From the NCBI RefSeq assembly GCF_000732725.1, contig NZ_JPNB01000001.1, positions 2,108,001 to 2,172,000 of the forward strand: a stretch of DNA of 64,000 nucleotides, read 5' to 3'. Shown here in pieces: positions 1 to 64,000 of this stretch. Below the pieces are notes generated by a model. The model did not search any database. It was not told the origin of the DNA and was given only the letters and a program-made list of their open reading frames with translations. A program made the translations under genes and the position numbers. Numbering within the stretch: position 1 is the first letter of the stretch; each line of letters opens with the position of its first letter. The stretch is from Kineothrix alysoides. Lineage in GTDB: Bacteria > Bacillota > Clostridia > Lachnospirales > Lachnospiraceae.

Positions 1-392
1 CGGAGATTCTCTCCCTGATAGATTTACATCAAATACGAAACAGACGCTTCATCGAGATTATAAACGGATATGAAAAAGTGAAGATTCTTCTGAAAGACAT
101 TATATTCTGTGATATCTCAGGACACTACGTACAGATTCATACGGAAAGCCTCGGGCTGCAGCGCACTCGCATGACATTCTCGGAATTGGTTCGTTTGTTA
201 AAAGCTTACCGCGAATTTCTCGTCTGTTACCGCGGGTGCCTTATCAATATGAATCAAGTCCATCATATCGACGATTTCACGTTCTTTATGAACGGAGGAG
301 AGCGGATTCCTCTTCGCAAAAAGGAACAGCACGAGATTCTCGAGGCTTATTCCCGATTTCTGTTTGAGAAAGCGAGGGAACAATACTTATGA
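1..392 (+). CDS. LytTR-family response regulator, C-terminal part (5' end outside window)
   Basis: The reading frame is open from the left edge, so this is the 3' part of a longer gene. What remains is about 125 residues: a short linker and a LytTR DNA-binding domain (KILLKDIIFCDISGHYVQIH, then a RGCLINMNQV segment typical of the family). Such proteins normally have an N-terminal CheY-like receiver, which would lie to the left. The stop overlaps the start of the sensor kinase gene by 4 bp (ATGA), so the two are translationally coupled as a two-component pair of the AgrA/AgrC or ComE/ComD type. A GTG at 78 could be read as a start but it would cut into the domain, so the partial reading is preferred. 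Confidence 0.85.
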   Translation, partial: EILSLIDLHQIRNRRFIEIINGYEKVKILLKDIIFCDISGHYVQIHTESLGLQRTRMTFSELVRLLKAYREFLVCYRGCLINMNQVHHIDDFTFFMNGGERIPLRKKEQHEILEAYSRFLFEKAREQYL

Positions 393-1711
393 GTCTTTTT
401 CGTCTGCTCGAAATATCGGTTTACCAGCTCTTTGATCTTTTCCCGAACCTTATATTGGCAATCGTCCCCTTCCGGGATTCCATGCGATTTTCCAAAAGAA
501 ATACCACAATTATCGTTCTGGTTCTTTATGCTCTGCTGGTCTGCAGCAGAATACTCGCTCTTAAGGGCATTTCAGTTGCTGCGTTTATGACCACTCTATG
601 GATCATTTTATATCTTTGCTTCTATATGATCTGCATACGCGCCCAGCTCACCAAGCTTCTTTTCGTTCTATTGACCGTTTTAAATTACGGAAGCTTTGTA
701 GCAATTATTTACAGCCACTTCGCCTTCCAGCGGTTTCCTTTAGCCATAGCCAGACCGTATTCTTTTTTCTCCACCGGAATTCTTCTTTTGACCTACTCTG
801 TCAGCTATCCTATCCTTTATCGGATGGTGAACCGCAAGCTTAAGATCCTCATCACATTCCCTGAGAACAACAAGTTCTGGCGTTACTTATGGCTTGTTCC
901 TGCCACCTTCTGTCTTTCTTATTATTACAATCTGTATGCCAATGGGGGAATTATCTCTTTTTCTACCGAACTTAATAACGTCCTGTTTGCGGCATTTTTT
1001 AATTTAGGAGCACTCTTTGTTACCTATCTCGTCATGCATCTGCTGGGAGAAAGCAACGCTAACCTCAAGCTGAAAGCGGAGAACTATCAGCTGGGCATGC
1101 AGTCCATGCAGTATGAGAACTTAAAAGGACGCATGGAAGATGCCCGCAGGGCAAAACACGATTTGCGCCAGATCCTGGCAGTTGTTCAGTCTTATTTAAA
1201 GGACGATGACAAGGAGGGATTGTCGGAATACATGCACCGGTACGAGATATCTCTCCCTTCCGCTTCTCCCATTTCTTATTGCGGGGACTACGCGCTCAAT
1301 GCCCTTATCGTTTACTACGCAGACATGGCGGAGGCCAAACACATCTCCTTTGACGCAAAGGTGCAATATCCTGACAGTCTGGATATCACCGATACCGATG
1401 CCGCTGTTTTGTTTGGAAATCTTCTTGAAAATGCAATAGAAGCGTGCATACGCCAAACACAAGAGAGGCGCTTCATCTTGCTGCGCACGAAAGCAATACA
1501 AGGCATGCTGGTCATAACTTTGGATAATTCCTATTCGGGCTCTATAGAAAGGCTGGGAGATATTTTCCTTTCTTCCAAATCAAAAAGAGAAGGAATCGGA
1601 ACTTCTTCCATACAAAAAATAGCAAAAAAATATAACGGAACGGCACAATTTCACTTCGATGATACAAGTTTCCACGCATCGGTTATATTGAACACGCATA
1701 TACACTATTAA
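389..1711 (+). CDS. GHKL-domain sensor histidine kinase (AgrC-like)
   Basis: A 440-residue membrane kinase. Residues 1 to about 215 are strongly hydrophobic and can form about six or seven membrane segments, the usual sensor layout of peptide-pheromone kinases. A helical linker (about 220-250) leads to the phosphoacceptor region, RAKHDLRQ, with the likely phospho-His near residue 257. The ATPase part has an N box, NLLENAIEA (about 344), and a G box, GIGTSSIQKIAKKYNG, followed by a short C-terminus. It lacks the HisKA-type dimerization sequence, as expected for the GHKL/SpoOB-like class. It overlaps the LytTR regulator by 4 bp and should phosphorylate it. No AgrB/AgrD-like peptide genes are visible downstream; the signal is unknown. 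Confidence 0.85.
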   Translation: MSLFRLLEISVYQLFDLFPNLILAIVPFRDSMRFSKRNTTIIVLVLYALLVCSRILALKGISVAAFMTTLWIILYLCFYMICIRAQLTKLLFVLLTVLNYGSFVAIIYSHFAFQRFPLAIARPYSFFSTGILLLTYSVSYPILYRMVNRKLKILITFPENNKFWRYLWLVPATFCLSYYYNLYANGGIISFSTELNNVLFAAFFNLGALFVTYLVMHLLGESNANLKLKAENYQLGMQSMQYENLKGRMEDARRAKHDLRQILAVVQSYLKDDDKEGLSEYMHRYEISLPSASPISYCGDYALNALIVYYADMAEAKHISFDAKVQYPDSLDITDTDAAVLFGNLLENAIEACIRQTQERRFILLRTKAIQGMLVITLDNSYSGSIERLGDIFLSSKSKREGIGTSSIQKIAKKYNGTAQFHFDDTSFHASVILNTHIHY

Positions 1712-1816
1712 TGAGACAACGTTCTATATGTCTAAAGGAGGATTAGGTTGAAAAATAAAAGCTTTTTTCAACATCCTGATTTATACGTGTGCCAAAGCAC
1801 ACAGATAGGAGTCAAT

Positions 1817-2749
1817 ATGAATTATAATTTTAAAAAAGGTGATATTGTTGTTTTCAAAGCGGAGGACGACCCGCTTAGCAAAGCGATTGCATGGTTTACT
1901 AAGAGCGATGTCTCTCATGCCGCAATGGTTTACTCCGAGGATTCCATCGTAGAGATGGGTGCCGGCGGTATCGGCGTACACGAAATTGGGATATCGGAGG
2001 GCGATGAAGTATATGTGATGCGCTTAAGCCCCGAGCTTGATGCTGCCCCTCTCATCCGCTCGGCCGACGTTTATCTGGATGCGAAGGTACGTTACGATTT
2101 TCCGGCACTTTTCATTCTTGCTGGGTTGCTCATCTTCAAGAAAATATATCCGTCTTCTCCGCTCATAAAAATCACAGACCTTATTTTGTCCGCCGCTTGC
2201 TGTGCACTGGATAAAATAATAAACAGCATCATCTATCAGGACGATACGTCCGCCATGGTCTGCTCGCAGCTCGTCTATCAGATTTATTATGACTGCGGCG
2301 GCGACTACCGAATCCGTATCGAAAACGGCTGTGTCTTCAACAGCCAAGCCGTGGATGGCGCTCCGGGCTCCATAAGACTTATAGACTTGGCAAGGGATAA
2401 AACCTTTCCACAGCCGGACCTTCTCATGTCCGCTCTCTCGTCAAGCATTGCAATATCCGATGGGCTGATGCAGGAGCTTTATGAGTTGCTCGTCAGCTCC
2501 GAGCAAGGATCGGATACCAGCGTTGCACACGTCGGACTGCTGCCTCAGGAGCTGAATAAAACGCTGGCGCTCACAGCAAAATTCATAGAACTGCTGGAAC
2601 GCCTTTTAGAACTAACGGGATATAATATGCCGCTGGAAGCCCTGTTCGTCACCCCGGGAGACTTGGTCTATCATGCGGAAAATTTAAAAAACACAGGAAC
2701 AGTAAATCTTACGAGGCTTCATATTTCAAGAGACCTCATCTTCAAATAG
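1817..2749 (+). CDS. Permuted papain-fold (YiiX/NlpC-P60-like) hydrolase
   Basis: The first 180 residues resemble the circularly permuted papain-like amidase family (YiiX/YaeF/DUF830). They open with a GDIVVFKAEDDPLSKAI motif and carry the catalytic His in SDVSHAAMVY and the catalytic Cys in MVCSQLVYQIYYDCGG. This family acts on amide or thioester bonds of lipids or peptidoglycan-like substrates; the substrate here is unknown. A hydrophobic stretch (FPALFILAGLLIF) lies between the two motifs, and the last 120 residues are unassigned. The ATG at 1817 is chosen because the domain begins there and AGGAG is 5 nt upstream. A TTG at 1748 in the same frame also has a strong AAAGGAGG 6 nt away and would add 23 residues. 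The gene follows the two-component pair by about 100 bp. Confidence 0.7.
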   Translation: MNYNFKKGDIVVFKAEDDPLSKAIAWFTKSDVSHAAMVYSEDSIVEMGAGGIGVHEIGISEGDEVYVMRLSPELDAAPLIRSADVYLDAKVRYDFPALFILAGLLIFKKIYPSSPLIKITDLILSAACCALDKIINSIIYQDDTSAMVCSQLVYQIYYDCGGDYRIRIENGCVFNSQAVDGAPGSIRLIDLARDKTFPQPDLLMSALSSSIAISDGLMQELYELLVSSEQGSDTSVAHVGLLPQELNKTLALTAKFIELLERLLELTGYNMPLEALFVTPGDLVYHAENLKNTGTVNLTRLHISRDLIFK

Positions 2750-2754
2750 GCGTA

Positions 2755-3123
2755 TCAGAGCACTTCCATTTGCTCCGCCTTTTCAAGGCTTGCGCGAATG
2801 ATTTTCTCATTCTCCTCATCCAATTGGGGAATCCTGGAAATCATTCTGCGTATGTCCTTGCCGCACTCCTCCCACTCCTGCTTCTTTAGAAGGCAGGCTT
2901 CATAGTTCAGACGCATGAATTCCTCTTTTTCCATTTCATCCTTTAAGAATTCATCATAATATCCTTCTATATTGCAGAATATAGGCCGATTCTCATATAT
3001 TCTGCAAAGCATCGTCTCCATATCCAGATGCCTGCATATTCCATCGCCGTCATGAAGCTGCGCCGTTATCTCATTCCTATCCAATCCGATACAGCATAAT
3101 CCGCATTTGTCACAGTCGAACAT
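2755..3123 (-). CDS. YkgJ-family cysteine-cluster protein
   Basis: A 122-residue protein starting MFDCDKCGLCC, followed by CRHLD, a Cys in LCRIYENRPIFC and further acidic helical sequence. This CxxCxxCC...C...C arrangement is the YkgJ/UPF0153 zinc- or iron-chelating family, with eight clustered cysteines in the first 60 residues. The biochemical role of the family is not established; a metal cluster is likely. The gene converges on the papain-fold gene, with the stops only a few bases apart. It is preceded on its own strand by about 95 bp containing an AAAGAGGGGAAAGAG-type purine tract just before the ATG, a good ribosome binding site. Confidence 0.8.
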   Translation of the reverse strand: MFDCDKCGLCCIGLDRNEITAQLHDGDGICRHLDMETMLCRIYENRPIFCNIEGYYDEFLKDEMEKEEFMRLNYEACLLKKQEWEECGKDIRRMISRIPQLDEENEKIIRASLEKAEQMEVL

Positions 3124-3217
3124 AATCTCTTTCCCCTCTTTCGTTTTTCTTAGATTTCTCCAAATTCAGCGTATCATGTCATTTATCTTAAGTCAACGGC
3201 TTTGCGTTTACTACAAT

Positions 3218-3649
3218 CTATTTCTCCCGTCCGCTATTGATTTCCTGGATGAGCCTATCCTGCCTTTTGGCACTGCGAAACACTGAACTGTAATAAATAA
3301 AAGCTCCTATCATATAAGGAACCGTAAAGCTGATTATGATATCCTTATATCCGCCCTCGCTTACTTCAGTGAAAAAGCTGGAAATGAACACGAGCAAAAG
3401 TACAAGCCCCATTGCAATGACATATTGAATGATAATCATAACGACCGGTGACCACTCGTCGAACAGGTGATGGATAGAAAGCACCAATACAGCTATCGTA
3501 CACAAAAGAAGCATAGCTATTGAATTGTAATGACTGCCTGAGGCCCTTCCCCGCAGCAAATCAATAATTACATTTACCATGGATAATATCGTATAGCTGA
3601 TACATATGGCAATCGGTATTTCAACACCTCTTAATATTCTCATCTTCAA
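3218..3649 (-). CDS. DUF3021-family membrane protein
   Basis: A 143-residue integral membrane protein with four predicted helices (about residues 9-32, 45-62, 68-95 and 103-122) and a basic C-terminal tail (SAKRQDRLIQEI). The size, the helix pattern and the position directly behind a LytTR transcription factor match the DUF3021 family, which is commonly encoded with a single-domain LytTR regulator. Such partners are thought to restrain or sense for the regulator at the membrane, but that is family knowledge and not shown here. It starts 8 bp after the regulator stop and is clearly in the same transcript. Confidence 0.8.
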   Translation of the reverse strand: MKMRILRGVEIPIAICISYTILSMVNVIIDLLRGRASGSHYNSIAMLLLCTIAVLVLSIHHLFDEWSPVVMIIIQYVIAMGLVLLLVFISSFFTEVSEGGYKDIIISFTVPYMIGAFIYYSSVFRSAKRQDRLIQEINSGREK

Positions 3650-3657
3650 GCTCCTTC

Positions 3658-4110
3658 CTAAATCGATTTTCTGATTTCCTGCAGATAATCTTCAAACGCC
3701 CGTTTATACCCTCTGTTGATCTGAAGCCTTTCACCGTTTTTCAAAATAGCGCTGATCCTCATATTGGGTTCCGGCTTTATTCTTTTTATCTTATAGATAT
3801 TTACCAAATTGGATTTATTAATGCGGATAAATCCAAAAGGCTTTAATTCTTCCTCCAGTAAAGAAAGCGTCTTTGCCACCTGATAAGTGCTTTCCTCCGT
3901 GTACGCGAAGGTCCTCCGGTCTACGGTATCAAAATAATAAATATCTTCCGTCTCCAGAAGAATTTTCTCTTCCTCCGCCATTCCATACAAAACCGGCCTT
4001 TCATTTTGGGCAATGGATATGATTTGCTTCACAGCAGGTGTCATTTTCGAATAATAAATATCGATTTTCTCCTCGCCTTCCTTTGCCTTTCGCAGGTTTA
4101 AAACAAACAT
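3658..4110 (-). CDS. LytTR-family transcriptional regulator without receiver domain
   Basis: A 150-residue regulator. The C-terminal 100 residues form a LytTR DNA-binding domain: EDIYYFDTVDRRTFAYT, then GFIRINKSNLVNIYKIKRI and a final GERLQINRGYKRAFEDYL. The N-terminal 45 residues are a short alpha/beta region and not a phosphoreceiver, so activity is probably set by its membrane partner (DUF3021, 8 bp downstream) and not by phosphorylation. A 23-bp tandem repeat lies immediately upstream (4131-4229) and could be its own binding region. Probably autoregulated; targets unknown. Confidence 0.85.
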   Translation of the reverse strand: MFVLNLRKAKEGEEKIDIYYSKMTPAVKQIISIAQNERPVLYGMAEEEKILLETEDIYYFDTVDRRTFAYTEESTYQVAKTLSLLEEELKPFGFIRINKSNLVNIYKIKRIKPEPNMRISAILKNGERLQINRGYKRAFEDYLQEIRKSI

Positions 4111-4130
4111 AATCCTCCCTCACGGCCCCT

Positions 4131-4229
4131 TTCGTTAAGCAGCCTTACTCTTTCCATCCTTCCTTAAGGACCTTATTCCCTTTTCCTTAAGCGGCCTTAT
4201 TCGCTCTCCTCAAGCAACCCTATTCTTCC
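4131..4229. repeat. 23-bp tandem repeat upstream of the LytTR gene
   Basis: Four imperfect head-to-tail copies of a unit like TTCCTTAAGCGGCCTTATTC, starting near 4131, 4160, 4183 and 4206. The last copy overlaps the stop of the alpha/beta hydrolase gene. On the minus strand the array lies between that gene and the LytTR start at 4110. LytTR proteins bind pairs of direct repeats spaced about two helical turns apart, so a 23-bp period would suit an operator. That link is inference. Confidence 0.6.
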
Positions 4230-5176
4230 AAAAAAGAAAAAACAGCTTCTTCATATTCCTTCGGATAATCGATAATGCCTTTTACATGCACACTATCAAA
4301 ATAACATATCTTTTTCTCTTCTGCCACTATATTTGCGAACATCTCCTGCGCCTTTTCATCAGATACTATCACATCCTGCGACATTTGAAGCATCAGAGTA
4401 TCGATATGATTCTCCTTCATCTTCTCACAGACATCCGCATCGTCAAATCCAAACCCATAAAAATTCTTCAAATACCAGTCTCCGCACGCAACTACATAAT
4501 CCTCCGGTATTCCTTCCGTATCCATCTCTCTCCACACACCAAGAAACATACTTTTCATGCTATCGAAGCAGGAATCCAAAATTACAGCATCTACCATCTC
4601 ACCTGCGTTCTCCGTTGCCGCATAGAGGGCCACCGTAGCCGCCCCCATCGACTGTCCGTGCAGTACAACTTTTTGAGATGATAACTCGTCTTTCGCATAT
4701 TGGACTGCCGCCTTCACATCCAGCTTCTCAAAGTATCCAAAGCTTACCTTATCGTTCCGCGAATCCCCCGAAGCCCTTTGATCGATAGCAATCACATTCC
4801 ATCCATTTCTCAGATAAATCTCTGCAACCGGATACATGCTCACATGATCTCCCCCTGCTCCATGTACAAGAATCGCCGTATTCCCCTTCTTTTTATCTGC
4901 AAAAACTGCCATAGGCACCTGATTCCCGTCCTCTGCCGTCGCCACAGTCATTTCCGGTTCATACTGCTCATTAAATCCGTTTAAATCATATCCCCAGATT
5001 TCCAACTGCTTTACGCTATTCCCCTTCGTATCGTTTCCCTCATTCATATGTAGAAGCCCTTCCGCTACCTGCTTCCCCACATATATGCTGAATGTGACGC
5101 AAACAGTAGTTAGAACTGCCACTATCACTCCTATGATGATTCCTGTTCTCTTCCCAATTCTCTTTTTCGTTTTCAT
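4220..5176 (-). CDS. Membrane-anchored alpha/beta hydrolase
   Basis: A 318-residue protein. A basic start (MKTKKRIGKRTG) and one hydrophobic segment (about residues 12-34) give a signal anchor, so the catalytic part is extracellular. The fold is alpha/beta hydrolase: an oxyanion-region motif LVHGAGGDHVSMYP, a nucleophile elbow GQSMGAATV, an Asp-containing VILDSCFDSM segment and a late His in YFDSVHVKGI. It most resembles BAAT/DUF1749-type or YqkD-like serine hydrolases; the substrate is not predictable. A leader of about 130 bp separates it from the upstream terminator. It may be regulated with, or by, the adjacent LytTR system. Confidence 0.8.
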   Translation of the reverse strand: MKTKKRIGKRTGIIIGVIVAVLTTVCVTFSIYVGKQVAEGLLHMNEGNDTKGNSVKQLEIWGYDLNGFNEQYEPEMTVATAEDGNQVPMAVFADKKKGNTAILVHGAGGDHVSMYPVAEIYLRNGWNVIAIDQRASGDSRNDKVSFGYFEKLDVKAAVQYAKDELSSQKVVLHGQSMGAATVALYAATENAGEMVDAVILDSCFDSMKSMFLGVWREMDTEGIPEDYVVACGDWYLKNFYGFGFDDADVCEKMKENHIDTLMLQMSQDVIVSDEKAQEMFANIVAEEKKICYFDSVHVKGIIDYPKEYEEAVFSFLEE

Positions 5177-5269
5177 TCCTATACCCTTTCCTTACACATC
5201 AGTTATTTACCCTATACAGTTGTTTTGCATTTCAACCCCGAGCCACTTATCTTATTATATCTATAGAAA

Positions 5270-5312
5270 TAAAAAAAACATGGATTCGTGCATATCCTGC
5301 ACTCCTCCATGT
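5270..5312 (-). terminator. Rho-independent terminator of the TetM/NYN fusion gene
   Basis: On the minus strand an ACATGGA...TCCATGT stem with an inner GTGCA/TGCAC stem is followed by eight T residues. It lies 12-50 bp past the stop of the GTPase-nuclease gene and separates it from the hydrolase gene. Confidence 0.85.
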
Positions 5313-5323
5313 ATAAACTGCAT

Positions 5324-8005
5324 TTACTGCCGGTACAGCCCATCGATTTCTCCCGCCGTATCCTCCGGCAGAGAATCAAAAAGATAATTCTTCTCCCTTG
5401 GCTGCTTATTCGAATAATCCTCTTTTATTTTCTTATTTGCCGCCTCTATCTCTTCCCTCAGCTCTCTGGCAGAGAACAGGTCACAGCCCTGTCCCCTGAT
5501 AATTATCTGCTCCAGCCCATCCGAGGTCGCCACCGTTACCTTGTATTTTCTCCCGTTCTCATGGGCGAATTTCTCGATATACATGTCCGCCGTCTCGGCC
5601 TCCTTCGTATAGACCACATGGATATTATGATAATCCAGTATCTCCGTATCATGCCCTTTTACCCGATAAGCGTCGAACACTACAATGAGCTTGCATCGCT
5701 TGATCGCCTGATAATTACAGAGAATGTCCATCAGCTTCCCTCTGGCGCCATCGATACTCACCATAGCCAATTCCTTCAGATCCTCCCACGCAAATATCAC
5801 ATTATAGCCGTCTACCAATAAATATTCCTCTTTCAGCTCCGGCTTCTTCCATTCGTAGACCGCAGGAGACGAAGACACTGAAGGCTTCCTTTCTTCACGT
5901 TTCATACTTCCGCGATAGCCCCGGCGCACATCATCCTTGCCCTTTTTGTTGGCGTAAAGCACCCTCTCTAAGATAGCGTCCACTTCCTCCGTTCCTATCC
6001 ATCGTTCCTCTTTTTCTGAAGACGTCGCTTTTCTTTCTCTGCCTTCGCTCTCCTCTTCCTTCTCCGGACTTGACAGGCGGCTTTCCACATGCATGTATTC
6101 CTTAACCTTATCCCAGCTCACCGTAAATCCTGCTCCATGAGCACAGAATACGGAGCCTGTAGGATTCTCAATATCCTTCTCCGAATCATATCCTGCTTTT
6201 TCTATTATTTCCTCCGCATTGTGGCAGGGGGCATAGCCCTTTACCGTACAGAATAGTCTTCCGCAGCCCTTGGTATAGGCAGTTACTTCTTTGGAATAGT
6301 CCTGCATCGTAATGACAGGGGCATATCCGGTCAAAACTGCACTCTCCCCTTCGGCATGAGGCGCCCCAAAGGTTCCACACATTTTCTCGATATCTGTCAT
6401 CGCTCGTCCTACCAGCTTTTCCGGCACTTCCAGACGAAATTCATAATAAGGTTCCAGCAGTACCGACTGTGCCTCCTTTAACCCCTGACGCAAAGCCCGG
6501 TAGGTAGCCTGCCTGAAATCGCCGCCCTCCGTATGCTTTTGATGTGCCCTTCCTGCAACCAGTGTAATCTTCATATCGGTGATTCCCGCACCGATCAATA
6601 CTCCCTTATGCTCCTTCTCTTCCAGGTGCGTCAATACTAAACGCTGCCAGTTCCTATCCAATAAATCCTCGCTGCAAGATACCTCAAAGCTAAGCCCGCT
6701 TCCGGCTTGAGCAGGCTCTAACAGCAAATGAACTTCCGCATAATGCCTCAATGGCTCGAAATGCCCTACTCCTTCCACACGGTTTGCAATGGTTTCTTTA
6801 TACACGATGTTTCCCGTACCGAATTCGACTGTTACTCCAAAACGTTCCTTAATCAGGCTTTTTAAGATTTCGGTCTGTACCTCTCCCATAAGCTTAGCCT
6901 GTATTTCCTTTAAAGTCTCGTCAAAGGCAATATGAAGCTGAGGGTCCTCTTCCTCCAATTGACGAAGCTTCGGCAGCATTACCGTCGCATCGCAGTCCCC
7001 CGGCAAATCAATTCGGTAGGTAAGCACCGGCTCTAACACAGGCTGAGCGGAAGACTCCTCGGCCCCCAGGCCTTCACCCGGGCGCGTCTTGCTAAGACCG
7101 GTTACCGCACAGATGCAACCCGCCTGCACCTCCTCCGAAGTTCTATACTTTTCGCCGGAATAAATGCGGATCTGATTGACCTTTTCCTCCCAGATCTCTC
7201 CATTCAGATATCCGGAAATCACCTCTCTTGTACGCAGGTTTCCTCCCGTAAGTTTCATAAAGGTAAGCCGATTGCCCTGCTCGTCCCGGGCAATCTTAAA
7301 AACCTTCGCCCCAAAAGTGTCAGAGTACCTTGGCCGATCTGTATAGGTTTCTATTCCCTGCAGGAAGCTCTCTACTCCATCCAGCTTCAGCGCCGAGCCA
7401 AAATAGCAGGGAAATAAATTCCGCTGTAAAATGAGTCCCCTTATTTCCTCCGTCTCCACCCTTCCCATCTCCAGAAATTGATTCAGCGCCTTCTCATCGG
7501 TCATAGCTATATTTTCATAAAACGCTTCTGTCTCCTCTTCAAAACAGATACACCCCTCCTCCAGGCGGCTCTTAAGCTCCGCCAGAAGTGCTGCCTTATC
7601 CGTTCCATTCTGATCCATCTTATTGATGAACAAAAATGTGGGAATCTGATATTTCTTAAGCAGGCGCCATAAAGTCTGCGTATGTCCCTGCACGCCGTCT
7701 GCTCCGCTTATGACGAGTATCGCATAATCCAGCACTTGTAATGTCCGCTCCATCTCCGCTGAAAAGTCTACATGCCCCGGCGTATCCAGAAGAGTGAGCC
7801 GCATATCCCCAAACTCAAGCACCGCCTGTTTGGAAAATATAGTAATCCCCCGCTCCCGCTCCAAAAAATAGGTGTCCAAAAATGCATCTTTGTTATCCAC
7901 CCTTCCCATCTTTCTGATACCACCGCTTTCGTATAACAGCGCCTCCGATAAAGTTGTCTTTCCGGCATCCACATGTGCCAATATTCCAATTACCAATTCC
8001 TTCAT
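5324..8005 (-). CDS. TetM/EF-G-like ribosomal GTPase fused to a YacP/Rae1-type NYN nuclease domain
   Basis: An 893-residue fusion. Residues 1 to about 630 form a complete translational GTPase of the TetM/TetO ribosomal-protection type. G1 is AHVDAGKTT, the switch-I threonine is in RERGITIF, G3 is DTPGHVDF and G4 is NKMD. EF-G-like domains II-V follow, ending in a segment with SVFCAHGAGF and VSWDKV. A charged Glu/Lys/Arg linker (about 640-720) leads to a YacP-like NYN/PIN domain (about 725-885), with LLVDGYNVI, LIVVFDAY, KEAETADMYIEK and VATSDGLEQ carrying the acidic catalytic positions. In Bacillus subtilis YacP (Rae1) is a ribosome-associated mRNA endonuclease. TetM is about 640 residues, so the C-terminal 250 are extra. 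It is a single-gene transcript with its own terminator. Tetracycline protection cannot be inferred. Confidence 0.85.
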   Translation of the reverse strand: MKELVIGILAHVDAGKTTLSEALLYESGGIRKMGRVDNKDAFLDTYFLERERGITIFSKQAVLEFGDMRLTLLDTPGHVDFSAEMERTLQVLDYAILVISGADGVQGHTQTLWRLLKKYQIPTFLFINKMDQNGTDKAALLAELKSRLEEGCICFEEETEAFYENIAMTDEKALNQFLEMGRVETEEIRGLILQRNLFPCYFGSALKLDGVESFLQGIETYTDRPRYSDTFGAKVFKIARDEQGNRLTFMKLTGGNLRTREVISGYLNGEIWEEKVNQIRIYSGEKYRTSEEVQAGCICAVTGLSKTRPGEGLGAEESSAQPVLEPVLTYRIDLPGDCDATVMLPKLRQLEEEDPQLHIAFDETLKEIQAKLMGEVQTEILKSLIKERFGVTVEFGTGNIVYKETIANRVEGVGHFEPLRHYAEVHLLLEPAQAGSGLSFEVSCSEDLLDRNWQRLVLTHLEEKEHKGVLIGAGITDMKITLVAGRAHQKHTEGGDFRQATYRALRQGLKEAQSVLLEPYYEFRLEVPEKLVGRAMTDIEKMCGTFGAPHAEGESAVLTGYAPVITMQDYSKEVTAYTKGCGRLFCTVKGYAPCHNAEEIIEKAGYDSEKDIENPTGSVFCAHGAGFTVSWDKVKEYMHVESRLSSPEKEEESEGRERKATSSEKEERWIGTEEVDAILERVLYANKKGKDDVRRGYRGSMKREERKPSVSSSPAVYEWKKPELKEEYLLVDGYNVIFAWEDLKELAMVSIDGARGKLMDILCNYQAIKRCKLIVVFDAYRVKGHDTEILDYHNIHVVYTKEAETADMYIEKFAHENGRKYKVTVATSDGLEQIIIRGQGCDLFSARELREEIEAANKKIKEDYSNKQPREKNYLFDSLPEDTAGEIDGLYRQ

Positions 8006-8046
8006 TACGTTTTTCCGTTCTTTAATCTATTGAGATATTATTTGTC

Positions 8047-8100
8047 TGAATAAAGGTATACTTCGCACAGCTTTTGTCCCGCATGTGTAGCTGCGCATCC
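8047..8100. repeat. Dispersed intergenic repeat, short copy
   Basis: This segment aligns with 31270-31356 if about 30 bp are deleted from the middle: both begin TGAAyAAArGTrTrCTTCGC, both continue with GCTTTTG and both end GCGCATCCAT. A third relative lies at 52360-52435. All three are between genes. Confidence 0.6.
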
Positions 8101-8133
8101 ATATTTTATGTAACAGAAATACTTTCCTGTTAC

Positions 8134-8178
8134 ATAAAAAAGAACTTATATATCACGTAAATAGTAACATATAAGTTC
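8134..8178 (-). terminator. Terminator of the CofE-like gene
   Basis: The perfect 10-bp stem GAACTTATAT (8142-8151) / ATATAAGTTC (8169-8178), read on the minus strand, is followed by a run of six T residues. It is about 180 bp past the stop of the CofE-like gene. Confidence 0.7.
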
Positions 8179-8214
8179 CTTATTGTAAAAATTATATCCA
8201 CTTCATAAATATAT

Positions 8215-8241
8215 GTTACTGTTCACTCCGTTATCAGTAAC
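8215..8241. repeat. Dispersed hairpin repeat, copy 1
   Basis: GTTACTG/CAGTAAC stem around TTCACTCCGTTAT. A near-identical 27-bp copy is at 56746-56772, beside the chemoreceptor stop, with two mismatches. Both lie between genes. Confidence 0.55.
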
Positions 8242-8357
8242 GCATGATTTCTGCAATGCAAAATTTTTGCATTTAAATTCGCCTGCGAAGCAGAAATCAT
8301 CTCTTGCATCACGTTCTTACGTAGCTTAACAGCAACCTATTTCCATCAGCTTATATC

Positions 8358-9548
8358 TTAGCTCACATAGTTATCGAAATATCCCTGAACCAGGATAATC
8401 GGTGTTCCCTTATCTCCCGAGCCGCTGGTCAGGTCGCAGAGCGAACCGATCAAGTCTGTAAGCTTTCTGGGCGTTGTTCCCTGAGACGCCATATCTCCTA
8501 CCAAATCGTCCTTCTTCTCCTTGATACGATTCGTAATCGCGTCCTTTAACGCTTCACCGGATAAATCCTTGAAATCGTTATCCGCAAGATATTTCAGCTT
8601 TATCTCGTTAGGTGTTCCCTCTAAGCCCGGCGTGCTGGCAGGGGATACGCAAGGGTCGGCAAGTTCCCAAATCTTTCCTACGGGATCCTTAAAGGCACCG
8701 TCGCCATATACCATAACCTCTACGTATTTTCCGGTTTTTGAAAGGATTTCCTTCTGGACGTCCATAACCAGATCCGTACAATCCTTAGGGAACAGCTTAA
8801 TCGCATCCTCAGTGGATTTATTGGAACCAAGAAGTCCGTATTTTTCATTATAGCCGCTTCCGTCAATGGAATTTGTAAGAATGTCATCCATTCCGTAAAC
8901 TGCCTCTGCTCCGCATGCCTTCAATATCTTTTTTGTGCGGAAACGGGTGTGAATATCACAGTTAAGAACCTTTTTCGTATATCCTAAAATCTTCCTCGAG
9001 TCATTAGCAAAAATCACTTCAACCTCGGCGCCTGCCTCTTTGATTAAATCGCTGTAATATTGTACATAATCCACTCCGGTAAAAGGATGTTTATTCTCTC
9101 CGAACAATTCTCTATATTTTTCAAGGGTAAGCACGTCGCTGTACGGGTTAATACCTGCTTCATCCAGCTTGTCGATAGAAACAAGCTCATTTCCAACCTC
9201 GTCGCTGGGATAACTCAGCATAAGTACTATTTTGTCAGCACCTTTCGCAATTCCTTTTAAACAGATGGCAAAACGGTTTCTCGACAAAATAGGGAAGATA
9301 ACGCCAATCGTTCCGCCTCCCAGCTTCTTTTTCACATCTTGTGCTATATGGTCAATGGAAGCATAGTTTCCCTGCGCGCGTGCGACCACAGATTCCGTTA
9401 CCGCGATAACATCTCTGTCCCGAAGTTCAAAGCCCTCACTTTGCGCAGCTTCCAGCACGCTGTCCGTTACGATCTTTACCAAATCGTCCCCTTCCCTGAT
9501 AATAGGGCAACGAATCCCCCTCGATATTGTTCCTACTTTTCTCTCCAT
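8358..9548 (-). CDS. CofE-like F420-0:gamma-glutamyl ligase-family protein
   Basis: A 396-residue protein whose N-terminal half matches the F420 ligase family (PF01996): GIRCPIIREGDDL, then DRDVIAVTESVVARAQGN and later GVIFPILSRNRFAICLKGIA. The archaeal enzyme CofE adds glutamates to coenzyme F420-0 and is about 250 residues; this one carries an extra C-terminal 150 residues including YGDGAFKDPVGKIWELADP. No other F420 genes are visible, and Clostridia of this kind are not known to make F420, so the true substrate is probably another acid acceptor. The start is the ATG at 9548, after a GAAGGGA site; an upstream in-frame ATG at 9596 would add a basic tail and is not favoured. Monocistronic, with its own terminator. 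Confidence 0.75.
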   Translation of the reverse strand: MERKVGTISRGIRCPIIREGDDLVKIVTDSVLEAAQSEGFELRDRDVIAVTESVVARAQGNYASIDHIAQDVKKKLGGGTIGVIFPILSRNRFAICLKGIAKGADKIVLMLSYPSDEVGNELVSIDKLDEAGINPYSDVLTLEKYRELFGENKHPFTGVDYVQYYSDLIKEAGAEVEVIFANDSRKILGYTKKVLNCDIHTRFRTKKILKACGAEAVYGMDDILTNSIDGSGYNEKYGLLGSNKSTEDAIKLFPKDCTDLVMDVQKEILSKTGKYVEVMVYGDGAFKDPVGKIWELADPCVSPASTPGLEGTPNEIKLKYLADNDFKDLSGEALKDAITNRIKEKKDDLVGDMASQGTTPRKLTDLIGSLCDLTSGSGDKGTPIILVQGYFDNYVS

Positions 9549-9677
9549 AGTTTCCCTTCTTTCCTGTGCTTTTGTCGTGCGCGCAGCTTGCCGCACACTT
9601 TATTATTATAATAGAAAATGGATATAAAGAAAAGAGGATTCTACTTTTTTCCTTTTTCATATTTATACAAGACATTG

Positions 9678-10697
9678 TCAGCATGGATATAGCTTCTCAA
9701 AAATAACCGGCCTCGTTAATTTACCGAGACAGACAATATCCCTGGCATAGCAGCAGTTTTCCCAATAACCGGCCGTTCCGATCTGTATATTATCATAAAC
9801 CTTAAAATAATATTCGCATGTGGCCGTATTTACAAAAGCCGTATATTTTGTGTAATCATAGGTATCACGGCCGGTCATTACCACCCCTTTCGGAATGGAA
9901 ACACTCTCCATAGTATGAAAGCAGGCCATGACCATGCCCGCCTCGTCCCCTGGCAGCTCAATATGTGTCTTGATAAATGCCGTCCTTACGAACCTCTCCG
10001 GAGAAGTATATCCGCCAGGCAGCGGCATAGTGCCTCCCGCTTGCCCAAAAGGACTTAATCTCGTATTTCCCCACCATGCTTCGGAAATCTGTTTCGGCGA
10101 TACGCTCATATAATTTCTTAAATTGACCATCTGCCATTGATAATCAGGGCTGTTAGCCATAACACCAATATCATTGTCAAATAATTCAAGTCCTCTTTTC
10201 GTTTGTTCTATAATAATGCTTTTTCCGCTTCTATCCACAGCCATCCAGTGGAGAGGAGCCACCGTCTCTGTTACGGGATCCGGCATACCGATGAGATATG
10301 TATTCTGTATAAGCTCTTTCAGTCCCTCTATATCACTGCATCTCCCCAGAATATAATGAAGAAAATCCCATGAATTAATTGGATTCTTGCCCATATGTAC
10401 GATTCTCATATTATTCTCGTTATATTCTTCATATTGGGCATAGTCAGCAAAATAAAGTGCCGCTGCGGCAAAACCTCTTTCGTTTACTCCATCAAAAAAT
10501 CCCAGCTTTCCATCTCTTTCCTGTCCGATTCCGATGAAGCCGAAGTGATTTCTTAAAACGTGCATGTTTAAAATATTATTCCATTCATAATTAGGCGGCA
10601 CAACATACAAATGCGGTTCTATATCATAAGAAAAATCCATATTTCGCCCAAAAAAGGTTTCACCGCCCTGTGACTGTAAGGTGATCGCTGTACACAT
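9678..10697 (-). CDS. Choloylglycine hydrolase family (bile salt hydrolase / penicillin V acylase-like) enzyme
   Basis: A 339-residue Ntn-hydrolase starting MCTAITL, so removal of Met exposes the catalytic Cys2. Other positions typical of bile salt hydrolases are present: Arg18 and Asp21 in FFGRNMDF, Asn in GVMANSPDYQWQ (about 175) and the late Arg in SPERFVRTAFI (about 227). The length is normal for the family. There is no signal peptide, so the enzyme is cytoplasmic. It would cleave glycine or taurine conjugates of bile acids, penicillin V or N-acyl homoserine lactone-like amides; sequence alone does not decide which. AAGGAG lies before the ATG, with a TATAAT about 20 bp further upstream. 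Monocistronic. Confidence 0.85.
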   Translation of the reverse strand: MCTAITLQSQGGETFFGRNMDFSYDIEPHLYVVPPNYEWNNILNMHVLRNHFGFIGIGQERDGKLGFFDGVNERGFAAAALYFADYAQYEEYNENNMRIVHMGKNPINSWDFLHYILGRCSDIEGLKELIQNTYLIGMPDPVTETVAPLHWMAVDRSGKSIIIEQTKRGLELFDNDIGVMANSPDYQWQMVNLRNYMSVSPKQISEAWWGNTRLSPFGQAGGTMPLPGGYTSPERFVRTAFIKTHIELPGDEAGMVMACFHTMESVSIPKGVVMTGRDTYDYTKYTAFVNTATCEYYFKVYDNIQIGTAGYWENCCYARDIVCLGKLTRPVIFEKLYPC

Positions 10698-10812
10698 AAT
10701 TTAACTCCTTTCCATACATTATATTGTACACAAAATCGTTCTATGCCATCAGGACCCTTTTCCTGTACTACCGCATTTTGTTTTCATCGGCTTTTTCAAA
10801 AATCGGACGTAT

Positions 10813-10844
10813 GAAAAAGGAAGGAATACATACCAATTCCTTCC
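10813..10844 (-). terminator. Terminator of the GH5 gene
   Basis: On the minus strand the perfect 9-bp stem GGAAGGAAT / ATTCCTTCC with an 8-nt loop is followed by TTTTTC. It begins 15 bp past the GH5 stop. Confidence 0.85.
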
Positions 10845-10858
10845 ATCCATCCATACTT

Positions 10859-11809
10859 TTATTTCATTTGAATAAACCACTTCGCGGATTCGGATAAATC
10901 ATCGCAATCATAATCTGTTGTCTTAGTACAGGAGACTTTAAAGAATGCAGAAGTTTCCTCTTTGTTTGACAAATTCCACGCTATATAACTGATGCTATGG
11001 CTTTCCAGAAGTTCTATCCATTTATCTGCTTCCTCAACATTGACGGCTCCGCTGCCGGAGGCATCACAAATGCCAAATTCACTTACAAAAATTGGACGCC
11101 CTCCATCATGTGCCAGCTTTAACTTGCTGCGCAGCTCTTCTCTGTGAGTATCCGCATAAAAATGCAACACATACATCAAATTGTCATAGCCGGTAATAGG
11201 ATCCACCTGCGCTTTATCTACTTCCTGGGACCATGTCGGGGTGCCCACCAAAATAATAGCATCCTCATCATTTTGCCGGATTACCGGAATCACCTCATCT
11301 GCATAGGCCTTTATCTCCGGCCAATCCACATCTCCATTTGGTTCATTACAGATTTCATAAATCACATTATCATACTCTTGATACCGTTTTGAACTTTCCT
11401 TAAAAAAAGCAAGGCTTTGCTCTTTGTTTTGATTAGGATTGCCATCGCTTAAAATGTGCCAGTCGATAATAACATAAAGTCCAAGATCTGCCGCCGCAAG
11501 AACTCCTTTATGAATGACATCCTTAAGCATCTGCCGATTGTCATCGTCTCCCACACAATAGCCGTTCTCCTCCGCCGTATACATCGCCAGACGAACCACT
11601 TCAATTCCCCACTCATCTCTCATAAACCGAAAACTTTCCTGGTTTACATATTGAGGATACCATGACAATCCATGTGTACTGACTCCTCTTAAAGCAACCG
11701 CGTTTCCATTTCTGTCTACTAATTGATTGCCCTTTACGGATAAAGCGCCGTAGCGCTCTACCGGCGTTGTTCCTGCTATCTTTACATTTTTATTTTCTAC
11801 ATCTCCCAT
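10859..11809 (-). CDS. Glycoside hydrolase family 5 (endoglucanase-like), no signal peptide
   Basis: A 316-residue enzyme that is almost only the GH5 catalytic barrel, subfamily-2-like. The signature segments are ALRGVSTHGLSWYP, VIDWHIL, the acid/base Glu in YEICNEPNGDVDWP and the nucleophile Glu in IFVSEFGICDASGSG, followed by YIAWNLSNK. The family cleaves beta-1,4-glucans. The protein starts MGDVENKNVKIAG with no signal peptide or lipobox, which is unusual because GH5 endoglucanases are normally secreted. It could act on imported oligosaccharides or be released another way. No ABC transporter or other glycosidase is adjacent. A TTGTTT-17-TATAAT promoter precedes it. Confidence 0.85.
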   Translation of the reverse strand: MGDVENKNVKIAGTTPVERYGALSVKGNQLVDRNGNAVALRGVSTHGLSWYPQYVNQESFRFMRDEWGIEVVRLAMYTAEENGYCVGDDDNRQMLKDVIHKGVLAAADLGLYVIIDWHILSDGNPNQNKEQSLAFFKESSKRYQEYDNVIYEICNEPNGDVDWPEIKAYADEVIPVIRQNDEDAIILVGTPTWSQEVDKAQVDPITGYDNLMYVLHFYADTHREELRSKLKLAHDGGRPIFVSEFGICDASGSGAVNVEEADKWIELLESHSISYIAWNLSNKEETSAFFKVSCTKTTDYDCDDLSESAKWFIQMK

Positions 11810-11869
11810 ACTTGTTTATCTCCCCTATACAATATGCATGATATCTATACTACAAAAGTGTTTTGTAAA

Positions 11870-11898
11870 ATTATACCATGATATTACTCTTCAAACAA
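11870..11898 (-). promoter_or_regulatory. Promoter of the GH5 gene
   Basis: On the minus strand a -35 TTGTTT (11893-11898), a 17-bp spacer and a perfect -10 TATAAT (11870-11875) lie about 60 bp before the start codon; GGGGAG is just upstream of the ATG. Confidence 0.65.
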
Positions 11899-11928
11899 TA
11901 AACTATGATTTAAAGATGAGAATTTTCG

Positions 11929-12858
11929 TTACTCGTACAGGTTACTCGAAATATACCGCTCTCCCGAATCTGCGAAAATGACTACTATGTTCTTTCCTGC
12001 ATTCTCTGACCTTCCTGCAACCTGAATGGCCGCAAAGAGCGCCGCTCCTGCCGATATTCCGATGGATATTCCTTCTTTTGCTGCCGACAGTACGGCCGTT
12101 GCGAAGGCTGCCTCGTCGGTCACCGTAATCACTTCATTGTAGATTTCCCGATTAAGGACCGGAGGAATCATACCGCCGCCAATTCCCTGAATCTTATGAG
12201 GTCCGGGCTCTCCTCCCGATAAGACGGGACAGCCTGCGGGTTCTACCGCGATAATTTCCACGTCTGGCTTTTTACTCCTCAAATATTCTCCGACTCCCGT
12301 AATCGTTCCTCCGGTGCCGGCCGCTGCGATGAATATATCCACTTTGCCATCCATATCCTCCCATATTTCCGGCCCGGTCGTGTCGAAATGGGTCTTGGGA
12401 TTATTCGGATTTCCTCCCTGTCCTACGATAATCGCATTTTCGGTGTCCGCAAGGATTTCAGCCGCTTTCTCATTGGCACCCTTCATATTTTCCTCACCCT
12501 TTGTGAGCACTACTTTTGCGCCATAACCCTTCAGCATACTGATACGTTCCCTGGACATATTATCCGGCATACATAGTACCGCCTTATATCCTTTTGCCGC
12601 CGCTACCGCCGCCAATCCAATACCCGTATTTCCTGAGGTACCTTCAATAATCGTTCCTCCGGCGTTCAACGTTCCATCCTTCTCAGCGGCTTCAATCATC
12701 CGAAGTGCAATTCTATCCTTCACGCTTCCTCCGGGATTGAAAAATTCCAGCTTCGCATAGATATGCCCCTCCAAAGACTCCTGTTCCTCAATCTTATGAA
12801 GCTCCACAATCGGAGTCTTTCCTATCAATTCCAAAATGCTATGATAAATCTTGCCCAT
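11929..12858 (-). CDS. cysK: Cysteine synthase (O-acetylserine sulfhydrylase)
   Basis: A 309-residue PLP enzyme that makes cysteine from O-acetylserine and sulfide in the cytoplasm. It has NPGGSVKDR with the PLP Lys at 47, EGTSGNTGIGLA, GTGGTITGVGEYL for phosphate and substrate binding, and the C-terminal VVIFADSGERYISSNLY. The length is normal. It is the last gene of the minus-strand operon that begins with the transferase at 20589, separated by 6 bp from the upstream transferase gene. Its presence suggests that the pathway releases sulfide or cysteine from an imported compound. No clear terminator was seen after it; the GH5 gene has its own promoter. Confidence 0.93.
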   Translation of the reverse strand: MGKIYHSILELIGKTPIVELHKIEEQESLEGHIYAKLEFFNPGGSVKDRIALRMIEAAEKDGTLNAGGTIIEGTSGNTGIGLAAVAAAKGYKAVLCMPDNMSRERISMLKGYGAKVVLTKGEENMKGANEKAAEILADTENAIIVGQGGNPNNPKTHFDTTGPEIWEDMDGKVDIFIAAAGTGGTITGVGEYLRSKKPDVEIIAVEPAGCPVLSGGEPGPHKIQGIGGGMIPPVLNREIYNEVITVTDEAAFATAVLSAAKEGISIGISAGAALFAAIQVAGRSENAGKNIVVIFADSGERYISSNLYE

Positions 12859-12864
12859 CCTGCA

Positions 12865-13887
12865 TTACCTCTTAAATTTCTCCTCAGGCGTCTTGCTAAG
12901 TTCCTTCCGATTCTGCGGCGTAGACCAAAAACCTTCATAATCGATCTGATCCACAAACCGGGAATTGAAATCCTGAAAGAACGCCGTGTTATCACTCTGA
13001 GGGGCCGCTATATCCCTAAAATAGGTGTTGTTTCTAAACGCTTGTATCTCATACAAATCCCGGCAATAGCCCCAGATATTTTCATAATCTACGATTCTCT
13101 TCTTGATTGGCCCTAAGTTTCTGTAATAATGAGTGTCGAATCTCGCTAAGGTCACAAAAAGCCTTACATCACTGTCCGTCACATAATCTCCGAACAAAAA
13201 ACGGTTCTTGGAAAGCCTCTCCTCTATAGTATCCAGTGCATTGTAAAAATCCTCGAAAGCTTCCTGATATGCAATTATCGACTGAGCGAACATCATCCGG
13301 TAGGTCCCGTTATTCACATTGGGAAAAAGCCAGTTGTTGAAATCATCGATTTGCTCTCTCAGCTCTTCCGGATATAAATCGGGAGCATCCTCTTTTTGAT
13401 AAGGAGCAAAAGCTGTTTCAAAATAATTGGTCAGCCTATGATAATCGTTATTAACTACCCTTTTTGTCGTAACGTCTACCAAAGCCGGAACTGTACAGCG
13501 TCCCGCATAATCAGGATCTGCGTTATAATAAAATTCACTTAAATACTGCGCGCCAAGTACCGGATCTTTTCTATCCTCGTTATATACGAATTCCCATCCG
13601 TATGATCTGTTCTCTTTACTGTGTCCCACCAGATTGATGCCAATAGCGTCTTCAAGCCCTAACAGGTCGCGCACGATGGAAGCGCGGTTCGACCAATGGC
13701 ATCCCTTTGCCCAGAACAAGCGGTATTTCCCGTTCTCTGCCTTTAAATCTTCCTCTCCGTCTCCAAAAGGTGTCGTGAAACGGTTGGGTTGTCTGATAAA
13801 GGCTCCTCTTTCATCTATTTCATTCTCGATTTCCTTCGGACGCACCTTAGGTCCTGTCACTCTCTGTGCAATGCTGCAACTAGACAT
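12865..13887 (-). CDS. Xi-class glutathione transferase-like protein, paralog 1
   Basis: A 340-residue protein of the glutathionyl-hydroquinone reductase (YqjG/ECM4, Xi-class) family. It has RFTTPFGDGE, a thioredoxin-like start with the candidate catalytic Cys63 in WAKGCHWSNR, VPALVDVTTKRVVNNDYHRLTNYF in the N-domain, and an all-helical C-domain with LFGDYVTDSDVRLFVTLARFD. The family reductively removes glutathione from quinone conjugates through the active-site Cys. The usual CPWA motif reads CHWS here, the most divergent of the four paralogs. Start and stop sit tightly between cysK and a GNAT gene. Clostridia usually lack glutathione, so another thiol or imported conjugate is likely. Confidence 0.85.
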   Translation of the reverse strand: MSSCSIAQRVTGPKVRPKEIENEIDERGAFIRQPNRFTTPFGDGEEDLKAENGKYRLFWAKGCHWSNRASIVRDLLGLEDAIGINLVGHSKENRSYGWEFVYNEDRKDPVLGAQYLSEFYYNADPDYAGRCTVPALVDVTTKRVVNNDYHRLTNYFETAFAPYQKEDAPDLYPEELREQIDDFNNWLFPNVNNGTYRMMFAQSIIAYQEAFEDFYNALDTIEERLSKNRFLFGDYVTDSDVRLFVTLARFDTHYYRNLGPIKKRIVDYENIWGYCRDLYEIQAFRNNTYFRDIAAPQSDNTAFFQDFNSRFVDQIDYEGFWSTPQNRKELSKTPEEKFKR

Positions 13888-13901
13888 ATTCTATTCCTCC
13901 T

Positions 13902-14339
13902 CTAATTTAAAATTTTCTCCGTATAAACAATTGGGAACACCCCCGAATCCAGCGTCTTCCCATAATCTGCTTTGTAGCCCAGCGCTTCATAAAAGCCTAC
14001 CGCCTCATCCCTGCTGGTAATGCATATTTTCTTAATCCCGCATTCCAAAAGCCAGCCTTCCGCCGCTTCGATCAGAAGCCTTCCGACACCCTTCTCCCGG
14101 TACTCCTCCAACACGCAGACTCTCTCTATTTTCCCTTCTTTACTCTCTCCCAGTAAATGAAGCCTGCAAGTTGCCACCGGATAAATATCGTCGAGTACGA
14201 GCACATATAAAGATTTTCCCGTATCTCCTTCATCGAATTCCTTATCCAGAGGAATTCCAAAACCCTTGACCATGGCCTGTGTTCTCACATAATGAACTCC
14301 TGCAAGCTGCCAATGCTCAGTCACTCTCACTGCCTTCAT
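13902..14339 (-). CDS. GNAT-family N-acetyltransferase
   Basis: A 145-residue acetyltransferase. It has LYVLVLDDIYPVATCRL as the central strand, the acetyl-CoA loop EEYREKGVGRLLIEAAEGW (R/Q-x-x-G-x-G/A) and ITSRDEAVGFYEALGYKADYG near the end, typical of GNATs. The start at 14339 (MKAVRVTEHWQ) is used because the frame further upstream runs into the next gene. It sits between two transferase paralogs in the operon. In Bacillus the ytm and yxe S-alkylcysteine operons also carry GNATs (SnaA, SnaB) that N-acetylate the amino acid, which is a reasonable model for this one. Confidence 0.8.
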   Translation of the reverse strand: MKAVRVTEHWQLAGVHYVRTQAMVKGFGIPLDKEFDEGDTGKSLYVLVLDDIYPVATCRLHLLGESKEGKIERVCVLEEYREKGVGRLLIEAAEGWLLECGIKKICITSRDEAVGFYEALGYKADYGKTLDSGVFPIVYTEKILN

Positions 14340-14358
14340 TTTACGCTCACTCTCTTTC

Positions 14359-15315
14359 TTACTGAAATTTCCTCGTACCTCTGTCATGTGGCTGCTTCCA
14401 AACGGACAAGTCCGGTCCCTTAGGTACGATGCCGTAAGGATTAGTGGCAACAGCACATAGATGATAGTGTTTTTTAATCGCCTCGAAATCTGTCGTATCT
14501 CCAAAACCGGGCAGGCTGTATAAATCCCTCACATATCCCCAGAGATTTGGGAAATCTGTCAACTTATTGCGGTTTGTCCAGAATCCGTTATAATAGGCCG
14601 CATCGAATCTGGCTAAAGTTACATACAACCTGACATCAGATTCCGTGATCCGGTCTCCGAATAAATAACGGCTGTGTGAAAGCTTCTCTTCCAGCCAGCC
14701 CAGCCTGTCGAATACAAGGTGATATGCCTCCTCATAGGCCTCTCTGCTTCTTGCAAACCCCGTCTTGTATACACCGTTATTTATATCATGGAATAAAATA
14801 TCATTCAGCTCGTCAATTTCCTTTCGGAGTTCCTCCGGATATAAGTCCGGCGCCCCGGGCTTATGGTAATTCTTCCATTCCACTTCCAGGTACCTCGTCA
14901 GATTGAAGTAATCATTATTTACCACTTTGCCGGTCTGCAAATCCACCAAGGCAGGTACTGTAAATCGCCCCTTATACCCGGGGTCCGTATTCAGATATGC
15001 TTCACTGATATACTTTATCTTAAGTACGGGGTCCACATCATTCTCATCCAGAGTAAATGCCCAGTCTGTTCTGCCTACATCAGGACGAACCGGATCCAGG
15101 GTTCCCAGACTGATGATATCCTCAAGTCCTAAGAGGCTTCGGACTATGACCGATCGATGAGCCCAGGGACAAGCCGGCGACCACAGCAGCCGATATCGTC
15201 CCGCCTCCACCGGAAGCCTCCCTTCTCCGTCACCGAAGGGCGTTGTAAATCTATTCTTTTGACGTTCAAATTTTCCGTTTGTCTGTATTTCATCCTTTAT
15301 ATATTTAGCCGACAT
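14359..15315 (-). CDS. Xi-class glutathione transferase-like protein, paralog 2
   Basis: A 318-residue member of the YqjG/ECM4 family. It has RFTTPFGDGEG, the canonical active-site motif SPACPWAHR with Cys49, a VPALVDLQTGKVVNNDYFNL segment that forms the thiol-binding site, and a helical C-domain with LFGDRITESDVRLYVTLARFDAAYY. It ends with a GPDLSVWKQPHDRG tail that the other paralogs share in similar form (GPDxSxWxEPxxR). An AGGAGGAAAAA site directly precedes the ATG. Adjacent genes are the two GNATs. The tail motif and gene order suggest local gene duplication within the operon. Confidence 0.87.
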   Translation of the reverse strand: MSAKYIKDEIQTNGKFERQKNRFTTPFGDGEGRLPVEAGRYRLLWSPACPWAHRSVIVRSLLGLEDIISLGTLDPVRPDVGRTDWAFTLDENDVDPVLKIKYISEAYLNTDPGYKGRFTVPALVDLQTGKVVNNDYFNLTRYLEVEWKNYHKPGAPDLYPEELRKEIDELNDILFHDINNGVYKTGFARSREAYEEAYHLVFDRLGWLEEKLSHSRYLFGDRITESDVRLYVTLARFDAAYYNGFWTNRNKLTDFPNLWGYVRDLYSLPGFGDTTDFEAIKKHYHLCAVATNPYGIVPKGPDLSVWKQPHDRGTRKFQ

Positions 15316-15410
15316 TTTTTCCTCCTCTCAATTTGTTCTTTTTCAGATTTTCCGATTTGTTCCTTTTCAATCTCTTTTCCTGCATTGTTAAAAAATCTTA
15401 TATTTATAAT

Positions 15411-15896
15411 TCAAAATTTTGAAATCTCTTCCGTAAAACGATATTTTTCAGGGAGAAGGAATCCCTCCTGCTCCATCCATTCCTGCTTCTCTTTTCCTAC
15501 ATCGAAAATGCACATAGCCGTCTTGTTCCTTCGAAATCCCATTTTTTCATAGAGGGCGACGGTTCTTGGATGGGTATACAAAATAATGTTCTGGCCCTTC
15601 AGCTGCTCTAACAGTGAGGTGATCAGTCTTCTGCCGATTCCATATCCCTGGTATTCCTCGTCCAGAGCAATATTGTAAACGGCTGCCTGACAGATTCCGT
15701 CGGACAGCGCTCTTCCTACACCTACTATTTTATCCTCGTCATAGACGAACACTACTGCATAGCTGTTTTTAAATATGATTTCCTGCTCTTCCTGAGAGTG
15801 ATTGGACAAGCCGGAACGCCGCAGTACGTCGGACACCTCCTGCCAGTTGACATCTTCTTTCGTAAGCTTATATGTAATATTATCCATTGTATACAC
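15411..15896 (-). CDS. GNAT-family N-acetyltransferase
   Basis: A 161-residue GNAT. The central strands AVVFVYDEDKIVGVGRALSD and AAVYNIALDEEYQGYGIGRR contain the acetyl-CoA binding motif, then LYTHPRTVALYEKMGFRRNKTAM and a short tail ending KYRFTEEISKF. It resembles the YtmI/SnaA-like and ArgA-like acetyltransferases found in cystine or S-alkylcysteine operons, though this is a loose likeness. The start lies 3 bp after the stop of the frameshifted transferase gene. The two GNATs here are not close copies of one another, so they may act on different substrates. Confidence 0.83.
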   Translation of the reverse strand: MYTMDNITYKLTKEDVNWQEVSDVLRRSGLSNHSQEEQEIIFKNSYAVVFVYDEDKIVGVGRALSDGICQAAVYNIALDEEYQGYGIGRRLITSLLEQLKGQNIILYTHPRTVALYEKMGFRRNKTAMCIFDVGKEKQEWMEQEGFLLPEKYRFTEEISKF

Positions 15897-15899
15897 CGC

Positions 15900-16920
15900 T
15901 TAGTAACCGCTTTGCTCCTTCTTAAACTTTTCTTCCGGATATGCGCTCAAATGTCCTCTATCAACCGGCTCCTCCCATACGCTCACATCCGGTCCCTTTG
16001 CTTTGATGGAATATATGTTTCCCCAAAGGGGCTTTAAATGAGGGGACAACTGGTAGTGTCTCTTGTAGATATCGAAGTAAGTGCTCTCCTTTATTTCCGA
16101 TATCTGATACAGCTCTCGCGCATATGCCCATAGGTTCTTGTAATCGATAAGCTTCTTTTTATTCGCATGAAACACCTGAAAATATACTGCGTCAAATCTG
16201 ACCAAAGTCGGATACAGCCTGATATCGGAATCCGTGATATAATCTCCCAACAAGAATCTTCTATCCTCCAGACGCTTCTCCAGAATATCCAAGGCCTCAA
16301 AAAATCTGTGGTACGCCTTTTCATAAGCCTCCTGCGACCTGGCAAAGCCCACATCATAAACTCCGTTATTGATTCTTTCGAAGATAAAATGATTCAACTC
16401 GTTGATCTCTTCCCGAAAAGCCTCCGGATATAAATCCGGCGCCCCTGCCTTATGAAAAGGCTTCCATGCGGTATCGAAATAAATTGGAATCCAGAAATGG
16501 TCGTTGTTGACCCCTTTTCCCGTAACCGTATCCGCTATAACCGGCACCGTTGGTCTCTCCTTATAATCACCGTCCGGACAGTCTCTGTCATAGATTTCCT
16601 TCAGATAATGAATGCCAAGCACAGGATCTTTCTCTCCTTCGTCCTCCGTAAACACCCAGCCCTTAGGGTCCCGAAAGATTCCCGTAGTTCCGAGACTAAT
16701 GACCTTATCCAGCCCTAAAAGCCTTCTGGTAATCACTACCTTATGCGCATGGGGACAAGCGGGCATCCACAGCAGCCTGTACCGATCCGCCTGAACAGGC
16801 CACTCCCCTTCTCCGTCTCCGAACTTTCTTTGTAAACAAATTTTTCTGTATCCTGATTTCTCCGCCAGACTGTATCTGATGGCGGAATGTATTCTCGAAT
16901 ACCTCGATTCCTTCAGCCAT
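15900..16920 (-). pseudogene. Xi-class glutathione transferase-like protein, paralog 3, frameshifted
   Basis: The N-terminal piece starts at the ATG at 16920 (MAEGIEVFENT, after AAGGGGATC) and runs in one frame to about 16832. The rest, from the FGDGEG motif to the stop at 15900, is in another frame: FGDGEGEWP, the active-site motif MPACPHAHK, then a complete C-domain with LLGDYITDSDIRLYPTLVRFD. Between TTTACA and TTCGGAGACGG there are 7 bp where the paralogs have 6, so one extra base near 16823-16831 causes the break. The rest of the gene is clean, which suggests a recent mutation, an assembly error or programmed slippage on the A-rich AAAGAAAG. It lies between the ABC ATPase and a GNAT. Confidence 0.75.
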
Positions 16921-16942
16921 AACGATCCCCTTTTTCCGATTT

Positions 16943-17707
16943 CTATATGCTGTATTCCACATTTTCCAACATATGGATCTTTACAAGAAAATCCTTTAGC
17001 CTATCACTTTTGGGACTTTCAAATATTTCCTTAGGCGTACCGTCGGCAACAATCTTACCGTTTTCCAAAAAAATAATCCTGGTAGCCACATTTTTTACGA
17101 AGTTCATTTCGTGAGTGACAAGCAAAATAGTGTTTCCTTCCTGCGCGGCCTTTTTTATTGTTACCAACACTTCGCTTACCAACTCCGGATCCAATGCGGA
17201 AGTGGGTTCATCCATCAGCAGAAGCTCCGGCTCCATCGCCAGCGCTCTCGCTATGGCCACTCTCTGCTGCTGTCCGCCGGATAAGTGTCTCGGGTAATGT
17301 GACAGTCTGTCGGACATTCCTACTTTTTCCAAATGTTTTAAGGCGATTTCCTTCGCTTCCTTTTTCTTAAGTTTCTTTACCGTCATGAGACCTTCCATAA
17401 CGTTTTCCAGAGCCGTTCTATTTTTGAAAAGATTGAACTGCTGAAAAACCATTTCCGTATTCTTTCGCAGCTCCAGCTTTTCCTTGGACGATTTTGTCGT
17501 AAAGCTTATTTCCTTATTGTTTATCGTAATCGTTCCCTGCTCCGGCTTTTCTAAAAGGTTAATGGAGCGAAGCAAGGTAGATTTTCCTGTTCCCGATGGT
17601 CCTATGATAGCGACTACATCTCCTTTGTTGATGCTTAAATCCACATTGTTCAACACTATGTTGCTGCCGAAGCATTTACTCAATCCCCGAATCTCAACCA
17701 AGCTCAC
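16943..17707 (-). CDS. Polar amino acid ABC transporter ATP-binding protein
   Basis: A 254-residue ATPase of the GlnQ/TcyC type that powers amino acid import. Walker A is GPSGTGKST, the Q loop region is MVFQQFNLFKN, the signature is LSGGQQQRVAIARALA, Walker B is LLLMDEPTSALDPE, and the switch His is in TILLVTHEMNFVK. The start is the GTG at 17707: AAGGAGGG lies 8 nt upstream and the frame before it belongs to the permease gene, which it overlaps by 14 bp. The gene order on the minus strand is binding protein, permease, ATPase. The neighbours suggest a cystine or S-substituted cysteine substrate. Confidence 0.9.
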   Translation of the reverse strand: MSLVEIRGLSKCFGSNIVLNNVDLSINKGDVVAIIGPSGTGKSTLLRSINLLEKPEQGTITINNKEISFTTKSSKEKLELRKNTEMVFQQFNLFKNRTALENVMEGLMTVKKLKKKEAKEIALKHLEKVGMSDRLSHYPRHLSGGQQQRVAIARALAMEPELLLMDEPTSALDPELVSEVLVTIKKAAQEGNTILLVTHEMNFVKNVATRIIFLENGKIVADGTPKEIFESPKSDRLKDFLVKIHMLENVEYSI

Positions 17708-18458
17708 TGGAAAGTCCCTCCTTTTTAGGCAGCCGCCCTTTCTTTTCTGTTTCCACATCCTCAGGAACACTCATTTTTTTCTCGATATATGTGAATACGC
17801 GTTCGATTGCAATGGTCAGCACGAAGTAAATGATCGCTAATGAGCAATATACTTCAAAATACCGGTAGCTGTTTCCCGCAAGAATCTTGCCCTGTGCTGT
17901 GATTTCCACCACAGAGCAGGTAAAGGCCAAGGAGGTTCCCTTTACCAGCCCTATCAGTGAATTGCCCAAGGAGGGAATGGCAACAGTTACCGCCTGCGGG
18001 ACAATCACCCTCTTGAATATTTGTATTCCGTTCATGCCCAGAGACTTTGCAGCCTCTACCTGCCCCTTTTCTACGGATAGGATGGCCGCTCTTATAGTCT
18101 CTGAGTCGAAAGCCGATTGATTCAGTCCCAGAGCTACAATCGCAAAAATAATAGGCGGTATTCCGTTTACGTTGTAGGAAGTTCCATAGTAATAATTGAT
18201 GTATTTCAAGGCTATGGGGATTCCGAAATAGGTAAGATACAATTGCACAATAATCGGCGTTCCCCGGATGACTGAAACAAAGGCTGTGCTTATCTGCTTA
18301 AGAATAGGAACATTATGTATCTTAACAATGGCTATCAGCAGCCCTACTATCCACCCGATAATCATTGCGATTGCTGTTAGCTCCAATGTTACGGGAAGGT
18401 ATTTCAGCACCGCCGGAATCTGCGTGAACACTAACTGCCAGTCAAATATTTTACTCAT
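17694..18458 (-). CDS. Polar amino acid ABC transporter permease
   Basis: A 254-residue HisM/GlnP-type inner-membrane protein with about five membrane helices. The EAA loop, which contacts the ATPase, is seen in GQVEAAKSLGMNGIQIFKRVIVPQA. An earlier conserved segment, ISTAFVSVIRGTPIIVQLYL, is the family's RGTPL-type signature. The C-terminus is basic and extends past the last helix (KKGRLPKKEG). It is 52 bp downstream of the binding-protein gene and overlaps the ATPase gene by 14 bp. As the only permease present it would act as a homodimer, as in TcyB-type cystine transporters. Confidence 0.9.
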   Translation of the reverse strand: MSKIFDWQLVFTQIPAVLKYLPVTLELTAIAMIIGWIVGLLIAIVKIHNVPILKQISTAFVSVIRGTPIIVQLYLTYFGIPIALKYINYYYGTSYNVNGIPPIIFAIVALGLNQSAFDSETIRAAILSVEKGQVEAAKSLGMNGIQIFKRVIVPQAVTVAIPSLGNSLIGLVKGTSLAFTCSVVEITAQGKILAGNSYRYFEVYCSLAIIYFVLTIAIERVFTYIEKKMSVPEDVETEKKGRLPKKEGLSSELG

Positions 18459-18510
18459 CTCTTAAAGTCCCTTTCTTACTGCCATCCAAAAATAAGCAAT
18501 TTATACTATA

Positions 18511-19485
18511 TCATTCATAGGAGGGGGAATAATCTGAGCCAAACCACTTTTCATTTATTTCCTTAGAGGTTCCCTCTTCGATCACTTCCTTTAATGCCTT
18601 ATTGATGTCATCTACCAACTGCTCATTTCCTGCGCTCACAATCAGGTAGCTGTAGGGCTCCTCCATCAAGTCTTTGGAGACATCGTTGCTGATTGTAATT
18701 CCTGTTACATTAAAGTTAAATTCGTTCTGATAATATTCAAACATCGGTTTATCCATCAATACAAAATCATATTTCCCTGCTTCCACATCCTGAATCTGAA
18801 GCACCAGATCCGATTCGCTGTATTCTATTACAATAGATTTGTCGGGATTTGCCGTGTTGTAATTCTCCAAAGCCGTCGTAATATTGATTCCGGCCTGGGA
18901 TATGGTCTTAAGCCCTGCTAAATCATCCCATGACTCAATGGTTTCTGCCTTTTTATTATCCTTCGCAAAAATAGCAACATATTCATTAGCAAAAATAGGG
19001 TCGGTAAATAAATATTTTTCTTTTCTCTGCTCATTCTTTGCAAAGTTGTTCACACCAATCTGGTATCTGTCAGAATCCAATCCCGCAAAAATCGATGCGA
19101 AGTCCGTTACTTCGATTTCCAGCTTATACTGCGGAAGTTTATCAAAAATCGCCTTGATCAATTCAATATTGTGGCCCGTAAGCTCATTACTATCATCTAC
19201 AAAGGTAAAGGGCTTGGGTGAACCGCCCGTCGCCGCATAAATCGTAGTTACTTCGCCTTCTGCCGCCACGGCTTCGTCTGTGCCTGTTTCTTTCGTCTGC
19301 GCTTTGGCTGCATCCTCTGCGGGAGCTTCCGGCTCAGCCGTCTCCTGCACTGTCGTTTCCTCTACTGCCGCATCCTGCGCCGCCGTATTTTCTACCGCTT
19401 TAGAACCGCAACCCGCAAGGGCACCTACCGTAAGCACTGTTGCAAATATTCCTGCCGCTAATCTTTTCACAAATTTTTTCTTCAT
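18511..19485 (-). CDS. Amino acid ABC transporter substrate-binding lipoprotein
   Basis: A 324-residue extracellular lipoprotein. It has a basic signal start (MKKKFVKRLAAG), a hydrophobic core and the lipobox VGALAGCGSK, then a Glu/Ala/Thr-rich linker (about 30-80) that tethers the domain to the wall side. The ligand-binding domain is of the SBP_bac_3 family, with PFTFVDDSNELTGHNIELI, DFASIFAGLDSDRYQIGVNNF and FVLMDKPMFEYYQ. This family binds polar amino acids; cystine binders such as TcyA are in it. The ligand cannot be read from sequence. It is the second gene of the operon, after transferase paralog 4. Confidence 0.9.
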   Translation of the reverse strand: MKKKFVKRLAAGIFATVLTVGALAGCGSKAVENTAAQDAAVEETTVQETAEPEAPAEDAAKAQTKETGTDEAVAAEGEVTTIYAATGGSPKPFTFVDDSNELTGHNIELIKAIFDKLPQYKLEIEVTDFASIFAGLDSDRYQIGVNNFAKNEQRKEKYLFTDPIFANEYVAIFAKDNKKAETIESWDDLAGLKTISQAGINITTALENYNTANPDKSIVIEYSESDLVLQIQDVEAGKYDFVLMDKPMFEYYQNEFNFNVTGITISNDVSKDLMEEPYSYLIVSAGNEQLVDDINKALKEVIEEGTSKEINEKWFGSDYSPSYE

Positions 19486-19563
19486 ATCTTTCTCCTCTTT
19501 CTTTATTATTAAGTTTTCATTATTTTTAATAGTTTGAATCTTTGCGTTAATTCATTTTTACTC

Positions 19564-20589
19564 TCATCTGCCCGTTTTAGCGATAGATGAAATCCGGGAT
19601 TTTCCGAACTTCTCCTCTCTGTTATTCGGTTCGTTCCAATTAGAGGTATCCGGCCCTAACGGAAGGATATCATAAGGATTGTGGGAATGTTGTCCCAGAA
19701 GATATCCTCTCTTTATCGCGTCGAAATCCGTTGCTTCCTTAAATGCCGGAATGGTATACAAATCCTTGGCATAATTCCAAAGGTTGTCGTAATCCGCAAT
19801 CCGATTTCTATTCGTCTTGTGACTGAAATAATAAGCTACATCGAATCTGGCGATGGTCACATACAGCCGGATATCTGAATCCGTCAGCTTCTCACCGAAC
19901 AAATACCTGCCCTGCCCCAGCCTTTCCTCCAACCAGTCCAGCCGATTGAACAGAATATCATATGCTTTCTCATATTCCTCCTGCGACTGTGCGAATCCGG
20001 CCTTGTAGACACCATTATTCACATCATGGAACAGGATAACGTTCAATTCATCGATTTCCTTTCGCAGCTCCTCCGGGTATAAATCCGGTGCTCCCTGCTT
20101 ATGGAAGGGCTTCCATACGGTTTCCCAGTAATTGGTCAGACGATGGTAGTCGTTATTTACAACCTTTCCCGTCTTCACATCTATGACCGCAGGAACTGTC
20201 GCTCTTCCTTCATATGCCGCATCCGTCCGGGCATATATTTCCGGCAAATACCGAATCCCCAACACCGGATCCACGCCTTTCGGATCCAGGGAAAATTCCC
20301 AACCGTTCTCCGTTCTTATGGGGCTTACCTTCCCTACACTTATCACATCCTCAAGCCCTAAGAGCTTCAATGCTATGATCTGCCTCGTTGCCCACGGGCA
20401 AAGGGAAGTCCATATCAGCCTGTAGCGCCCTGCCTCTACCGGCAGTTCCCCCTCTCCATCTCCAAAAGGTGTAATAAAGTAATTATCCTGTCTTACAAAA
20501 GCGCCCGTAGCAGATACCTCATGAGTATCCTCCGATGTCGCTACCTTTCCAAAGCTTACTTTTTCACTGCTTTCGATATTATTTCCCAT
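19564..20589 (-). CDS. Xi-class glutathione transferase-like protein, paralog 4
   Basis: A 341-residue YqjG/ECM4-family protein, first gene of the operon. It has an extended N-terminus (MGNNIESSEKVSFG), then FITPFGDGEGELPVEAGRYR and the active-site motif TSLCPWATR with Cys64. VPAVIDVKTGKVVNNDYHRL completes the N-domain, and LFGEKLTDSDIRLYVTIARFD marks the helical C-domain. The C-terminus shows GPDTSNWNEPNNR. The DNA is close to paralog 2 in this region, which supports duplication. A GGAAAAACAAA site precedes the ATG. A candidate LysR-type operator and -10 hexamer lie 180-245 bp upstream. Confidence 0.87.
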   Translation of the reverse strand: MGNNIESSEKVSFGKVATSEDTHEVSATGAFVRQDNYFITPFGDGEGELPVEAGRYRLIWTSLCPWATRQIIALKLLGLEDVISVGKVSPIRTENGWEFSLDPKGVDPVLGIRYLPEIYARTDAAYEGRATVPAVIDVKTGKVVNNDYHRLTNYWETVWKPFHKQGAPDLYPEELRKEIDELNVILFHDVNNGVYKAGFAQSQEEYEKAYDILFNRLDWLEERLGQGRYLFGEKLTDSDIRLYVTIARFDVAYYFSHKTNRNRIADYDNLWNYAKDLYTIPAFKEATDFDAIKRGYLLGQHSHNPYDILPLGPDTSNWNEPNNREEKFGKSRISSIAKTGR

Positions 20590-20765
20590 TTTGTTTTTCC
20601 TTTCTTCCTTATAGAACCTTACGGCTTCTCTTTATTTCAGGAAGGTCAGTGCCTTCATTTTCCGTGCTGACAACACATTCCATCTTTTATCGTACGAAAG
20701 CCTAATCTCTTTTTTATCGCTCTCATCTTTGCTCTCCTCTTTGGTCATTTCCTTGTTATGCGCAT

Positions 20766-20833
20766 ATCATATCATTCCTATATGAATTTGCATAATACAT
20801 GAAAGAAACATCTGGCAATAGGTTTTATTTATA
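20766..20833 (-). promoter_or_regulatory. Candidate LysR-type operator and promoter of the transferase/ABC/cysK operon
   Basis: On the plus strand 20818-20833 reads ATAGGTTTTATTTATA, matching 13 of 16 bases of the box upstream of metY. On the minus strand the -10 hexamer TATGAT lies at 20766-20771, with a poor -35 (TATGCA, 17-bp spacing), as expected for an activated promoter. The distance from box centre to -10 is about 57 bp, the same as at metY. Confidence 0.5.
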
Positions 20834-20875
20834 ACTAAATAACTTCTCATTCCTTCTCATAAAACACACAGGCAT

Positions 20876-20974
20876 TTCGTTTACAAAAAGTTGCGTTACG
20901 ATTACAAACCATAGCTACAAGTATTAAGCTGTCAGTTATAAAAATTGCATCCGAATTTACAAAACGGCGTCTCG
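20876..20974. repeat. Left array of degenerate 21-bp TTACAAA repeats
   Basis: Units starting TTACAAAA or TTATAAAA occur near 20880, 20902, 20937 and 20957 and are followed by a GC-kTCTCG-like core. They run in the same direction as the array at 22618-22750 and are likewise followed by TGTTGCATTAAACAC. This may be the remnant right end of a second copy of the same insertion element. Confidence 0.5.
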
Positions 20975-21173
20975 TGTTGCATTAAACACCTCAATTGTAA
21001 ATCGAGATGCAACCCATCTCAATTCAACTAAGAATTAATTAAGTAAAATATTATTTATACACCAGGAGGTTGCATCCTGGCTTACAAAAGATTGGCTAAT
21101 AACCAGTCTTTTTGTTTGCACTTTTATTTTGTTACATATATCCTATGATAGTTGGCGGCAGATTGGAGGATAT

Positions 21174-22469
21174 ATGTCTAAATTTTTTACATATGAAGAA
21201 AGACTTGATCTGCAAAAGTTTCTAAAGGAAAGTCTTTCATTTAAAGAAATAAGCCGCAGATTGGATAAGAATCCAACAACCATATCACGTGAGGTACGTA
21301 AGTATAGTTCTGAAATTGCCACTGGTTATCCCGGCTATCCATTCAACTTGTGTAAAAACAGATTTAACTGTCGTAAGAAAGGCCTGTGTGGTAAGGACTG
21401 CACTCGTAAATCCGCACAGTATTGTAAACTATGTCAGTCCTGCAATCCGAATTGTGATGAGTATGTTGAGGAAGTCTGTACTGCCAGATTTAGAGTTCCG
21501 TATGTCTGCAATGGTTGTGACACCATAAGAAAATGTACATTGCTAAAAAATATATATGATGCAGAACACGCTCATATTAAATCCCATGAAACGATTACCC
21601 AGTCACGAAGCGGGCTATGCGTATCAGAGGAAGAAATCAGCAGGTTGAATAAAATCATCTCACCATTAATTCAGAATGGACAGTCTGTAAATCAGGTTTA
21701 CATCAATCATGAAGATGAGCTTATGTGTAGTGAAAAAACAATCTATAACTACATTGATGCATGTATGTTTGATGTAAGAAATATTGATCTTCCAAGAAAA
21801 GTTAAGTTTCGTGAAAGATATAAAAAGCCTGAGTTCAAAGTTGATAAAGGATGCCGTATTGGTCGTAATTATGAAGCCTTTACTGCGTATATGGAGAAGA
21901 ATCCAGATACACCTGTTGTACAAATGGATTCTGTTATTGGTAGCAAAGGTGGTAAATGCCTTCTTACGATTCATTTTGTTGAATGTAGTTTAATGCTTGC
22001 ATTTGTTAGAGATGCTAATACTTCCAAATCTGTAACTGATATTTTTAATGGTTTGGATATACTTTTAGGAAAAGAAGAATTCAGTCAACTTTTTCAAGTA
22101 ATCCTAACAGACAATGGAAGTGAGTTCTCTAATCCAAAGGCAATTGAGTATCGTGAAACAACACCATTATGGCGAACCAAAGTATATTATTGTGATGCTG
22201 GAAGTCCCTATCAAAAAGGTTCCTGCGAAGTAAACCATGAATTAATAAGAAGAGTCCTTTCAAAAGGAACAGGCTTTGATCAGCTTACACAGGAAGAAGT
22301 GAATTTAATGATGAATCACATTAATTCTTACAAAAGAAAAAAGCTGAATAATCGTAGCCCATACGAAACATTCAGCTTTTATCATGGAGAAGAGGTTTTG
22401 GAAAAACTTGGATGCAAACCGGTAGCAGCCGGAGACATCATGTTAAAACCTGCACTTCTCAAAAAATAA
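21174..22469 (+). CDS. IS30-family transposase
   Basis: A 431-residue transposase. The N-terminus is an HTH_38 domain: FTYEERLDLQKFL, then SFKEISRRLDKNPTTISREV. A Cys-rich region follows (about residues 57-125, at least 14 Cys in CxxxxxC/CxxC spacing) that could bind zinc. The catalytic core is DDE: the first Asp in VVQMDSVIGS, the second in VILTDNGSEFS, and the Glu in SPYQKGSCEVNHELIRR. It ends near MLKPALLKK. The start at 21174 is preferred because GGAGG lies just upstream; a longer frame to 21129 has no site. The gene is full length with no internal stop, so the element may be active. Confidence 0.88.
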   Translation: MSKFFTYEERLDLQKFLKESLSFKEISRRLDKNPTTISREVRKYSSEIATGYPGYPFNLCKNRFNCRKKGLCGKDCTRKSAQYCKLCQSCNPNCDEYVEEVCTARFRVPYVCNGCDTIRKCTLLKNIYDAEHAHIKSHETITQSRSGLCVSEEEISRLNKIISPLIQNGQSVNQVYINHEDELMCSEKTIYNYIDACMFDVRNIDLPRKVKFRERYKKPEFKVDKGCRIGRNYEAFTAYMEKNPDTPVVQMDSVIGSKGGKCLLTIHFVECSLMLAFVRDANTSKSVTDIFNGLDILLGKEEFSQLFQVILTDNGSEFSNPKAIEYRETTPLWRTKVYYCDAGSPYQKGSCEVNHELIRRVLSKGTGFDQLTQEEVNLMMNHINSYKRKKLNNRSPYETFSFYHGEEVLEKLGCKPVAAGDIMLKPALLKK

Positions 22470-22617
22470 TTATTAACGTGCCGCCAACCAATCATCTGAC
22501 TAAGGAATGAAGGGGTGGATTCTCCGATTACAAAAAAATCGAGAGGGAGTCGACCTCCCTTTGGCATGCCTGTAATTATCATAATACAGCAGAAAAAGCT
22601 GAAAATCAAACTGCATT

Positions 22618-22750
22618 TGGATTACAAATATGGCTTCTCAATTACAAAACTCTATATTTCACTTACAAAAGTGGCTTTTCGTTTACAAAACTTTACTTCT
22701 CAAATACAAAAACTGCGTTTTGAATTACAAAGTGGCATCTCGCCTTACAA
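22618..22750. repeat. Right array of 21-bp TTACAAA repeats
   Basis: Six or seven units at 20-22 bp steps begin TTACAAA or ATACAAA and continue with a GTGGCTTCTCG-like core. Helical spacing suggests that a protein, probably the transposase, binds the units side by side. Spacers are not unique 30-mers, and no cas genes are present, so this is not CRISPR. Confidence 0.65.
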
Positions 22751-22824
22751 TTCACTTGTTGCATTAAACACTTAAGTTCCTCGGAAAATAAATGATATAT
22801 ATAAATTACAAATGTAAAATATAT

Positions 22825-22853
22825 TTGACACACATGAGATAATAATATATACT
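22825..22853 (+). promoter_or_regulatory. Strong promoter of the DUF6483 gene
   Basis: Perfect -35 TTGACA (22825-22830), 17-bp spacer and near-perfect -10 TATACT (22848-22853). It lies about 55 bp outside the IS end and is followed by a leader of about 150 nt. Confidence 0.8.
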
Positions 22854-23011
22854 CAAATTGTTAAAAATCAAAGAGGGATGGAAAGAACTGAATTGTACCC
22901 ATAAGCGGGCACAGTAAGTGAAACGCCGCCCCCGTAGACTAAATACAACTTAATAAACAGTCACAGGAACGAATATTTAATATTCGCTGCACCAGGGAAA
23001 GGACGAAAAAA

Positions 23012-23401
23012 ATGTTTGAAAATGACTACATTATGCGCCTGCTTTATGATGTTATCAGGACACTGAAAAAATTGATATTCAAAACCAACGAGGAAAATGG
23101 CGAGGTCACGGAAACGGACGCGCAGGCAGCGGAAGATTTCAAGAGATTGTCCTCTCTCATCGATGAAGGAAAAATAAACGAGGCGGAAAATCTTCTGACA
23201 GAAGAAATGGAGGCAGAAAATCCAAAAGCTTTCCAGATAGCCCTTTTATTTTACGAGTATTTGAATAGCAAGGATAACGATTTTCTGGAAGACAACGATT
23301 TTTCAAGAAGGGAAATATCGGATGGACTCAAGTATGCCGCCGGCCTCTATGGCTACAGCAGTATGATAGACGCCCTTTTGGCAAATGCCGGAGACGATTA
23401 G
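23012..23401 (+). CDS. DUF6483-family protein
   Basis: A 129-residue acidic, helical protein of the DUF6483 family (my recognition, from the opening NDYIMRLLYDVIRTLKKLIF and the tetratricopeptide-like later helices). It contains AEDFKRLSSLIDEGKINEAENLL, then FQIALLFYEYLNSKDNDFLEDNDF and GLKYAAGLYGYSSMIDALL. Function is unknown. An AGGGAAAGGACG site precedes the ATG. The strong promoter and long leader suggest high or regulated expression. The XRE regulator follows after about 100 bp. Confidence 0.75.
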   Translation: MFENDYIMRLLYDVIRTLKKLIFKTNEENGEVTETDAQAAEDFKRLSSLIDEGKINEAENLLTEEMEAENPKAFQIALLFYEYLNSKDNDFLEDNDFSRREISDGLKYAAGLYGYSSMIDALLANAGDD

Positions 23402-23503
23402 GACTTTGCAATATAAAAAATACACCGGGAGGATATAAGTTTGAAAGAAAAGCGCTTTCAACTGTTGATTTTGAGCCCGTCAAAGAGGACATGGGGAATA
23501 TAA

Positions 23504-23704
23504 ATGAGGAATTTGAAGATGAAACTGGCAAGAATGGAAAAGGAGCTGTCTCAAATCGAGTTAGCCAAAAGGACGGGCGTTACCAGGCAGACAATCGGAA
23601 TGATCGAAGCCGGTGCTTACAACCCTTCCCTGAACCTATGTATCGCCATCTGCAAGGAGTTGGATAAGACATTGAACGATTTATTTTGGGAGGATGAAGA
23701 ATGA
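23504..23704 (+). CDS. XRE-family transcriptional regulator
   Basis: A 66-residue protein that is a single helix-turn-helix domain: MARMEKELSQIELAKRTG-type first helices, then VTRQTIGMIEAGAYNPSLNLCIAI and the C-terminal LNDLFWEDEE. Such stand-alone Cro/C1 regulators usually act as dimers on their own operon. GGGG lies 7 nt before the ATG at 23504. Its last codons overlap the start of the membrane protein gene by 4 bp (ATGA), the common pairing of a small XRE repressor and a DUF6773/DUF3796-type membrane protein. Confidence 0.85.
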   Translation: MRNLKMKLARMEKELSQIELAKRTGVTRQTIGMIEAGAYNPSLNLCIAICKELDKTLNDLFWEDEE

Positions 23705-24171
23705 AAAATCACTTGGACGAAAGACAGTATCAAATAGAACTGAAAATTGCATATCGCTGTTTTATAGCTATGTATATTGCCTGTGCCGCCCTCGCTCTCA
23801 TAGGGCTCATCCCAGGAGGCGAGTTAAAATCGGTGTTGGGAGAAACCGCTGTATTGGTGATCGGAGGCTGTTTATATTTATTCGGCATAGTTAAAAACGG
23901 GCTTTGGACCTCGCTCAAAACAAGCGGAGGAAAGAGTGCTAACAAGATGAACATCCTCCGCAGCCTGATAGGCAGCATCCTATGCTCCGCCGTTTTCAGC
24001 GTGTTTTATGGAATCGCTATCAGCCGAAGAGCTGGTGAGGGCGTATCCCTGGGAAAGCCCATCGGATTCTTCTTTGTTGGAATTGCTCTTCTATCTTTTC
24101 TGACCCTGCTGCTTCTTGGCAAGTTTTCCAAACAGGAAGAACAAAAGCTTGAGACTAAATACGAGGACTAG
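23701..24171 (+). CDS. DUF6773-like membrane protein
   Basis: A 156-residue protein with four hydrophobic segments (about residues 20-40, 48-66, 88-108 and 120-143) and a conserved-looking start HLDERQYQIELKIAYRCF. The terminal region is charged (KFSKQEEQKLETKYED). It is coupled to the upstream XRE gene by a 4-bp overlap. Proteins in this position are thought to influence the regulator, but there is no direct evidence. An imperfect inverted repeat (GTATATCCTCCA.../...TGGATGATATAC, about 24172-24220) directly follows the stop and may end transcription. Confidence 0.75.
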   Translation: MKNHLDERQYQIELKIAYRCFIAMYIACAALALIGLIPGGELKSVLGETAVLVIGGCLYLFGIVKNGLWTSLKTSGGKSANKMNILRSLIGSILCSAVFSVFYGIAISRRAGEGVSLGKPIGFFFVGIALLSFLTLLLLGKFSKQEEQKLETKYED

Positions 24172-24269
24172 TATATCCTCCATCAAGTAACCGGTCCAGT
24201 TAACTTGTGGATGATATACCAGACAATCCCAATCAGAAAAAGCACACGATGCAGGCTTTTCCGAGTATA

Positions 24270-24304
24270 AACAAGGAAGCGGTCTGTTTTAAACGGCCGC
24301 TTCC
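24270..24304 (-). terminator. Terminator of the MalY-type lyase gene
   Basis: The 8-bp perfect stem GGAAGCGG/CCGCTTCC on the minus strand starts in the last codons of the lyase gene and is followed by a T-rich TTGTTTAT. Confidence 0.7.
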
Positions 24305-25464
24305 AATCTTTTCAATGCCTGACGCAATATCTCCCTCGGACAGGCGACGTTGATTCTTTCAAACCCCTCTCCCGGCTCCCCGAACATAGTTCCCGCATCC
24401 AGCCAAAGCCCCGCTTTATTGACAATCAACTCTCTCTTTTCTCCTTCCGTAAGCCCAAGCTCCCTGAAATCCAGCCAGACGAGATAAGTTCCCTCAGCCT
24501 CTATCAACTTTATCTGCGGAATTTTCTCGCATAGATAATTACGGACAAATTCAATATTTCCCCTCAGATACTCCATAAGCTGCCTATGCCACTCCTCTCC
24601 GTACCGATAGGCTGCTTCACAGGCAGTAAGTCCGAGCGTATTCAACTGGCTGTAGCCGGAAGCTACTATCTGGGCTTTGAATCTGTGCCTTATCTGGGTA
24701 TTTGCTATCAATATATTGGAAATCTGCAGCCCCGCCAGATTAAAGGTCTTACTTGGTGAGGTGCAAATGATAGTTCTGTTTTTCAATTCCTCGCTTAAGC
24801 TTGAAAAAACAATGTGCTTTCCGTGGAAAACGAAGTCCTGATGAATCTCATCGCTTACCACGAGAATATTTCTTCGAATGCAGATTTCTCCCAGTTTCTC
24901 AAGCTCTTCCCTGCTCCAAACTCTTCCTACCGGATTGTGAGGGCTGCATAAGACAAAAAGCTTCACGTTATACTCCTTCGCTTTTCTCTCGAAGTCCTCC
25001 AAATCCATATGATATTTTCCATCCTCTCCAAGAGAAAGGGGATTGTCGATCATTTTCCTGCGGTTGCTCTCGATAGTCTCCCGAAACGGATAATATACCG
25101 GCTGCTGGATCATTACTGCATCCCCTTCTTCCGTAAAGGCTTGTATCGCCATAGCTATCGCGTATACCACCCCCGGAGTTTTTATCAGCCACTTTCTTTC
25201 GATACTCCAATTATGCTTTTTTTCCATCCAGCCTTTCAGTGCTTCGAAATATTCCTCCCCTACCTCGGTATATCCGAAAATACCATGGGCTGTTCTTTCC
25301 TGAATGGCCGACAGCACCTTTCCGGGAACCCTGAAATCCATATCTGCTACCCATAAGGGCAGGACTCCATCCGGCATTCCTCTTTGCTTCCCGAAATCAT
25401 ATTTTATACTGCAGGTGTTTCTGCGCTCGATAATTTCATCGAAGTTAATATTCGTTTCACTCAT
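24289..25464 (-). CDS. MalY/PatB-type PLP enzyme (probable cystathionine beta-lyase / cysteine-S-conjugate lyase)
   Basis: A 391-residue fold-type I aminotransferase-like enzyme. It opens NFDEIIERRNTCSIKYD, as MalY/PatB proteins do. Other marks are LWVADMDF, HNPVGRVW, VVSDEIHQDFVF and the PLP-binding Lys in CTSPSKTFNLAGL, with FERINVACPREIL near the C-terminus. The family cleaves C-S bonds of cystathionine and other cysteine conjugates to give thiol, pyruvate and ammonia. Its gene overlaps the MetB-type gene by 8 bp, and together they form a transsulfuration pair. Beta-lyase activity would also suit processing of S-conjugates imported by the nearby ABC system. Confidence 0.88.
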   Translation of the reverse strand: MSETNINFDEIIERRNTCSIKYDFGKQRGMPDGVLPLWVADMDFRVPGKVLSAIQERTAHGIFGYTEVGEEYFEALKGWMEKKHNWSIERKWLIKTPGVVYAIAMAIQAFTEEGDAVMIQQPVYYPFRETIESNRRKMIDNPLSLGEDGKYHMDLEDFERKAKEYNVKLFVLCSPHNPVGRVWSREELEKLGEICIRRNILVVSDEIHQDFVFHGKHIVFSSLSEELKNRTIICTSPSKTFNLAGLQISNILIANTQIRHRFKAQIVASGYSQLNTLGLTACEAAYRYGEEWHRQLMEYLRGNIEFVRNYLCEKIPQIKLIEAEGTYLVWLDFRELGLTEGEKRELIVNKAGLWLDAGTMFGEPGEGFERINVACPREILRQALKRLEAAV

Positions 25465-26626
25465 AGAATACTCTCTCCAGTTCCTTTATTAAATCTTCTT
25501 CATCTTCAATCCCCACCGACAGTCTAAGTACCCTATCGGTAATTCCGTTTGCCGCCAATGTCTCCTTCGGCACATCCGCATGTGTCTGGGTAATCGGATA
25601 AGTAACAAGAGTCTCCACACCGCCGAGGCTTTCTGCAAACTGTATCAGACGAACCTTCTTCAATATCTCCAAAGCAAGCTCCTTTGTCTCCACCTCAAAG
25701 GTGACCATGCAGCCGAAGCCCCCCGCCTGCCCTTTGCATATTTCGAAACCGGGATTTTCCGGTATTCCCGGATAATAAACCTTCGTTACCCTTTTCTGAC
25801 AGAGAAGCCACTCTACAATTCTTCCCGTATTCTTGGATGCTCTTTCCATTCTTATCGCCAGCGTCTTGATTCCTCGCAGAATCAGCCAGCTATCGAAGGG
25901 TGCCAGACCGGAACCTACCGTCTTAATGATAAATCTGAGCCTCTGGGCGATTTCTTCCGAAGAGGTCACAAGAAAACCTGCGAGGGTATCGTTATGTCCC
26001 CCCAGATATTTGGTTCCGCTGTGTACCACCACATGAGCTCCAAGCCTCAGGGGATTCTGAAAATAGGGCGTCAAAAATGTGTTATCCACAATGAGCAGAA
26101 GCTTATTTTTTTCCGCAATCTTCGCCAGTTTTCGAATATCGATAACATTCATCATCGGGTTGGTGGGTGTCTCGATAAAAATAGCCTTCGTCCTTTCATT
26201 CACCAGCTTTTCAAAAGCCTTACCATATTCATCACCGCTCAAAGCTTGCGAGCAGTTGACATGAGTAAATTCGATTCCGTTTTTCTTGCTGATATTATTG
26301 AAAAGGCGAATACTCCCGCCGTAAAGATCGCAGTCCGTTATGATGTGGTCTCCCGGTTCAAATAATTCGAACAGTGCGGTAATCGCCGCCATACCGCTGG
26401 AAAAAGCCAGCGCATCTATTCCGTTTTCCAAAGAAGCAACTACTTTTTCAAGCTGCTCTCTCGTAGGATTCTGCAAACGGCTATAATCGTAGCCTGTACT
26501 TTCACCTACCGCTTGATGGGCAAAGGTAGCCGTTTGATAAATCGGAAAACTAATCGCTCCCGAGGTATCGGGGGAGGATGTCAACCCGTTCCCATATAAA
26601 CATTTTGTCGATATGCCATATTCCAT
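25457..26626 (-). CDS. Cystathionine gamma-synthase / gamma-lyase family enzyme
   Basis: A 389-residue PLP enzyme of the Cys/Met metabolism family. It shows ISFPIYQTATFAH, YDYSRLQNPTREQLE, FSSGMAAITALF and the PLP Lys in VVHSGTKYLGGHND, then SLGGVETLVTYP and GLSVGIED-type terminal motifs. Members make cystathionine from O-acyl-homoserine or split it to cysteine; MetB-like synthase is the more likely role beside a beta-lyase. The ATG at 26626 follows GGAGAA; an in-frame start further upstream would run into a 161-bp inverted-repeat element. The gene overlaps the lyase by 8 bp. Confidence 0.88.
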   Translation of the reverse strand: MEYGISTKCLYGNGLTSSPDTSGAISFPIYQTATFAHQAVGESTGYDYSRLQNPTREQLEKVVASLENGIDALAFSSGMAAITALFELFEPGDHIITDCDLYGGSIRLFNNISKKNGIEFTHVNCSQALSGDEYGKAFEKLVNERTKAIFIETPTNPMMNVIDIRKLAKIAEKNKLLLIVDNTFLTPYFQNPLRLGAHVVVHSGTKYLGGHNDTLAGFLVTSSEEIAQRLRFIIKTVGSGLAPFDSWLILRGIKTLAIRMERASKNTGRIVEWLLCQKRVTKVYYPGIPENPGFEICKGQAGGFGCMVTFEVETKELALEILKKVRLIQFAESLGGVETLVTYPITQTHADVPKETLAANGITDRVLRLSVGIEDEEDLIKELERVFYE

Positions 26627-26646
26627 ATTTCTTCTCCGTTTTCCCA

Positions 26647-26807
26647 GTATAATCAGCATTAAATGCCTTAATGTTTGGTGCAGAATATTTTTCTGAGAGT
26701 GCTGTTCCACAAACGCAGGCGTAGCGGTGGCTACGTCGAGGCTTGGGGAATAGTGCTATCTGGAAAATAGGCAAGCAAAACATAAGGTTATTTAGTGCTG
26801 ATTATAC
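26647..26807. repeat. 161-bp MITE-like element with long terminal inverted repeats
   Basis: The ends are perfect 12-bp inverted repeats, GTATAATCAGCA and TGCTGATTATAC. The match continues imperfectly for about 20 more bases each side (TTAAATGCCTTAATGTTT against CTAAATAACCTTATGTTT). The centre holds a CGTAGC/GCTACG hairpin. There is no coding gene. It fills the space between the HD gene stop (26814) and the MetB-type gene start (26626). It could be a miniature transposable element or a large RNA hairpin in the leader. Confidence 0.65.
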
Positions 26808-26813
26808 TCGTTA

Positions 26814-27359
26814 CTAATCTCTGAAAGTTTTCAGAGCATCTATCGTCTCTTCTATCAGCTTATCCAGCTCCCAGCCTAACATATCCGCTCCCGCTTGAAT
26901 CACTTCTCTGGAGCAGGCTGCGGCAAAGCCCTTGCTTTTGAATTTCTTTTTTACCGACTTCACTTCCAGATCCTGGACGCTTTTGGAAGGCCGCATGAGC
27001 ACTACTGCTCCGATGAGACCGCTCAATTCGTCTACCGCATACAGCATCTTCTCCATTTCGTGCTCCGGCTTTATATCTACCGTAATACCATAACCATGAC
27101 TCGCAGTCGCTCGAATCAGCCGCTCTTCGAGACCGGCCTCCCGCATGATTTCCTGAGACTTGATGCAGTGCTCATCCGGATAGCGCTCGAAATCCAAATC
27201 GTGCAAAAGTCCCACATTTCCCCAGAAGTCCTCTTCTTCCGCATACCCCAGTTTACGTGCGAAATACTTCATCACACCCTCAAGGATTACCGCATGCTCC
27301 AAATGAAACTCATCTTTATTATATTCCGTCAATAAATTCCAAGCTTCTTCTCTCGTCAT
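26814..27359 (-). CDS. HD-domain protein (YfbR/HDIG-like hydrolase)
   Basis: A 181-residue HD-superfamily protein. It has EFHLEHAVILEGVMKYFARKL with the first metal-binding His, GLLHDLDFERYPDEHC with the HD dyad and a further His, IRATASHGYGITVD, and a late MEKMLYAVDELSGLIGA with the final Asp. This pattern matches the HD/HDIG phosphohydrolase group often annotated as hydrolase of unknown substrate. The ATG at 27359 starts the domain (MTREEAWNLLTEYNKDE) and follows GGGG; the frame extends upstream into the LysR gene end. It lies between the regulator and the transsulfuration genes. Confidence 0.8.
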   Translation of the reverse strand: MTREEAWNLLTEYNKDEFHLEHAVILEGVMKYFARKLGYAEEEDFWGNVGLLHDLDFERYPDEHCIKSQEIMREAGLEERLIRATASHGYGITVDIKPEHEMEKMLYAVDELSGLIGAVVLMRPSKSVQDLEVKSVKKKFKSKGFAAACSREVIQAGADMLGWELDKLIEETIDALKTFRD

Positions 27360-27442
27360 TTTTATACCCCATGTCCACTTTGGCGGACTCAATATCAAAT
27401 AGTTGCAAGCGCTTTTCTTCCGCCGTTTTCTATCGCCTTGAA

Positions 27443-28351
27443 TCAAAGCACATTTTTCTCATATTTTTTTAATTCTTCTATATATTTAAGGGCGAGGATA
27501 CTTAAAGGCATCTTTTTCTTCTTGATATATCCAATTTTCATCTTATCATCCGTCTTGAGAGGGATCGCCCTATATTCGTTATTATAAAGATCCTCGCATA
27601 TGATTCCCGAACACAAGGTATACCCGTTAAGTCCGATCATGAGATTAAGCATAGTTGCCCTGTCATTGGCCTTTATAATCTGTTTATATTCGTAAGTACT
27701 GAACACTTCCTCCGCCAAATAAAAAGAATTATTATTTCCCTGTTCAAAGGACAGGCAGGGATATTTCTTCAAATCCTCGAAATCTATTTCCTTTTTATCG
27801 GCCAGAGGATTACCCTTCCATACAAACACATAGATTCCGCACTGAAACAAGTCTACGAATTCCAATTCCTGATCGATGAATATTTTTTCCAGCGCCTTGG
27901 AGTTAAAGTCATTCAAGTATAAAATGCCTAACTCGCTCTTTTGATTTCTCACATTCTCGATCACTTCATAGGTCTTTGTCTCCCGTACTGCGAATTCATA
28001 ATCATCCATTCCGAATTCCTTCGCCATCTCGATAAACGCCTGAACGGCAAAGGTATAATGCTGCATGGATACACTGAATTTCTTCTTGAATCTCTCCCTC
28101 TGGATGAACCGTTCTTCCATCTGTCTGTATTGCTCTATCATCTGCCTTGCATAACCGAGGAATTCCTCCCCCTCGAGAGTGATAACGATTCCCCGGTTTG
28201 AACGCAGAAATATTTGTAAGCCGATTTCATTTTCCAAGTCCCGTATGGTACTGGATAGGCTGGGCTGTGTGATAAATAGCTGGGCAGCCGCCTTGTTCAT
28301 GGATTTTTCATTCGCGATGCAGACCGCATAACGAAGCTGCTGCAATGTCAT
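27443..28351 (-). CDS. LysR-family transcriptional regulator (sulfur metabolism candidate)
   Basis: A 302-residue LysR-type protein. The winged HTH is at the start: MTLQQLRYAVCIANEKSMNKAA, then LFITQPSLSSTIRDLENEIG and FLRSNRGIVITLEGEEFL. The effector domain (about 90-300) has a periplasmic-binding-like fold, with LGILYLNDFN and NGYTLCSGIICEDLYNNEYRAIPL. Relatives include CysB/CysL/YtlI and CmbR-type regulators that respond to sulfur metabolites. It sits between the MetY gene and the transsulfuration genes. Identical dyads upstream of metY and of the transferase operon are good candidates for its operators. Confidence 0.87.
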   Translation of the reverse strand: MTLQQLRYAVCIANEKSMNKAAAQLFITQPSLSSTIRDLENEIGLQIFLRSNRGIVITLEGEEFLGYARQMIEQYRQMEERFIQRERFKKKFSVSMQHYTFAVQAFIEMAKEFGMDDYEFAVRETKTYEVIENVRNQKSELGILYLNDFNSKALEKIFIDQELEFVDLFQCGIYVFVWKGNPLADKKEIDFEDLKKYPCLSFEQGNNNSFYLAEEVFSTYEYKQIIKANDRATMLNLMIGLNGYTLCSGIICEDLYNNEYRAIPLKTDDKMKIGYIKKKKMPLSILALKYIEELKKYEKNVL

Positions 28352-28532
28352 ATTTTCTTTCCTCCATTATAAATAAGTAAAGAACTCTCATATGAGTAAG
28401 GAACTCTCATCCTTCCATGTGATGTATTCGATTCCTGCCGTACAACACCTCTATCAATCCCAGCCAAATAAGAGCTTACTTACAGGTCGCAAATCCTCAG
28501 CAAATACCATCCTCAGATAGCTCCTATTCCTT

Positions 28533-29840
28533 TTATAGAACCGCCTTAAAAGCTTCGTCTAAGTCCTCGATAATATCGGCCGCATTTTCCGTGCCTATGG
28601 AAAGTCTGATCGTATTCGGTGCAATACCCGATGCCTCCAGCTCTTCCTCCGTCATCTGGGAATGAGTGGTGGATGCCGGATGAATCACTAAGGATTTTAC
28701 GTCAGCCACATTTGCCAGTAAGGAGAACAGTTCAAGTTGATCGATAAAATCCTTCGCCTTCTGCGCATCTCCCTTGATTTCAAAGGTAAAAATAGATCCG
28801 CCGCCGTTCGGGAAGTATTTCGCATACAGAGCTTTCTGTTCCAGGTCCTGCGATACCGCCGGATGATGTACTTTTTCTACCTGCGGATGAGCGTTCAAAT
28901 ACTCTATCACCTTCAAGGAATTCTCCACATGGCGCTCTACGCGAAGCGACAATGTTTCCAGGCCTTGTAAAAAGAAGAATGCGTGGAAAGGAGATAAGGA
29001 GGCCCCTGTATCACGAAGCAATATCGCTCTGATTTTCGTCACATACGCAGCCGCTCCTACTGCCTTCGTAAAGCTTATGCCGTGATAGCTGGGGTTGGGC
29101 TCTGTAAGAGAAGCGAATTTGCCGGAAGCCTCCCAGTCGAATTTGCCGCTGTCTATTATGACACCTCCGATAGTGGTGCCGTGGCCTCCGATGAACTTTG
29201 TGGCGGAATGTATCACGATGTCTGCCCCGTATTCAATAGGTCTTACTAAATAAGGTGTTGCAAAAGTATTGTCCACAAGAAGCGGAATCTTATGCGCATG
29301 AGCAATTCCCGCAATCTTCTCGATATCTACCACATCGGAATTGGGATTGCCCAAGGTCTCGATAAAAATTAATTTTGTATTCTCTTTTACAGCACTTTCC
29401 AACTCTTCATAGTTGAAAGGATCGGCAAAGGTCGTTGTAATACCGTACTGAGGCAGGGTATGAGCCAGCAGATTATAGGTGCCTCCGTAAATATTCTTCG
29501 CGGATACCACATGGTCACCGTTTTGCGCGATATTTTCAATGGCATAGCTAACGGCTGCTGCCCCCGATGCAACCGCTAAAGCAGCGACTCCGCCCTCCAG
29601 CGCTGCTATTCTGCGCTCGAACACATCCTGCGTGGGATTGGTCAGCCTTCCATAAATATATCCCGCATCTGTCAGTCCGAATCTAGCGGCAGCATGCTCG
29701 CTGTTATGAAATACATAGGAAGAGGTCTGGTAGATTGGAACCGCTCTCGCATCCGTAACTGCATCCGGAGTCTCTTGTCCCACATGTAACTGCAAGGTTT
29801 CAAATTTAAAATTTCTTTCTTCTCTCGTTTTCTTAGCCAT
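28533..29840 (-). CDS. metY: O-acetylhomoserine sulfhydrylase
   Basis: A 435-residue PLP enzyme, the longer MetY form of the Cys/Met family (MetB types are about 390). Features are RNFKFETLQLHVGQE, PIYQTSSYVFHNSEHAA, YIYGRLTNPTQDVFERR and the PLP Lys in IVIHSATKFIGGHGT, with an extra insertion, LRDTGASLSPFHAFFFLQGL, and the terminal RLSIGTENAADIIEDLDEAF. It converts O-acetylhomoserine plus sulfide to homocysteine and so feeds methionine synthesis directly. AGGAGGATATAGAA precedes the ATG. It is alone in its transcript and carries a dyad at about -66, typical of LysR activation. No SAM riboswitch is visible. Confidence 0.92.
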   Translation of the reverse strand: MAKKTREERNFKFETLQLHVGQETPDAVTDARAVPIYQTSSYVFHNSEHAAARFGLTDAGYIYGRLTNPTQDVFERRIAALEGGVAALAVASGAAAVSYAIENIAQNGDHVVSAKNIYGGTYNLLAHTLPQYGITTTFADPFNYEELESAVKENTKLIFIETLGNPNSDVVDIEKIAGIAHAHKIPLLVDNTFATPYLVRPIEYGADIVIHSATKFIGGHGTTIGGVIIDSGKFDWEASGKFASLTEPNPSYHGISFTKAVGAAAYVTKIRAILLRDTGASLSPFHAFFFLQGLETLSLRVERHVENSLKVIEYLNAHPQVEKVHHPAVSQDLEQKALYAKYFPNGGGSIFTFEIKGDAQKAKDFIDQLELFSLLANVADVKSLVIHPASTTHSQMTEEELEASGIAPNTIRLSIGTENAADIIEDLDEAFKAVL

Positions 29841-29924
29841 TTCTATATCCTCCTGATATTTTTAATATTGCCCAACGGCATCCCGCATTACTTGAGACGC
29901 TCGGTTTTTAGCTTCTTAAGTAAC

Positions 29925-29992
29925 ATTATACTTATCCTGCAGTTCAAGTGTTAATATTTAAAAACATCATCCGGTTATAGGTTTTTCCTATA
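29925..29992 (-). promoter_or_regulatory. metY promoter with LysR-type operator dyad
   Basis: On the minus strand a perfect -10 TATAAT (29925-29930) has only a poor -35 (TAACAC at 17 bp). The palindrome TATAGG-TTTTT-CCTATA (29976-29992) is centred about 66 bp before the likely start point, the classic recognition site position for LysR regulators. Confidence 0.6.
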
Positions 29993-30031
29993 GCAGCATT
30001 ATATATCCTTTTGCTGTTATAGGCAAGCAAT

Positions 30032-30068
30032 AAAAATGCGGCCATCCTATAACAAGAGGCCGCATTTT
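30032..30068 (-). terminator. Terminator of the Asp/Tyr-rich lipoprotein gene
   Basis: The perfect 11-bp stem AAAATGCGGCC/GGCCGCATTTT, read on the minus strand, is followed by TTATTGC. It starts 39 bp after the lipoprotein stop. Confidence 0.85.
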
Positions 30069-30106
30069 ATCATCTACCATTCACTTATAAATAATTATAT
30101 CGCATA

Positions 30107-31222
30107 TTAATAATCGTAGTCATCATAGGAATAATCGTCATAGGAATAATCATCACTATAATCATATCCGTCATAATAATCAACGTCGTCGGAATAATCA
30201 TCATTATAATCATATCCGTCATAATAATCAACGTCGTCGGAATAATCACCGGGGTCGCTGTAAGGATCATAATCGTAATAATCATAGTAGTCGCCCGGAT
30301 CGCTGTAGGGATCATAATCATAATAATAATCATAATTGTCATAGTAATCCTCAGCATACCAGTCTCCATATTCGTCATAGAAGCTCCAGTCGCCTGCATC
30401 ATCCCAGTCCCAGCTCCACCAGCCGTCGTCCAGATAATAATCCCAATCCGGCTCATAGAATATCGAATCATACATGGTATAATCGAAATCAGAATACCAG
30501 CTATAATAATAATAAGGCGGATATACCCATTCCGCTACCGGAACATAAGTTTTTTGCGCTGCCTTGGCCGGCGCCGCGTTAGGATATTTCGTTTCATAGA
30601 CCGCCGTTTTCTTCCCAGTATCCACAGATTTGGGCGCAAGTACATTTATGGATGAAAATACGTTGGTAATAAGGCTTATGTCATTATCTGTACACTCCGG
30701 TGCAAATGCTGCATCCATCATATACAAAGACGAATTGACAATTGCAGTGGCGAAAAGACCCTGTATCTCACTTCTCTCCTCATCCACCATGGAATACAGG
30801 CAATGCTTCGCACGTGCTCCGAAAAGGACTCCGTCCTTAACCTCTTCCGGCACAGCATTGTTCGCTTCCAAAATCTGCGGAATCAGCGTTGCCGTCTCCC
30901 CCAGATTCTGAATGCCCGGCACGAAGGAAACGCCCACATATGCCATCCCATTGGGTGAAGATACTGTGATACTATCGCCGGTATCCTCAATCACACAGTC
31001 TTCATTCACAAGCATTTCCAGCATCAGATTCTGGCTTTGATACAGCTCTGTAACCTCCGTGGAAATACTTTCCGCTGCCACCTCAAGTCCTTTTGCTTCT
31101 ACCTCTGCGGTCTCTTCTAATACCGCCGCCTTCGCCTCCGCTGCACTATCCCCGCAGCCGGCAAAAAGCAAAAGGGTTCCTACCGTCATCCATAGAAGCA
31201 ATGTCTCTTTTTTTCTCTTCAT
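30107..31222 (-). CDS. Lipoprotein with an Asp/Tyr-rich repetitive C-terminal tail
   Basis: A 371-residue protein. It has a signal peptide with the lipobox LLLFAGCGDS. The central part (about 40-215) is a folded domain of unknown family with VTVSSPNGMAYVGVSFVPG-like strands. The last 135 residues or so are extremely rich in Tyr, Asp, Gly and Ser, for example DYYDGYDYSDDYSYDDYSYD, with Trp clusters at the start of the tail. At DNA level part of the tail is a perfect-looking 48-bp duplication. The tail is strongly acidic and could bind cations or cell wall, but that is a guess. The gene is monocistronic. Confidence 0.75.
   Translation of the reverse strand: MKRKKETLLLWMTVGTLLLFAGCGDSAAEAKAAVLEETAEVEAKGLEVAAESISTEVTELYQSQNLMLEMLVNEDCVIEDTGDSITVSSPNGMAYVGVSFVPGIQNLGETATLIPQILEANNAVPEEVKDGVLFGARAKHCLYSMVDEERSEIQGLFATAIVNSSLYMMDAAFAPECTDNDISLITNVFSSINVLAPKSVDTGKKTAVYETKYPNAAPAKAAQKTYVPVAEWVYPPYYYYSWYSDFDYTMYDSIFYEPDWDYYLDDGWWSWDWDDAGDWSFYDEYGDWYAEDYYDNYDYYYDYDPYSDPGDYYDYYDYDPYSDPGDYSDDVDYYDGYDYNDDYSDDVDYYDGYDYSDDYSYDDYSYDDYDY
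30145..30240. repeat. Two 48-bp tandem repeats inside the lipoprotein tail
   Basis: Copies at 30145-30192 and 30193-30240 differ at a single position (CACTATAAT against CATTATAAT). Each encodes 16 residues of the Asp/Tyr tail. Shorter related copies of GATCGCTGTAGGGATCATAA follow near 30245-30330, so the tail length probably varies between strains. Confidence 0.8.
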
Positions 31223-31269
31223 TTTTCTCTCCTCCCTCAGTCATTTCGTGGACATTTGTAGGATTTTTC

Positions 31270-31356
31270 TGAACAAAAGTGTGCTTCGCACACTCTCACG
31301 ACCAAATACTTTGGCAGCAAAGCTTTTGCTCCGCGCGCATAGATGCGCATCCATTC
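31270..31356. repeat. Dispersed intergenic repeat, full copy
   Basis: 87 bp with three consecutive palindromes: GTGTGC-TTC-GCACAC, CCAAA-TA-CTTTGG and GCGCAT-AG-ATGCGC. Related copies are at 52360-52435 and, shortened, at 8047-8100. It resembles REP/BIME-like or small mobile palindromic units. Confidence 0.6.
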
Positions 31357-31391
31357 TTTCTGTAATAGGCGCACTTTCCCATTACGAACAA

Positions 31392-31454
31392 AATAATCCA
31401 CCATATCATTATGATACGATGGATTATTATTATTTCATCCCCCCATTTTGGGGG
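31392..31454 (-). terminator. Tandem hairpins downstream of the LuxR-type regulator
   Basis: Two strong hairpins: CCCCC-ATTTT-GGGGG (31439-31454) and a long AATAATCCA.../...TGGATTATT stem (31392-31428). They lie 20-80 bp past the regulator stop and are T/A-rich on both sides, so they could terminate transcription in both directions. Confidence 0.65.
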
Positions 31455-31473
31455 TATTTATTTATTGGCAAAA

Positions 31474-33960
31474 TCAAAAATCTATGCCGGAAAGCTCCGC
31501 TTTGGAGTGGATATTCAACTTGCAATAGATTTTCTTAAGGGCGCTGCGCACCGTAGACTCTGTAATAAAAAGGGCTTCCGCTATTTCCCCGGCGCTTAAA
31601 CGCTCCTTGGCGAGCAATGCGATGTCCCGCTCTCTCGGCGTCAGCGGAGATTTGGATAGAAGCAGTTTCTTTTCTATCGCCTTCATGCCGGCCTCCTGAC
31701 GCCCTGCAAGCTTTATTACCTGCTTCAGCCCTTCCTTGTTCTCCACCGCCACTGTGACCGATTCCAAAAGAGGGCGAAGTGCCGCCCCATGCTCTGCAAA
31801 GGGCATATAGACCTTATCTGACAAAGATATGGCAAGAGCCTGCCCTAAATGCTCCTGCGCTTCCTTCGTCTGACCTTGCGAATGCTTCGCTATTGCTAAA
31901 TAAATCAAATGATACACCTGAGGGAGCAGATAATTCATTTTTGCCGCCATTCCCAGCATTGGCTGGGAAAGACCATACAATTCGTTATATCGTTTATTGA
32001 TCAGTAATAACTTTCCATAAAGCACATTTCCCTGTGGGAGTGCAGGCGCATAAAGAACCTTCTTTATGCTCTCCAGATCATACAGCCATTCCGCCAGCTC
32101 CTTCGTATTACCAAGAGTAAGGGAAAGCGACGCTATACTAAGCTCCGCCATCCGAAGAAGAAAACGCTCGGGCTTATCTTTGGTATGCTTTCTTATTTTT
32201 TCCAAAGAAATAACATACATTTCTTCATCGCCCCGAAGCATGGCAATTCTGGCCAATATAAGCCCTGCACAAAGTCCAAGGCCTAACTGCTTTTGCTCGC
32301 CGCACAAATAAACCGCCTTGTGGCATAATGCCTCCGCTTCCTGATCCAAGCCCCGGAGTAACATTGCTTCGGCGCGCATTACGCTATCTGCACCGGTTCC
32401 GTGCCCTCTCGCCAGTTTGGAATAGTGAGGCATACATTCATCCATATAGTTAAGCTCATTTTCCAGCTCCCCGGACTTGCTCCAATACATCGTTAAGACG
32501 GAAATATTCGTAAAAGTCCACGGCGAAGTAGGGAGCAGAAACCGGCTCGGGCTGTCCAGATACTTCATCGCCTCTTTATGCCCCTCACTCATCTTCTGAA
32601 TATCGTTATATGCGCTAAAGGAAGTAAGAAGCGCGAACTCGCCTTTGATGCGATGCAACTCCTTTTCACCGATTCCCTCCGGCTTTTCAATCATGGCGAC
32701 AATCAGCTGGCTCAGCTTTCCAAACGCCGCATACCATCCGCCCATATAAAGCTGAAAGGCGAAACCGATGACACATAGCGGATACTTACGCAAAATATTC
32801 TCCGGACATGTCTGCACCAAATTCGCTATAAATTCAAGAATATCCTTTTCTTTCTGATTATTGAGATATACTGCATCGAAAGGAAGGGACAAAATAGCGT
32901 TGTAATCCGAAACCTCATAGTAAAACCGGGCAGCAGGATAATACTGCTCCATTGCGGTACATGCCTCTCCCGCCCTGTGAAGTATCCGGCTCTTAAACTT
33001 CTGCGTCTGCTGATTATAAAAACGATTTCTCAAATAATCCTGCAAAATGCTGTGCATATAATAGAGATCCGTTTTCGGGAAATATCGGATAAAGCTATTG
33101 TTCTCAAGTAAATTTAATATGGAATCAGGAAGTGCCGTTTCCTCCATCATGATCAGAGCCTGCTTTGTTGTAAAGCTTTCCAGAACGGATACAGACAGCA
33201 AAAAGAGTTTTTCTTCCTCCGAAAGCTTGTTCCAAACTGCTATTTTAATGAGCTGATCGATATCGTTCGTGTGCTCGAAGCTTCCCCCCTGCTGATAGTT
33301 CAGCATTTGCAGCCGAACCGCTGCTGCCCATCCTTCCGTACTTCTATGTACATAATCCAGCTCGCTGTCGGAAAGGGCCAATCCTGACATCCGAAAATAG
33401 CTTCCTATGCTGTCTCTATCAAATACCAGATACCGATTGTCTATTTCATAAACATTCGCATAATGAACGGTATCTTGTGGCTTATTACCTAACGGCTGAG
33501 TAATAAAAACAATGTGCAGCTTATCATCTCCATGAACAGAAAACGCATTGATAATCTGACTCTTGATCTCGCTGCCAAACAACTGATAGTTGTCGATAAC
33601 TAAAAAGGTTTCCTGCTCGCAGCGCAGCTTTCGTAACAAAAGAACCAAATCCGCCAGGGAATCCAGTGTAGGAAGTTCCAGCCTTTTTAGCTTCGCCTCA
33701 ACTGCTTCGTCGATTTCCCCAAACAGACTGCAAATGCCGTCCCATACCTTTGTAGGCGACTCCCCCATACAGGTATACCAGTGGGAACAAACTGATATAC
33801 CGGAATGCTTTTTCAAGTATTCTCTTACTGCCGTGGTTTTCCCAAAGCCAGAAGGCGCTTCTACGACCGTCAGAGGATATTTCTCCATCCCGCTCATCTG
33901 ATGCTTAAGCTGTTTCGAAAAATAATACGTCTCACTGGTTTTTCTTTTCATTATTTGCAT
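31474..33960 (-). CDS. MalT-like large ATP-binding LuxR-family regulator
   Basis: An 828-residue LAL/MalT-type activator. The N-terminus is a STAND-type NTPase: P-loop VEAPSGFGKTTAV, then FLVIDNYQLF (Walker B) and HIVFITQP. The middle (about 330-740) is helical with tetratricopeptide-like repeats. The C-terminal 65 residues are a LuxR HTH: LTPRERDIALLAKERLSAGE, then IAEALFITESTVRSALKKIY. Such proteins bind ATP and a small inducer, oligomerize and activate transcription. GGAG lies 8 nt before the ATG at 33960. The next gene downstream is the Asp/Tyr-rich lipoprotein, a possible target; the inducer is unknown. Confidence 0.88.
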   Translation of the reverse strand: MQIMKRKTSETYYFSKQLKHQMSGMEKYPLTVVEAPSGFGKTTAVREYLKKHSGISVCSHWYTCMGESPTKVWDGICSLFGEIDEAVEAKLKRLELPTLDSLADLVLLLRKLRCEQETFLVIDNYQLFGSEIKSQIINAFSVHGDDKLHIVFITQPLGNKPQDTVHYANVYEIDNRYLVFDRDSIGSYFRMSGLALSDSELDYVHRSTEGWAAAVRLQMLNYQQGGSFEHTNDIDQLIKIAVWNKLSEEEKLFLLSVSVLESFTTKQALIMMEETALPDSILNLLENNSFIRYFPKTDLYYMHSILQDYLRNRFYNQQTQKFKSRILHRAGEACTAMEQYYPAARFYYEVSDYNAILSLPFDAVYLNNQKEKDILEFIANLVQTCPENILRKYPLCVIGFAFQLYMGGWYAAFGKLSQLIVAMIEKPEGIGEKELHRIKGEFALLTSFSAYNDIQKMSEGHKEAMKYLDSPSRFLLPTSPWTFTNISVLTMYWSKSGELENELNYMDECMPHYSKLARGHGTGADSVMRAEAMLLRGLDQEAEALCHKAVYLCGEQKQLGLGLCAGLILARIAMLRGDEEMYVISLEKIRKHTKDKPERFLLRMAELSIASLSLTLGNTKELAEWLYDLESIKKVLYAPALPQGNVLYGKLLLINKRYNELYGLSQPMLGMAAKMNYLLPQVYHLIYLAIAKHSQGQTKEAQEHLGQALAISLSDKVYMPFAEHGAALRPLLESVTVAVENKEGLKQVIKLAGRQEAGMKAIEKKLLLSKSPLTPRERDIALLAKERLSAGEIAEALFITESTVRSALKKIYCKLNIHSKAELSGIDF

Positions 33961-34027
33961 AAAAACCGCTCCGTTTCATGAAATTTTGTGGCTGCGAATA
34001 GTAATGAAATTTTACATTTATATGGTA

Positions 34028-34056
34028 ATATTATTATAAATCATGTATTATTACAA
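34028..34056 (-). promoter_or_regulatory. Candidate promoter of the LuxR-type regulator gene
   Basis: On the minus strand TTGTAA (34051-34056), a 17-bp spacer and TAATAT (34028-34033), about 65 bp before the start codon. AT-rich surroundings make chance matches likely. Confidence 0.4.
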
Positions 34057-34077
34057 CCATTCAGAATCTTTTTTATC

Positions 34078-34779
34078 TCAAATTCCATCTTTTTCCTTTA
34101 CCATCACCACCGTCAGATACCCGCTGTCTTCTGAAAGCGCCTCCAGTTCCGACGTGATTTTTTCATTTTCCATACCACAGTTTGAAACTGCATATATAAG
34201 AAAACGCTCCGTCCCGGCTTCCCGCAATGCATTTTTCAGTTCTGCCAGCTTTTTCCCTGACTTCATGTAAATTCTCGTCCCATTTAAATTAAAAGTCTCC
34301 TTTATATCATAAGAACCGGGTATTACATGAATTTCTTCCTTATTTTCTCCAAGAGAAATACCAATCGCAGCGGCGGCAGCGCAAAAGGAAGGCACACCAC
34401 TCACCATAAGAGCATTTCCTCCTGCCGCCAGCACTCTCCTATGAATATAACTGTATGTGGAATAAATCGATGGATCGCCGATCGTCAGAAATGCAACATT
34501 TTTTCCACTATCCAATAGCTCTGAAATATTCCGGTAGATTTTATTATGGGAATCCTCCAATTCCTTTTTTTCCTTTGTCATTAAAAAGGGCATACATATA
34601 ATTTCTTTTTCATCGATTTCAGTAAATGCCGCTTTTGCTATGCTATATGCGTAGCAATCCTCACTGGGTTCTGAGGGAAGAATAATCACATCACTTTCCC
34701 TCATACATCTTAAGGCTTTTATGGTAATCAGCTCCGGATCCCCCGGACCCACCCCTATTCCGTATAAAATACCTCTCAT
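34078..34779 (-). CDS. cbiL: Cobalt-factor II C20-methyltransferase
   Basis: A 233-residue SAM-dependent tetrapyrrole methylase that methylates C20 of cobalt-factor II early in anaerobic cobalamin synthesis. It has YGIGVGPGDPELITIKAL at the start, FLTIGDPSIYSTYSYI in the middle and VSGVPSFCAAAAAIG, the CbiL/CobI-type motifs. It is the last gene of the cobalamin operon and overlaps the ABC ATPase gene by 4 bp. Placement after the transport genes separates it from the other methylases, but the overlaps show one transcript. No obvious terminator was seen in the AT-rich stretch beyond it. Confidence 0.92.
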   Translation of the reverse strand: MRGILYGIGVGPGDPELITIKALRCMRESDVIILPSEPSEDCYAYSIAKAAFTEIDEKEIICMPFLMTKEKKELEDSHNKIYRNISELLDSGKNVAFLTIGDPSIYSTYSYIHRRVLAAGGNALMVSGVPSFCAAAAAIGISLGENKEEIHVIPGSYDIKETFNLNGTRIYMKSGKKLAELKNALREAGTERFLIYAVSNCGMENEKITSELEALSEDSGYLTVVMVKEKDGI

Positions 34780-35549
34780 CCTTTTTTAATCCCTTCGAAA
34801 TAAAAATGCTTTTTCCCCTTTTCGTCTTTAAGTATCTTAGCTTTTACTTGAAATACCCTGCTTATTGCACCGCTTTCATACACATTGGCAGGAGTATCCG
34901 AAAGCAATAGCTTCCCCTGTTCCATAACCGCCAGCTTGTCGGCTATCCCCATGGCGTAATTGATGTCGTGAAGAACTACGATTACGGTCTTCCCCTGTTC
35001 TCTAAGCTGTACCATAATGTCTAACAGCTCCAATTGATATCCCACATCGAGATAAGTGGTCGGTTCGTCGAAGAGAAAAACCTGCGCCTCTCCGGCTAAC
35101 GCCATGGCAATATATACCTTCTGCTTCTGCCCGCCGGAAAGCTCATCGAGCTTTTTGCCCTTAAGCTCTAAGATACCGGTCTTCTCCATCGCATGGTAAC
35201 AATATTCATAATCCTTTTTTCCGTACTTTCTCGGATAAGACAGATACGGAAACCTTCCGTGCAATACCATCCGTTCTACTGCAATAGCTCCGCCGCTGTG
35301 ACTTTGGGGAAGATAGGAAACATGCTTTGCAAACTCCTTATTCCCGAGACCGTTTCTCTCATTCCCATTCAGATATACCGCACCTCCATATATTTCACAC
35401 AAATCTACAGCTGCCTTTAAAAGCGTACTCTTACCGCTTCCGTTCGGTCCGATAAGGGCCGTTATTTTCCCGCTCTCGAACTCGATATCGATATCCTTTA
35501 TTACCGGATTTTTATTATATCCGGCGGTAATGTGCTCCAGCCTAAGCAT
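34776..35549 (-). CDS. BtuD/FecE-like ABC transporter ATP-binding protein
   Basis: A 257-residue ATPase of the siderophore/vitamin B12 importer class. Walker A is ALIGPNGSGKSTLLKA, the signature LSGGQKQKVYIAMALA, Walker B VFLFDEPTTYLD, and the switch VIVVLHDINYAM. The start at 35549 (MLRLEHITAGYNKN) follows GGGACGAGGA and overlaps the permease stop by 8 bp. With the upstream permease and binding protein it forms an importer embedded in the cobalamin operon, so corrinoids are the most likely substrate; iron-siderophores are the alternative. Confidence 0.88.
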   Translation of the reverse strand: MLRLEHITAGYNKNPVIKDIDIEFESGKITALIGPNGSGKSTLLKAAVDLCEIYGGAVYLNGNERNGLGNKEFAKHVSYLPQSHSGGAIAVERMVLHGRFPYLSYPRKYGKKDYEYCYHAMEKTGILELKGKKLDELSGGQKQKVYIAMALAGEAQVFLFDEPTTYLDVGYQLELLDIMVQLREQGKTVIVVLHDINYAMGIADKLAVMEQGKLLLSDTPANVYESGAISRVFQVKAKILKDEKGKKHFYFEGIKKG

Positions 35550-36528
35550 TCCTCGTCCCTCTTTTCCTTCTGACAAGCAGCCATAGAAAGAAAGGCGCTC
35601 CGATAAATGATAAAATAATGCCTGTGGGCAGTTCATACGGCGAAAACCATGTTCTCGCTATATAATCGCAAGTCAGCAGAAATAATGCTCCCAGTATTGC
35701 TGATGCTAAAATATAATATTTGCATTCTTCCCCTACTAAAAGCCTTGCAATATGAGGAACGATAAGCCCCACAAAGCCTAAAAGTCCCACAAAACTCACC
35801 GAAGCGCCTGCAAGAACAGCCGCCAGCATAAGAAATACAAAGCGATAAAAGCCTACGGGCAAGCCGAGAGTCTTTGCTTTGTCCTCACCCAGAGACAAGA
35901 CCTCCAATTCATTATGAAGCAGGAATACGAGAATCGCCGCAATAGCCACTGCAATAGCGGCATACTTCAGAACGCTTGTATTTATTCCGCTGAGTCCTCC
36001 GATCTTAAAAGCATTGCTTGCAATCAGGGAGCTTTCGCTAAAGGCGTTAACGGCATCGGAGGCACTGTTTAACAGGCTGTTTATTGCAACGCCCGCAAGT
36101 ACCAGAGTAATCTTCGAAGACCCCGTTTTCTTTCCCAGATAATAGACGAACACCACAGTTCCAAAGGCCCCGACAAAAGCAGCAAGAGGAAATATTCCAT
36201 ACGACTTGGGAAGCAGAACGCCGCAGAGCACTACCGCAAAGCCAGCTCCTGCATTTACCCCGATAATATTAGGACCTGCCAGCGGATTATTTAAGATAGT
36301 CTGTATGACGGCGCCTGCAACGGACAGTCCCACTCCCGCAACAATTGCTCCCGCTACCCTGGGCAAGCGGACATACAGAAGAATTCTTCCGCTTTTTGTC
36401 AGCTCGTCCTCCGTAAACAATCCCATAAAATCCTGCGGTGAAAGCCTCACCGCCCCGCTTCCTAAACCTACCAAGACCATCAGTATTAGCAGGCCCGTAA
36501 ATATTAAAATTCTTCTATTTCTTTTCAT
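35542..36528 (-). CDS. BtuC/FecCD-family ABC transporter permease
   Basis: A 328-residue permease with about ten membrane helices. Family marks are LRLPRVAGAIVAGVGLSVAG-type sequence (here YVRLPRVAGAIVAG), NPLAGPNIIGVNAGAGFAVV and, near the end, GFVGLIVPHIARLLVG, where the ATPase docks. It would form a homodimer. The start at 36528 (MKRNRRILIFTG) is used since the frame upstream lies inside the binding-protein gene, overlapped by 14 bp. Part of the three-gene importer in the cobalamin operon. Confidence 0.88.
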   Translation of the reverse strand: MKRNRRILIFTGLLILMVLVGLGSGAVRLSPQDFMGLFTEDELTKSGRILLYVRLPRVAGAIVAGVGLSVAGAVIQTILNNPLAGPNIIGVNAGAGFAVVLCGVLLPKSYGIFPLAAFVGAFGTVVFVYYLGKKTGSSKITLVLAGVAINSLLNSASDAVNAFSESSLIASNAFKIGGLSGINTSVLKYAAIAVAIAAILVFLLHNELEVLSLGEDKAKTLGLPVGFYRFVFLMLAAVLAGASVSFVGLLGFVGLIVPHIARLLVGEECKYYILASAILGALFLLTCDYIARTWFSPYELPTGIILSFIGAPFFLWLLVRRKRGTRNA

Positions 36529-37558
36529 ATAAATAGTCCGCCAAAATACGATAGCTTTCTCCCCAACGTTCATTCGGTTTAATATGGAACAGTTCCTTCG
36601 GCAGCACATAATAGTGATCGTTCTTTACCGCTTTCAGCCCACTCCATGCGGGATTTGAAACAAGCAGCTCCTCCACCATATCCATTGCCGCTTCTTTCGA
36701 TTCTCCCATGGTCGTTACGAAAATATAATCCGGCTCCGCATCGATAATCGCTTCCATACTCAAATCCTCTAACAGGCCATCCTCGCTGTCCGCAATATTC
36801 ACACAGCCCAGATCTTTCAGCATCTGCCCCGTCATGCTGTCGCTGCCTTTGGCTTTTACTCCCGTGGAATAAGCCCGCAGGAACAACACCGTAGGGCTGC
36901 TTCCGTCCACCCTCTCCAACTGTTCTTCTATTTCCAGACGTACATCCTCCACATTCGTCTTATATAAGTCCTTTCTGCCTGTGATATCCGTCATGATCTT
37001 CATCATATCCGCATAATCTTCAAAAGTCTCCACCTCGAAATAGGCGGTAGTAATCCCTGCCTTTTCCAAGGTATCCCTCAGGTTGACATGCTCCTCAATC
37101 GTTGCGGAAAGTATGATAAAATCCACGTCTTCTGCAATCAGTGTCTCTATGCTCGGGTTCTTCAAATCTCCCAGCATTATCATATTATCGCTTACCTCTA
37201 TGACTCCCTTCGCATCCTCAGTCACCGCAAAAAGACTGCCTCCGGCTAACAGCCATGCGTCCGCATAACTGCCGGATAATACTGCGGTTCGTTGAGTATT
37301 TTCCACCGTCACATTCACGCCAAGCGCATCTGTGAATTCCAGAATTGCCCCTGTTTGTGCCTTTGCTTGTTCACCCTCTGCCGGCTCTGCCACGGTGTCC
37401 GTTTTGTCAGTTGCATCTACTCCGCCAGCCATGTCCGTTTCGCCGATTTCATCCGACCTGTCAACTGCCGACTGCTCTGCTTCCTGCAATACACCCGCCG
37501 TGCCGCATCCTGCGAACAGGCATGTGCATAAAAATAACATTGCTAATTTAACTTTCAT
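36515..37558 (-). CDS. BtuF/FecB-like substrate-binding lipoprotein
   Basis: A 347-residue lipoprotein: signal sequence with lipobox CTCLFAGCGTAG, a Glu/Asp-rich tether to about residue 65, and a class III binding-protein domain (periplasmic_binding_2). It has NTQRTAVLSGSYADAWLLAG, VDFIILSATIEEH, a long connecting helix and DYIFVTTMGESKEA, ending AVKNDHYYVLPKELFHIKPN. It overlaps the cobaltochelatase gene by 4 bp and the permease by 14 bp. Corrinoid, cobinamide or another cobalt complex is a likely ligand by context; the fold alone also fits iron chelates. Confidence 0.85.
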   Translation of the reverse strand: MKVKLAMLFLCTCLFAGCGTAGVLQEAEQSAVDRSDEIGETDMAGGVDATDKTDTVAEPAEGEQAKAQTGAILEFTDALGVNVTVENTQRTAVLSGSYADAWLLAGGSLFAVTEDAKGVIEVSDNMIMLGDLKNPSIETLIAEDVDFIILSATIEEHVNLRDTLEKAGITTAYFEVETFEDYADMMKIMTDITGRKDLYKTNVEDVRLEIEEQLERVDGSSPTVLFLRAYSTGVKAKGSDSMTGQMLKDLGCVNIADSEDGLLEDLSMEAIIDAEPDYIFVTTMGESKEAAMDMVEELLVSNPAWSGLKAVKNDHYYVLPKELFHIKPNERWGESYRILADYLYEKK

Positions 37559-38355
37559 TGTTTATCCTTATCCTCTTTTTCCAAATGCTGCAAATATATC
37601 AGGTGGATGCCTTCATATTCTCCCAGTCCTTTTAATATACATTCCGCTTCGTATCCTTGCGCCTTTACCTTCGATAGGAAGGAATCCTCATCGCCTGCCA
37701 TATCGTTGACGGCGTGGTCCCCCGCTACAAGCATAAAGGGAGTGATGACCACACGGACCGTTTTTCTCTCCTGCTGCTCATACCCCATATTCATACGCTC
37801 GATCACATCCTCTATGGAAGTACTGCCCTCAACCGTAGCGATATAGATTTCCTTTCCCGAATATTCCCTCAACGCTTTCTCCATTTTCTCATAGCAGTTA
37901 TCCGCCTCGTGATAGGAACCATGTCCCATAAAGATGAGAACGCCGTCTTTTACTTCTTCCTCTAAGGAATCCCACAGCGCCTTTGCTACGAAGCCATAGT
38001 CCTCTTCCTTTCCCAAGAGCGGGTCTGCCGTTTTGAGCGTTTGGAAGAAAGGACGGTATTGCTTTATTATTTGCTTCATCTTATTATTCTCGATCCCGTC
38101 GATCACGTGGGTAGGAAGTACAGTCAGATGAGTGACACCACTTTCCGCCATCCTCTCCAAAGCATCCTTTATGCCGGGGATATCAATCCCATCCCTCTTC
38201 TTTATAATATCTCTCACTCTGTCGCTGGAATAGGCCTGCAAAACCATGCAGTCCGGTTTTTCCTGCCGGACTGCTTGTTCTATACGATCGATGTTTTTCT
38301 CTCTCGTATCTTTGTAGGTCGTTCCGAAACTGACTATCAGAACTCCTTTTTTCAT
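37555..38355 (-). CDS. cbiK: Sirohydrochlorin cobaltochelatase
   Basis: A 266-residue chelatase that inserts Co2+ into sirohydrochlorin, the entry step of the anaerobic pathway. It opens KKGVLIVSFGTTYKDTREKN, with the metal-ligand His in VLIFMGHGSYHEADNCY and a further His region MLVAGDHAVNDMAGDED. The length matches CbiK and not the shorter CbiX. It overlaps cbiN by 4 bp on one side and the binding-protein gene by 4 bp on the other. Sirohydrochlorin-making genes (hemA-D, cysG) are not in the window. Confidence 0.93.
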   Translation of the reverse strand: MKKGVLIVSFGTTYKDTREKNIDRIEQAVRQEKPDCMVLQAYSSDRVRDIIKKRDGIDIPGIKDALERMAESGVTHLTVLPTHVIDGIENNKMKQIIKQYRPFFQTLKTADPLLGKEEDYGFVAKALWDSLEEEVKDGVLIFMGHGSYHEADNCYEKMEKALREYSGKEIYIATVEGSTSIEDVIERMNMGYEQQERKTVRVVITPFMLVAGDHAVNDMAGDEDSFLSKVKAQGYEAECILKGLGEYEGIHLIYLQHLEKEDKDKQ

Positions 38356-38669
38356 ACATTTTCTCCGTTATCCGCCCATTTCTTGCGTTCTACAAGGCGT
38401 CCCATGCAAAATGCGATGATTCCCACTCCGATTCCGGTCTGAAGGCAGAAGAAAAGGCTTTCTACCTCCCCGGGAAGTTCTCCGTCTATCATCGTCTCTA
38501 ACACAGGAGTAAACCATGGCTCATAGCTTCCTGTGATTTCTTCAATCATTACACTTCCCGCATCATCTGAGCCGCCGAATTCTGCTCCCTTCAATGCGAA
38601 AAGCGGTACCAGCGCGATGAGAACAGCCGCCACAATAAGTGCGATAACTAAGTTTTTCGTCTTCTTCAT
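38352..38669 (-). CDS. cbiN: Cobalt ECF transporter component
   Basis: A 105-residue protein with two membrane helices (about 7-27 and 78-95) joined by an external loop with EITGSYEPWFTPVLE, as in CbiN. CbiN works with CbiM in the cobalt energy-coupling-factor importer. It starts 1 bp after the cbiM stop and overlaps cbiK by 4 bp. The exact role of CbiN is to assist substrate loading onto CbiM; the family is short and divergent, but context makes this firm. Confidence 0.88.
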   Translation of the reverse strand: MKKTKNLVIALIVAAVLIALVPLFALKGAEFGGSDDAGSVMIEEITGSYEPWFTPVLETMIDGELPGEVESLFFCLQTGIGVGIIAFCMGRLVERKKWADNGENV

Positions 38670-38670
38670 T

Positions 38671-39420
38671 CTATTTTGCCTCCTTCATATATCCGAGCAT
38701 TTTCAATTCCGGTTTTGCATAAGTTTCCAGAGCGATCATGATAAGAAGAGTAAGAATTCCCTCTAAAATTGCAAGAGGAAGCTGTGTCGGCGCAAAAACG
38801 CTCAGGAACTTAACGACAGAAGCGCCTACTCCGCCCTCCGGGGAAGGATATGCCATAGCGAGCTGGAAGCTGGTCACACAATAGGTAAATATATCTCCGA
38901 TAAATGCTGCCAGAAAAACGGATACCCATTTATTCACCTTTAATTTCATACAAAGCTTATAAATGCCGAAGGTTAAGAACGGTCCGGCAATCGCCATGGA
39001 AAAAGTGTTAGCCCCGAGCGTAGTAAGTCCGCCATGCGCTAACAGAATTGCTTGGAACAACAGCACGATGATTCCAAGAATACCGACAGCAGTAGGTCCG
39101 AATAAAATGGCTCCAAGTCCGGTACCTGTCATGTGGGAGCAGCTTCCCGTTACGGAAGGGATTTTCAGGGAGGAAATTACGAAGATAAATGCCCCTGCCA
39201 TAGCGAGCAGCGTAATATTTCTTCTGCTATCTTTTAACTTCATTTTTATAGACAGAAATCCTGCCACTAAAAAGGGGATACACAAAATTCCCCATGCGAT
39301 GCTGTATTTCGGAGGCAGATAGCCCTCCATAATGTGCATTGCATTTGAATTAACAGTAATACTCATGATTACTGATACAACTGCCAGTGCCGCAATCGAT
39401 TTTCTTTGATTCTTTGTCAT
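38671..39420 (-). CDS. cbiM: Cobalt ECF transporter substrate-specific component
   Basis: A 249-residue membrane protein. A cleavable leader ends just before MHIMEGYLPPK; mature CbiM uses this N-terminal Met-His to coordinate cobalt. Other family segments are GSCSHMTGTGLGAILFGP and LLAHGGLTTLGANTFSMAIAGPF, with conserved His residues and about six helices. The ATG at 39420 follows AAGGAG 9 nt away. It is the substrate-capture protein of the CbiMNQO system, upstream of cbiN and downstream of cbiO by about 135 bp. Confidence 0.92.
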   Translation of the reverse strand: MTKNQRKSIAALAVVSVIMSITVNSNAMHIMEGYLPPKYSIAWGILCIPFLVAGFLSIKMKLKDSRRNITLLAMAGAFIFVISSLKIPSVTGSCSHMTGTGLGAILFGPTAVGILGIIVLLFQAILLAHGGLTTLGANTFSMAIAGPFLTFGIYKLCMKLKVNKWVSVFLAAFIGDIFTYCVTSFQLAMAYPSPEGGVGASVVKFLSVFAPTQLPLAILEGILTLLIMIALETYAKPELKMLGYMKEAK

Positions 39421-39555
39421 CTTTAAATTCTCCTTTTCTCTATTTGCATACGCGTACATTTTCTATATGAAAACGAATGTACGCGCTAAATAGCTATGTA
39501 ACATCGCTATCCAGCCTTAGCTCTCGCGTCGGCTAAACCCGGACTTTCTAATGCT

Positions 39556-40455
39556 TCATAAAAGCGCCTCAATTTCCGCAAGAGTTCTCGGATAATGCTC
39601 TTCCTCTTCCGTCCGCACACTTTCCTGCAGGGGTTCTTTTGATAACAATTTTTCTTGCAGCGGATTCTTCTGCGGCGTTTTTTTCTGCAACAGATTCTTC
39701 TGTTTCAGCATCTCATAAACCTCAACCAATACAGGCTTTTTCAAATTCGCCCTTTTAAGGATTTTTTCATCCCGGAAGATGTTCTCCGGCTTTCTATCGG
39801 CAATAAGCTTTCCTTCACAGAATACAAGAACGCGGTCCGCAAAACGGTAAGCGAAGTCTACATCGTGAGTGGACAGCAGTATCGTCTTCCCCTCCTGTTC
39901 CAGCTCCTCCAATATCTTTTCCAGCATGTCCGCATTTACCGGATCCAGGGACGCAGTCGGCTCATCGAATATGATGATAGGCGAATCCATTGCCAGGATA
40001 TCCGCTATGCTGACCCTCTTTTTCTCTCCTCCGCTCAAATAATGGGGAGGGCGCTCTGCGTAAGCCTGCAAATCCAGCCTTTCCAGCGCATTTATTGTTC
40101 TTTCTTCCACTTCCTGCCTCGGAAGCTTCATATTTAACGGTCCGAATGCCACCTCTGCTTTTACGGTAGAGGCTATGATTTGGCTGTCCGCATCCTGAAA
40201 GACAATGCCCACGTTCTTTATGAGCTCTCGTCTGTTTTTCCTATCTATCCGGTTTCCATAAAGGAAAATCTCTCCCTCCTCCGGCTCTCTGACACCGTTC
40301 AAATTCAGGAAAAAGGTGGATTTCCCTGCTCCGTTAGCGCCCAGAACAGCTATTTTTTCTTTTTCATATATTTCTACCGACAGATGATTTAACGCCATCC
40401 GCCCTTCTTCGTAGGAAAATGATAAATCCTTTGTTTCTAATATTTTTCTGTTCAT
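39556..40455 (-). CDS. cbiO: Cobalt ECF transporter ATPase
   Basis: A 299-residue ATPase. Walker A is AVLGANGAGKSTFF, the signature LSGGEKKRVSIADILA, Walker B PIIIFDEPTASLD and the switch ILLSTHDVDFAYRF. After the ATPase domain there is an unusual 50-residue tail of Leu/Gln/Lys/Pro repeats (QKNLLQKKTPQKNPLQEKLL) before EEEEHYPRTLAEIEALL; typical CbiO proteins are about 270-280 residues. The first gene of the ECF block after cbiQ, 25 bp downstream of it. Confidence 0.92.
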   Translation of the reverse strand: MNRKILETKDLSFSYEEGRMALNHLSVEIYEKEKIAVLGANGAGKSTFFLNLNGVREPEEGEIFLYGNRIDRKNRRELIKNVGIVFQDADSQIIASTVKAEVAFGPLNMKLPRQEVEERTINALERLDLQAYAERPPHYLSGGEKKRVSIADILAMDSPIIIFDEPTASLDPVNADMLEKILEELEQEGKTILLSTHDVDFAYRFADRVLVFCEGKLIADRKPENIFRDEKILKRANLKKPVLVEVYEMLKQKNLLQKKTPQKNPLQEKLLSKEPLQESVRTEEEEHYPRTLAEIEALL

Positions 40456-40479
40456 TTGCCCTCACTCCACGCTTTGCAT

Positions 40480-41298
40480 TTAAAATAAGATAAGCAGAAT
40501 AACTGCCGCCCCCACATAGGCGGCTCCCCAAAACACCTGCTTCTTCATCAGCTTTTTCTTCTCCTCCCAGAAAAGACAGTTTCCCTCATATCCTCTGGAC
40601 TCCAGGGCGTCATAATATTCCCCCGATTTTTTCATCGAAAGGATCAAAAGATTAGCCAATTCACCGCCAAAGGTGCGAAAAGAGGTCTTCATATCGCAGT
40701 AACCCAGTCTGGACTGTGCCGCCTCCTTCTGCCCTGCGTTCGTTTCCAAAAGAATAAAGATATAACGGTAAATTAAGTGCATCAGTTCCAATATAACAGA
40801 GGGAACTTTAACCTTGCCCAAGGTCGAAATAATTTCTCCCATTGGCGTAGAAAGTGCCAGCATATAAAGAGCGCTTACCGCACCGAAGGCTTTGCCGAAA
40901 AGTCCCAGGGATTGTCCGAGACTTTCCTTAGTAATATAAAGATTGGTGTTGAAAAAAGGAATCCGAAGCAGACTCTCCGCTCCTGTGCCGACCTGTATTA
41001 AAACAGCAATTCCTCCCGTAATGATAAAAGCAGCAGGGACGAGCATTAGTCTGAAGTAATCCCCTGACTTAATCCTTCCCGCTCCTATAGAAAGCCCTCC
41101 CATAAAGACCATTGTCATAATGGAAACCGCAGGAGAATCCGCCGTAATGACCGCGAGGATTGCCAGCAGCGCAAAGCTAACCTTATACGGTGTATTCCAC
41201 TCTTTCAGTCCTGAAATATAAGCATAGCTATCGATGGACACGTGCCGATGACGGCCATGATGACCGTGGCGATGCACCTTTTTTCTATCTCTTTCCAT
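40480..41298 (-). CDS. cbiQ: Cobalt ECF transporter transmembrane component with His-rich N-terminus
   Basis: A 272-residue T-component with about five helices and the coupling motifs near the end: EAAQSRLGY and ALESRGYEGN (A-R-G type). It opens with a striking metal-binding stretch, HRHGHHGRHRH (residues about 9-19), then SIDSYAYISGLKEWNTPYK. The ATG at 41298 is favoured because the domain begins there and it overlaps cbiA by 14 bp; the frame upstream is inside cbiA. It couples CbiO hydrolysis to cobalt import by CbiMN. Confidence 0.9.
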   Translation of the reverse strand: MERDRKKVHRHGHHGRHRHVSIDSYAYISGLKEWNTPYKVSFALLAILAVITADSPAVSIMTMVFMGGLSIGAGRIKSGDYFRLMLVPAAFIITGGIAVLIQVGTGAESLLRIPFFNTNLYITKESLGQSLGLFGKAFGAVSALYMLALSTPMGEIISTLGKVKVPSVILELMHLIYRYIFILLETNAGQKEAAQSRLGYCDMKTSFRTFGGELANLLILSMKKSGEYYDALESRGYEGNCLFWEEKKKLMKKQVFWGAAYVGAAVILLILF

Positions 41299-42661
41299 TT
41301 GCGTATTCCACCGCCCTTTCCATAAAATGATAAACATATTGAGGGTTCGCATAATAATACAAATGGGGAAATCCCCACCAACAGTTTTTCGTCGTATGAA
41401 CACATTCCCAGCTCCTATTGGATGCCGGCTTTTTTGCGGTACACGATGTTCCGTTATTCGTGCTGTCGAAATAATGAAACTCATGCCCTTTTATCCCCTC
41501 GTTCTCTCCCAGAAAATGATTCTTCTCCTCCGCCACTTCGATATAACCGAACCGTACCAGCTTTCCGGTATAATGACATTCTCCTTCCAATGCGCCCACC
41601 ATCGGATAACTTTGCTTCTCTGTATCCTCCATTCTCTCGTGCAAATACATAAAGCCGCCGCACTCCGCAAGGGAAGGCATACCTTCTCTTACCGCACACA
41701 GCACGGACTTTCTTATCTCTTCATTTCCGGCGAGCGTCGCTGCATGCAGCTCGGGATAACCTCCGCCCAGGAGAAAGCCTCCGATTCCCTCCGGAAGACT
41801 CTTATCCCGCAAGGGTGAAAACGGTACGAGTCGCGCCCCTGCTCTTTGCAGCAGCCTCAAATTATCCTCATAATAAAAACAAAAGGCTTCATCCATCGCT
41901 ATTCCGATAGATACTTGCTGCTTTCCGGACATCCATGGCGTATGAGAAAGAGGCGTTTTTCCTTCCATCTCCTCCGCTTCTTTCGAAAGAGAAAAAAGCG
42001 CCTCCATATCTACAGAATCCTTCAAAACCTCGGCTGCCCTTTTTATCCGGCATTGTAAACTTTTCGTTTCCTCAGGAAGTTTCAATCCTAAATGCCTGCT
42101 CTCTATATTCAAATCCGTCTGTAAAGGAAAATAACCGATTACTTTAACGGGCAGCTCTTTTTCAATTTCCGGCCTGATTATTTCATAAAACATTTTCGTG
42201 ATTTTATTCAAAATGACTCCGCCGATCAAATGCTCGCTGTCGTATTGCAGAAATCCGGCGATAAGGGGAATCAGTGACCTTCCCATCCCATGAGCATCTA
42301 CGACCAGAACAATGGGGGTTTTCGTCACCTTTGCCAAATGATAGGAGGAAGCCTCCTCTCTTATTCCCAAAAGACCATCGAAAAGCCCCATGACTCCTTC
42401 AATAACAGAAATATCCTTTCCGGCTGCATCCTCCAGAAAAAGTGCCCTCGTAAGTCCATCCTCCGTAAAATAAGTATCAAGGTTTTTAGATGGAATCCCC
42501 AATACTCTTTTATGAAACATCGGGTCTATGTAATCCGGCCCGCACTTAAACGCTGCCGCCGTTTTCCCCATATCGACGATTGCCTGCAAAAGTGCACAGG
42601 TTACCGTTGTCTTACCGCTCCCGCTTCCCGTGGCAGCAATCATAATTCTAGGTGTTCTCAT
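41285..42661 (-). CDS. cbiA: Cobyrinic acid a,c-diamide synthase
   Basis: A 458-residue ATP-dependent amidotransferase that adds amides at the a and c side chains of (cobalt) cobyrinic acid. The N-terminal half is a dethiobiotin-synthase-like ATPase with ATGSGSGKTTVTCALLQA and KCGPDYIDPMFHK. The C-terminal half is a class I glutaminase-like domain with the catalytic Cys in SLAECGGFMYLHE and a His in KGHEFHYFD. It overlaps the cbiJET fusion by 14 bp and cbiQ by 14 bp. The length agrees with CbiA/CobB. Confidence 0.93.
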   Translation of the reverse strand: MRTPRIMIAATGSGSGKTTVTCALLQAIVDMGKTAAAFKCGPDYIDPMFHKRVLGIPSKNLDTYFTEDGLTRALFLEDAAGKDISVIEGVMGLFDGLLGIREEASSYHLAKVTKTPIVLVVDAHGMGRSLIPLIAGFLQYDSEHLIGGVILNKITKMFYEIIRPEIEKELPVKVIGYFPLQTDLNIESRHLGLKLPEETKSLQCRIKRAAEVLKDSVDMEALFSLSKEAEEMEGKTPLSHTPWMSGKQQVSIGIAMDEAFCFYYEDNLRLLQRAGARLVPFSPLRDKSLPEGIGGFLLGGGYPELHAATLAGNEEIRKSVLCAVREGMPSLAECGGFMYLHERMEDTEKQSYPMVGALEGECHYTGKLVRFGYIEVAEEKNHFLGENEGIKGHEFHYFDSTNNGTSCTAKKPASNRSWECVHTTKNCWWGFPHLYYYANPQYVYHFMERAVEYANGKR

Positions 42662-44711
42662 TTTCTGTCAGTCCCTCATGAAAATTGAATGAAATAATAT
42701 AAACAGGATTTTCCGCCTGCATCAAATGATACGGCCCTGCTTTTTTCGCCCGGTTTATCTGTACCTGAACGATGTCCTCTTCCTCTACCGGGAATTGCTC
42801 CAGCAAGCCGGTTATCTCGCCCAAAGTTTCCAACGTAATTGCATTTATCACCACTCTGAGAAATGGATTCTTCCCATATAAGGCCGTCAGAATCTCTCTC
42901 ATCCGGCCTCCGCTGCCTCCGATAAACGCATGGGTCGGTGCGGGAAGGTCTTCGAATCCCTCCGGAGCTTCCGCTTCGATGACCTCAATATTGGTAAGCC
43001 CGAAAAGGTCACTGTTTTTCCCAATCAGCTTTACTGCCTCTCTATCTCTTTCTATGGCGTACACTCGTATATCCTCGGACAAGCGGGCGCATTCTATCGA
43101 GACGGAGCCGGTTCCGCTTCCCACATCATAGATAATGGCGTTTGGCTTAAGTCCCAGCTTACAAATGGAAACCTCCCTTACCTCCTCTTTTGTCATCGGA
43201 GTCCTTCCCCTAAGAAACGAAGCATCCTTCAATCCATGGGAAATTACCTGATCTGCCGCCCTGCTGTTCTCTATAAAGCAGCAATAAAGGCCTTCCTTTT
43301 TCAAGTTCCCGCACATGGACGGCGTAAGCTCCATGATTTCCTCTTCCGGATAAGAAAGCCGGTATCCCGCGGTAATCCTTAGTTCACGCCATTCTTCGCC
43401 GGCAAACAGTTCCCCTAAATGTTTCATATCTATAAGTCCGGAAACAAGCACAAAAGTCTTTTTCTCCCGTCTCACCGTTTCCATGATATTTGCTTTCCTG
43501 CCATGAAGGCTTACAACGACAGCATCCTGCCAGCTCATTCCGGCTTTGGCGGCCAGATAGGACATGGAGGATATTCCGGTCAGTACTTCGATATCCGCTT
43601 CCAGTCGTTTTTCTTTTAAATCTCTTTTTAACTCTTCATAGAGCTTTGATGCACCGCTGTAAAATCCGGTATCTCCGGAAAAAAGAACTGCAGCTTCCAT
43701 GCAAGGGCTGTACCTGTTTCCCTCTTTTACTATCTTTGTCAACTGCGGAATAATATCTGCCGCCAGATAATGCGGATACTTCTCTTTTTCTTCTCCTACT
43801 TCTTCAAGCAGCCGCTGCGCACCGAAAATCACCTCCGCACGTTGTATCTTCTCTTTCGCTTCAAGGGTCAGAAGGTCATACGCTCCCATTCCCATTCCTA
43901 TCAGGGATATCTTCAGCTTCGGACCCCTTGGCGTTTCTCCCGACAACCGGTATATTTCCTCTGCCACCTCTTCGAAAGAAAATCCCTGCTCCTCCTTCTC
44001 CGGATTGCCAATTACCATTACCGGTATCCCGGCATTGCCGGCTGCCCTTATTTTTTCGAAAAAGCCTCCGGTATTTCCGCTTTCCTTCGTCACCAGATAC
44101 GATATGTGAAATTGCCTTGTGATCGCCTCGTTCATTTCTGTGGAAAAAGGCCCCTGCATAGCTATGATCTGCTTTCCACAAATTCCCTGCTTTTCACAAA
44201 GAGCTATGCTTTCTTCGTTTGGAAGAACCCTTACATAAAGGCGCTTTTTCAATTCCTCGTTGCTAAAAGCTGCCAAATCCTTGCTTCCTGTAGTCAGAAG
44301 TATATTTCCTGTCGTTTCCTGCAGAGCCTTCCCGCAAGACTCCATATCACGAAACCAAAGAAGCCGCTCCTTCTGCTTTTCGCTCATATCCGTGTCTCTT
44401 TTCAGACGAATATAGGGCAGGGACATGCTGGAAAGGCTCTTACGTATATTTTCGGATACCTCCACAGCAAAAGGGTGAGTGGCATCCACGACCGCAAAGA
44501 ATCCGCCTTCTTTTATAAATTCCTCCATTTGTCCGGCATCCAGCCTCCCCCTATGGAGCGTGAGAAATGGCATTTCCTCCATAACCTGTTCCCCATACTG
44601 TGTCGCTACGGATACCGTACAAAAGAAACCTGCTGCACACATAGTTTCCGCCAACCTTCTTCCTTCTGTCGTTCCGCCGAATATGAGAATTTGTTTTCTC
44701 TCTCGCTTCAT
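42648..44711 (-). CDS. CbiJ-CbiE-CbiT triple fusion (precorrin-6A reductase, C5/C15 methyltransferase-decarboxylase)
   Basis: A 687-residue fusion of three steps. Residues 1-255 are the CbiJ/CobK reductase: ILIFGGTTEGRRLAE, AVVDATHPFAVEV and GNILLTTGSKDLA. About 270-470 is CbiE, a C5 methyltransferase (KISLIGMGMGAYDLLTLEA, LFSGDTGFYSGASKL). About 490-687 is CbiT, which methylates C15 and decarboxylates (FLRGRTPMTKEEVREV, YDVGSGTGSVSIECARLS, AFIGGSGGRMREIL). CbiE-CbiT fusion is known as CobL; adding CbiJ at the front gives one protein for consecutive corrin steps. It overlaps cbiH and cbiA at its ends. Confidence 0.92.
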   Translation of the reverse strand: MKRERKQILIFGGTTEGRRLAETMCAAGFFCTVSVATQYGEQVMEEMPFLTLHRGRLDAGQMEEFIKEGGFFAVVDATHPFAVEVSENIRKSLSSMSLPYIRLKRDTDMSEKQKERLLWFRDMESCGKALQETTGNILLTTGSKDLAAFSNEELKKRLYVRVLPNEESIALCEKQGICGKQIIAMQGPFSTEMNEAITRQFHISYLVTKESGNTGGFFEKIRAAGNAGIPVMVIGNPEKEEQGFSFEEVAEEIYRLSGETPRGPKLKISLIGMGMGAYDLLTLEAKEKIQRAEVIFGAQRLLEEVGEEKEKYPHYLAADIIPQLTKIVKEGNRYSPCMEAAVLFSGDTGFYSGASKLYEELKRDLKEKRLEADIEVLTGISSMSYLAAKAGMSWQDAVVVSLHGRKANIMETVRREKKTFVLVSGLIDMKHLGELFAGEEWRELRITAGYRLSYPEEEIMELTPSMCGNLKKEGLYCCFIENSRAADQVISHGLKDASFLRGRTPMTKEEVREVSICKLGLKPNAIIYDVGSGTGSVSIECARLSEDIRVYAIERDREAVKLIGKNSDLFGLTNIEVIEAEAPEGFEDLPAPTHAFIGGSGGRMREILTALYGKNPFLRVVINAITLETLGEITGLLEQFPVEEEDIVQVQINRAKKAGPYHLMQAENPVYIISFNFHEGLTENENT

Positions 44712-45439
44712 AGCCGGTATCCTCTTTTCGTAATCAGCTTGTCCTCTCTCCTTTCGGTTTGAGAGTTTCCGATGAAGACGGTAGTGAACATATTCACCTG
44801 TGCGTCTGAAAGCTCCTTAAGGGAACATACGGTAACTTTTGTTCCCTCTCGCCCGATATTTTCCACAAAACCGCAGGCTCTTTCTTCTTCAAGCACCTCC
44901 AATAAAATCTCGCAGGCCTTTTTTAAATAGTCCGCTCTTTTATGGCTGGCCGGATTATATAAGGCTATGCAGAAATCGCCCTCAGCCGCTGCGCGCAGCC
45001 TTTTTTCTATTTTTTCCCAAGGGGTCAATAAATCACTTAGACTTATGACGCAGTAGTCATGATTTAACGGAGCTCCCAGCACTGCTGCACCGCTGTTGGC
45101 CGCCGTAATTCCCGGAATGATCACAAGCTCACAATCGGGGTATGCTCCTCCGATTTCATACATCAGCGAAGCCATGCCATATACTCCCGCGTCGCCGCTG
45201 CATACCAGCGCCGTCTTTTTCCCTTTTCCCGCTTCCGCGAAGCATAGCAGACACCTCTCTGCCTCCTGCCGCATGGGAGTGGAAAGAAACTCCTTATGCC
45301 CGAAGCGCTCCTTAAGCAGGTTCAAATAAACAGGATATCCGACAATGACATCGCACTCCTCTAATATACGTATTGCCTGAACGCTCATCATTTCTTCACT
45401 GCCCGGCCCTATTCCCACTACATAAATTTTATGCTTCAT
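44708..45439 (-). CDS. cbiH: Cobalt-precorrin-3B C17-methyltransferase
   Basis: A 243-residue tetrapyrrole methylase that methylates C17 with ring contraction. KIYVVGIGPGSEEMMSVQA opens it, followed by LVCSGDAGVYGMASLM, IPGITAANSGAAVLGAPLNH and FCIALYNPASHKRADYL, the CbiH/CobJ fingerprint. The ATG at 45439 is preferred over a GTG at 45451 because the only SD (GGAG) touches the GTG. It overlaps cbiG by 11 bp and cbiJET by 4 bp. Confidence 0.93.
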   Translation of the reverse strand: MKHKIYVVGIGPGSEEMMSVQAIRILEECDVIVGYPVYLNLLKERFGHKEFLSTPMRQEAERCLLCFAEAGKGKKTALVCSGDAGVYGMASLMYEIGGAYPDCELVIIPGITAANSGAAVLGAPLNHDYCVISLSDLLTPWEKIEKRLRAAAEGDFCIALYNPASHKRADYLKKACEILLEVLEEERACGFVENIGREGTKVTVCSLKELSDAQVNMFTTVFIGNSQTERREDKLITKRGYRL

Positions 45440-46559
45440 CGAATGATACACTCCATTTTCTCACCGCTATTGCTACCGTCACTCCATTTTGTGCCTGCTT
45501 GCCAAGCACCAATCCTGCATCTTCTTTGCAAGCCGCCATAGCGGCCCTCTCGCAGACATTATCCACACCAACCATAGACTTCACAAAAGAAGAAGCCTTG
45601 TAATTCCCTGGAACACTTTCTAATTCCTCTTTAGAAAAGGTCTGAAAGTTCCAGCCATATTTTTCTGAAAGCTCACAAAGCCCCTTCTCATCCTTCTTCA
45701 CATCGATGGATGCAATGCCCGAAACCGCTTCTATTCTTATCCTTGCCTGTCTCAGATATTTATCTATTTCCGCCTCTATTTCAGCCGCTGTCTTTCCTCG
45801 TCTGCATCCGATCCCTATTACAAAGACCCGGGGGACAAGGTACAGCATCGCTGTCCTTTCCTCTTTTTCATAAGGAGACAGAAAGATGGAAACATGCCTT
45901 TCCTCCGGCTTTGCAAAGGTAAGTCCTTCCGGCAGTCTTCCCTCATAGATTCCATCGATTGCAAAGGTCACTTTTTCTTTTGCAAGAATAGCCGCAGATA
46001 TTTCTTTTATGCCTTCTCTATTGCAGATAGCAAGGTGATTGTGTCTGGCAAATACATCTACCGCGAACAATTGGTTTACATCCGTTGCCGTAGTGATGAC
46101 GGCGCTCATTCCCACAATCCCAGCGATTTCCTCCGCCAGCTCATTGGCACCTCCAAAGTGCCCGGACAAAAGCGGAATAACAAACCTCCCTGCCTCATCC
46201 ACGACAAGCACGGGGATGTCCTGCAGCTTGTCCCTTACAAGAGGGGCAATTGCCCGCACCGCAATGCCGCAGGCCCCTATGAAGATAATCGGCTGTTTAT
46301 AAAAAAAGCGGTTTCGTGTCCACGCAAAAAGGCTTTCTTCACAGAAGGTTACTTCTGCTTCTTTGCCTGCATATTTATTCTCATGAAGGCAAGGGGGCAA
46401 GGGCAGACTCGATTGACTTCTATGATTGTCTTCAGGGTATTTGCCCCACTTCGTGTACAAGGAAGCATGAATGCTCTCCTTCGTTCTATCCTTCAATTCC
46501 TCCGACAGCTTCATCCCCCGTTCCGTAAAGCTGATTATGCTGACACTCTTACGTTCCAC
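45429..46559 (-). CDS. cbiG: Cobalt-precorrin-5A hydrolase
   Basis: A 376-residue protein that opens the delta-lactone of cobalt-precorrin-5A with loss of acetaldehyde. The N-domain has SIISFTERGMKLSEEL and, in the middle, FIGACGIAVRAIAPLVRDK, VVVDEAGRFVIPLLSGHFGGANELA and ITTATDVNQLFAVDVFA; the C-domain has VIGIGCRRGKTAAEIE. The start is the GTG at 46559, which has GAGGGAG 5 nt upstream and an 11-bp overlap with cbiF. These segments are diagnostic for CbiG, including the GHxGGAN loop. Confidence 0.92.
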   Translation of the reverse strand: MERKSVSIISFTERGMKLSEELKDRTKESIHASLYTKWGKYPEDNHRSQSSLPLPPCLHENKYAGKEAEVTFCEESLFAWTRNRFFYKQPIIFIGACGIAVRAIAPLVRDKLQDIPVLVVDEAGRFVIPLLSGHFGGANELAEEIAGIVGMSAVITTATDVNQLFAVDVFARHNHLAICNREGIKEISAAILAKEKVTFAIDGIYEGRLPEGLTFAKPEERHVSIFLSPYEKEERTAMLYLVPRVFVIGIGCRRGKTAAEIEAEIDKYLRQARIRIEAVSGIASIDVKKDEKGLCELSEKYGWNFQTFSKEELESVPGNYKASSFVKSMVGVDNVCERAAMAACKEDAGLVLGKQAQNGVTVAIAVRKWSVSFDEA

Positions 46560-47313
46560 TTCTTCTCCCTCGAAATTCTGTTTCAAAATCCGGTGCATAC
46601 AATCTGGACCGTTTATATCTCTCATGGGCGATAACGTCTCCTACAAGAATCAATGCTGTTTTTGTAATCCCATAGGCTTTCGCCGTCTCCTCCAAAGTTC
46701 CCACCGTACAGATATACTTTTTTTCCTCCGGCCATGTTGCCTTGTATACAATGGCTGCGGGCGTCTTTTCACTGTAACCGCCCGCTATGAGGCGTCTGCT
46801 CAATTCCCCGGTCATTCCGCTGCTTAGATAAACTGCCATGGAGGCTTGGTGCGCTGCGAAGCTTTCAATGCTTTCCTCCGCAGGAACAGCAGTTTTTCCC
46901 TCCATCCTCGTGATGATCAAACTTTGGGAAATCCCAGGCAGCGTATATTCCAAATTCAAAGAAGCGGCCGCTCCGAAACAGGCACTGACACCGGGACAGC
47001 TTTCATAAGGAATGTTCCATTCCTCTAAAATATCCATCTGCTCGCGAACCGCACCATAGATGCTGGGGTCGCCCGTATGTAACCTTACCGTTTTCTTTCC
47101 TTCCTTTTCGGCAGCTTTCATGACCTCCATCACTTCCTCCAAGGTCATTTCTGCGCTGTTATAAATGCTGCAGTTCTCTTTCCCATAGCTTAACAGCTCG
47201 GGATTTACCAAAGAGCCCGCATAAATTATCACATCTGCCTCCTCAAGCAAGCGCTTCCCTCTTACCGTGATCAGATCCGGCGCCCCGGTTCCCGCTCCCA
47301 CAAAATAAACCAT
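46549..47313 (-). CDS. cbiF: Cobalt-precorrin-4 C11-methyltransferase
   Basis: A 254-residue tetrapyrrole methylase that methylates C11. It has VYFVGAGTGAPDLITVRGKR, IYAGSLVNPELL, VRLHTGDPSIYGAVREQMD and CPGVSACFGAAASLNLEYTL, all standard for CbiF/CobM. It is preceded by about 70 bp after cbiD, one of the larger gaps in the operon, and overlaps cbiG by 11 bp. No extra regulatory element was recognised in the gap. Confidence 0.94.
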   Translation of the reverse strand: MVYFVGAGTGAPDLITVRGKRLLEEADVIIYAGSLVNPELLSYGKENCSIYNSAEMTLEEVMEVMKAAEKEGKKTVRLHTGDPSIYGAVREQMDILEEWNIPYESCPGVSACFGAAASLNLEYTLPGISQSLIITRMEGKTAVPAEESIESFAAHQASMAVYLSSGMTGELSRRLIAGGYSEKTPAAIVYKATWPEEKKYICTVGTLEETAKAYGITKTALILVGDVIAHERYKRSRLYAPDFETEFRGRRSGT

Positions 47314-47385
47314 AGTGCCTGCCTCTCCTTTTCATTTTCGATTGTTATTTATCCTTAAGTTCTATAGCAAGAAAAAAAGTGATTA

Positions 47386-48510
47386 CTATAACTCCTGACT
47401 TTTTATCTTAAAGAGCAATTCCTGCGCCCCTTCGCTCCTTACCAGCTCGCCGTAATCATTGGCGTACATAATACATTCTATACGAAGCCGGCCATCCGCC
47501 CTCCTCGCTAAATATCCCTGTGCCTTTTCCATCACAATGTCCATTGCAGGCTTAAGCCTTCCGGCAGTCTGCAAGACGGAAACGGCCGACTCCGTGGCCA
47601 CGCAGCTTAAAATTTCCTTTGCCGCCCCGGCGTCTATACCCGCCGCGATTCCCGCCGCCGCAAGCAGCTCCATCCGGCAGTCTCCTTCCTTGGAATGAGT
47701 GTTCATCATTCCTCCTGAAAGCTTGATCAGCTTCCCGATATGCCCGGTCAAAAGCATTTCCTGAAAGCCCGCTTCTGCCGCCATATCGATGGTATCGCCG
47801 ATAAAATTGCTGCACTTCACACTTTTATCCAAATCATATCCATAGGCCCGCTTCATAAAATCGAGGCCATAGTTACCCGGCGATACCGCTACTGCCTCCG
47901 CGCCTGACGCTCTCTTCACACTTAGCTCCGTACGAATGGTATCCAGCAACGCCTTACTGCTCATAGGTTCTACGATTCCTGTGGTTCCAAGGATGGAGAT
48001 ACCTCCCTGAATTCCCAGGCGGGGATTAAAAGTTCTGCCCGCCAAAGCCTCTCCTTCCGGCACCGAAATGATAACGGACAGGCAGCCCTTGAAATCAGCA
48101 AGTTCACATACCTGAAGCACTTCCCTCTCTATCATCTCCCGGGGAACATGGTTGATTGCCGCGTTTCCCACCGGCTGATCCAATCCCGGTTTCGTTACCC
48201 TTCCGACTCCCATTCCTCCATCGATGAAAATGCGCCCTCTCTTGTCCTTCGCACCGTCAGCTGCTATGGAAACTTCCGCAAATACAAGAGCCCCCGTGGT
48301 AATGTCCGGATCGTCCCCTCCATCCTTTCTCACGGCACAGAAAACCCGCGCCTCCTCTCTGGAAATTTCTTCTATGGAAGCCTTATAAACAATTCCCTTT
48401 GGAGTGTCGATTGTAATATTCGTTTTTTGCTTGCCGGTCAACAGCATGTAGGCTGCTGCCTTAGCTGCTGCCGCAGCGCAGCTTCCCGTCGTAAAGCCAT
48501 ATCTCATCAC
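47386..48510 (-). CDS. cbiD: Cobalt-precorrin-5B C1-methyltransferase
   Basis: A 374-residue C1-methyltransferase of the anaerobic branch. It begins RYGFTTGSCAAAAAKAAAYML, which is the CbiD signature, then DGGDDPDITTGALVFA, GVGRVTKPGLDQPVGNAAIN, GGISILGTTGIVEPMSS and LLTGHIGKLIKLSGGMMNTHS. The length matches the family. The presence of CbiD confirms the cobalt-early (anaerobic) route. It starts directly after the cbiC stop with no gap. Confidence 0.95.
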   Translation of the reverse strand: MMRYGFTTGSCAAAAAKAAAYMLLTGKQKTNITIDTPKGIVYKASIEEISREEARVFCAVRKDGGDDPDITTGALVFAEVSIAADGAKDKRGRIFIDGGMGVGRVTKPGLDQPVGNAAINHVPREMIEREVLQVCELADFKGCLSVIISVPEGEALAGRTFNPRLGIQGGISILGTTGIVEPMSSKALLDTIRTELSVKRASGAEAVAVSPGNYGLDFMKRAYGYDLDKSVKCSNFIGDTIDMAAEAGFQEMLLTGHIGKLIKLSGGMMNTHSKEGDCRMELLAAAGIAAGIDAGAAKEILSCVATESAVSVLQTAGRLKPAMDIVMEKAQGYLARRADGRLRIECIMYANDYGELVRSEGAQELLFKIKSQEL

Positions 48511-49146
48511 TTACCTCACCAATTCGTATAAAATAGCGTTGCAGATGGCTGCTGCTACATTACTTCCACCCTTCCTGCCCCGGTTGACGATATGGGGAAC
48601 CTCCGTACTCATAATCAGCTCCTTGGCCGGCACCACGTTGACGAAGCCCACCGGAACACCGATGATGAAGTCCGGTATCAGTGTCTTGGTTTCTATCATT
48701 TCATACAACCGTACAAGAGCGGTAGGGGCATTTCCTATCGCGAAGATCAGGGGCTTGCCAATCTCTGCCGCCAGCTCCATGCTCACCGCCGCTCTGGTCG
48801 TATTGTTTTCCTTCGCCAGCTTCGCAGTTCTCTCCTCGGCCATAAAGCAGTGCGCTTCGCCGCCAAAGCCTTCCAATATCTTTTTATTGATTCCGGCAAG
48901 CGCCATATTGGTATCCGTTACGATATGCGCGCCGTTTCGAACCAGCGCCTTCGCTTTGTCTACCGCGTTTGCTGAAAAGGTCATGGTATCCGCATACTCG
49001 AAATCGGCACTTGTATGGATCACGCGCTTTATTACCATTTCCTGTTCCTTCTTCAAAAGTATATTTCTATCCTTAAGCTCCCTTGAAATAATCTCAAAGC
49101 TTCGCTTCTCTATTTCTTCCGGAAGAACAAATTCCAACTCACTCAT
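48511..49146 (-). CDS. cbiC: Cobalt-precorrin-8X methylmutase
   Basis: A 211-residue enzyme that moves the methyl group from C11 to C12 to give cobyrinic acid. The catalytic His is in VIKRVIHTSADFEYADTM. Later motifs are GAHIVTDTNMALAGINKK, IFAIGNAPTALVRLYEMI and GVPVGFVNVVPAKELIM, and GGSNVAAAICNAILYELV closes it. It overlaps cobD by 8 bp and abuts cbiD. Complete and of normal length. Confidence 0.94.
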   Translation of the reverse strand: MSELEFVLPEEIEKRSFEIISRELKDRNILLKKEQEMVIKRVIHTSADFEYADTMTFSANAVDKAKALVRNGAHIVTDTNMALAGINKKILEGFGGEAHCFMAEERTAKLAKENNTTRAAVSMELAAEIGKPLIFAIGNAPTALVRLYEMIETKTLIPDFIIGVPVGFVNVVPAKELIMSTEVPHIVNRGRKGGSNVAAAICNAILYELVR

Positions 49147-50215
49147 CCTTACTCCTTACTCTGTTCTCTTCCTCTATTTTTCGTACCGCATGAAGCAATA
49201 CTTCATTTTCCTCATGGCTCTTTACCGCCAACCGGTAAAATCCTTTTCTCATTCCCTTGAAGTTGCTGCAGTCACGAATCAGTATCTTATGCTCCAAAAG
49301 CTTCTCATATAGGGGCAGAGAAGAATATATAAGCAAATAATCCGCTTCGGAAGGAAATACCATTATTCCTGTTTTCTTAAGTTCAGCCCTCATGTATTCC
49401 CGTTCTCTTTTCACAAGTCCCGCTGTCCTTTGCACATACTCCGTTTCCTTGCACGCTTGTATTCCTGCCGCTTGGGCCAATACGGACAGATTCCATTCCG
49501 GCAGTTGTTCTCCGATCCGCTCCAGCATGCCCCGATTACTGCAAAACAAATATCCGAGCCTTACGCCCGGCATGGCGAAAATCTTAGTGAATGAGCGGAC
49601 TACGATTAGATTAGGGTATTCCTCCAATTGTGACTTTAATGACCTTTTGATATCCTCACCCGTAAATTCCAAAAAGCATTCATCCACAACCAGCACTATG
49701 TCTTTTTCCAGACATGTTCTTAAAATCTTCTCCAGCAGGCCGCTATTTATCATATTGCCCACAGGATTATTGGGGTTTGCCAAAAAGAGTAAATCCGTTT
49801 CCTCCCTCAAAATCTCCAGAAAATCCGGCTGCAAACAAAAACCTGCTTCCTCTTGCATCTCATAAAAAATGATTTCACTTCCTGCCGCTCTCGCCGCATG
49901 CTCATAGCCATAAAAGGAAGGCACCGGAATCATGATTTTCTTTGGCTTTATCCCATGTACGATTGCAAGAAACAGCTCCGATGCTCCGTTTCCGCAAAGA
50001 ATATGCCGCTCATTTACTCCGCTCATCCTTTCAATGGCATCCCTCAGCTCCTGTGCCCGGATATCAGGATACCTTCCGCAGGCTGACAAAGATTCCCGCA
50101 GAGCTTCTTCCACCCCCTTTGGCATGCCGAGGGGATTGATATTTACGGAAAAATCAATATTTATTTCCTTTCGATAAATATCTCCTCCATGAATCGCCAT
50201 ATCTCTTTCATCCAT
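49139..50215 (-). CDS. cobD: Threonine-phosphate decarboxylase
   Basis: A 358-residue PLP enzyme that decarboxylates threonine phosphate to (R)-1-amino-2-propanol phosphate, the linker to the nucleotide loop. It opens HGGDIYRKEINIDFSVNINP, with FLANPNNPVGNMI, LVVDECFLEFTGED and the PLP Lys in VRSFTKIFAMPGVRLGYLF. The histidinol-phosphate aminotransferase family is the alternative, but the start motif, the location and the missing aminotransferase partner favour CobD. It overlaps cbiC by 8 bp. Confidence 0.9.
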   Translation of the reverse strand: MDERDMAIHGGDIYRKEINIDFSVNINPLGMPKGVEEALRESLSACGRYPDIRAQELRDAIERMSGVNERHILCGNGASELFLAIVHGIKPKKIMIPVPSFYGYEHAARAAGSEIIFYEMQEEAGFCLQPDFLEILREETDLLFLANPNNPVGNMINSGLLEKILRTCLEKDIVLVVDECFLEFTGEDIKRSLKSQLEEYPNLIVVRSFTKIFAMPGVRLGYLFCSNRGMLERIGEQLPEWNLSVLAQAAGIQACKETEYVQRTAGLVKREREYMRAELKKTGIMVFPSEADYLLIYSSLPLYEKLLEHKILIRDCSNFKGMRKGFYRLAVKSHEENEVLLHAVRKIEEENRVRSKDE

Positions 50216-50337
50216 TTCCTTTTATTTTTGTCTATCGTGCAAAAAGTGTCTGACTTATCAGGTACAGGGGCTGGTTCACTGCCGCCACAACAGCTTCTTC
50301 CGGTTCAGCTTCATACGCATCCCGCTCAGTGTAACTT

Positions 50338-51330
50338 TTATATATAATAGGCTACAAGCATAAGCAGCAGACAAATGCCCTGACATAAGGCTGCCGATAT
50401 GTATAGGAGCTTATTCGCCCTCACAATATCCTCGTATTCCACGGCGCGCACCTCATCTCCTATATACGGCTTTTCTATTGTTTTCCCAAAATAGCTGGCA
50501 TCTCCGGCTATCCTGATTCCCAGCGCTCCGGCGAGGACTGCCTCCGTCTGCGCGGAATTAGGACTGGCATGATTATACCTATCCCTTTTGTAAATCATAA
50601 GCGCCCGCCTTTCGTTAAAGTCCTTGCCTGCCAGAAAAGCAGCGGCAATCATCAGTACAGCGCTAATCCTTGCCGGAACATAATTGAACCCATCGTCCAG
50701 CTTAGCGGCCGCTCTTCCGAAATGAAGATATTTTTCGTTCTTATATCCAACCATGGAATCCATCGTATTGACCGCCTTGTATAAAAGTCCCAGAACCGGG
50801 CCAAAGGCGGCCAGATAAAGCATGGGCGCTATGACTCCGTCGGAAAGGTTCTCCGCCACCGTTTCTATGGCCGCTTTTGCGACTCCCGTTTCATCCAGGA
50901 TATCCGTATCTCTTCCTACAATCATGGAGACCGCTTTCCTTGCCCCGGGTAAATCTTTTTCCTTAAGCCTCGCGTAAACCTTCATGCTCTCCTGTTTCAA
51001 GCACTTCGCAGCAAGGACTTGATAACTCATAATGCTTTCCGTAACAATTCCTAAAACAGGATGCAGCATATAGGCTATGCATAGAATCAAGAAGGAAATG
51101 CCCCCTGTCAATGTTAAAACCGTAATTACGAGAATTCTTCCAGCCTTTCGTTCCTCTTCTTGCGTTTTAGCCGTTCCATCCTTTTTCCTGAGCAGCCCTG
51201 CTTCCAGCTTAGCGATTAATTTGCCGATGGCCCTAACCGGATGAGGAAGCCAATAGGGATCTCCCAGTATAAGATCCAAAACAAATCCGACGAAAAAGCC
51301 TAATATATGGTACAGTATCATCTCCCGCAC
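50338..51330 (-). CDS. cbiB: Adenosylcobinamide-phosphate synthase
   Basis: A 330-residue membrane enzyme (about four or five helices) that attaches aminopropanol phosphate to adenosylcobyric acid. It begins GFVLDLILGDPYWLPHPVRA, then IVGRDTDILDETGVAKAAIE, TVAENLSDGVIAPM and YKAVNTMDSMVGYKNEKY, all CbiB motifs, with RYNHASPNSAQTEAVLAGAL near the end. About 120 bp separate it from cobD, with no gene seen in between. It starts 10 bp after cobC. Confidence 0.93.
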   Translation of the reverse strand: MREMILYHILGFFVGFVLDLILGDPYWLPHPVRAIGKLIAKLEAGLLRKKDGTAKTQEEERKAGRILVITVLTLTGGISFLILCIAYMLHPVLGIVTESIMSYQVLAAKCLKQESMKVYARLKEKDLPGARKAVSMIVGRDTDILDETGVAKAAIETVAENLSDGVIAPMLYLAAFGPVLGLLYKAVNTMDSMVGYKNEKYLHFGRAAAKLDDGFNYVPARISAVLMIAAAFLAGKDFNERRALMIYKRDRYNHASPNSAQTEAVLAGALGIRIAGDASYFGKTIEKPYIGDEVRAVEYEDIVRANKLLYISAALCQGICLLLMLVAYYI

Positions 51331-51340
51331 TTCGTCCTCC

Positions 51341-51925
51341 TCATAACTTCTGAATGTTCTCTATCCGTAGTTCTCCATCTATGAAAACTTCGAGACAATA
51401 GCCTTCTGCATTTTTACATTGGAAGTCGTAATACTCTCCCTTTCCAAACGAACTGAGCACAGCCATAATCGTTCCTCCATGGACGACGGCGGCGGCAGTT
51501 TCTGCACATTCTGCTTTCATATATCCGCATAATTTCACAAAACCTTTGCTGCATCTTTCTATGAATTCTTCTCTGCTCTCTCCCTGCGGGCAGGGCAGTA
51601 CCCCATTGCTGTCCAGCCATTTCCGGTAGCAGGTATCGTTTCTTAATTCTTCATAATTCTTTCCCTCAAAGCTTCCGAAATTTATTTCCCGCCATTCCTC
51701 TATTACAATGGCTGGCTCTCTTTCATAAATCAGTTTTGCGGTCTCAAGGCATCGTTTCATCGGGCTGGAAGCAAGAACTTGTGCCGAGGGATATTTCCCC
51801 CTCGTTTTTTCTCCCAATATGTGCCTCTTTCCGCCTTCGGTAAGAGCTTCTTCCGTTCTTCCGCCGACATATCTTCCTTCTTCGTTTGCTTTCGTAGCTC
51901 CGTGGCGTATCAATAGCAGCCTCAT
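51341..51925 (-). CDS. cobC: Alpha-ribazole phosphatase (histidine phosphatase family)
   Basis: A 194-residue phosphoglycerate-mutase-like phosphatase. RLLLIRHGATKANEEGRYVG carries the phospho-His, LASSPMKRCLETA follows, EEWREINFGSFEG has the conserved Glu, and AAVVHGGTIMAVL contains the second His. In this operon it should dephosphorylate alpha-ribazole phosphate or adenosylcobalamin phosphate. It overlaps the CobU-like gene upstream by 4 bp. Confidence 0.88.
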   Translation of the reverse strand: MRLLLIRHGATKANEEGRYVGGRTEEALTEGGKRHILGEKTRGKYPSAQVLASSPMKRCLETAKLIYEREPAIVIEEWREINFGSFEGKNYEELRNDTCYRKWLDSNGVLPCPQGESREEFIERCSKGFVKLCGYMKAECAETAAAVVHGGTIMAVLSSFGKGEYYDFQCKNAEGYCLEVFIDGELRIENIQKL

Positions 51926-52305
51926 TTAATTTTTTGCCCCAATCCGCTTATAATCCTCTCAACCCTGTCTGCCTTTTCAGCAATATCGCATAGGCATCTG
52001 CCAAGCCTCTCCCGGTATTCCCGCTGCGTTTCCTCCATAGGCACGATGCCGCAGCCCACTTCGTTGCTGATAATAATCAGGTCCTTACGCTTTGAGAGTA
52101 TCTGCTTTATTATTTTTTCCGGCTCTTCTTTTTGCTGAAGCTTCAAGAAGAACCATTCATGAAAGTGGTTTATGATTTCTTTTCCCTGTCCGATATCTGC
52201 GAAATCTTCCAACGCTCCATCCACCACACTATCTAACCCACAGCCACTTTTTTTCAACACATAATCCAGCTTCCCCTGGGCATATCCGCCTATATACAAT
52301 TCCAT
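51922..52305 (-). CDS. Short CobU-like protein with altered P-loop
   Basis: A 127-residue relative of CobU (adenosylcobinamide kinase/guanylyltransferase, normally about 180). The C-terminal half fits well: LIIISNEVGCGIVPMEETQR, then YRERLGRCLCDIAEKADRVE and ending IISGLGQKIK. The N-terminus has LYIGGYAQGKLDYVL where CobU has GGxRSGKS, so the P-loop Ser/Thr is replaced by Leu and the middle of the protein, including the guanylylated-His region, is missing. A full CobU is encoded 900 bp upstream, so this may be a diverged duplicate with another role. It overlaps cobC by 4 bp. Confidence 0.75.
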   Translation of the reverse strand: MELYIGGYAQGKLDYVLKKSGCGLDSVVDGALEDFADIGQGKEIINHFHEWFFLKLQQKEEPEKIIKQILSKRKDLIIISNEVGCGIVPMEETQREYRERLGRCLCDIAEKADRVERIISGLGQKIK

Positions 52306-52359
52306 CCGTCTGCCTCCTATCCGTTACGATTCAGCCTTCGGCTTCCCGGCAGCAATTGA

Positions 52360-52435
52360 TGAACAAAAGTGTGCTTAGCACATTCTCGCAACCGAATACT
52401 TCGGCAGCACAGCTTCACACTATAGTGCCCATCCT
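52360..52435. repeat. Dispersed intergenic repeat inside the cobalamin operon
   Basis: This aligns with 31270-31356: TGAACAAAAGTGTGCTTAGC, then CCGAATACTTCGGCAGCA and a shorter 3' part. It lies between cobS and the short CobU-like gene and includes the last bases of cobS. The CCGAA-TA-CTTCGG palindrome shows compensating changes relative to the CCAAA-TA-CTTTGG of the other copy. Confidence 0.6.
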
Positions 52436-53199
52436 CTCATCAGTATGCAGCCTATCGAAACAGTTAACATAATAGTACCTTCACAAAGTATCGTAAAATA
52501 TCCCGAAGTATCTCCTGTGACTCCCCCGAATTCCTTTTTACATTTTTTCCAGTGATAAAAAAGTGTTAGCAGACTCAGCAGAATTGCCGCAGTGCCTATA
52601 CCTTTCGATAAAAAAAGCATCACTGCGCCGCAAAACACAAGCTGCAAATACAGGAGTATCCTTACCAGCCTTTTCTGTGCACTGCTGGAAAAGGTATACA
52701 ACAAGCCATCTCTCTTGGCACATGTAAAAGTCACCGCACCGATTCCGCTGAGAATTCGGGAAAGATAAAAGCCTGCTGCCAAAAGTCCTACGGCCTTCAT
52801 TCCCTCGATTTCCAAATATGCGCCTATATATATAAGATAATATACAAGTAACAGAATGACTGAAAATGCTCCCACATGAGCATCCTTCAATATTGCCAGC
52901 TTCTTCTCCCTATCTGCGTAAGAATGAAGTGCATCCATCGTATCCATATAACCGTCCACATGGATTCCTCCGGAAATAACGATTGGAAGGGCCGTTCCGA
53001 TAAGGACGAAACAGCCTTTGCTCATTCCCAAGGCCTGACAGAGCATGGCCCATAAATAGACCGCACCTCCGATTACCACACCGACCAAAGGGAAAAAAGC
53101 AATCATATATTTCATTTCCTTTTCCTTCCATTCAAACTGGGGAACCGGAATGACAGAAAACATAGAAAAAGCAATTCCCATAGCTTTTATTAAAAACAT
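52420..53199 (-). CDS. cobS: Adenosylcobinamide-GDP ribazoletransferase (cobalamin synthase)
   Basis: A 259-residue membrane enzyme that joins GDP-cobinamide and alpha-ribazole. It shows FSMFSVIPVPQFEWKEKE, FFPLVGVVIGGAVYL, SGGIHVDGYMDTMDALHSY and LKDAHVGAFSVILLL, the CobS markers with acidic/His metal-binding residues, followed by several helices. It starts 1 bp after the cobU stop. Its 3' end overlaps a dispersed repeat. Confidence 0.93.
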   Translation of the reverse strand: MFLIKAMGIAFSMFSVIPVPQFEWKEKEMKYMIAFFPLVGVVIGGAVYLWAMLCQALGMSKGCFVLIGTALPIVISGGIHVDGYMDTMDALHSYADREKKLAILKDAHVGAFSVILLLVYYLIYIGAYLEIEGMKAVGLLAAGFYLSRILSGIGAVTFTCAKRDGLLYTFSSSAQKRLVRILLYLQLVFCGAVMLFLSKGIGTAAILLSLLTLFYHWKKCKKEFGGVTGDTSGYFTILCEGTIMLTVSIGCILMRGWAL

Positions 53200-53200
53200 A

Positions 53201-53734
53201 TCATTTCACCTCTACGGGTATTCCCGCAACTACCTCTGTCACCTCGTCCGCAATCTCTGCCAGCCTGCAATTAATCCGTCCCAGCGTCTCTATATACCGC
53301 ATGGTCCCTTCGTCATAGCGCTTTCCGTCCTCAAATACGTTGTTGGTCACAATGACCAGATGCTTTGTCCTCTTTGCAAGCCTCCGTACTCCGTCCATCA
53401 CACGTGCTTCTGCTTGTAAGCCTTCCGGCAGCCCGGTTCCCGCATTTATAAACATTTCATTTGCAGTCAGATTGGACATACATTCGAGCAGTACCGACGC
53501 ACGCCCTTCTACTGCATATGCTGCTTCCCCAACGTTTAACGGCTGCTCTATTGTGATAAAGCCCTTTCCCTCTCTCAGTGTACGGTGTCTCTCCACTTTC
53601 TTTTTGCCTTCTCCGTCATATATTTGCATAGTCGCCAGATAGTAGAGCGGCTCTGACTCCCTTAATGATAGTATTTTCTTCTCCGCATAGGCAGATTTTC
53701 CACTGCCGCTGCCACCGGATATGACAATTATCAT
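53201..53734 (-). CDS. cobU: Adenosylcobinamide kinase / adenosylcobinamide-phosphate guanylyltransferase
   Basis: A 177-residue bifunctional nucleotide-loop enzyme. The P-loop is ISGGSGSGKSAYAE, the guanylylated His lies in VERHRTLREGKGF, then LLECMSNLTANEMF, VIVTNNVFEDG and GRINCRLAEIADEVTEVVAG. The start at 53734 (MIIVISGGSG) follows GGGAG by 7 nt. Complete and of normal length, unlike the short relative downstream. The usual VTNEVG reads VTNNVF here. It follows cobT by about 80 bp. Confidence 0.9.
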   Translation of the reverse strand: MIIVISGGSGSGKSAYAEKKILSLRESEPLYYLATMQIYDGEGKKKVERHRTLREGKGFITIEQPLNVGEAAYAVEGRASVLLECMSNLTANEMFINAGTGLPEGLQAEARVMDGVRRLAKRTKHLVIVTNNVFEDGKRYDEGTMRYIETLGRINCRLAEIADEVTEVVAGIPVEVK

Positions 53735-53815
53735 TTTCCAACTCCCTTTTCTCATTATAAAATCTCCGGCTTGTCCGAATGAATTAGTCTGCTCGGATTC
53801 ATAGGCTTACCTGAA

Positions 53816-54877
53816 TTAATCAAAACGTACATATTGCTGTACACTGATATCCTGAAACCCTGTCCTGTTCGCATAAACGGATAGGGCAATATCCAAAAGC
53901 GAAAACATCATTACTGCGCCGGTTCCCTCACCCAGTGCCATTTTTCCGTCGATAACCGGATGCAGTCCCAGCTCCTCCATAATTCTTCCGGCGGCAGGTT
54001 CCCTGCTTACATGGGAAGGAATAATAAATTCTTTTATGCCGGGTACCAGCCGCTGTGCGGCCAGCGCTGCCGCCGCACTGATAGAGCCGTCCATCACTAT
54101 CGGCACACGGTACAGCCCTCCGCCGATAAATATGCCGGTGAGCCCCGCGATATCCAAGCCCCCGACTGCTGCCAGTATGCTCAGAACGTCCGTCATTTGA
54201 AACCGGTATTTTTCCAAAGCACTGTTGATCACCTCATACTTACGGCTTAATCCCTCATTGCTCAGCCCCGCTCCCCTTCCTGCAATATCCTCCGCCCGGC
54301 ATCCCAAAAGTGCTGCCGTCACCGCAGCGCTGGTGGTAGTATTTCCGATACCCATTTCGCCGGTGGCTAGAAGAGCATATCCTTTTCTCTTACAGTCCTT
54401 TACCAGCTCCATTCCTACCACAACAGCCCGCAGTGTCTCTTCTTTTGTCATGGCAGGCTCTTTTAAAAAGTTTCTTGTTCCGCAGGAGATTTTCCTATCT
54501 ACAATACCAGCCCCGCTTATCTTGGAATTGATTCCTATATCCACTGCTATCACATCCGCTCCGGCTGCCTTTGCCATCCTGCACACGCTGCTTTCGCCTC
54601 TCCCCATGCTCTCGGCGACCCGAGCCGTTACTTCCTGGCCGGTCTGGCTGATTCCTTCCTCAACGATTCCGTTATCCGCACATAGAACAATAACCGCTTT
54701 TGATGAGATATCGATTCGGGTATCGCCCGCAATTGCTCCTATGCGGGCAATCATCGTTTCGAACTGCCCCAGACCGTCAAGCGGCTTTGCAATACCATCC
54801 CAGATTTCCTTGATCTTTCTTTCGATTTCCACATCCGGCCCGTCAACTTTCAGGCACTTTAATTCTTTTTCCGTCAC
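53816..54877 (-). CDS. cobT: Nicotinate-nucleotide:dimethylbenzimidazole phosphoribosyltransferase
   Basis: A 353-residue enzyme that activates the lower-ligand base to its alpha-riboside phosphate. Motifs are [60 protein letters not shown], and the C-terminal catalytic Glu in [14 protein letters not shown]. It overlaps cbiP by 4 bp. No genes for dimethylbenzimidazole synthesis (bza) are in the window, so the lower ligand cannot be told. Confidence 0.94.
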
Positions 54878-56391
54878 CTGTTCGCCCTCTTATGCTTTAC
54901 TCCCAATAAATCATAAATGTAATCCATATCCAAGTATTCCCGGAGTACCTTCGCCAGCTTATCATACTGCGTCTCCCTGAACGCTTCATGATCCATGGGC
55001 GTTCCGCTGTCATAAGCGATTCCTTTTTTCTCTGCCAGACCTTTTACGATTGCAGGCGCGATTTCTCCATGATCAAAAATCCCATGTACGTAAGTGCCGT
55101 ATACATTGTTTTGAAAAGCGCCGTCCGCCTTGTCTCTGCCGTCTTTTTTATCCGTAAGGAGGCTGAGCACAGAAACTTCCGGTCCCCCGCGGCTTACACC
55201 CATATGTATTTCATAGCCTTCTATTGTCATACCGGAAAGTATGGAAAGTTCCCCTCCCACATGATAGAAGCTTCCCGTTACCTGCTTTCTTATTTTGTCT
55301 TTCTCTATTACGGTATCTATCGGAAGCAGCTCCATTCCTCTTATATTTCCCCCTTCCTCCACGAAAAAAGGATCGGAAATGCTCTTCCCTAACATCTGAT
55401 ATCCGCCGCAGATACCGAATACGATGCAGCTTTCGGACAGCTTTTTAATTGCCGCTTCCAAACCGCTCTGACGCATCCAGTTTAAATCTCCCATCGTATT
55501 CTTACTTCCGGGAAGCACAATCATATCGGGCTTACCAAGCTCTGTGACGCTTCTCACATATCTTACGGAAACATCCTCTAACTGCTCGAATCTGTCGAAA
55601 TCCGTAAAGTTGGAAATTCTCGGAAACCGGATAACCGCTATATCTATCAAAGCTTTTTCCTTTTTCTCGAAGCGGGTGGTCAGACTGTCTTCATCCTCAA
55701 TAGAAATATCCATATAAGGAACAACTCCCACCACCGGTTTTCCGCCTTTTTCCTCCAACATGCTTATACCCGGATCGAGTATTGTTTTATCACCTCTGAA
55801 CTTGTTAATGATCAGTCCCTTTACTCTCTCCTGCTCTTCCTTTTCCAAAAGCATCAGGGTTCCGAGAAGCTGTGCGAAGACCCCGCCTCTATCGATGTCC
55901 CCTACTAATAATACGGGGGCATCTACCAGCTTCGCCAATCCCATATTTACAATATCGTTTTCCTTTAGATTTATTTCCGCCGGACTGCCGGCACCTTCAA
56001 TTACGATAATTTCTGCAGTTTCTTGCAGTTTATCATAAGCCGCTTTTATAACCGGAATAAGCTGCTTTTTATAGGCGAAATAATCTCTTGCATTCATATT
56101 TCCAAAGACTTCCCCATTTACGATTACCTGAGAGCCGATATCGTTAGTCGGTTTAAGAAGGATGGGATTCATAAGCACGGAAGGTTCCAGACCGGCGGCC
56201 TGCGCCTGCATGACCTGTGCCCGTCCCATTTCCAGCCCCTCCTTCGTAATATAAGAATTCAAAGCCATATTTTGTGATTTAAAAGGTGCCGCAATAAAAC
56301 CATCCTGCTTGAATATCCGGCACAGGCCTGCAACGACCAGGCTTTTCCCTGCATTAGACATAGTTCCTTGTATCATGATAGATTTGGACAT
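54874..56391 (-). CDS. cbiP: Cobyric acid synthase
   Basis: A 505-residue glutamine-dependent amidotransferase (CbiP/CobQ) that amidates side chains b, d, e and g of adenosylcobyrinic a,c-diamide. The ATPase half has [40 protein letters not shown] and [20 protein letters not shown]; the glutaminase half has [12 protein letters not shown], the catalytic Cys in [14 protein letters not shown] and [10 protein letters not shown]. First gene of the cobalamin operon. Its ribosome binding site is inside the riboswitch-controlled terminator hairpin. Confidence 0.95.
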
Positions 56392-56426
56392 AAAAAAGCC
56401 TCCTTACCACAAATGGGTAAGGAGGC
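56392..56426 (-). terminator. Riboswitch-controlled terminator hairpin that also contains the cbiP SD
   Basis: On the minus strand GCCTCCTTACC (56416-56426) pairs perfectly with GGTAAGGAGGC (56398-56408), followed by six T residues (56392-56397) and directly by the cbiP ATG. The 3' arm contains AAGGAGG, 7 nt before the start. The same stem can therefore stop transcription and hide the ribosome binding site. Confidence 0.85.
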
Positions 56427-56496
56427 AGAAAAGACATAGTAAGACCATCCCTTATCTATTCCAGACCAATTACTCGTGGCTGTACTATACTTCATT

Positions 56497-56680
56497 CAAG
56501 GCAGGTCTCCTGACTCAAAGATCATCGTATACGGCAGCCTTCCCAATTGCTATCAGTGGCTGTTTGCCGTAACTCCCTTTTCACAGTGACGAGTTCGTAC
56601 AGGATTTTCACCTGTTTCCCTTTTCATCGAAATGAGCCTCCGCTCTTTCGACACCTTAAATGGATGAAGTTTTGTTCACG
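56497..56680 (-). promoter_or_regulatory. Cobalamin riboswitch of the cobalamin operon
   Basis: On the minus strand the B12 box GTCAGGAGACCTGCC (56500-56514) is near the 3' end. Upstream are the other conserved parts: AAAAGGGAAACAGGTGAAAA and AATCCTGTACGAACTCGTCA (paired core), GTGAAAAGGGAG and CAGCCACTGATAGCAATTGG. This is the standard adenosylcobalamin aptamer layout. High cobalamin should stabilise it and favour the downstream terminator, repressing the operon. Confidence 0.93.
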
Positions 56681-56686
56681 AGTATC

Positions 56687-56715
56687 ATAATACTATAGAT
56701 AAAATGTTTTTACCA
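56687..56715 (-). promoter_or_regulatory. Candidate promoter of the cobalamin operon
   Basis: On the minus strand a -10 TATTAT (56687-56692) lies a few bases before the riboswitch. The -35 17 bp upstream (TGGTAA-like) is weak. It is the only plausible start for the 22-kb transcript in this gap. Confidence 0.4.
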
Positions 56716-56745
56716 GTATTTTTCTAAAAATCGTCATTTATACGT

Positions 56746-56772
56746 GTTTCTGTTCACTCCGTTCTCAGTAAC
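56746..56772. repeat. Dispersed hairpin repeat, copy 2
   Basis: GTTTCTGTTCACTCCGTTCT, then CAGTAAC: the same 27-bp unit as at 8215-8241. A second hairpin, CAGTAAC-GTATAA-GTTACTG on the minus strand, overlaps it and includes the chemoreceptor stop codon. Confidence 0.55.
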
Positions 56773-56779
56773 TTATACG

Positions 56780-58906
56780 TTACTGTTCAGCCCTCCATAT
56801 CGTAAATCTTCCGATAGAACGGTCCAGCGCATCCGCTTCCTTCTTCAATAATTCCACATCCTCTGTCAGACCGGACACGATCCCGACCTGTTCATCTAAC
56901 GTTGCGGTCACTTCTTCGGTCGCTGCTGCAGATTGCTCCGACACCACAGAAATGCTATGAATGGATTTCTGTATCTGTTTCTTTTCCTCAGCGATTTTCT
57001 GTATGCTGTCCGCAACAGTTTTAAGCCCTCTCACAAGGTTCTCCACACAGCGGTCAATCTCCCCGAAGATCTGTATGGTCTCTTCCAAGGAAGCAGCCTG
57101 TGCGAAAATAATCCGCTCTGCTTCTTTGGCCGATCCGGTCGTCCTTCTTGTGGTCTCTCCGATGTTCTCCACGATATTCTTGATGCTCTTGCCTGCCTGC
57201 ATAGATTCATCCGCGAGCTTACGGATTTCCTCTGCCACCACCGCAAAGCCCCTGCCGTTCTCGCCTGCCCTCGCAGCTTCGATGGAAGCGTTCAGAGACA
57301 GAAGGTTGGTCTGTCTGGCGATATTGTTAATCGTATCGATAAAGCCCTCAATCTCCGTGGAACGTTCCTCCACATCCTTAATATTGTCTACTAACACCTT
57401 AGTGATTGATACCGTTGTCTCCGACTTCTCATTTAGTTCATGGACAATGACACGTCCCTGTTCCACCACAGCCGCGGCCCGGTCTACGGTATGGGCCATC
57501 TCGTTTGTCCCTTCACACACACCGTCAATCTTCACTGCAAAGTCCGCCATCTTATGGTTGCTTGTATCCGCTTCCTTCGCCTGGATCTGCACCCCTTTTG
57601 CCACTTCCTCTACCGCTGCCGATATTTCCTTGACGGACGCGTGAATGGTCTCCGATTTCATCGCAGTCCCTTCTGCCATTTCCTTTACTTTATTTCCAAA
57701 CTTCTGCATATCCTTCATAAGCGTACGCATACTTTCCAGCATATCGTTCAAGCCGCTGGCAAGAAGGGCAAATTCATCCCCCCGGTCTGTCTTGAATTCC
57801 TGTGTCAGGTCACCCCCTGCCACCTCATGCAGTCCCTTGGTAATGACCTTCACAGACTTGCTCATTCCTGCTGCAATCTTACTTCCTATGACAAATGCGA
57901 TCACAGATGCAAGAAGTACCATCACGATACATAAACTGCGGATGGAATTGACTTCCTTTACAATGTTGTTCTGGGGAATCAGACCGCATAACAAAATTCC
58001 CGTATTTCCTACCGGAGCGTGTACGTACAAATACGTATCTCCGTTGTATTTCACATAATTGCCGCCCGCATCCTTTACTTCCAGACTCTTTTTATAGAAA
58101 TCCTTATCCGCAAATACTGCCTCCGCGCCCTCCGGCAAGAGCACTTCCGCACTCCCCTCTCCCTGCTGCAGGCGTACAATCTCCCTTCCGTCCGGAGAAA
58201 TCAGTGCCTTTATACTATTTTCACCGAAATCCATCTCATCTAACATTTTGTAGATTGTTTCCGTAGTGATATCCAGCACGAGATACGTATCCGCCTTTGA
58301 AAATTTCTGAAAGAATGCCAGGCCATACCACTTTCCCGATATGTCTAAACGCTGGTCTAAAAAAGAATGGTAACCGAACCATCCATTCCTCCGCGTTTCA
58401 TTCTCCTTAAAATACCTGCCTTCCGGAGACTCCATAAAGCCTTCGTAGACATTATCTCCCATGCTTCCCGTCAGGGAAGTAAGATAAGTCCCATTTTCCG
58501 GAATGACCGAACAGCAATACATATAATCTACGCTAACCTGCATTTGGAGAAGGCTTTTCTTCGCATTTGACAAGTACTCTGCTGCTTTTTTTTCCTTATA
58601 ATATTTTTCATAATATGAGGACAGTCCATCTCCGACGACCATCTCCAGCGCCTTTGAAGATACGCTGCCTGTTAATAAGTCGCAGTACATGCTCATGGCT
58701 GATACCGTACTTACAGAAGAATTTTCTACCTTTTCCTTTATGACATTCGATGCCGTTTTATAGGACACAAGGCCTAATATGATAATCAGTACGATAGGCA
58801 CAAGAAATGCCTTTAATAAAGTCCCCATGATACCTGCATTTGTTATCTTCTTCCACTTTCCGTTCTTTCCGGCTTGCTTTAACACCGTTTTTTTCCTTCT
58901 CTTCAT
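56780..58906 (-). CDS. Methyl-accepting chemotaxis protein
   Basis: A 708-residue chemoreceptor. The first membrane helix is at about 25-45 ([17 protein letters not shown]), an extracellular dCache-like sensing domain spans about 50-330, the second helix is at about 340-362 ([15 protein letters not shown]), then HAMP ([20 protein letters not shown]). The signalling tip has [20 protein letters not shown] and [20 protein letters not shown]. The ATG at 58906 follows GGAG 7 nt away. It lies 79 bp after the DUF624 gene of the sugar transporter cluster, so it may sense the same sugar. Confidence 0.9.
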
Positions 58907-58984
58907 GACATTTCTCCTATCGTGAATCAGCGTTTTCACTGCGCAGAATAACTTCCCTATTTCCGCCTGCACCAATGTGAACCT

Positions 58985-59680
58985 TTATAAGTTCTCATAC
59001 GGCTCGATAATTTTTCTGTATATTGCAGGAAAGATGCTGCCGCATACCGCAAGCTGGGTCACCGCAAAGCATCCGAGCAAAGGGAATACTATGGATACCG
59101 GAAAAAACAGCCACAGCATTCCCCACAGGAACAAAACGCTCAAAAGTGCACAAAATCCAGATTTCCACTCACATACCATTAAAATCAATGCATTTTTTAT
59201 GATATGGCGGCTCGACAAATCAAACGCCGCCAATAGCATAAAACAAAAGTTACCAAAAAGCACCGCCAACGCCAGACATACAAGAGCGACCGTCCTAACA
59301 AAAAAAGTCTGCTCCCCATTCTGAAATCCACCTGATATCAAGAGAAGATAACTGCCATAGAAGAGCAAAAGCAAAGAAGGGATTCCTATCGGAATGCTTT
59401 TTATAAGCTGTGAACGGAATTCCCGGAAAAAATCCATAAATTCAAAGCCATATCCGTCCTTATACATTTTTATCAGATATCGATTGAGCCCGCACAAAGC
59501 TGCCGGGATCGTAATGATAGGTATAGAACATAATACAAAAAAAAGGTTTACAAGAAAAAGCTTCCCTGAATAATTCCAGATGAAGTAAAGCACTCTTTTA
59601 AAGCCTGTTTTTGGAGTTTCTTTTACATTTTCCCTGTTATTTCCAAGATACCAATCCGTAATACTTTTACTAATCTGCAT
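58985..59680 (-). CDS. DUF624 (YesL-like) membrane protein
   Basis: About 231 residues with five or so membrane helices. The family fingerprint is LYFIWNYSGKLFLVNLFFVL, SIPIITIPAALCGLNRYLIK and FFREFRSQLIKSIPIG. DUF624 proteins accompany sugar ABC transporters of the CUT1 type (as YesL beside YesPQ) but their role is unknown. The ATG at 59680 has GGGTG 5 nt upstream; an in-frame ATG at 59701 would add seven residues. It follows the permease gene within 30 bp, so it is in the same operon. Confidence 0.85.
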   Translation of the reverse strand: MQISKSITDWYLGNNRENVKETPKTGFKRVLYFIWNYSGKLFLVNLFFVLCSIPIITIPAALCGLNRYLIKMYKDGYGFEFMDFFREFRSQLIKSIPIGIPSLLLLFYGSYLLLISGGFQNGEQTFFVRTVALVCLALAVLFGNFCFMLLAAFDLSSRHIIKNALILMVCEWKSGFCALLSVLFLWGMLWLFFPVSIVFPLLGCFAVTQLAVCGSIFPAIYRKIIEPYENL

Positions 59681-59705
59681 TTTGCACCCATACCCTTTCA
59701 TAACC

Positions 59706-60566
59706 TTAATTCTTCATTCCCGTCAATACGATACCTTCCACAAAGCTCTTCTGTCCCAAAATATAAATAACGATACCCGGTGCAATTGTCATACAGGTTG
59801 CCGCCATCGCGAGATTCCACTTTGTCCCGAAAGAGCCGGTAAAATTGGTGAGTCCAATGGCAAAGGTCATCTTTTCCATATCGTTAATATAAATCATCTG
59901 CTGAAGCAAATCGTTCCAAATTTGAATAAATAACATCATTCCCACCACAACAATTGCCGGTTTTATCGATGGTACCAAAATCGTCCATAAGGTGCGCATC
60001 CTCGATGCACCGTCAATCGCTGCCGCCTCGTCCAGTTCCCTCGGTATGGTCATCAAGAACTGGCGGATAAGAAAAATATTGAAGAAGCCACCGCCGGTCA
60101 AATAAGGAAGAATCAACGGCCAATAGGTTCCCCCCAAGCCGAGTCCCTGCGTCCAGAATACATACAGGGGAATAAGCGTTACCATTCCCGGAAGCAGGAT
60201 GGTTCCTACACAAAGATTAAATATCAGCTTTTTACCTTTAAAACGAAGTCTCGCGAACGCATATCCGCAGAAAACCGCCGTAATGGTTCCTGCGCTTACC
60301 GCCGGAATGATTATAGTAAAGGTATTCTTAAAATATTTCCAGTAAAGAAAACTCTTCAGTGCATCCGTATAATTCGACCACTTCCATTCATGAGGTATGA
60401 AAGAGGGGGGATAAGCATAGAGCGTTCCGTTGCTCATCAAAGACGAGCGGAATATCCACCAAAGCGGTAACAGCACCAACGCTGAAAGGATAATTACGAC
60501 AAGCAATACGATTCTGTTTACGATTTGTTCCTTTTTCTTTCTGCTTCTTATCGATTTTCCTGCCAT
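59706..60566 (-). CDS. Carbohydrate ABC transporter permease (MalG/CUT1 type)
   Basis: A 286-residue permease with six helices. PLWWIFRSSLMSNGTLYAYP is the typical start, and the EAA loop is ELDEAAAIDGASRMRTLWTI, followed by LVPSIKPAIVVVGMMLFIQI. The C-terminus ends QKSFVEGIVLTGMKN, the MalG-family tail. The ATG at 60566 follows GGAGG and is 2 bp after the stop of the partner permease. No ATPase gene is in the cluster, so a shared MsmX-like ATPase encoded elsewhere is expected. Confidence 0.92.
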   Translation of the reverse strand: MAGKSIRSRKKKEQIVNRIVLLVVIILSALVLLPLWWIFRSSLMSNGTLYAYPPSFIPHEWKWSNYTDALKSFLYWKYFKNTFTIIIPAVSAGTITAVFCGYAFARLRFKGKKLIFNLCVGTILLPGMVTLIPLYVFWTQGLGLGGTYWPLILPYLTGGGFFNIFLIRQFLMTIPRELDEAAAIDGASRMRTLWTILVPSIKPAIVVVGMMLFIQIWNDLLQQMIYINDMEKMTFAIGLTNFTGSFGTKWNLAMAATCMTIAPGIVIYILGQKSFVEGIVLTGMKN

Positions 60567-60567
60567 C

Positions 60568-61488
60568 CTATTCGTCCTCCTCTCCAAAAAGTGCTGTTTT
60601 CTGCGTCGCGAACAATATAATCGTAAAAATTCCTACAAGAACAAAGAAGATTGCTGCATAAGCTGCCGCATATCCCATTTTCTTTTTTACAAACGCATAC
60701 ATATAGATAACATAGGACATGAACATTGAGGCATTCTGAGGTCCTCCGTCCGTTAGCGCTAACGACGGTGTAACTACCTGGAGATTTGTAATCAGCGCTG
60801 TCAGCAGATTGTAGAAAATAATCGGAGAAATGCTGGGAACCGTTACATTCCAAAAACGCTGCCATGCATTGGCTCCGTCAATTTGCGAAGCTTCTATGTA
60901 CACTCTCGGGACATTTTGAAGTCCCGCAAGAAAGATGACAATTAAATTGCCGCTGCACCATATGGCTATCAGTGCCAGCGACGGGAGCACTTGACCGGGA
61001 CTGTTCAAATATTGCTGGGGCGGAAGACCCAGCATGCGGTTCACGAAATTGAATAGACCATAATTCACTTCATACAGCCATTTCCACCCCGTAAATATAC
61101 CGATAGCGGGCAGTAAATAAGGAATGAAGAAAATGGAACGCCATAGTGTCCTTCCTATAATCTTCATATTAAGAAAGATAGCGATTACAAGAGAATATAG
61201 AATGGAACCGACTACCGTAAGCAAGGCAAAAATAACCGTCGCTTTCAACGAATCGAAAAAATACACATCCTTCGTAAAAATACGTATAAAGTTACCCAGT
61301 CCTACGAATTCAGGATCCTTTACGCCGTTCCACTTGAACAGGCTAAGTATAAATACCGCTATCGTCGGCAAATAACTGATGAGAGTCAATCCAAGAAACG
61401 CCGGAATAAGGCAAAGATAAGCAGTCCTTGCCTCGTTTCGGCCAGCCCGCGATCTTTTGCTCTTCTCGGCTCCATATTTTTTATTCAT
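60568..61488 (-). CDS. Carbohydrate ABC transporter permease (MalF/CUT1 type)
   Basis: A 306-residue permease with six or seven helices. It opens with a basic stretch, then AYLCLIPAFLGLTLISYLPT. The EAA loop is VPRVYIEASQIDGANAWQRF, followed by WNVTVPSISPIIFYNLLTAL. LALTDGGPQNASMFMSYVIY is the CUT1 signature of MalF/UgpA types. It lies after an intercistronic hairpin that separates it from the binding-protein gene, and abuts the second permease gene. Confidence 0.92.
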   Translation of the reverse strand: MNKKYGAEKSKRSRAGRNEARTAYLCLIPAFLGLTLISYLPTIAVFILSLFKWNGVKDPEFVGLGNFIRIFTKDVYFFDSLKATVIFALLTVVGSILYSLVIAIFLNMKIIGRTLWRSIFFIPYLLPAIGIFTGWKWLYEVNYGLFNFVNRMLGLPPQQYLNSPGQVLPSLALIAIWCSGNLIVIFLAGLQNVPRVYIEASQIDGANAWQRFWNVTVPSISPIIFYNLLTALITNLQVVTPSLALTDGGPQNASMFMSYVIYMYAFVKKKMGYAAAYAAIFFVLVGIFTIILFATQKTALFGEEDE

Positions 61489-61530
61489 TTAAGCACCTAT
61501 CCTTCCATCCCTGCATTTCTTTCGTTATCA

Positions 61531-61553
61531 CCCGCCGCATATTACGCGGCGGG
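61531..61553 (-). promoter_or_regulatory. Intercistronic GC hairpin between binding protein and permease genes
   Basis: Perfect 8-bp stem CCCGCCGC / GCGGCGGG with a 7-nt loop and no following T run. It begins 13 bp after the binding-protein stop. Such hairpins commonly protect the 3' end of the binding-protein message so that it is made in excess over the permeases. Confidence 0.6.
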
Positions 61554-61565
61554 CAGACAGTTCTG

Positions 61566-63017
61566 CTATTCATTATATTCCGTAAAGATTTCATTTAATT
61601 CTTCCGCGTATTCATCCAATGCTTCCTGCGCGGTCTGATCTCCGGTCCATACGTAGGATAACGCCATAGTAAGCGTGCTGTTGAATTCCTCTGTTCCATT
61701 TACATAATACCACGCGGTAGACTGTGAATTATCTCTCGCATAATCTACAACTGCTGATTGGTACATATCGTGCTCGGGGAAATTCTCATTATTAATCCAT
61801 TTATCGGTAAGTGCCTGATCCGTATACCAGGATTCCAAAATAGGCATCCATGTCCCTGCTTCGATTAATGACCATGAATTCTCTTCCTGATAATACCATT
61901 TCAACCATGTCATAGCTTCTTGCGGGTGTTCTGTCTGAGAAAATACTACATTCGGTCCGCCTGTGCATATAGTCACTTTATTTTGGAAATAAGGAAGAAC
62001 GCCTACGCCATACTCAAACTGTGCATCCGGGCCGAGGAAGGTTCCTACGTTCCACGCTCCGTCCGTAGACATAACCACTTTTTCTGTTCCGAGTGAAGTA
62101 TTCAAAGAATTTGAGGCGTCGCTGACTTCAGGTGCGCAATGATATTTTAAGGATAAATCAGCAATTGCCTGAATTGCATCTGCTGTTTCTTTGGAATTAA
62201 TGGTACATTCCGTACCGTCTGCGTTAAAATATCCGCCGCCGTTTGACAATGCCCATACTTCCATCTGCCATGCCAGCGTATTGATATTGCATCCGTAGAT
62301 TTCAACGTTCTGAGGATCAAAAGCGGGATCCAGTGCATTTTTCCCATTGATATCCAGCGTCAGTGTCTGTGCAATCTTTACGAAGGTATTCCAGTCCCAA
62401 GCCGCATCTGCGGAAGCAGGCGGTGTAAACTCTGCCGGATCGAGATTCTGCTTCTCACATACTTCCTTGAGCAAATCGATGTTATACCACATATTTAAAA
62501 CTTCGTTCGCTGCAGAATAAGCTACCGGCGTGCCCTTGAAGGTAAAGGTAAGGGACTCTAACGGCTTCGCATCTCCTTCGCCGTACATGTCACTTATGTC
62601 GTAGAGCAATCCATTTTCCGCAAAATCCAAAACGCCTGCTTCGCTCATAATACCGGTATCCGGCAATTCCCCTGCCGTAGCCATAGCATTCAGCTTCGTA
62701 ACGTAATTGTCGTGATCAATCTTCAATACTTCTACATAAATTTCATCCTGCTCCGAATTGAATTTATCTGCCACTGCCTGAGTAGCCGCTGTTTCCGTGT
62801 CATTTCCCCACTGCGCATAGGTAATATGTACTTTGCTACCGTCGTCAGCCTTTTCCGCCTTGGGGGCCTCGGCTTTGTCCGTCTCCGCCGCTTCTGTCTG
62901 CGTCGCACTCTCCTGGGTTACTGCGTTTGTCGTTTCCTGGCTGCTTCCGCAGCCTGCCAGCATTGTTCCTGCCAAAATCAGGGACATCGCCAAACTTACT
63001 AGTTGCTTTCTCTTCAT
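61566..63017 (-). CDS. Carbohydrate ABC transporter substrate-binding lipoprotein
   Basis: A 483-residue lipoprotein of the SBP_bac_1 family. The signal peptide has lipobox AGTMLAGCGSS, then a Thr/Ala/Glu-rich tether to about residue 50. The domain has ITYAQWGNDTETAATQAVAD, VLKIDHDNYVTKLNAMATAG, many surface Trp residues typical of sugar binders (NTLAWQMEVWALSNGGGYFN) and MTWLKWYYQEEN. The ATG at 63017 follows GGAGAGGAAACT. It is preceded by the GH127 gene, so an arabinose-containing oligosaccharide is a plausible ligand. Confidence 0.92.
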   Translation of the reverse strand: MKRKQLVSLAMSLILAGTMLAGCGSSQETTNAVTQESATQTEAAETDKAEAPKAEKADDGSKVHITYAQWGNDTETAATQAVADKFNSEQDEIYVEVLKIDHDNYVTKLNAMATAGELPDTGIMSEAGVLDFAENGLLYDISDMYGEGDAKPLESLTFTFKGTPVAYSAANEVLNMWYNIDLLKEVCEKQNLDPAEFTPPASADAAWDWNTFVKIAQTLTLDINGKNALDPAFDPQNVEIYGCNINTLAWQMEVWALSNGGGYFNADGTECTINSKETADAIQAIADLSLKYHCAPEVSDASNSLNTSLGTEKVVMSTDGAWNVGTFLGPDAQFEYGVGVLPYFQNKVTICTGGPNVVFSQTEHPQEAMTWLKWYYQEENSWSLIEAGTWMPILESWYTDQALTDKWINNENFPEHDMYQSAVVDYARDNSQSTAWYYVNGTEEFNSTLTMALSYVWTGDQTAQEALDEYAEELNEIFTEYNE

Positions 63018-63096
63018 AGTTTCCTCTCCTTTAATAATTTGATTTTTATTCCACGGCATTCGTTATTGAATACCGGCATAAACACCCCATTTTGAC

Positions 63097-64000
63097 CTAA
63101 AATTTTACTTTCTGCCACACCAGCATCTCTCCGCTGCCTCGATTATTCCATAAGCAGTACGGAACTGCTTGAAGTTTTGTTTCCCTTAACTCAAACCCCG
63201 GTTCACCATACAGTCCGTCACTTGGAATTCTTTTATTTTCCAGACGGCTCCCCTCATACTCCAGCACCGGTATATCCCCAACCAGCCCCTCCGCCGGCTC
63301 TTTCGGTTCAATCGGTTTGTGTATTTCCACGAACACTCCGGCAAGGTTTCTTCCATTTTCCTTTTCTTCCAAACAGTACACCAAAGGTCCCTTTACCAAG
63401 GCTACCTTTCCGCAGTCCTCGCGAACATTATCGCTGGCCGCCACCCATTTGGCATCTATTCCGAAATAAACCGCAAGTTCATGCTTTCCGGCTTCTCCCG
63501 CCCCGACAATCATATATCCGGCTTCTTTCTCCGGCTCTATCAAATCTCCATCCAAAATCATCTTTACGCTCTTCGCATATTCAGGAACTCTTATCTTTAT
63601 CCGAAGTTCTTTTGTCCCTTCGTTCTCATAGCCGATTCTGACAACACCGTTTTGCAGCAGCTTGGACCCCATCTTCACATGTAAGCTGCCATCTTTTAAA
63701 GCGACCTTGGCCTCTGACGAAATAAACTGATGAATAAACAATGTATTTCCTTCCCTGGCGTAAATATATTGTCCCAAAGATGCCAGCGTTCGAGCCACAT
63801 TGGTCGGACAGCAAGCCACAGAAAACCATTTCTGCCTATTCGCCTTCACGTGGTCCATATAGGTGCGCTTCGTACAAAATTCCGGCACTACCTCCAAAGG
63901 ATTCACATAAAAATAACGGTTGCCTTCTATATTGATTCCCGCAAGAACCGTATTATAGAGCGCTTTCTCGACAATATCGTAATACCTGGCATCCCCCGTC
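63097..64000 (-). CDS. GH127 beta-L-arabinofuranosidase family protein (5' end outside window)
   Basis: The frame is open through the right edge, so only about the last 300 residues are present. It has VEKALYNTVLAGINIEGNRY and then FSVACCPTNVARTLASLGQY, which holds the double Cys of the GH127/DUF1680 zinc-thiolate active site (Cys417/418 in the Bifidobacterium enzyme HypBA1). The rest is beta-rich domains with RIKIRVPEYAKSVKMILDG and a LVKGPLVYCLEEKEN segment. The family removes beta-L-arabinofuranose from plant glycoprotein or other arabinosides. It is the first visible gene of the sugar cluster. Confidence 0.9.
   Translation of the reverse strand, partial: TGDARYYDIVEKALYNTVLAGINIEGNRYFYVNPLEVVPEFCTKRTYMDHVKANRQKWFSVACCPTNVARTLASLGQYIYAREGNTLFIHQFISSEAKVALKDGSLHVKMGSKLLQNGVVRIGYENEGTKELRIKIRVPEYAKSVKMILDGDLIEPEKEAGYMIVGAGEAGKHELAVYFGIDAKWVAASDNVREDCGKVALVKGPLVYCLEEKENGRNLAGVFVEIHKPIEPKEPAEGLVGDIPVLEYEGSRLENKRIPSDGLYGEPGFELRETKLQAVPYCLWNNRGSGEMLVWQKVKF

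What the first reader, a model, noticed from the sequence alone, without database searches (positions are those of the whole stretch)
5324..8005. Ribosomal-protection GTPase fused to a Rae1-type mRNase domain
The N-terminal 630 residues are a complete TetM/EF-G-like GTPase with all G motifs. The C-terminal 160 residues align in motif order with YacP/Rae1 (LLVDGYNVI, VVFDAY, KEAETAD, VATSDGLEQ). Established knowledge: TetM-type proteins bind the ribosomal A site and B. subtilis Rae1 cleaves mRNA in the A site of translating ribosomes. Inference: the chain could be a self-delivering rescue or quality-control factor that docks on stalled ribosomes by its GTPase and cuts the mRNA with its tail. 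I do not know of an experimental description of this fusion.
Basis: partly seen in the sequence, partly recalled or inferred. Interest (0 to 1): 0.78.

Follow-up and report, generated by a model that had tools for sequence, protein, structure and literature searches.

The report
GTPase-fused Rae1 mRNA-cutting enzyme
Many Clostridia carry a single protein that joins a ribosome-binding GTPase to an enzyme related to one that cuts messenger RNA on the ribosome; it seems to stand in for the ordinary, separate cutting enzyme, which makes a GTPase-assisted way of clearing ribosomes testable.

Summary
ORF 5324-8005 (-) encodes 893 aa: an EF-G/Tet-like GTPase (5-596), a clade-specific extension (594-640), an 88-aa mostly disordered linker and a Rae1/YacP NYN domain (729-887, E=1.7e-52). 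The architecture is in print: Atkinson 2015 noted it in ten Clostridiales species and suggested antibiotic resistance. I saw no experiment on it.

New here: (1) The fusion is the genome's only Rae1. In 245 genomes of the class, 88 plus this one carry it, 70 have stand-alone Rae1, 2 are split over contig edges, none has both above the Pfam cut-off. Here the usual yacP slot between rlmB and sigH holds a GDSL-lipase gene. (2) The GTPase is not TetM-type: the Pro509 position is Lys in 64 of 66 fusions, and the tet-protection cut-off is missed. (3) All four NYN aspartates are invariant, while non-catalytic Rae1 residues, including the C-terminal tail, are relaxed in fusions.

Against: a NYN-less GTPase of L. 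salivarius falls inside the fused clade.

Best reading: a ribosome-dependent mRNase whose GTPase took over docking, probably by sequential hand-over, since GTPase and Rae1 would compete for one A site. Inferred, not shown.

The parts
5324..8005 (-). Whole gene, 893-aa GTPase-linker-NYN fusion
7340..7993 (-). GTPase (G) domain, residues 5-222; G1 AHVDAGKT, G2 RGIT, G3 DTPGH, G4 NKMD
   Evidence: Pfam GTP_EFTU 3.2e-50; motif conservation in 66 fusions
7076..7309 (-). Domain II, residues 233-310 (under Pfam cut-off)
   Evidence: strands in the model
6818..7033 (-). Domain III, residues 325-396
6467..6811 (-). Domain IV, residues 399-513
6512..6544 (-). Domain IV tip loop III, residues 488-498 HQKHTEGGDFR; TetM-type rows have YSPVSTP[AS]DFR here, and the Pro509 position is Lys490
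6218..6463 (-). Domain V, residues 515-596
6086..6226 (-). Clade-specific extension, residues 594-640 (CHN..EE.I...GYD...D.EN...SVFC..G.GF.V.W..V..YMH), also in unfused sister GTPases, mostly gaps in the TetM-type rows
5822..6085 (-). Linker, residues 641-728, pLDDT under 50 for 645-723; 62-164 aa in 66 fusions
5948..6001 (-). Conserved short motif inside the linker, residues 669-686 (W-I-x-x-E-E-[IVL]-[DE]-x-I-...-T-[FY]-x-A-N in many)
   Evidence: E674 57 of 62, I678 57 of 62; Thr at 682 in 49 of 62, not in the window
5345..5821 (-). Rae1/YacP NYN nuclease domain, residues 729-887; Asp732, Asp778, Asp807, Asp829 invariant

Best explanation
The gene encodes this organism's Rae1: a ribosome-dependent mRNA endonuclease that carries its own translational GTPase. 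Shown by sequence: intact GTPase, intact NYN active site, long tether predicted disordered, no other Rae1 in the genome, and mutual exclusion with the stand-alone gene across the class sample. Inferred: the EF-G-shaped part recognises a ribosome with a vacant A site (paused or stalled) and probes it with a domain IV tip that differs from TetM's; GTP hydrolysis releases it; the tethered NYN domain, held at high local concentration, then enters the A site and cuts the exposed codon. The truncated complex would be cleared by tmRNA, which this genome has. The GTPase would thus have taken over docking work that stand-alone Rae1 does with its own surface, which would explain why non-catalytic Rae1 residues, including the C-terminal tail, are relaxed in fusions while the active site is not.
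For: One NYN_YacP in the genome. Class sample of 245 genomes (own included): 88 fused + own, 70 stand-alone, 2 split over contig edges (G329, G372), 0 with both above cut-off; second hits in G285, G350 and G390 score about 21 bits against 24.6, and G282 has two fused hits. Phylum sample of 199: own and 11 others fused of 109 with a match, none with a second match. Both states occur inside families f1, f23, f24 and f28, in f28 inside one genus, so the switch probably happened more than once. Stand-alone yacP has rlmB and/or sigH beside it in 27 of 27 fetched loci outside the family and rlmB in 6 of 9 inside it; this genome has cysS-mrnC-rlmB-[GDSL lipase]-sigH. Four catalytic Asp invariant in 66 of 66, and in 36 stand-alone and 120 fused rows. 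The Pfam match reaches profile position 159 or later in 69 of 70 stand-alone but 30 of 82 fused; Arg at window position 843 in 35 of 36 stand-alone, 36 of 120 fused; tail Arg (891) in 33 of 36 against 38 of 120. B. subtilis R166P, in that tail, was among suppressors treated as loss of function (PMC6613710 passages; tail alignment). tmRNA present. Of 15 family genomes without NYN none has a GTPase of this clade.
Against: No biochemical data. A NYN-less 644-aa GTPase of Ligilactobacillus salivarius (L201) falls inside the fused GTPase clade (SH-aLRT 98), so a GTPase of this clade can exist alone (ancestral or after loss, undecided); none of the 33 listed L. salivarius plasmid records has an NYN hit. 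3 of 9 family genomes with stand-alone NYN have no clade GTPase and in one of the other six it carries a stop; 6 of 12 class genomes with the unfused sister GTPase have no NYN. Tet-type domain IV and Rae1 would compete for one A site. In the NYN trees fused rows are not one clean clade (4 changes; 2 changes and 0% of 200 bootstrap trees with one group), though one clade is not rejected (p-AU 0.353). Relaxed tail residues could also mean a changed function.
Confidence: 0.55

Rival explanations
1. Tethered but independent: the NYN domain acts just as stand-alone Rae1 does, and the GTPase has its own job (for example dislodging something from the A site or helping translocation); the fusion only keeps the two at one ribosome or in equal amounts.
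For: Long flexible linker; stand-alone NYN without the clade GTPase in 3 of 9 family genomes; unfused sister GTPase without NYN in 6 of 12 class genomes; a NYN-less GTPase inside the fused clade in L. salivarius.
Against: Non-catalytic Rae1 residues and the C-terminal tail are relaxed in the fused form; among 85 class genomes with a fused-type GTPase hit (640 bits or more) the only one without any NYN, G280 (65% complete), has the gene cut at a contig edge.
Confidence: 0.27
2. Antibiotic-resistance factor: a Tet ribosomal protection protein that gained an RNase, giving a new mode of drug resistance (the 2015 suggestion).
For: General Tet/EF-G similarity: TetO and TetM are the best solved-structure hits; the proposal in PMC4342817 (passage); two plasmid records carry the fusion (Monoglobus 518 kb; Agathobacter rectalis 252 kb, annotated TetM/W/O/S family) and 33 L. 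salivarius plasmid rows a NYN-less relative at 50-52%.
Against: Pro509 position is Lys in 64 of 66 where TetM's proline sits in the drug site (PMC8161019 passage); 447 bits against the 775 cut-off of tet_protect; outside the TetM-type rows; named Tet proteins on plasmids (TetM, TetO, TetB(P)) are only 31-34% identical; present in most genera sampled of its family, usually once per genome; five fused genomes also carry a TetM-type gene (the one scanned, from G197, is Tet(M)).
Confidence: 0.1
3. Toxin or phage-defence effector: a ribosome-targeted mRNase switched on by infection or stress.
For: A-site mRNA cutting is also the way of RelE-type toxins (PMC12320835 passage).
Against: No PADLOC family of note (only GajA, E=0.0092); no conserved neighbour or antitoxin (largest neighbour cluster in 12 of 69 loci); core-like distribution.
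Confidence: 0.04

Closest known systems
Rae1/YacP endoribonuclease (B. subtilis; PF05991; PDB 5mq8, 5mq9)
   Same: Same domain and active-site aspartates; best fold match; the only copy in the genome.
   Different: Fused behind a translational GTPase; not in the rlmB-yacP-sigH operon; tail and the Arg at window position 843 relaxed.
Tet-NYN fusions noted by Atkinson 2015 (PMC4342817; passages read)
   Same: Same architecture; this gene is, as far as described there, a member.
   Different: The paper counts ten Clostridiales species and suggests drug resistance; here the form is in most sampled genera of the family, exclusive with stand-alone Rae1 and outside the TetM-type rows.
TetM/TetO/TetB(P) ribosomal protection proteins
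   Same: EF-G-like five-domain plan, 31-34% identity.
   Different: For TetM-type rows, loop III, extension after domain V, place in the tree and curated score all differ; TetB(P) was compared by identity only.
Unfused sister GTPases (640-671 aa; L113-L117, L145-L149, L161-L163)
   Same: Same loop III HxKHTxGGDFR in 13 of 13 and same extension; 12 of 13 in a neighbouring clade, L149 unplaced.
   Different: No NYN domain; function untested.

Membership tests
Rae1/YacP (PF05991) | Profile match above curated cut-off | tested here: met
   178.2 bits against 24.6
Rae1/YacP (PF05991) | Conserved catalytic acidic residues | tested here: met
   D732, D778, D807, D829 in 66 of 66; E802 in 65 of 66
Rae1/YacP (PF05991) | NYN/PIN fold of the B. 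subtilis crystal structure | tested here: met
   Foldseek 5mq9_A E=2.1e-12, TM 0.71/0.75; rmsd 11.3, so a loose superposition
Rae1/YacP (PF05991) | Stand-alone protein of about 170 aa in the rlmB-sigH operon | tested here: not met
   Fused; the slot in this genome holds a GDSL-lipase gene
Rae1/YacP (PF05991) | Complete C-terminal tail | tested here: inconclusive
   Window matches 1-161 of 166 but without the W-R-[RK] motif; 30 of 82 fusions reach position 159 or later
Rae1/YacP (PF05991) | Translation-dependent A-site cleavage of mRNA | not testable with these tools
   Needs biochemistry
Tet ribosomal protection protein | EF-G-like domains G, II-V with intact G motifs | tested here: met
   (domain II under its cut-off)
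Tet ribosomal protection protein | NCBIfam tet_protect equivalog cut-off | tested here: not met
   447 against 775; a control Tet(M), L155, scores 883
Tet ribosomal protection protein | Loop III proline (Pro509 of TetM) in the drug site | tested here: not met
   Lys at position 490 in 64 of 66
Tet ribosomal protection protein | Groups with TetM-type proteins in a tree | tested here: not met
   Separate 50-row clade, SH-aLRT 99; quick tree, three TetM-type rows and one EF-G row on a very long branch (same split)
Tet ribosomal protection protein | Confers tetracycline resistance | not testable with these tools
   Needs a susceptibility test

The most novel reading that the evidence does not exclude
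A GTP-timed ribosome quality-control nuclease: the GTPase samples ribosomes for an A site that stays empty, and only its GTP-dependent departure lets the tethered NYN domain enter the same A site and cut, so that hydrolysis acts as a timer separating pausing from stalling. It would be the only ribosome nuclease known to me with its own translational GTPase, and would add to the still incomplete list of enzymes that prepare stalled ribosomes for tmRNA.
Probability: 0.28. Interest if true: 0.86.

Novelty: new variant of a known kind. Interest (0 to 1): 0.6.

Why it matters
[quoted passage not shown] Here nature has joined such an enzyme to a ribosome-entering GTPase, and the joined form and the separate one exclude each other, which makes 'how does Rae1 reach the A site' directly testable. 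It also warns about labels: the fusion on an Agathobacter rectalis plasmid record is annotated as a TetM/TetW/TetO/TetS family tetracycline resistance protein.

Tried and rejected
Rejected: chance ORF or mis-assembly (65 of 73 related loci full length); frameshift join (none in the window gene). Fission of the fusion as the source of the family's stand-alone genes: the first tree nested them inside the fused rows, but 6 of 9 sit beside rlmB and the later tree does not reject a fused clade, so I read them as the ancestral state; not proven. Operon partners: none conserved. A regulatory leader: the 350-bp upstream stretch of the window is absent in the nearest relative, where the genes nearly abut; Rfam at gathering scores finds nothing there. 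Defence: PADLOC gave nothing of note. The unfused sister as the known TetB(P): not supported; TetB(P) rows are 33-34% identical to the window GTPase, sister rows 44-50%.

The best-60 list shows Monoglobus and A. rectalis (fused), 33 L. salivarius rows and others. The L. salivarius row inside the fused clade lowered the best explanation from 0.58 to 0.55 and the novel reading from 0.30 to 0.28, and raised the independent-parts rival from 0.24 to 0.27.

Rows dropped: alignment A1 used 62 of 66 fused rows (L054, L060, L071, L096 left out, long linkers). NYN tree: 97 rows, fused thinned to every second plus the window. NYN tree: 73 rows, fused thinned to every third plus named ones, and eight rows left out as long or awkward branches (F_L158, F_L160, S_L175, S_L177, S_L179, S_L180, S_L181, S_L182). 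GTPase trees: fused rows thinned by about half; L157 dropped because the script picked the wrong ORF (its gene has an internal stop); also L160. One search left out G372, G363, G200, G288, G369, G219, G329 and G230 (broken or contig-edge frames). One search counted G372 as stand-alone (71); I count it as split over contigs because its fused-type GTPase lies on another contig. The 120 fused rows hold 111 different sequences.

Full report
What is there. The ORF at 5324..8005 (-) is intact, 893 aa, ATG start. Pfam places G, III, IV and V domains of the EF-G type within residues 5-596 and NYN_YacP at 729-887 with E=1.7e-52; domain II matches just under its cut-off. AlphaFold2 on 62 aligned fusions gives mean pLDDT 80.5; residues 645-723 lie under 50, NYN blocks mostly 72-90 up to about residue 830 and partly 50-70 in the tail. 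The full model's best 50 Foldseek hits are EF-G and EF-2 family chains; a model of residues 724-893 (pLDDT 86.5) has three hits at E <= 0.001, all B. subtilis Rae1 chains.

Prior art. Atkinson 2015 (PMC4342817; [quoted passage not shown] Three multi-term searches brought up no other paper on such a fusion in the listings I saw: 20 of 512 listed; 11 of 11; 4 of 4. The key Rae1 papers (Leroy 2017, Condon 2018, Deves 2023, Gilet 2025) and the TetM/TetO structure papers (Arenz 2015, Donhofer 2012, Li 2013) are not held, so an earlier discussion of this fusion in them cannot be excluded. What I say of Rae1 comes from passages in PMC10100781, PMC6613710, PMC11780869 and PMC12320835.

It is the genome's Rae1. 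G000 (4.68 Mb, 3 contigs) holds one NYN_YacP, the fusion. In its family 135 of 150 genomes (own included, from 150 genera) have a match. The open frame is at least 840 aa in 119 (118 typed rows plus own), 174-184 aa in 8 and in between in 8; of the 30 loci fetched, 27 show the GTPase in line with the NYN, in one of them (L017) in two overlapping frames. In the class, of 245 genomes, 161 have NYN: 88 fused plus own, 70 stand-alone, 2 split over contig edges, and none with both above cut-off. Both states occur inside families f1, f23, f24 and f28, so the switch probably happened more than once. In a 199-genome phylum sample, own and 11 others of 109 with a match are fused, 9 of them outside the class; GTPase and NYN hits lie side by side in these.

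The vacated slot. Of 27 fetched stand-alone loci outside the family, all have rlmB and/or sigH beside yacP, 24 both; inside the family 6 of 9 have cysS, mrnC and rlmB next to it, three have none of these in the stretch taken. In this genome cysS, mrnC (an RNase III domain protein) and rlmB are followed by a GDSL-lipase gene of 619 aa and then a sigma-70-type gene; the names mrnC and sigH are mine from order and domains. Six of the nine family genomes with stand-alone NYN also carry an unfused sister GTPase elsewhere, one of them with a stop inside; the 15 family genomes with no NYN have none. This looks like a pre-fusion state (two separate genes), the fused state, and joint loss.

Not a tetracycline protection protein by the tests at hand. 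Fused and unfused members share loop III and an extension (594-640) that is mostly gaps in TetM-type rows. Lys stands at the TetM Pro509 position in 64 of 66; that proline lies in the drug site and touches C1054 (PMC8161019, passage). The protein scores 447 bits against the 775 cut-off of the curated tet-protection family, the control Tet(M) L155 883. In the tree, TetM-type and EF-G rows lie outside; fused rows are one clade (SH-aLRT 98). Among 72,556 plasmid records none matches the GTPase at 60% or more; the best 60 rows hold Monoglobus (58.9%, 518 kb) and Agathobacter rectalis (57.0%, 252 kb), both fused, 33 L. salivarius rows at 50-52%, three further relatives at 43-49%, and then TetB(P), TetO and TetM rows at 31-34%. 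Five fused genomes also have a separate TetM-type gene.

A result against a strict link. The L. salivarius gene (L201, 644 aa, on megaplasmid pMP118 of UCC118) has no NYN, a deviating loop III (SNVHTVGGDFR, Val at the Pro509 position) and falls inside the fused GTPase clade, in an unresolved place (SH-aLRT 98). None of the 23 plasmid records with an NYN hit is a Ligilactobacillus. Whether this is loss of the NYN or a pre-fusion line is undecided.

Catalysis kept, docking surface relaxed. D732, D778, D807 and D829 are invariant in 66 of 66 and in 36 stand-alone and 120 fused rows. In contrast the Pfam match reaches position 159 or later in 69 of 70 stand-alone but 30 of 82 fused; Arg at window position 843 stands in 35 of 36 stand-alone and 36 of 120 fused (Leu in 72); the tail Arg at 891 in 33 of 36 against 38 of 120. 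The tail corresponds to B. subtilis W164-R165-R166: R166P came up among suppressors treated as loss of function, and W164L is the mutant of entry 5mq9. I infer that stand-alone Rae1 uses this surface on the ribosome and that the GTPase took over that work. A changed substrate is the alternative.

Mechanism. Shown: the parts, their conservation, exclusivity, and tmRNA in the genome. Inferred: GTP-dependent binding to ribosomes with an empty A site; release; entry of NYN on its tether (62-164 aa in 66 proteins); cut; tmRNA clearance. Docking and cutting at once is unlikely if, as described, both parts use the A site; hence a hand-over. A conserved motif in the linker (669-686) may bind a partner and deserves its own test.

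Verdict. The organism is probably a Lachnospiraceae (inferred from named relatives such as Eisenbergiella tayi, 67%).

Noticed in passing
window 5948-6001 (-), residues 669-686: A conserved short motif, with a helix in the model at low confidence, sits in the otherwise disordered linker of the fusions; a divergent version (KELEAIM.REFG) occurs in L082 and L097. No known match recalled.
   Followed up: partly
window 8006-8357: About 350 bp between the fusion gene and the upstream F420-ligase-like gene, with a terminator-like hairpin at 8139-8181 (-); in the nearest relative L032 the two genes nearly abut, so this stretch looks inserted.
   Followed up: partly
window 56483-56673 (-): Cobalamin riboswitch (RF00174, 122.1 bits).
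   Followed up: no
L200 1601-3460 (-) of the window's own genome: A 619-aa GDSL-lipase gene (PF13472) occupies the place between rlmB and sigH where yacP lies in genomes with stand-alone Rae1.
   Followed up: partly
L201 2986-4920 (L. salivarius pMP118) and plasmid hits H110-H142: A NYN-less 644-aa relative inside the fused GTPase clade, mostly annotated TetM/TetW/TetO/TetS family resistance, on L. salivarius plasmids; loop III deviates. Loss of the NYN or a pre-fusion line is undecided.
   Followed up: partly
L037 (Desulfosporosinus lacus record) and G395, G399, G453, G486, G491, G514, G525, G544, G554: The fusion also occurs outside the window's class (the nine G handles) and in a record named Desulfosporosinus lacus, which suggests horizontal spread or a deeper origin.
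   Followed up: partly
H26, H27: Two unannotated 'Bacteriophage sp.' records match the NYN domain at 65-71% over about 120 aa; host DNA or a phage copy was not decided.
   Followed up: no
L158 (G380): A very divergent fusion (long branches in both kinds of tree) that may be an independent joining event.
   Followed up: no
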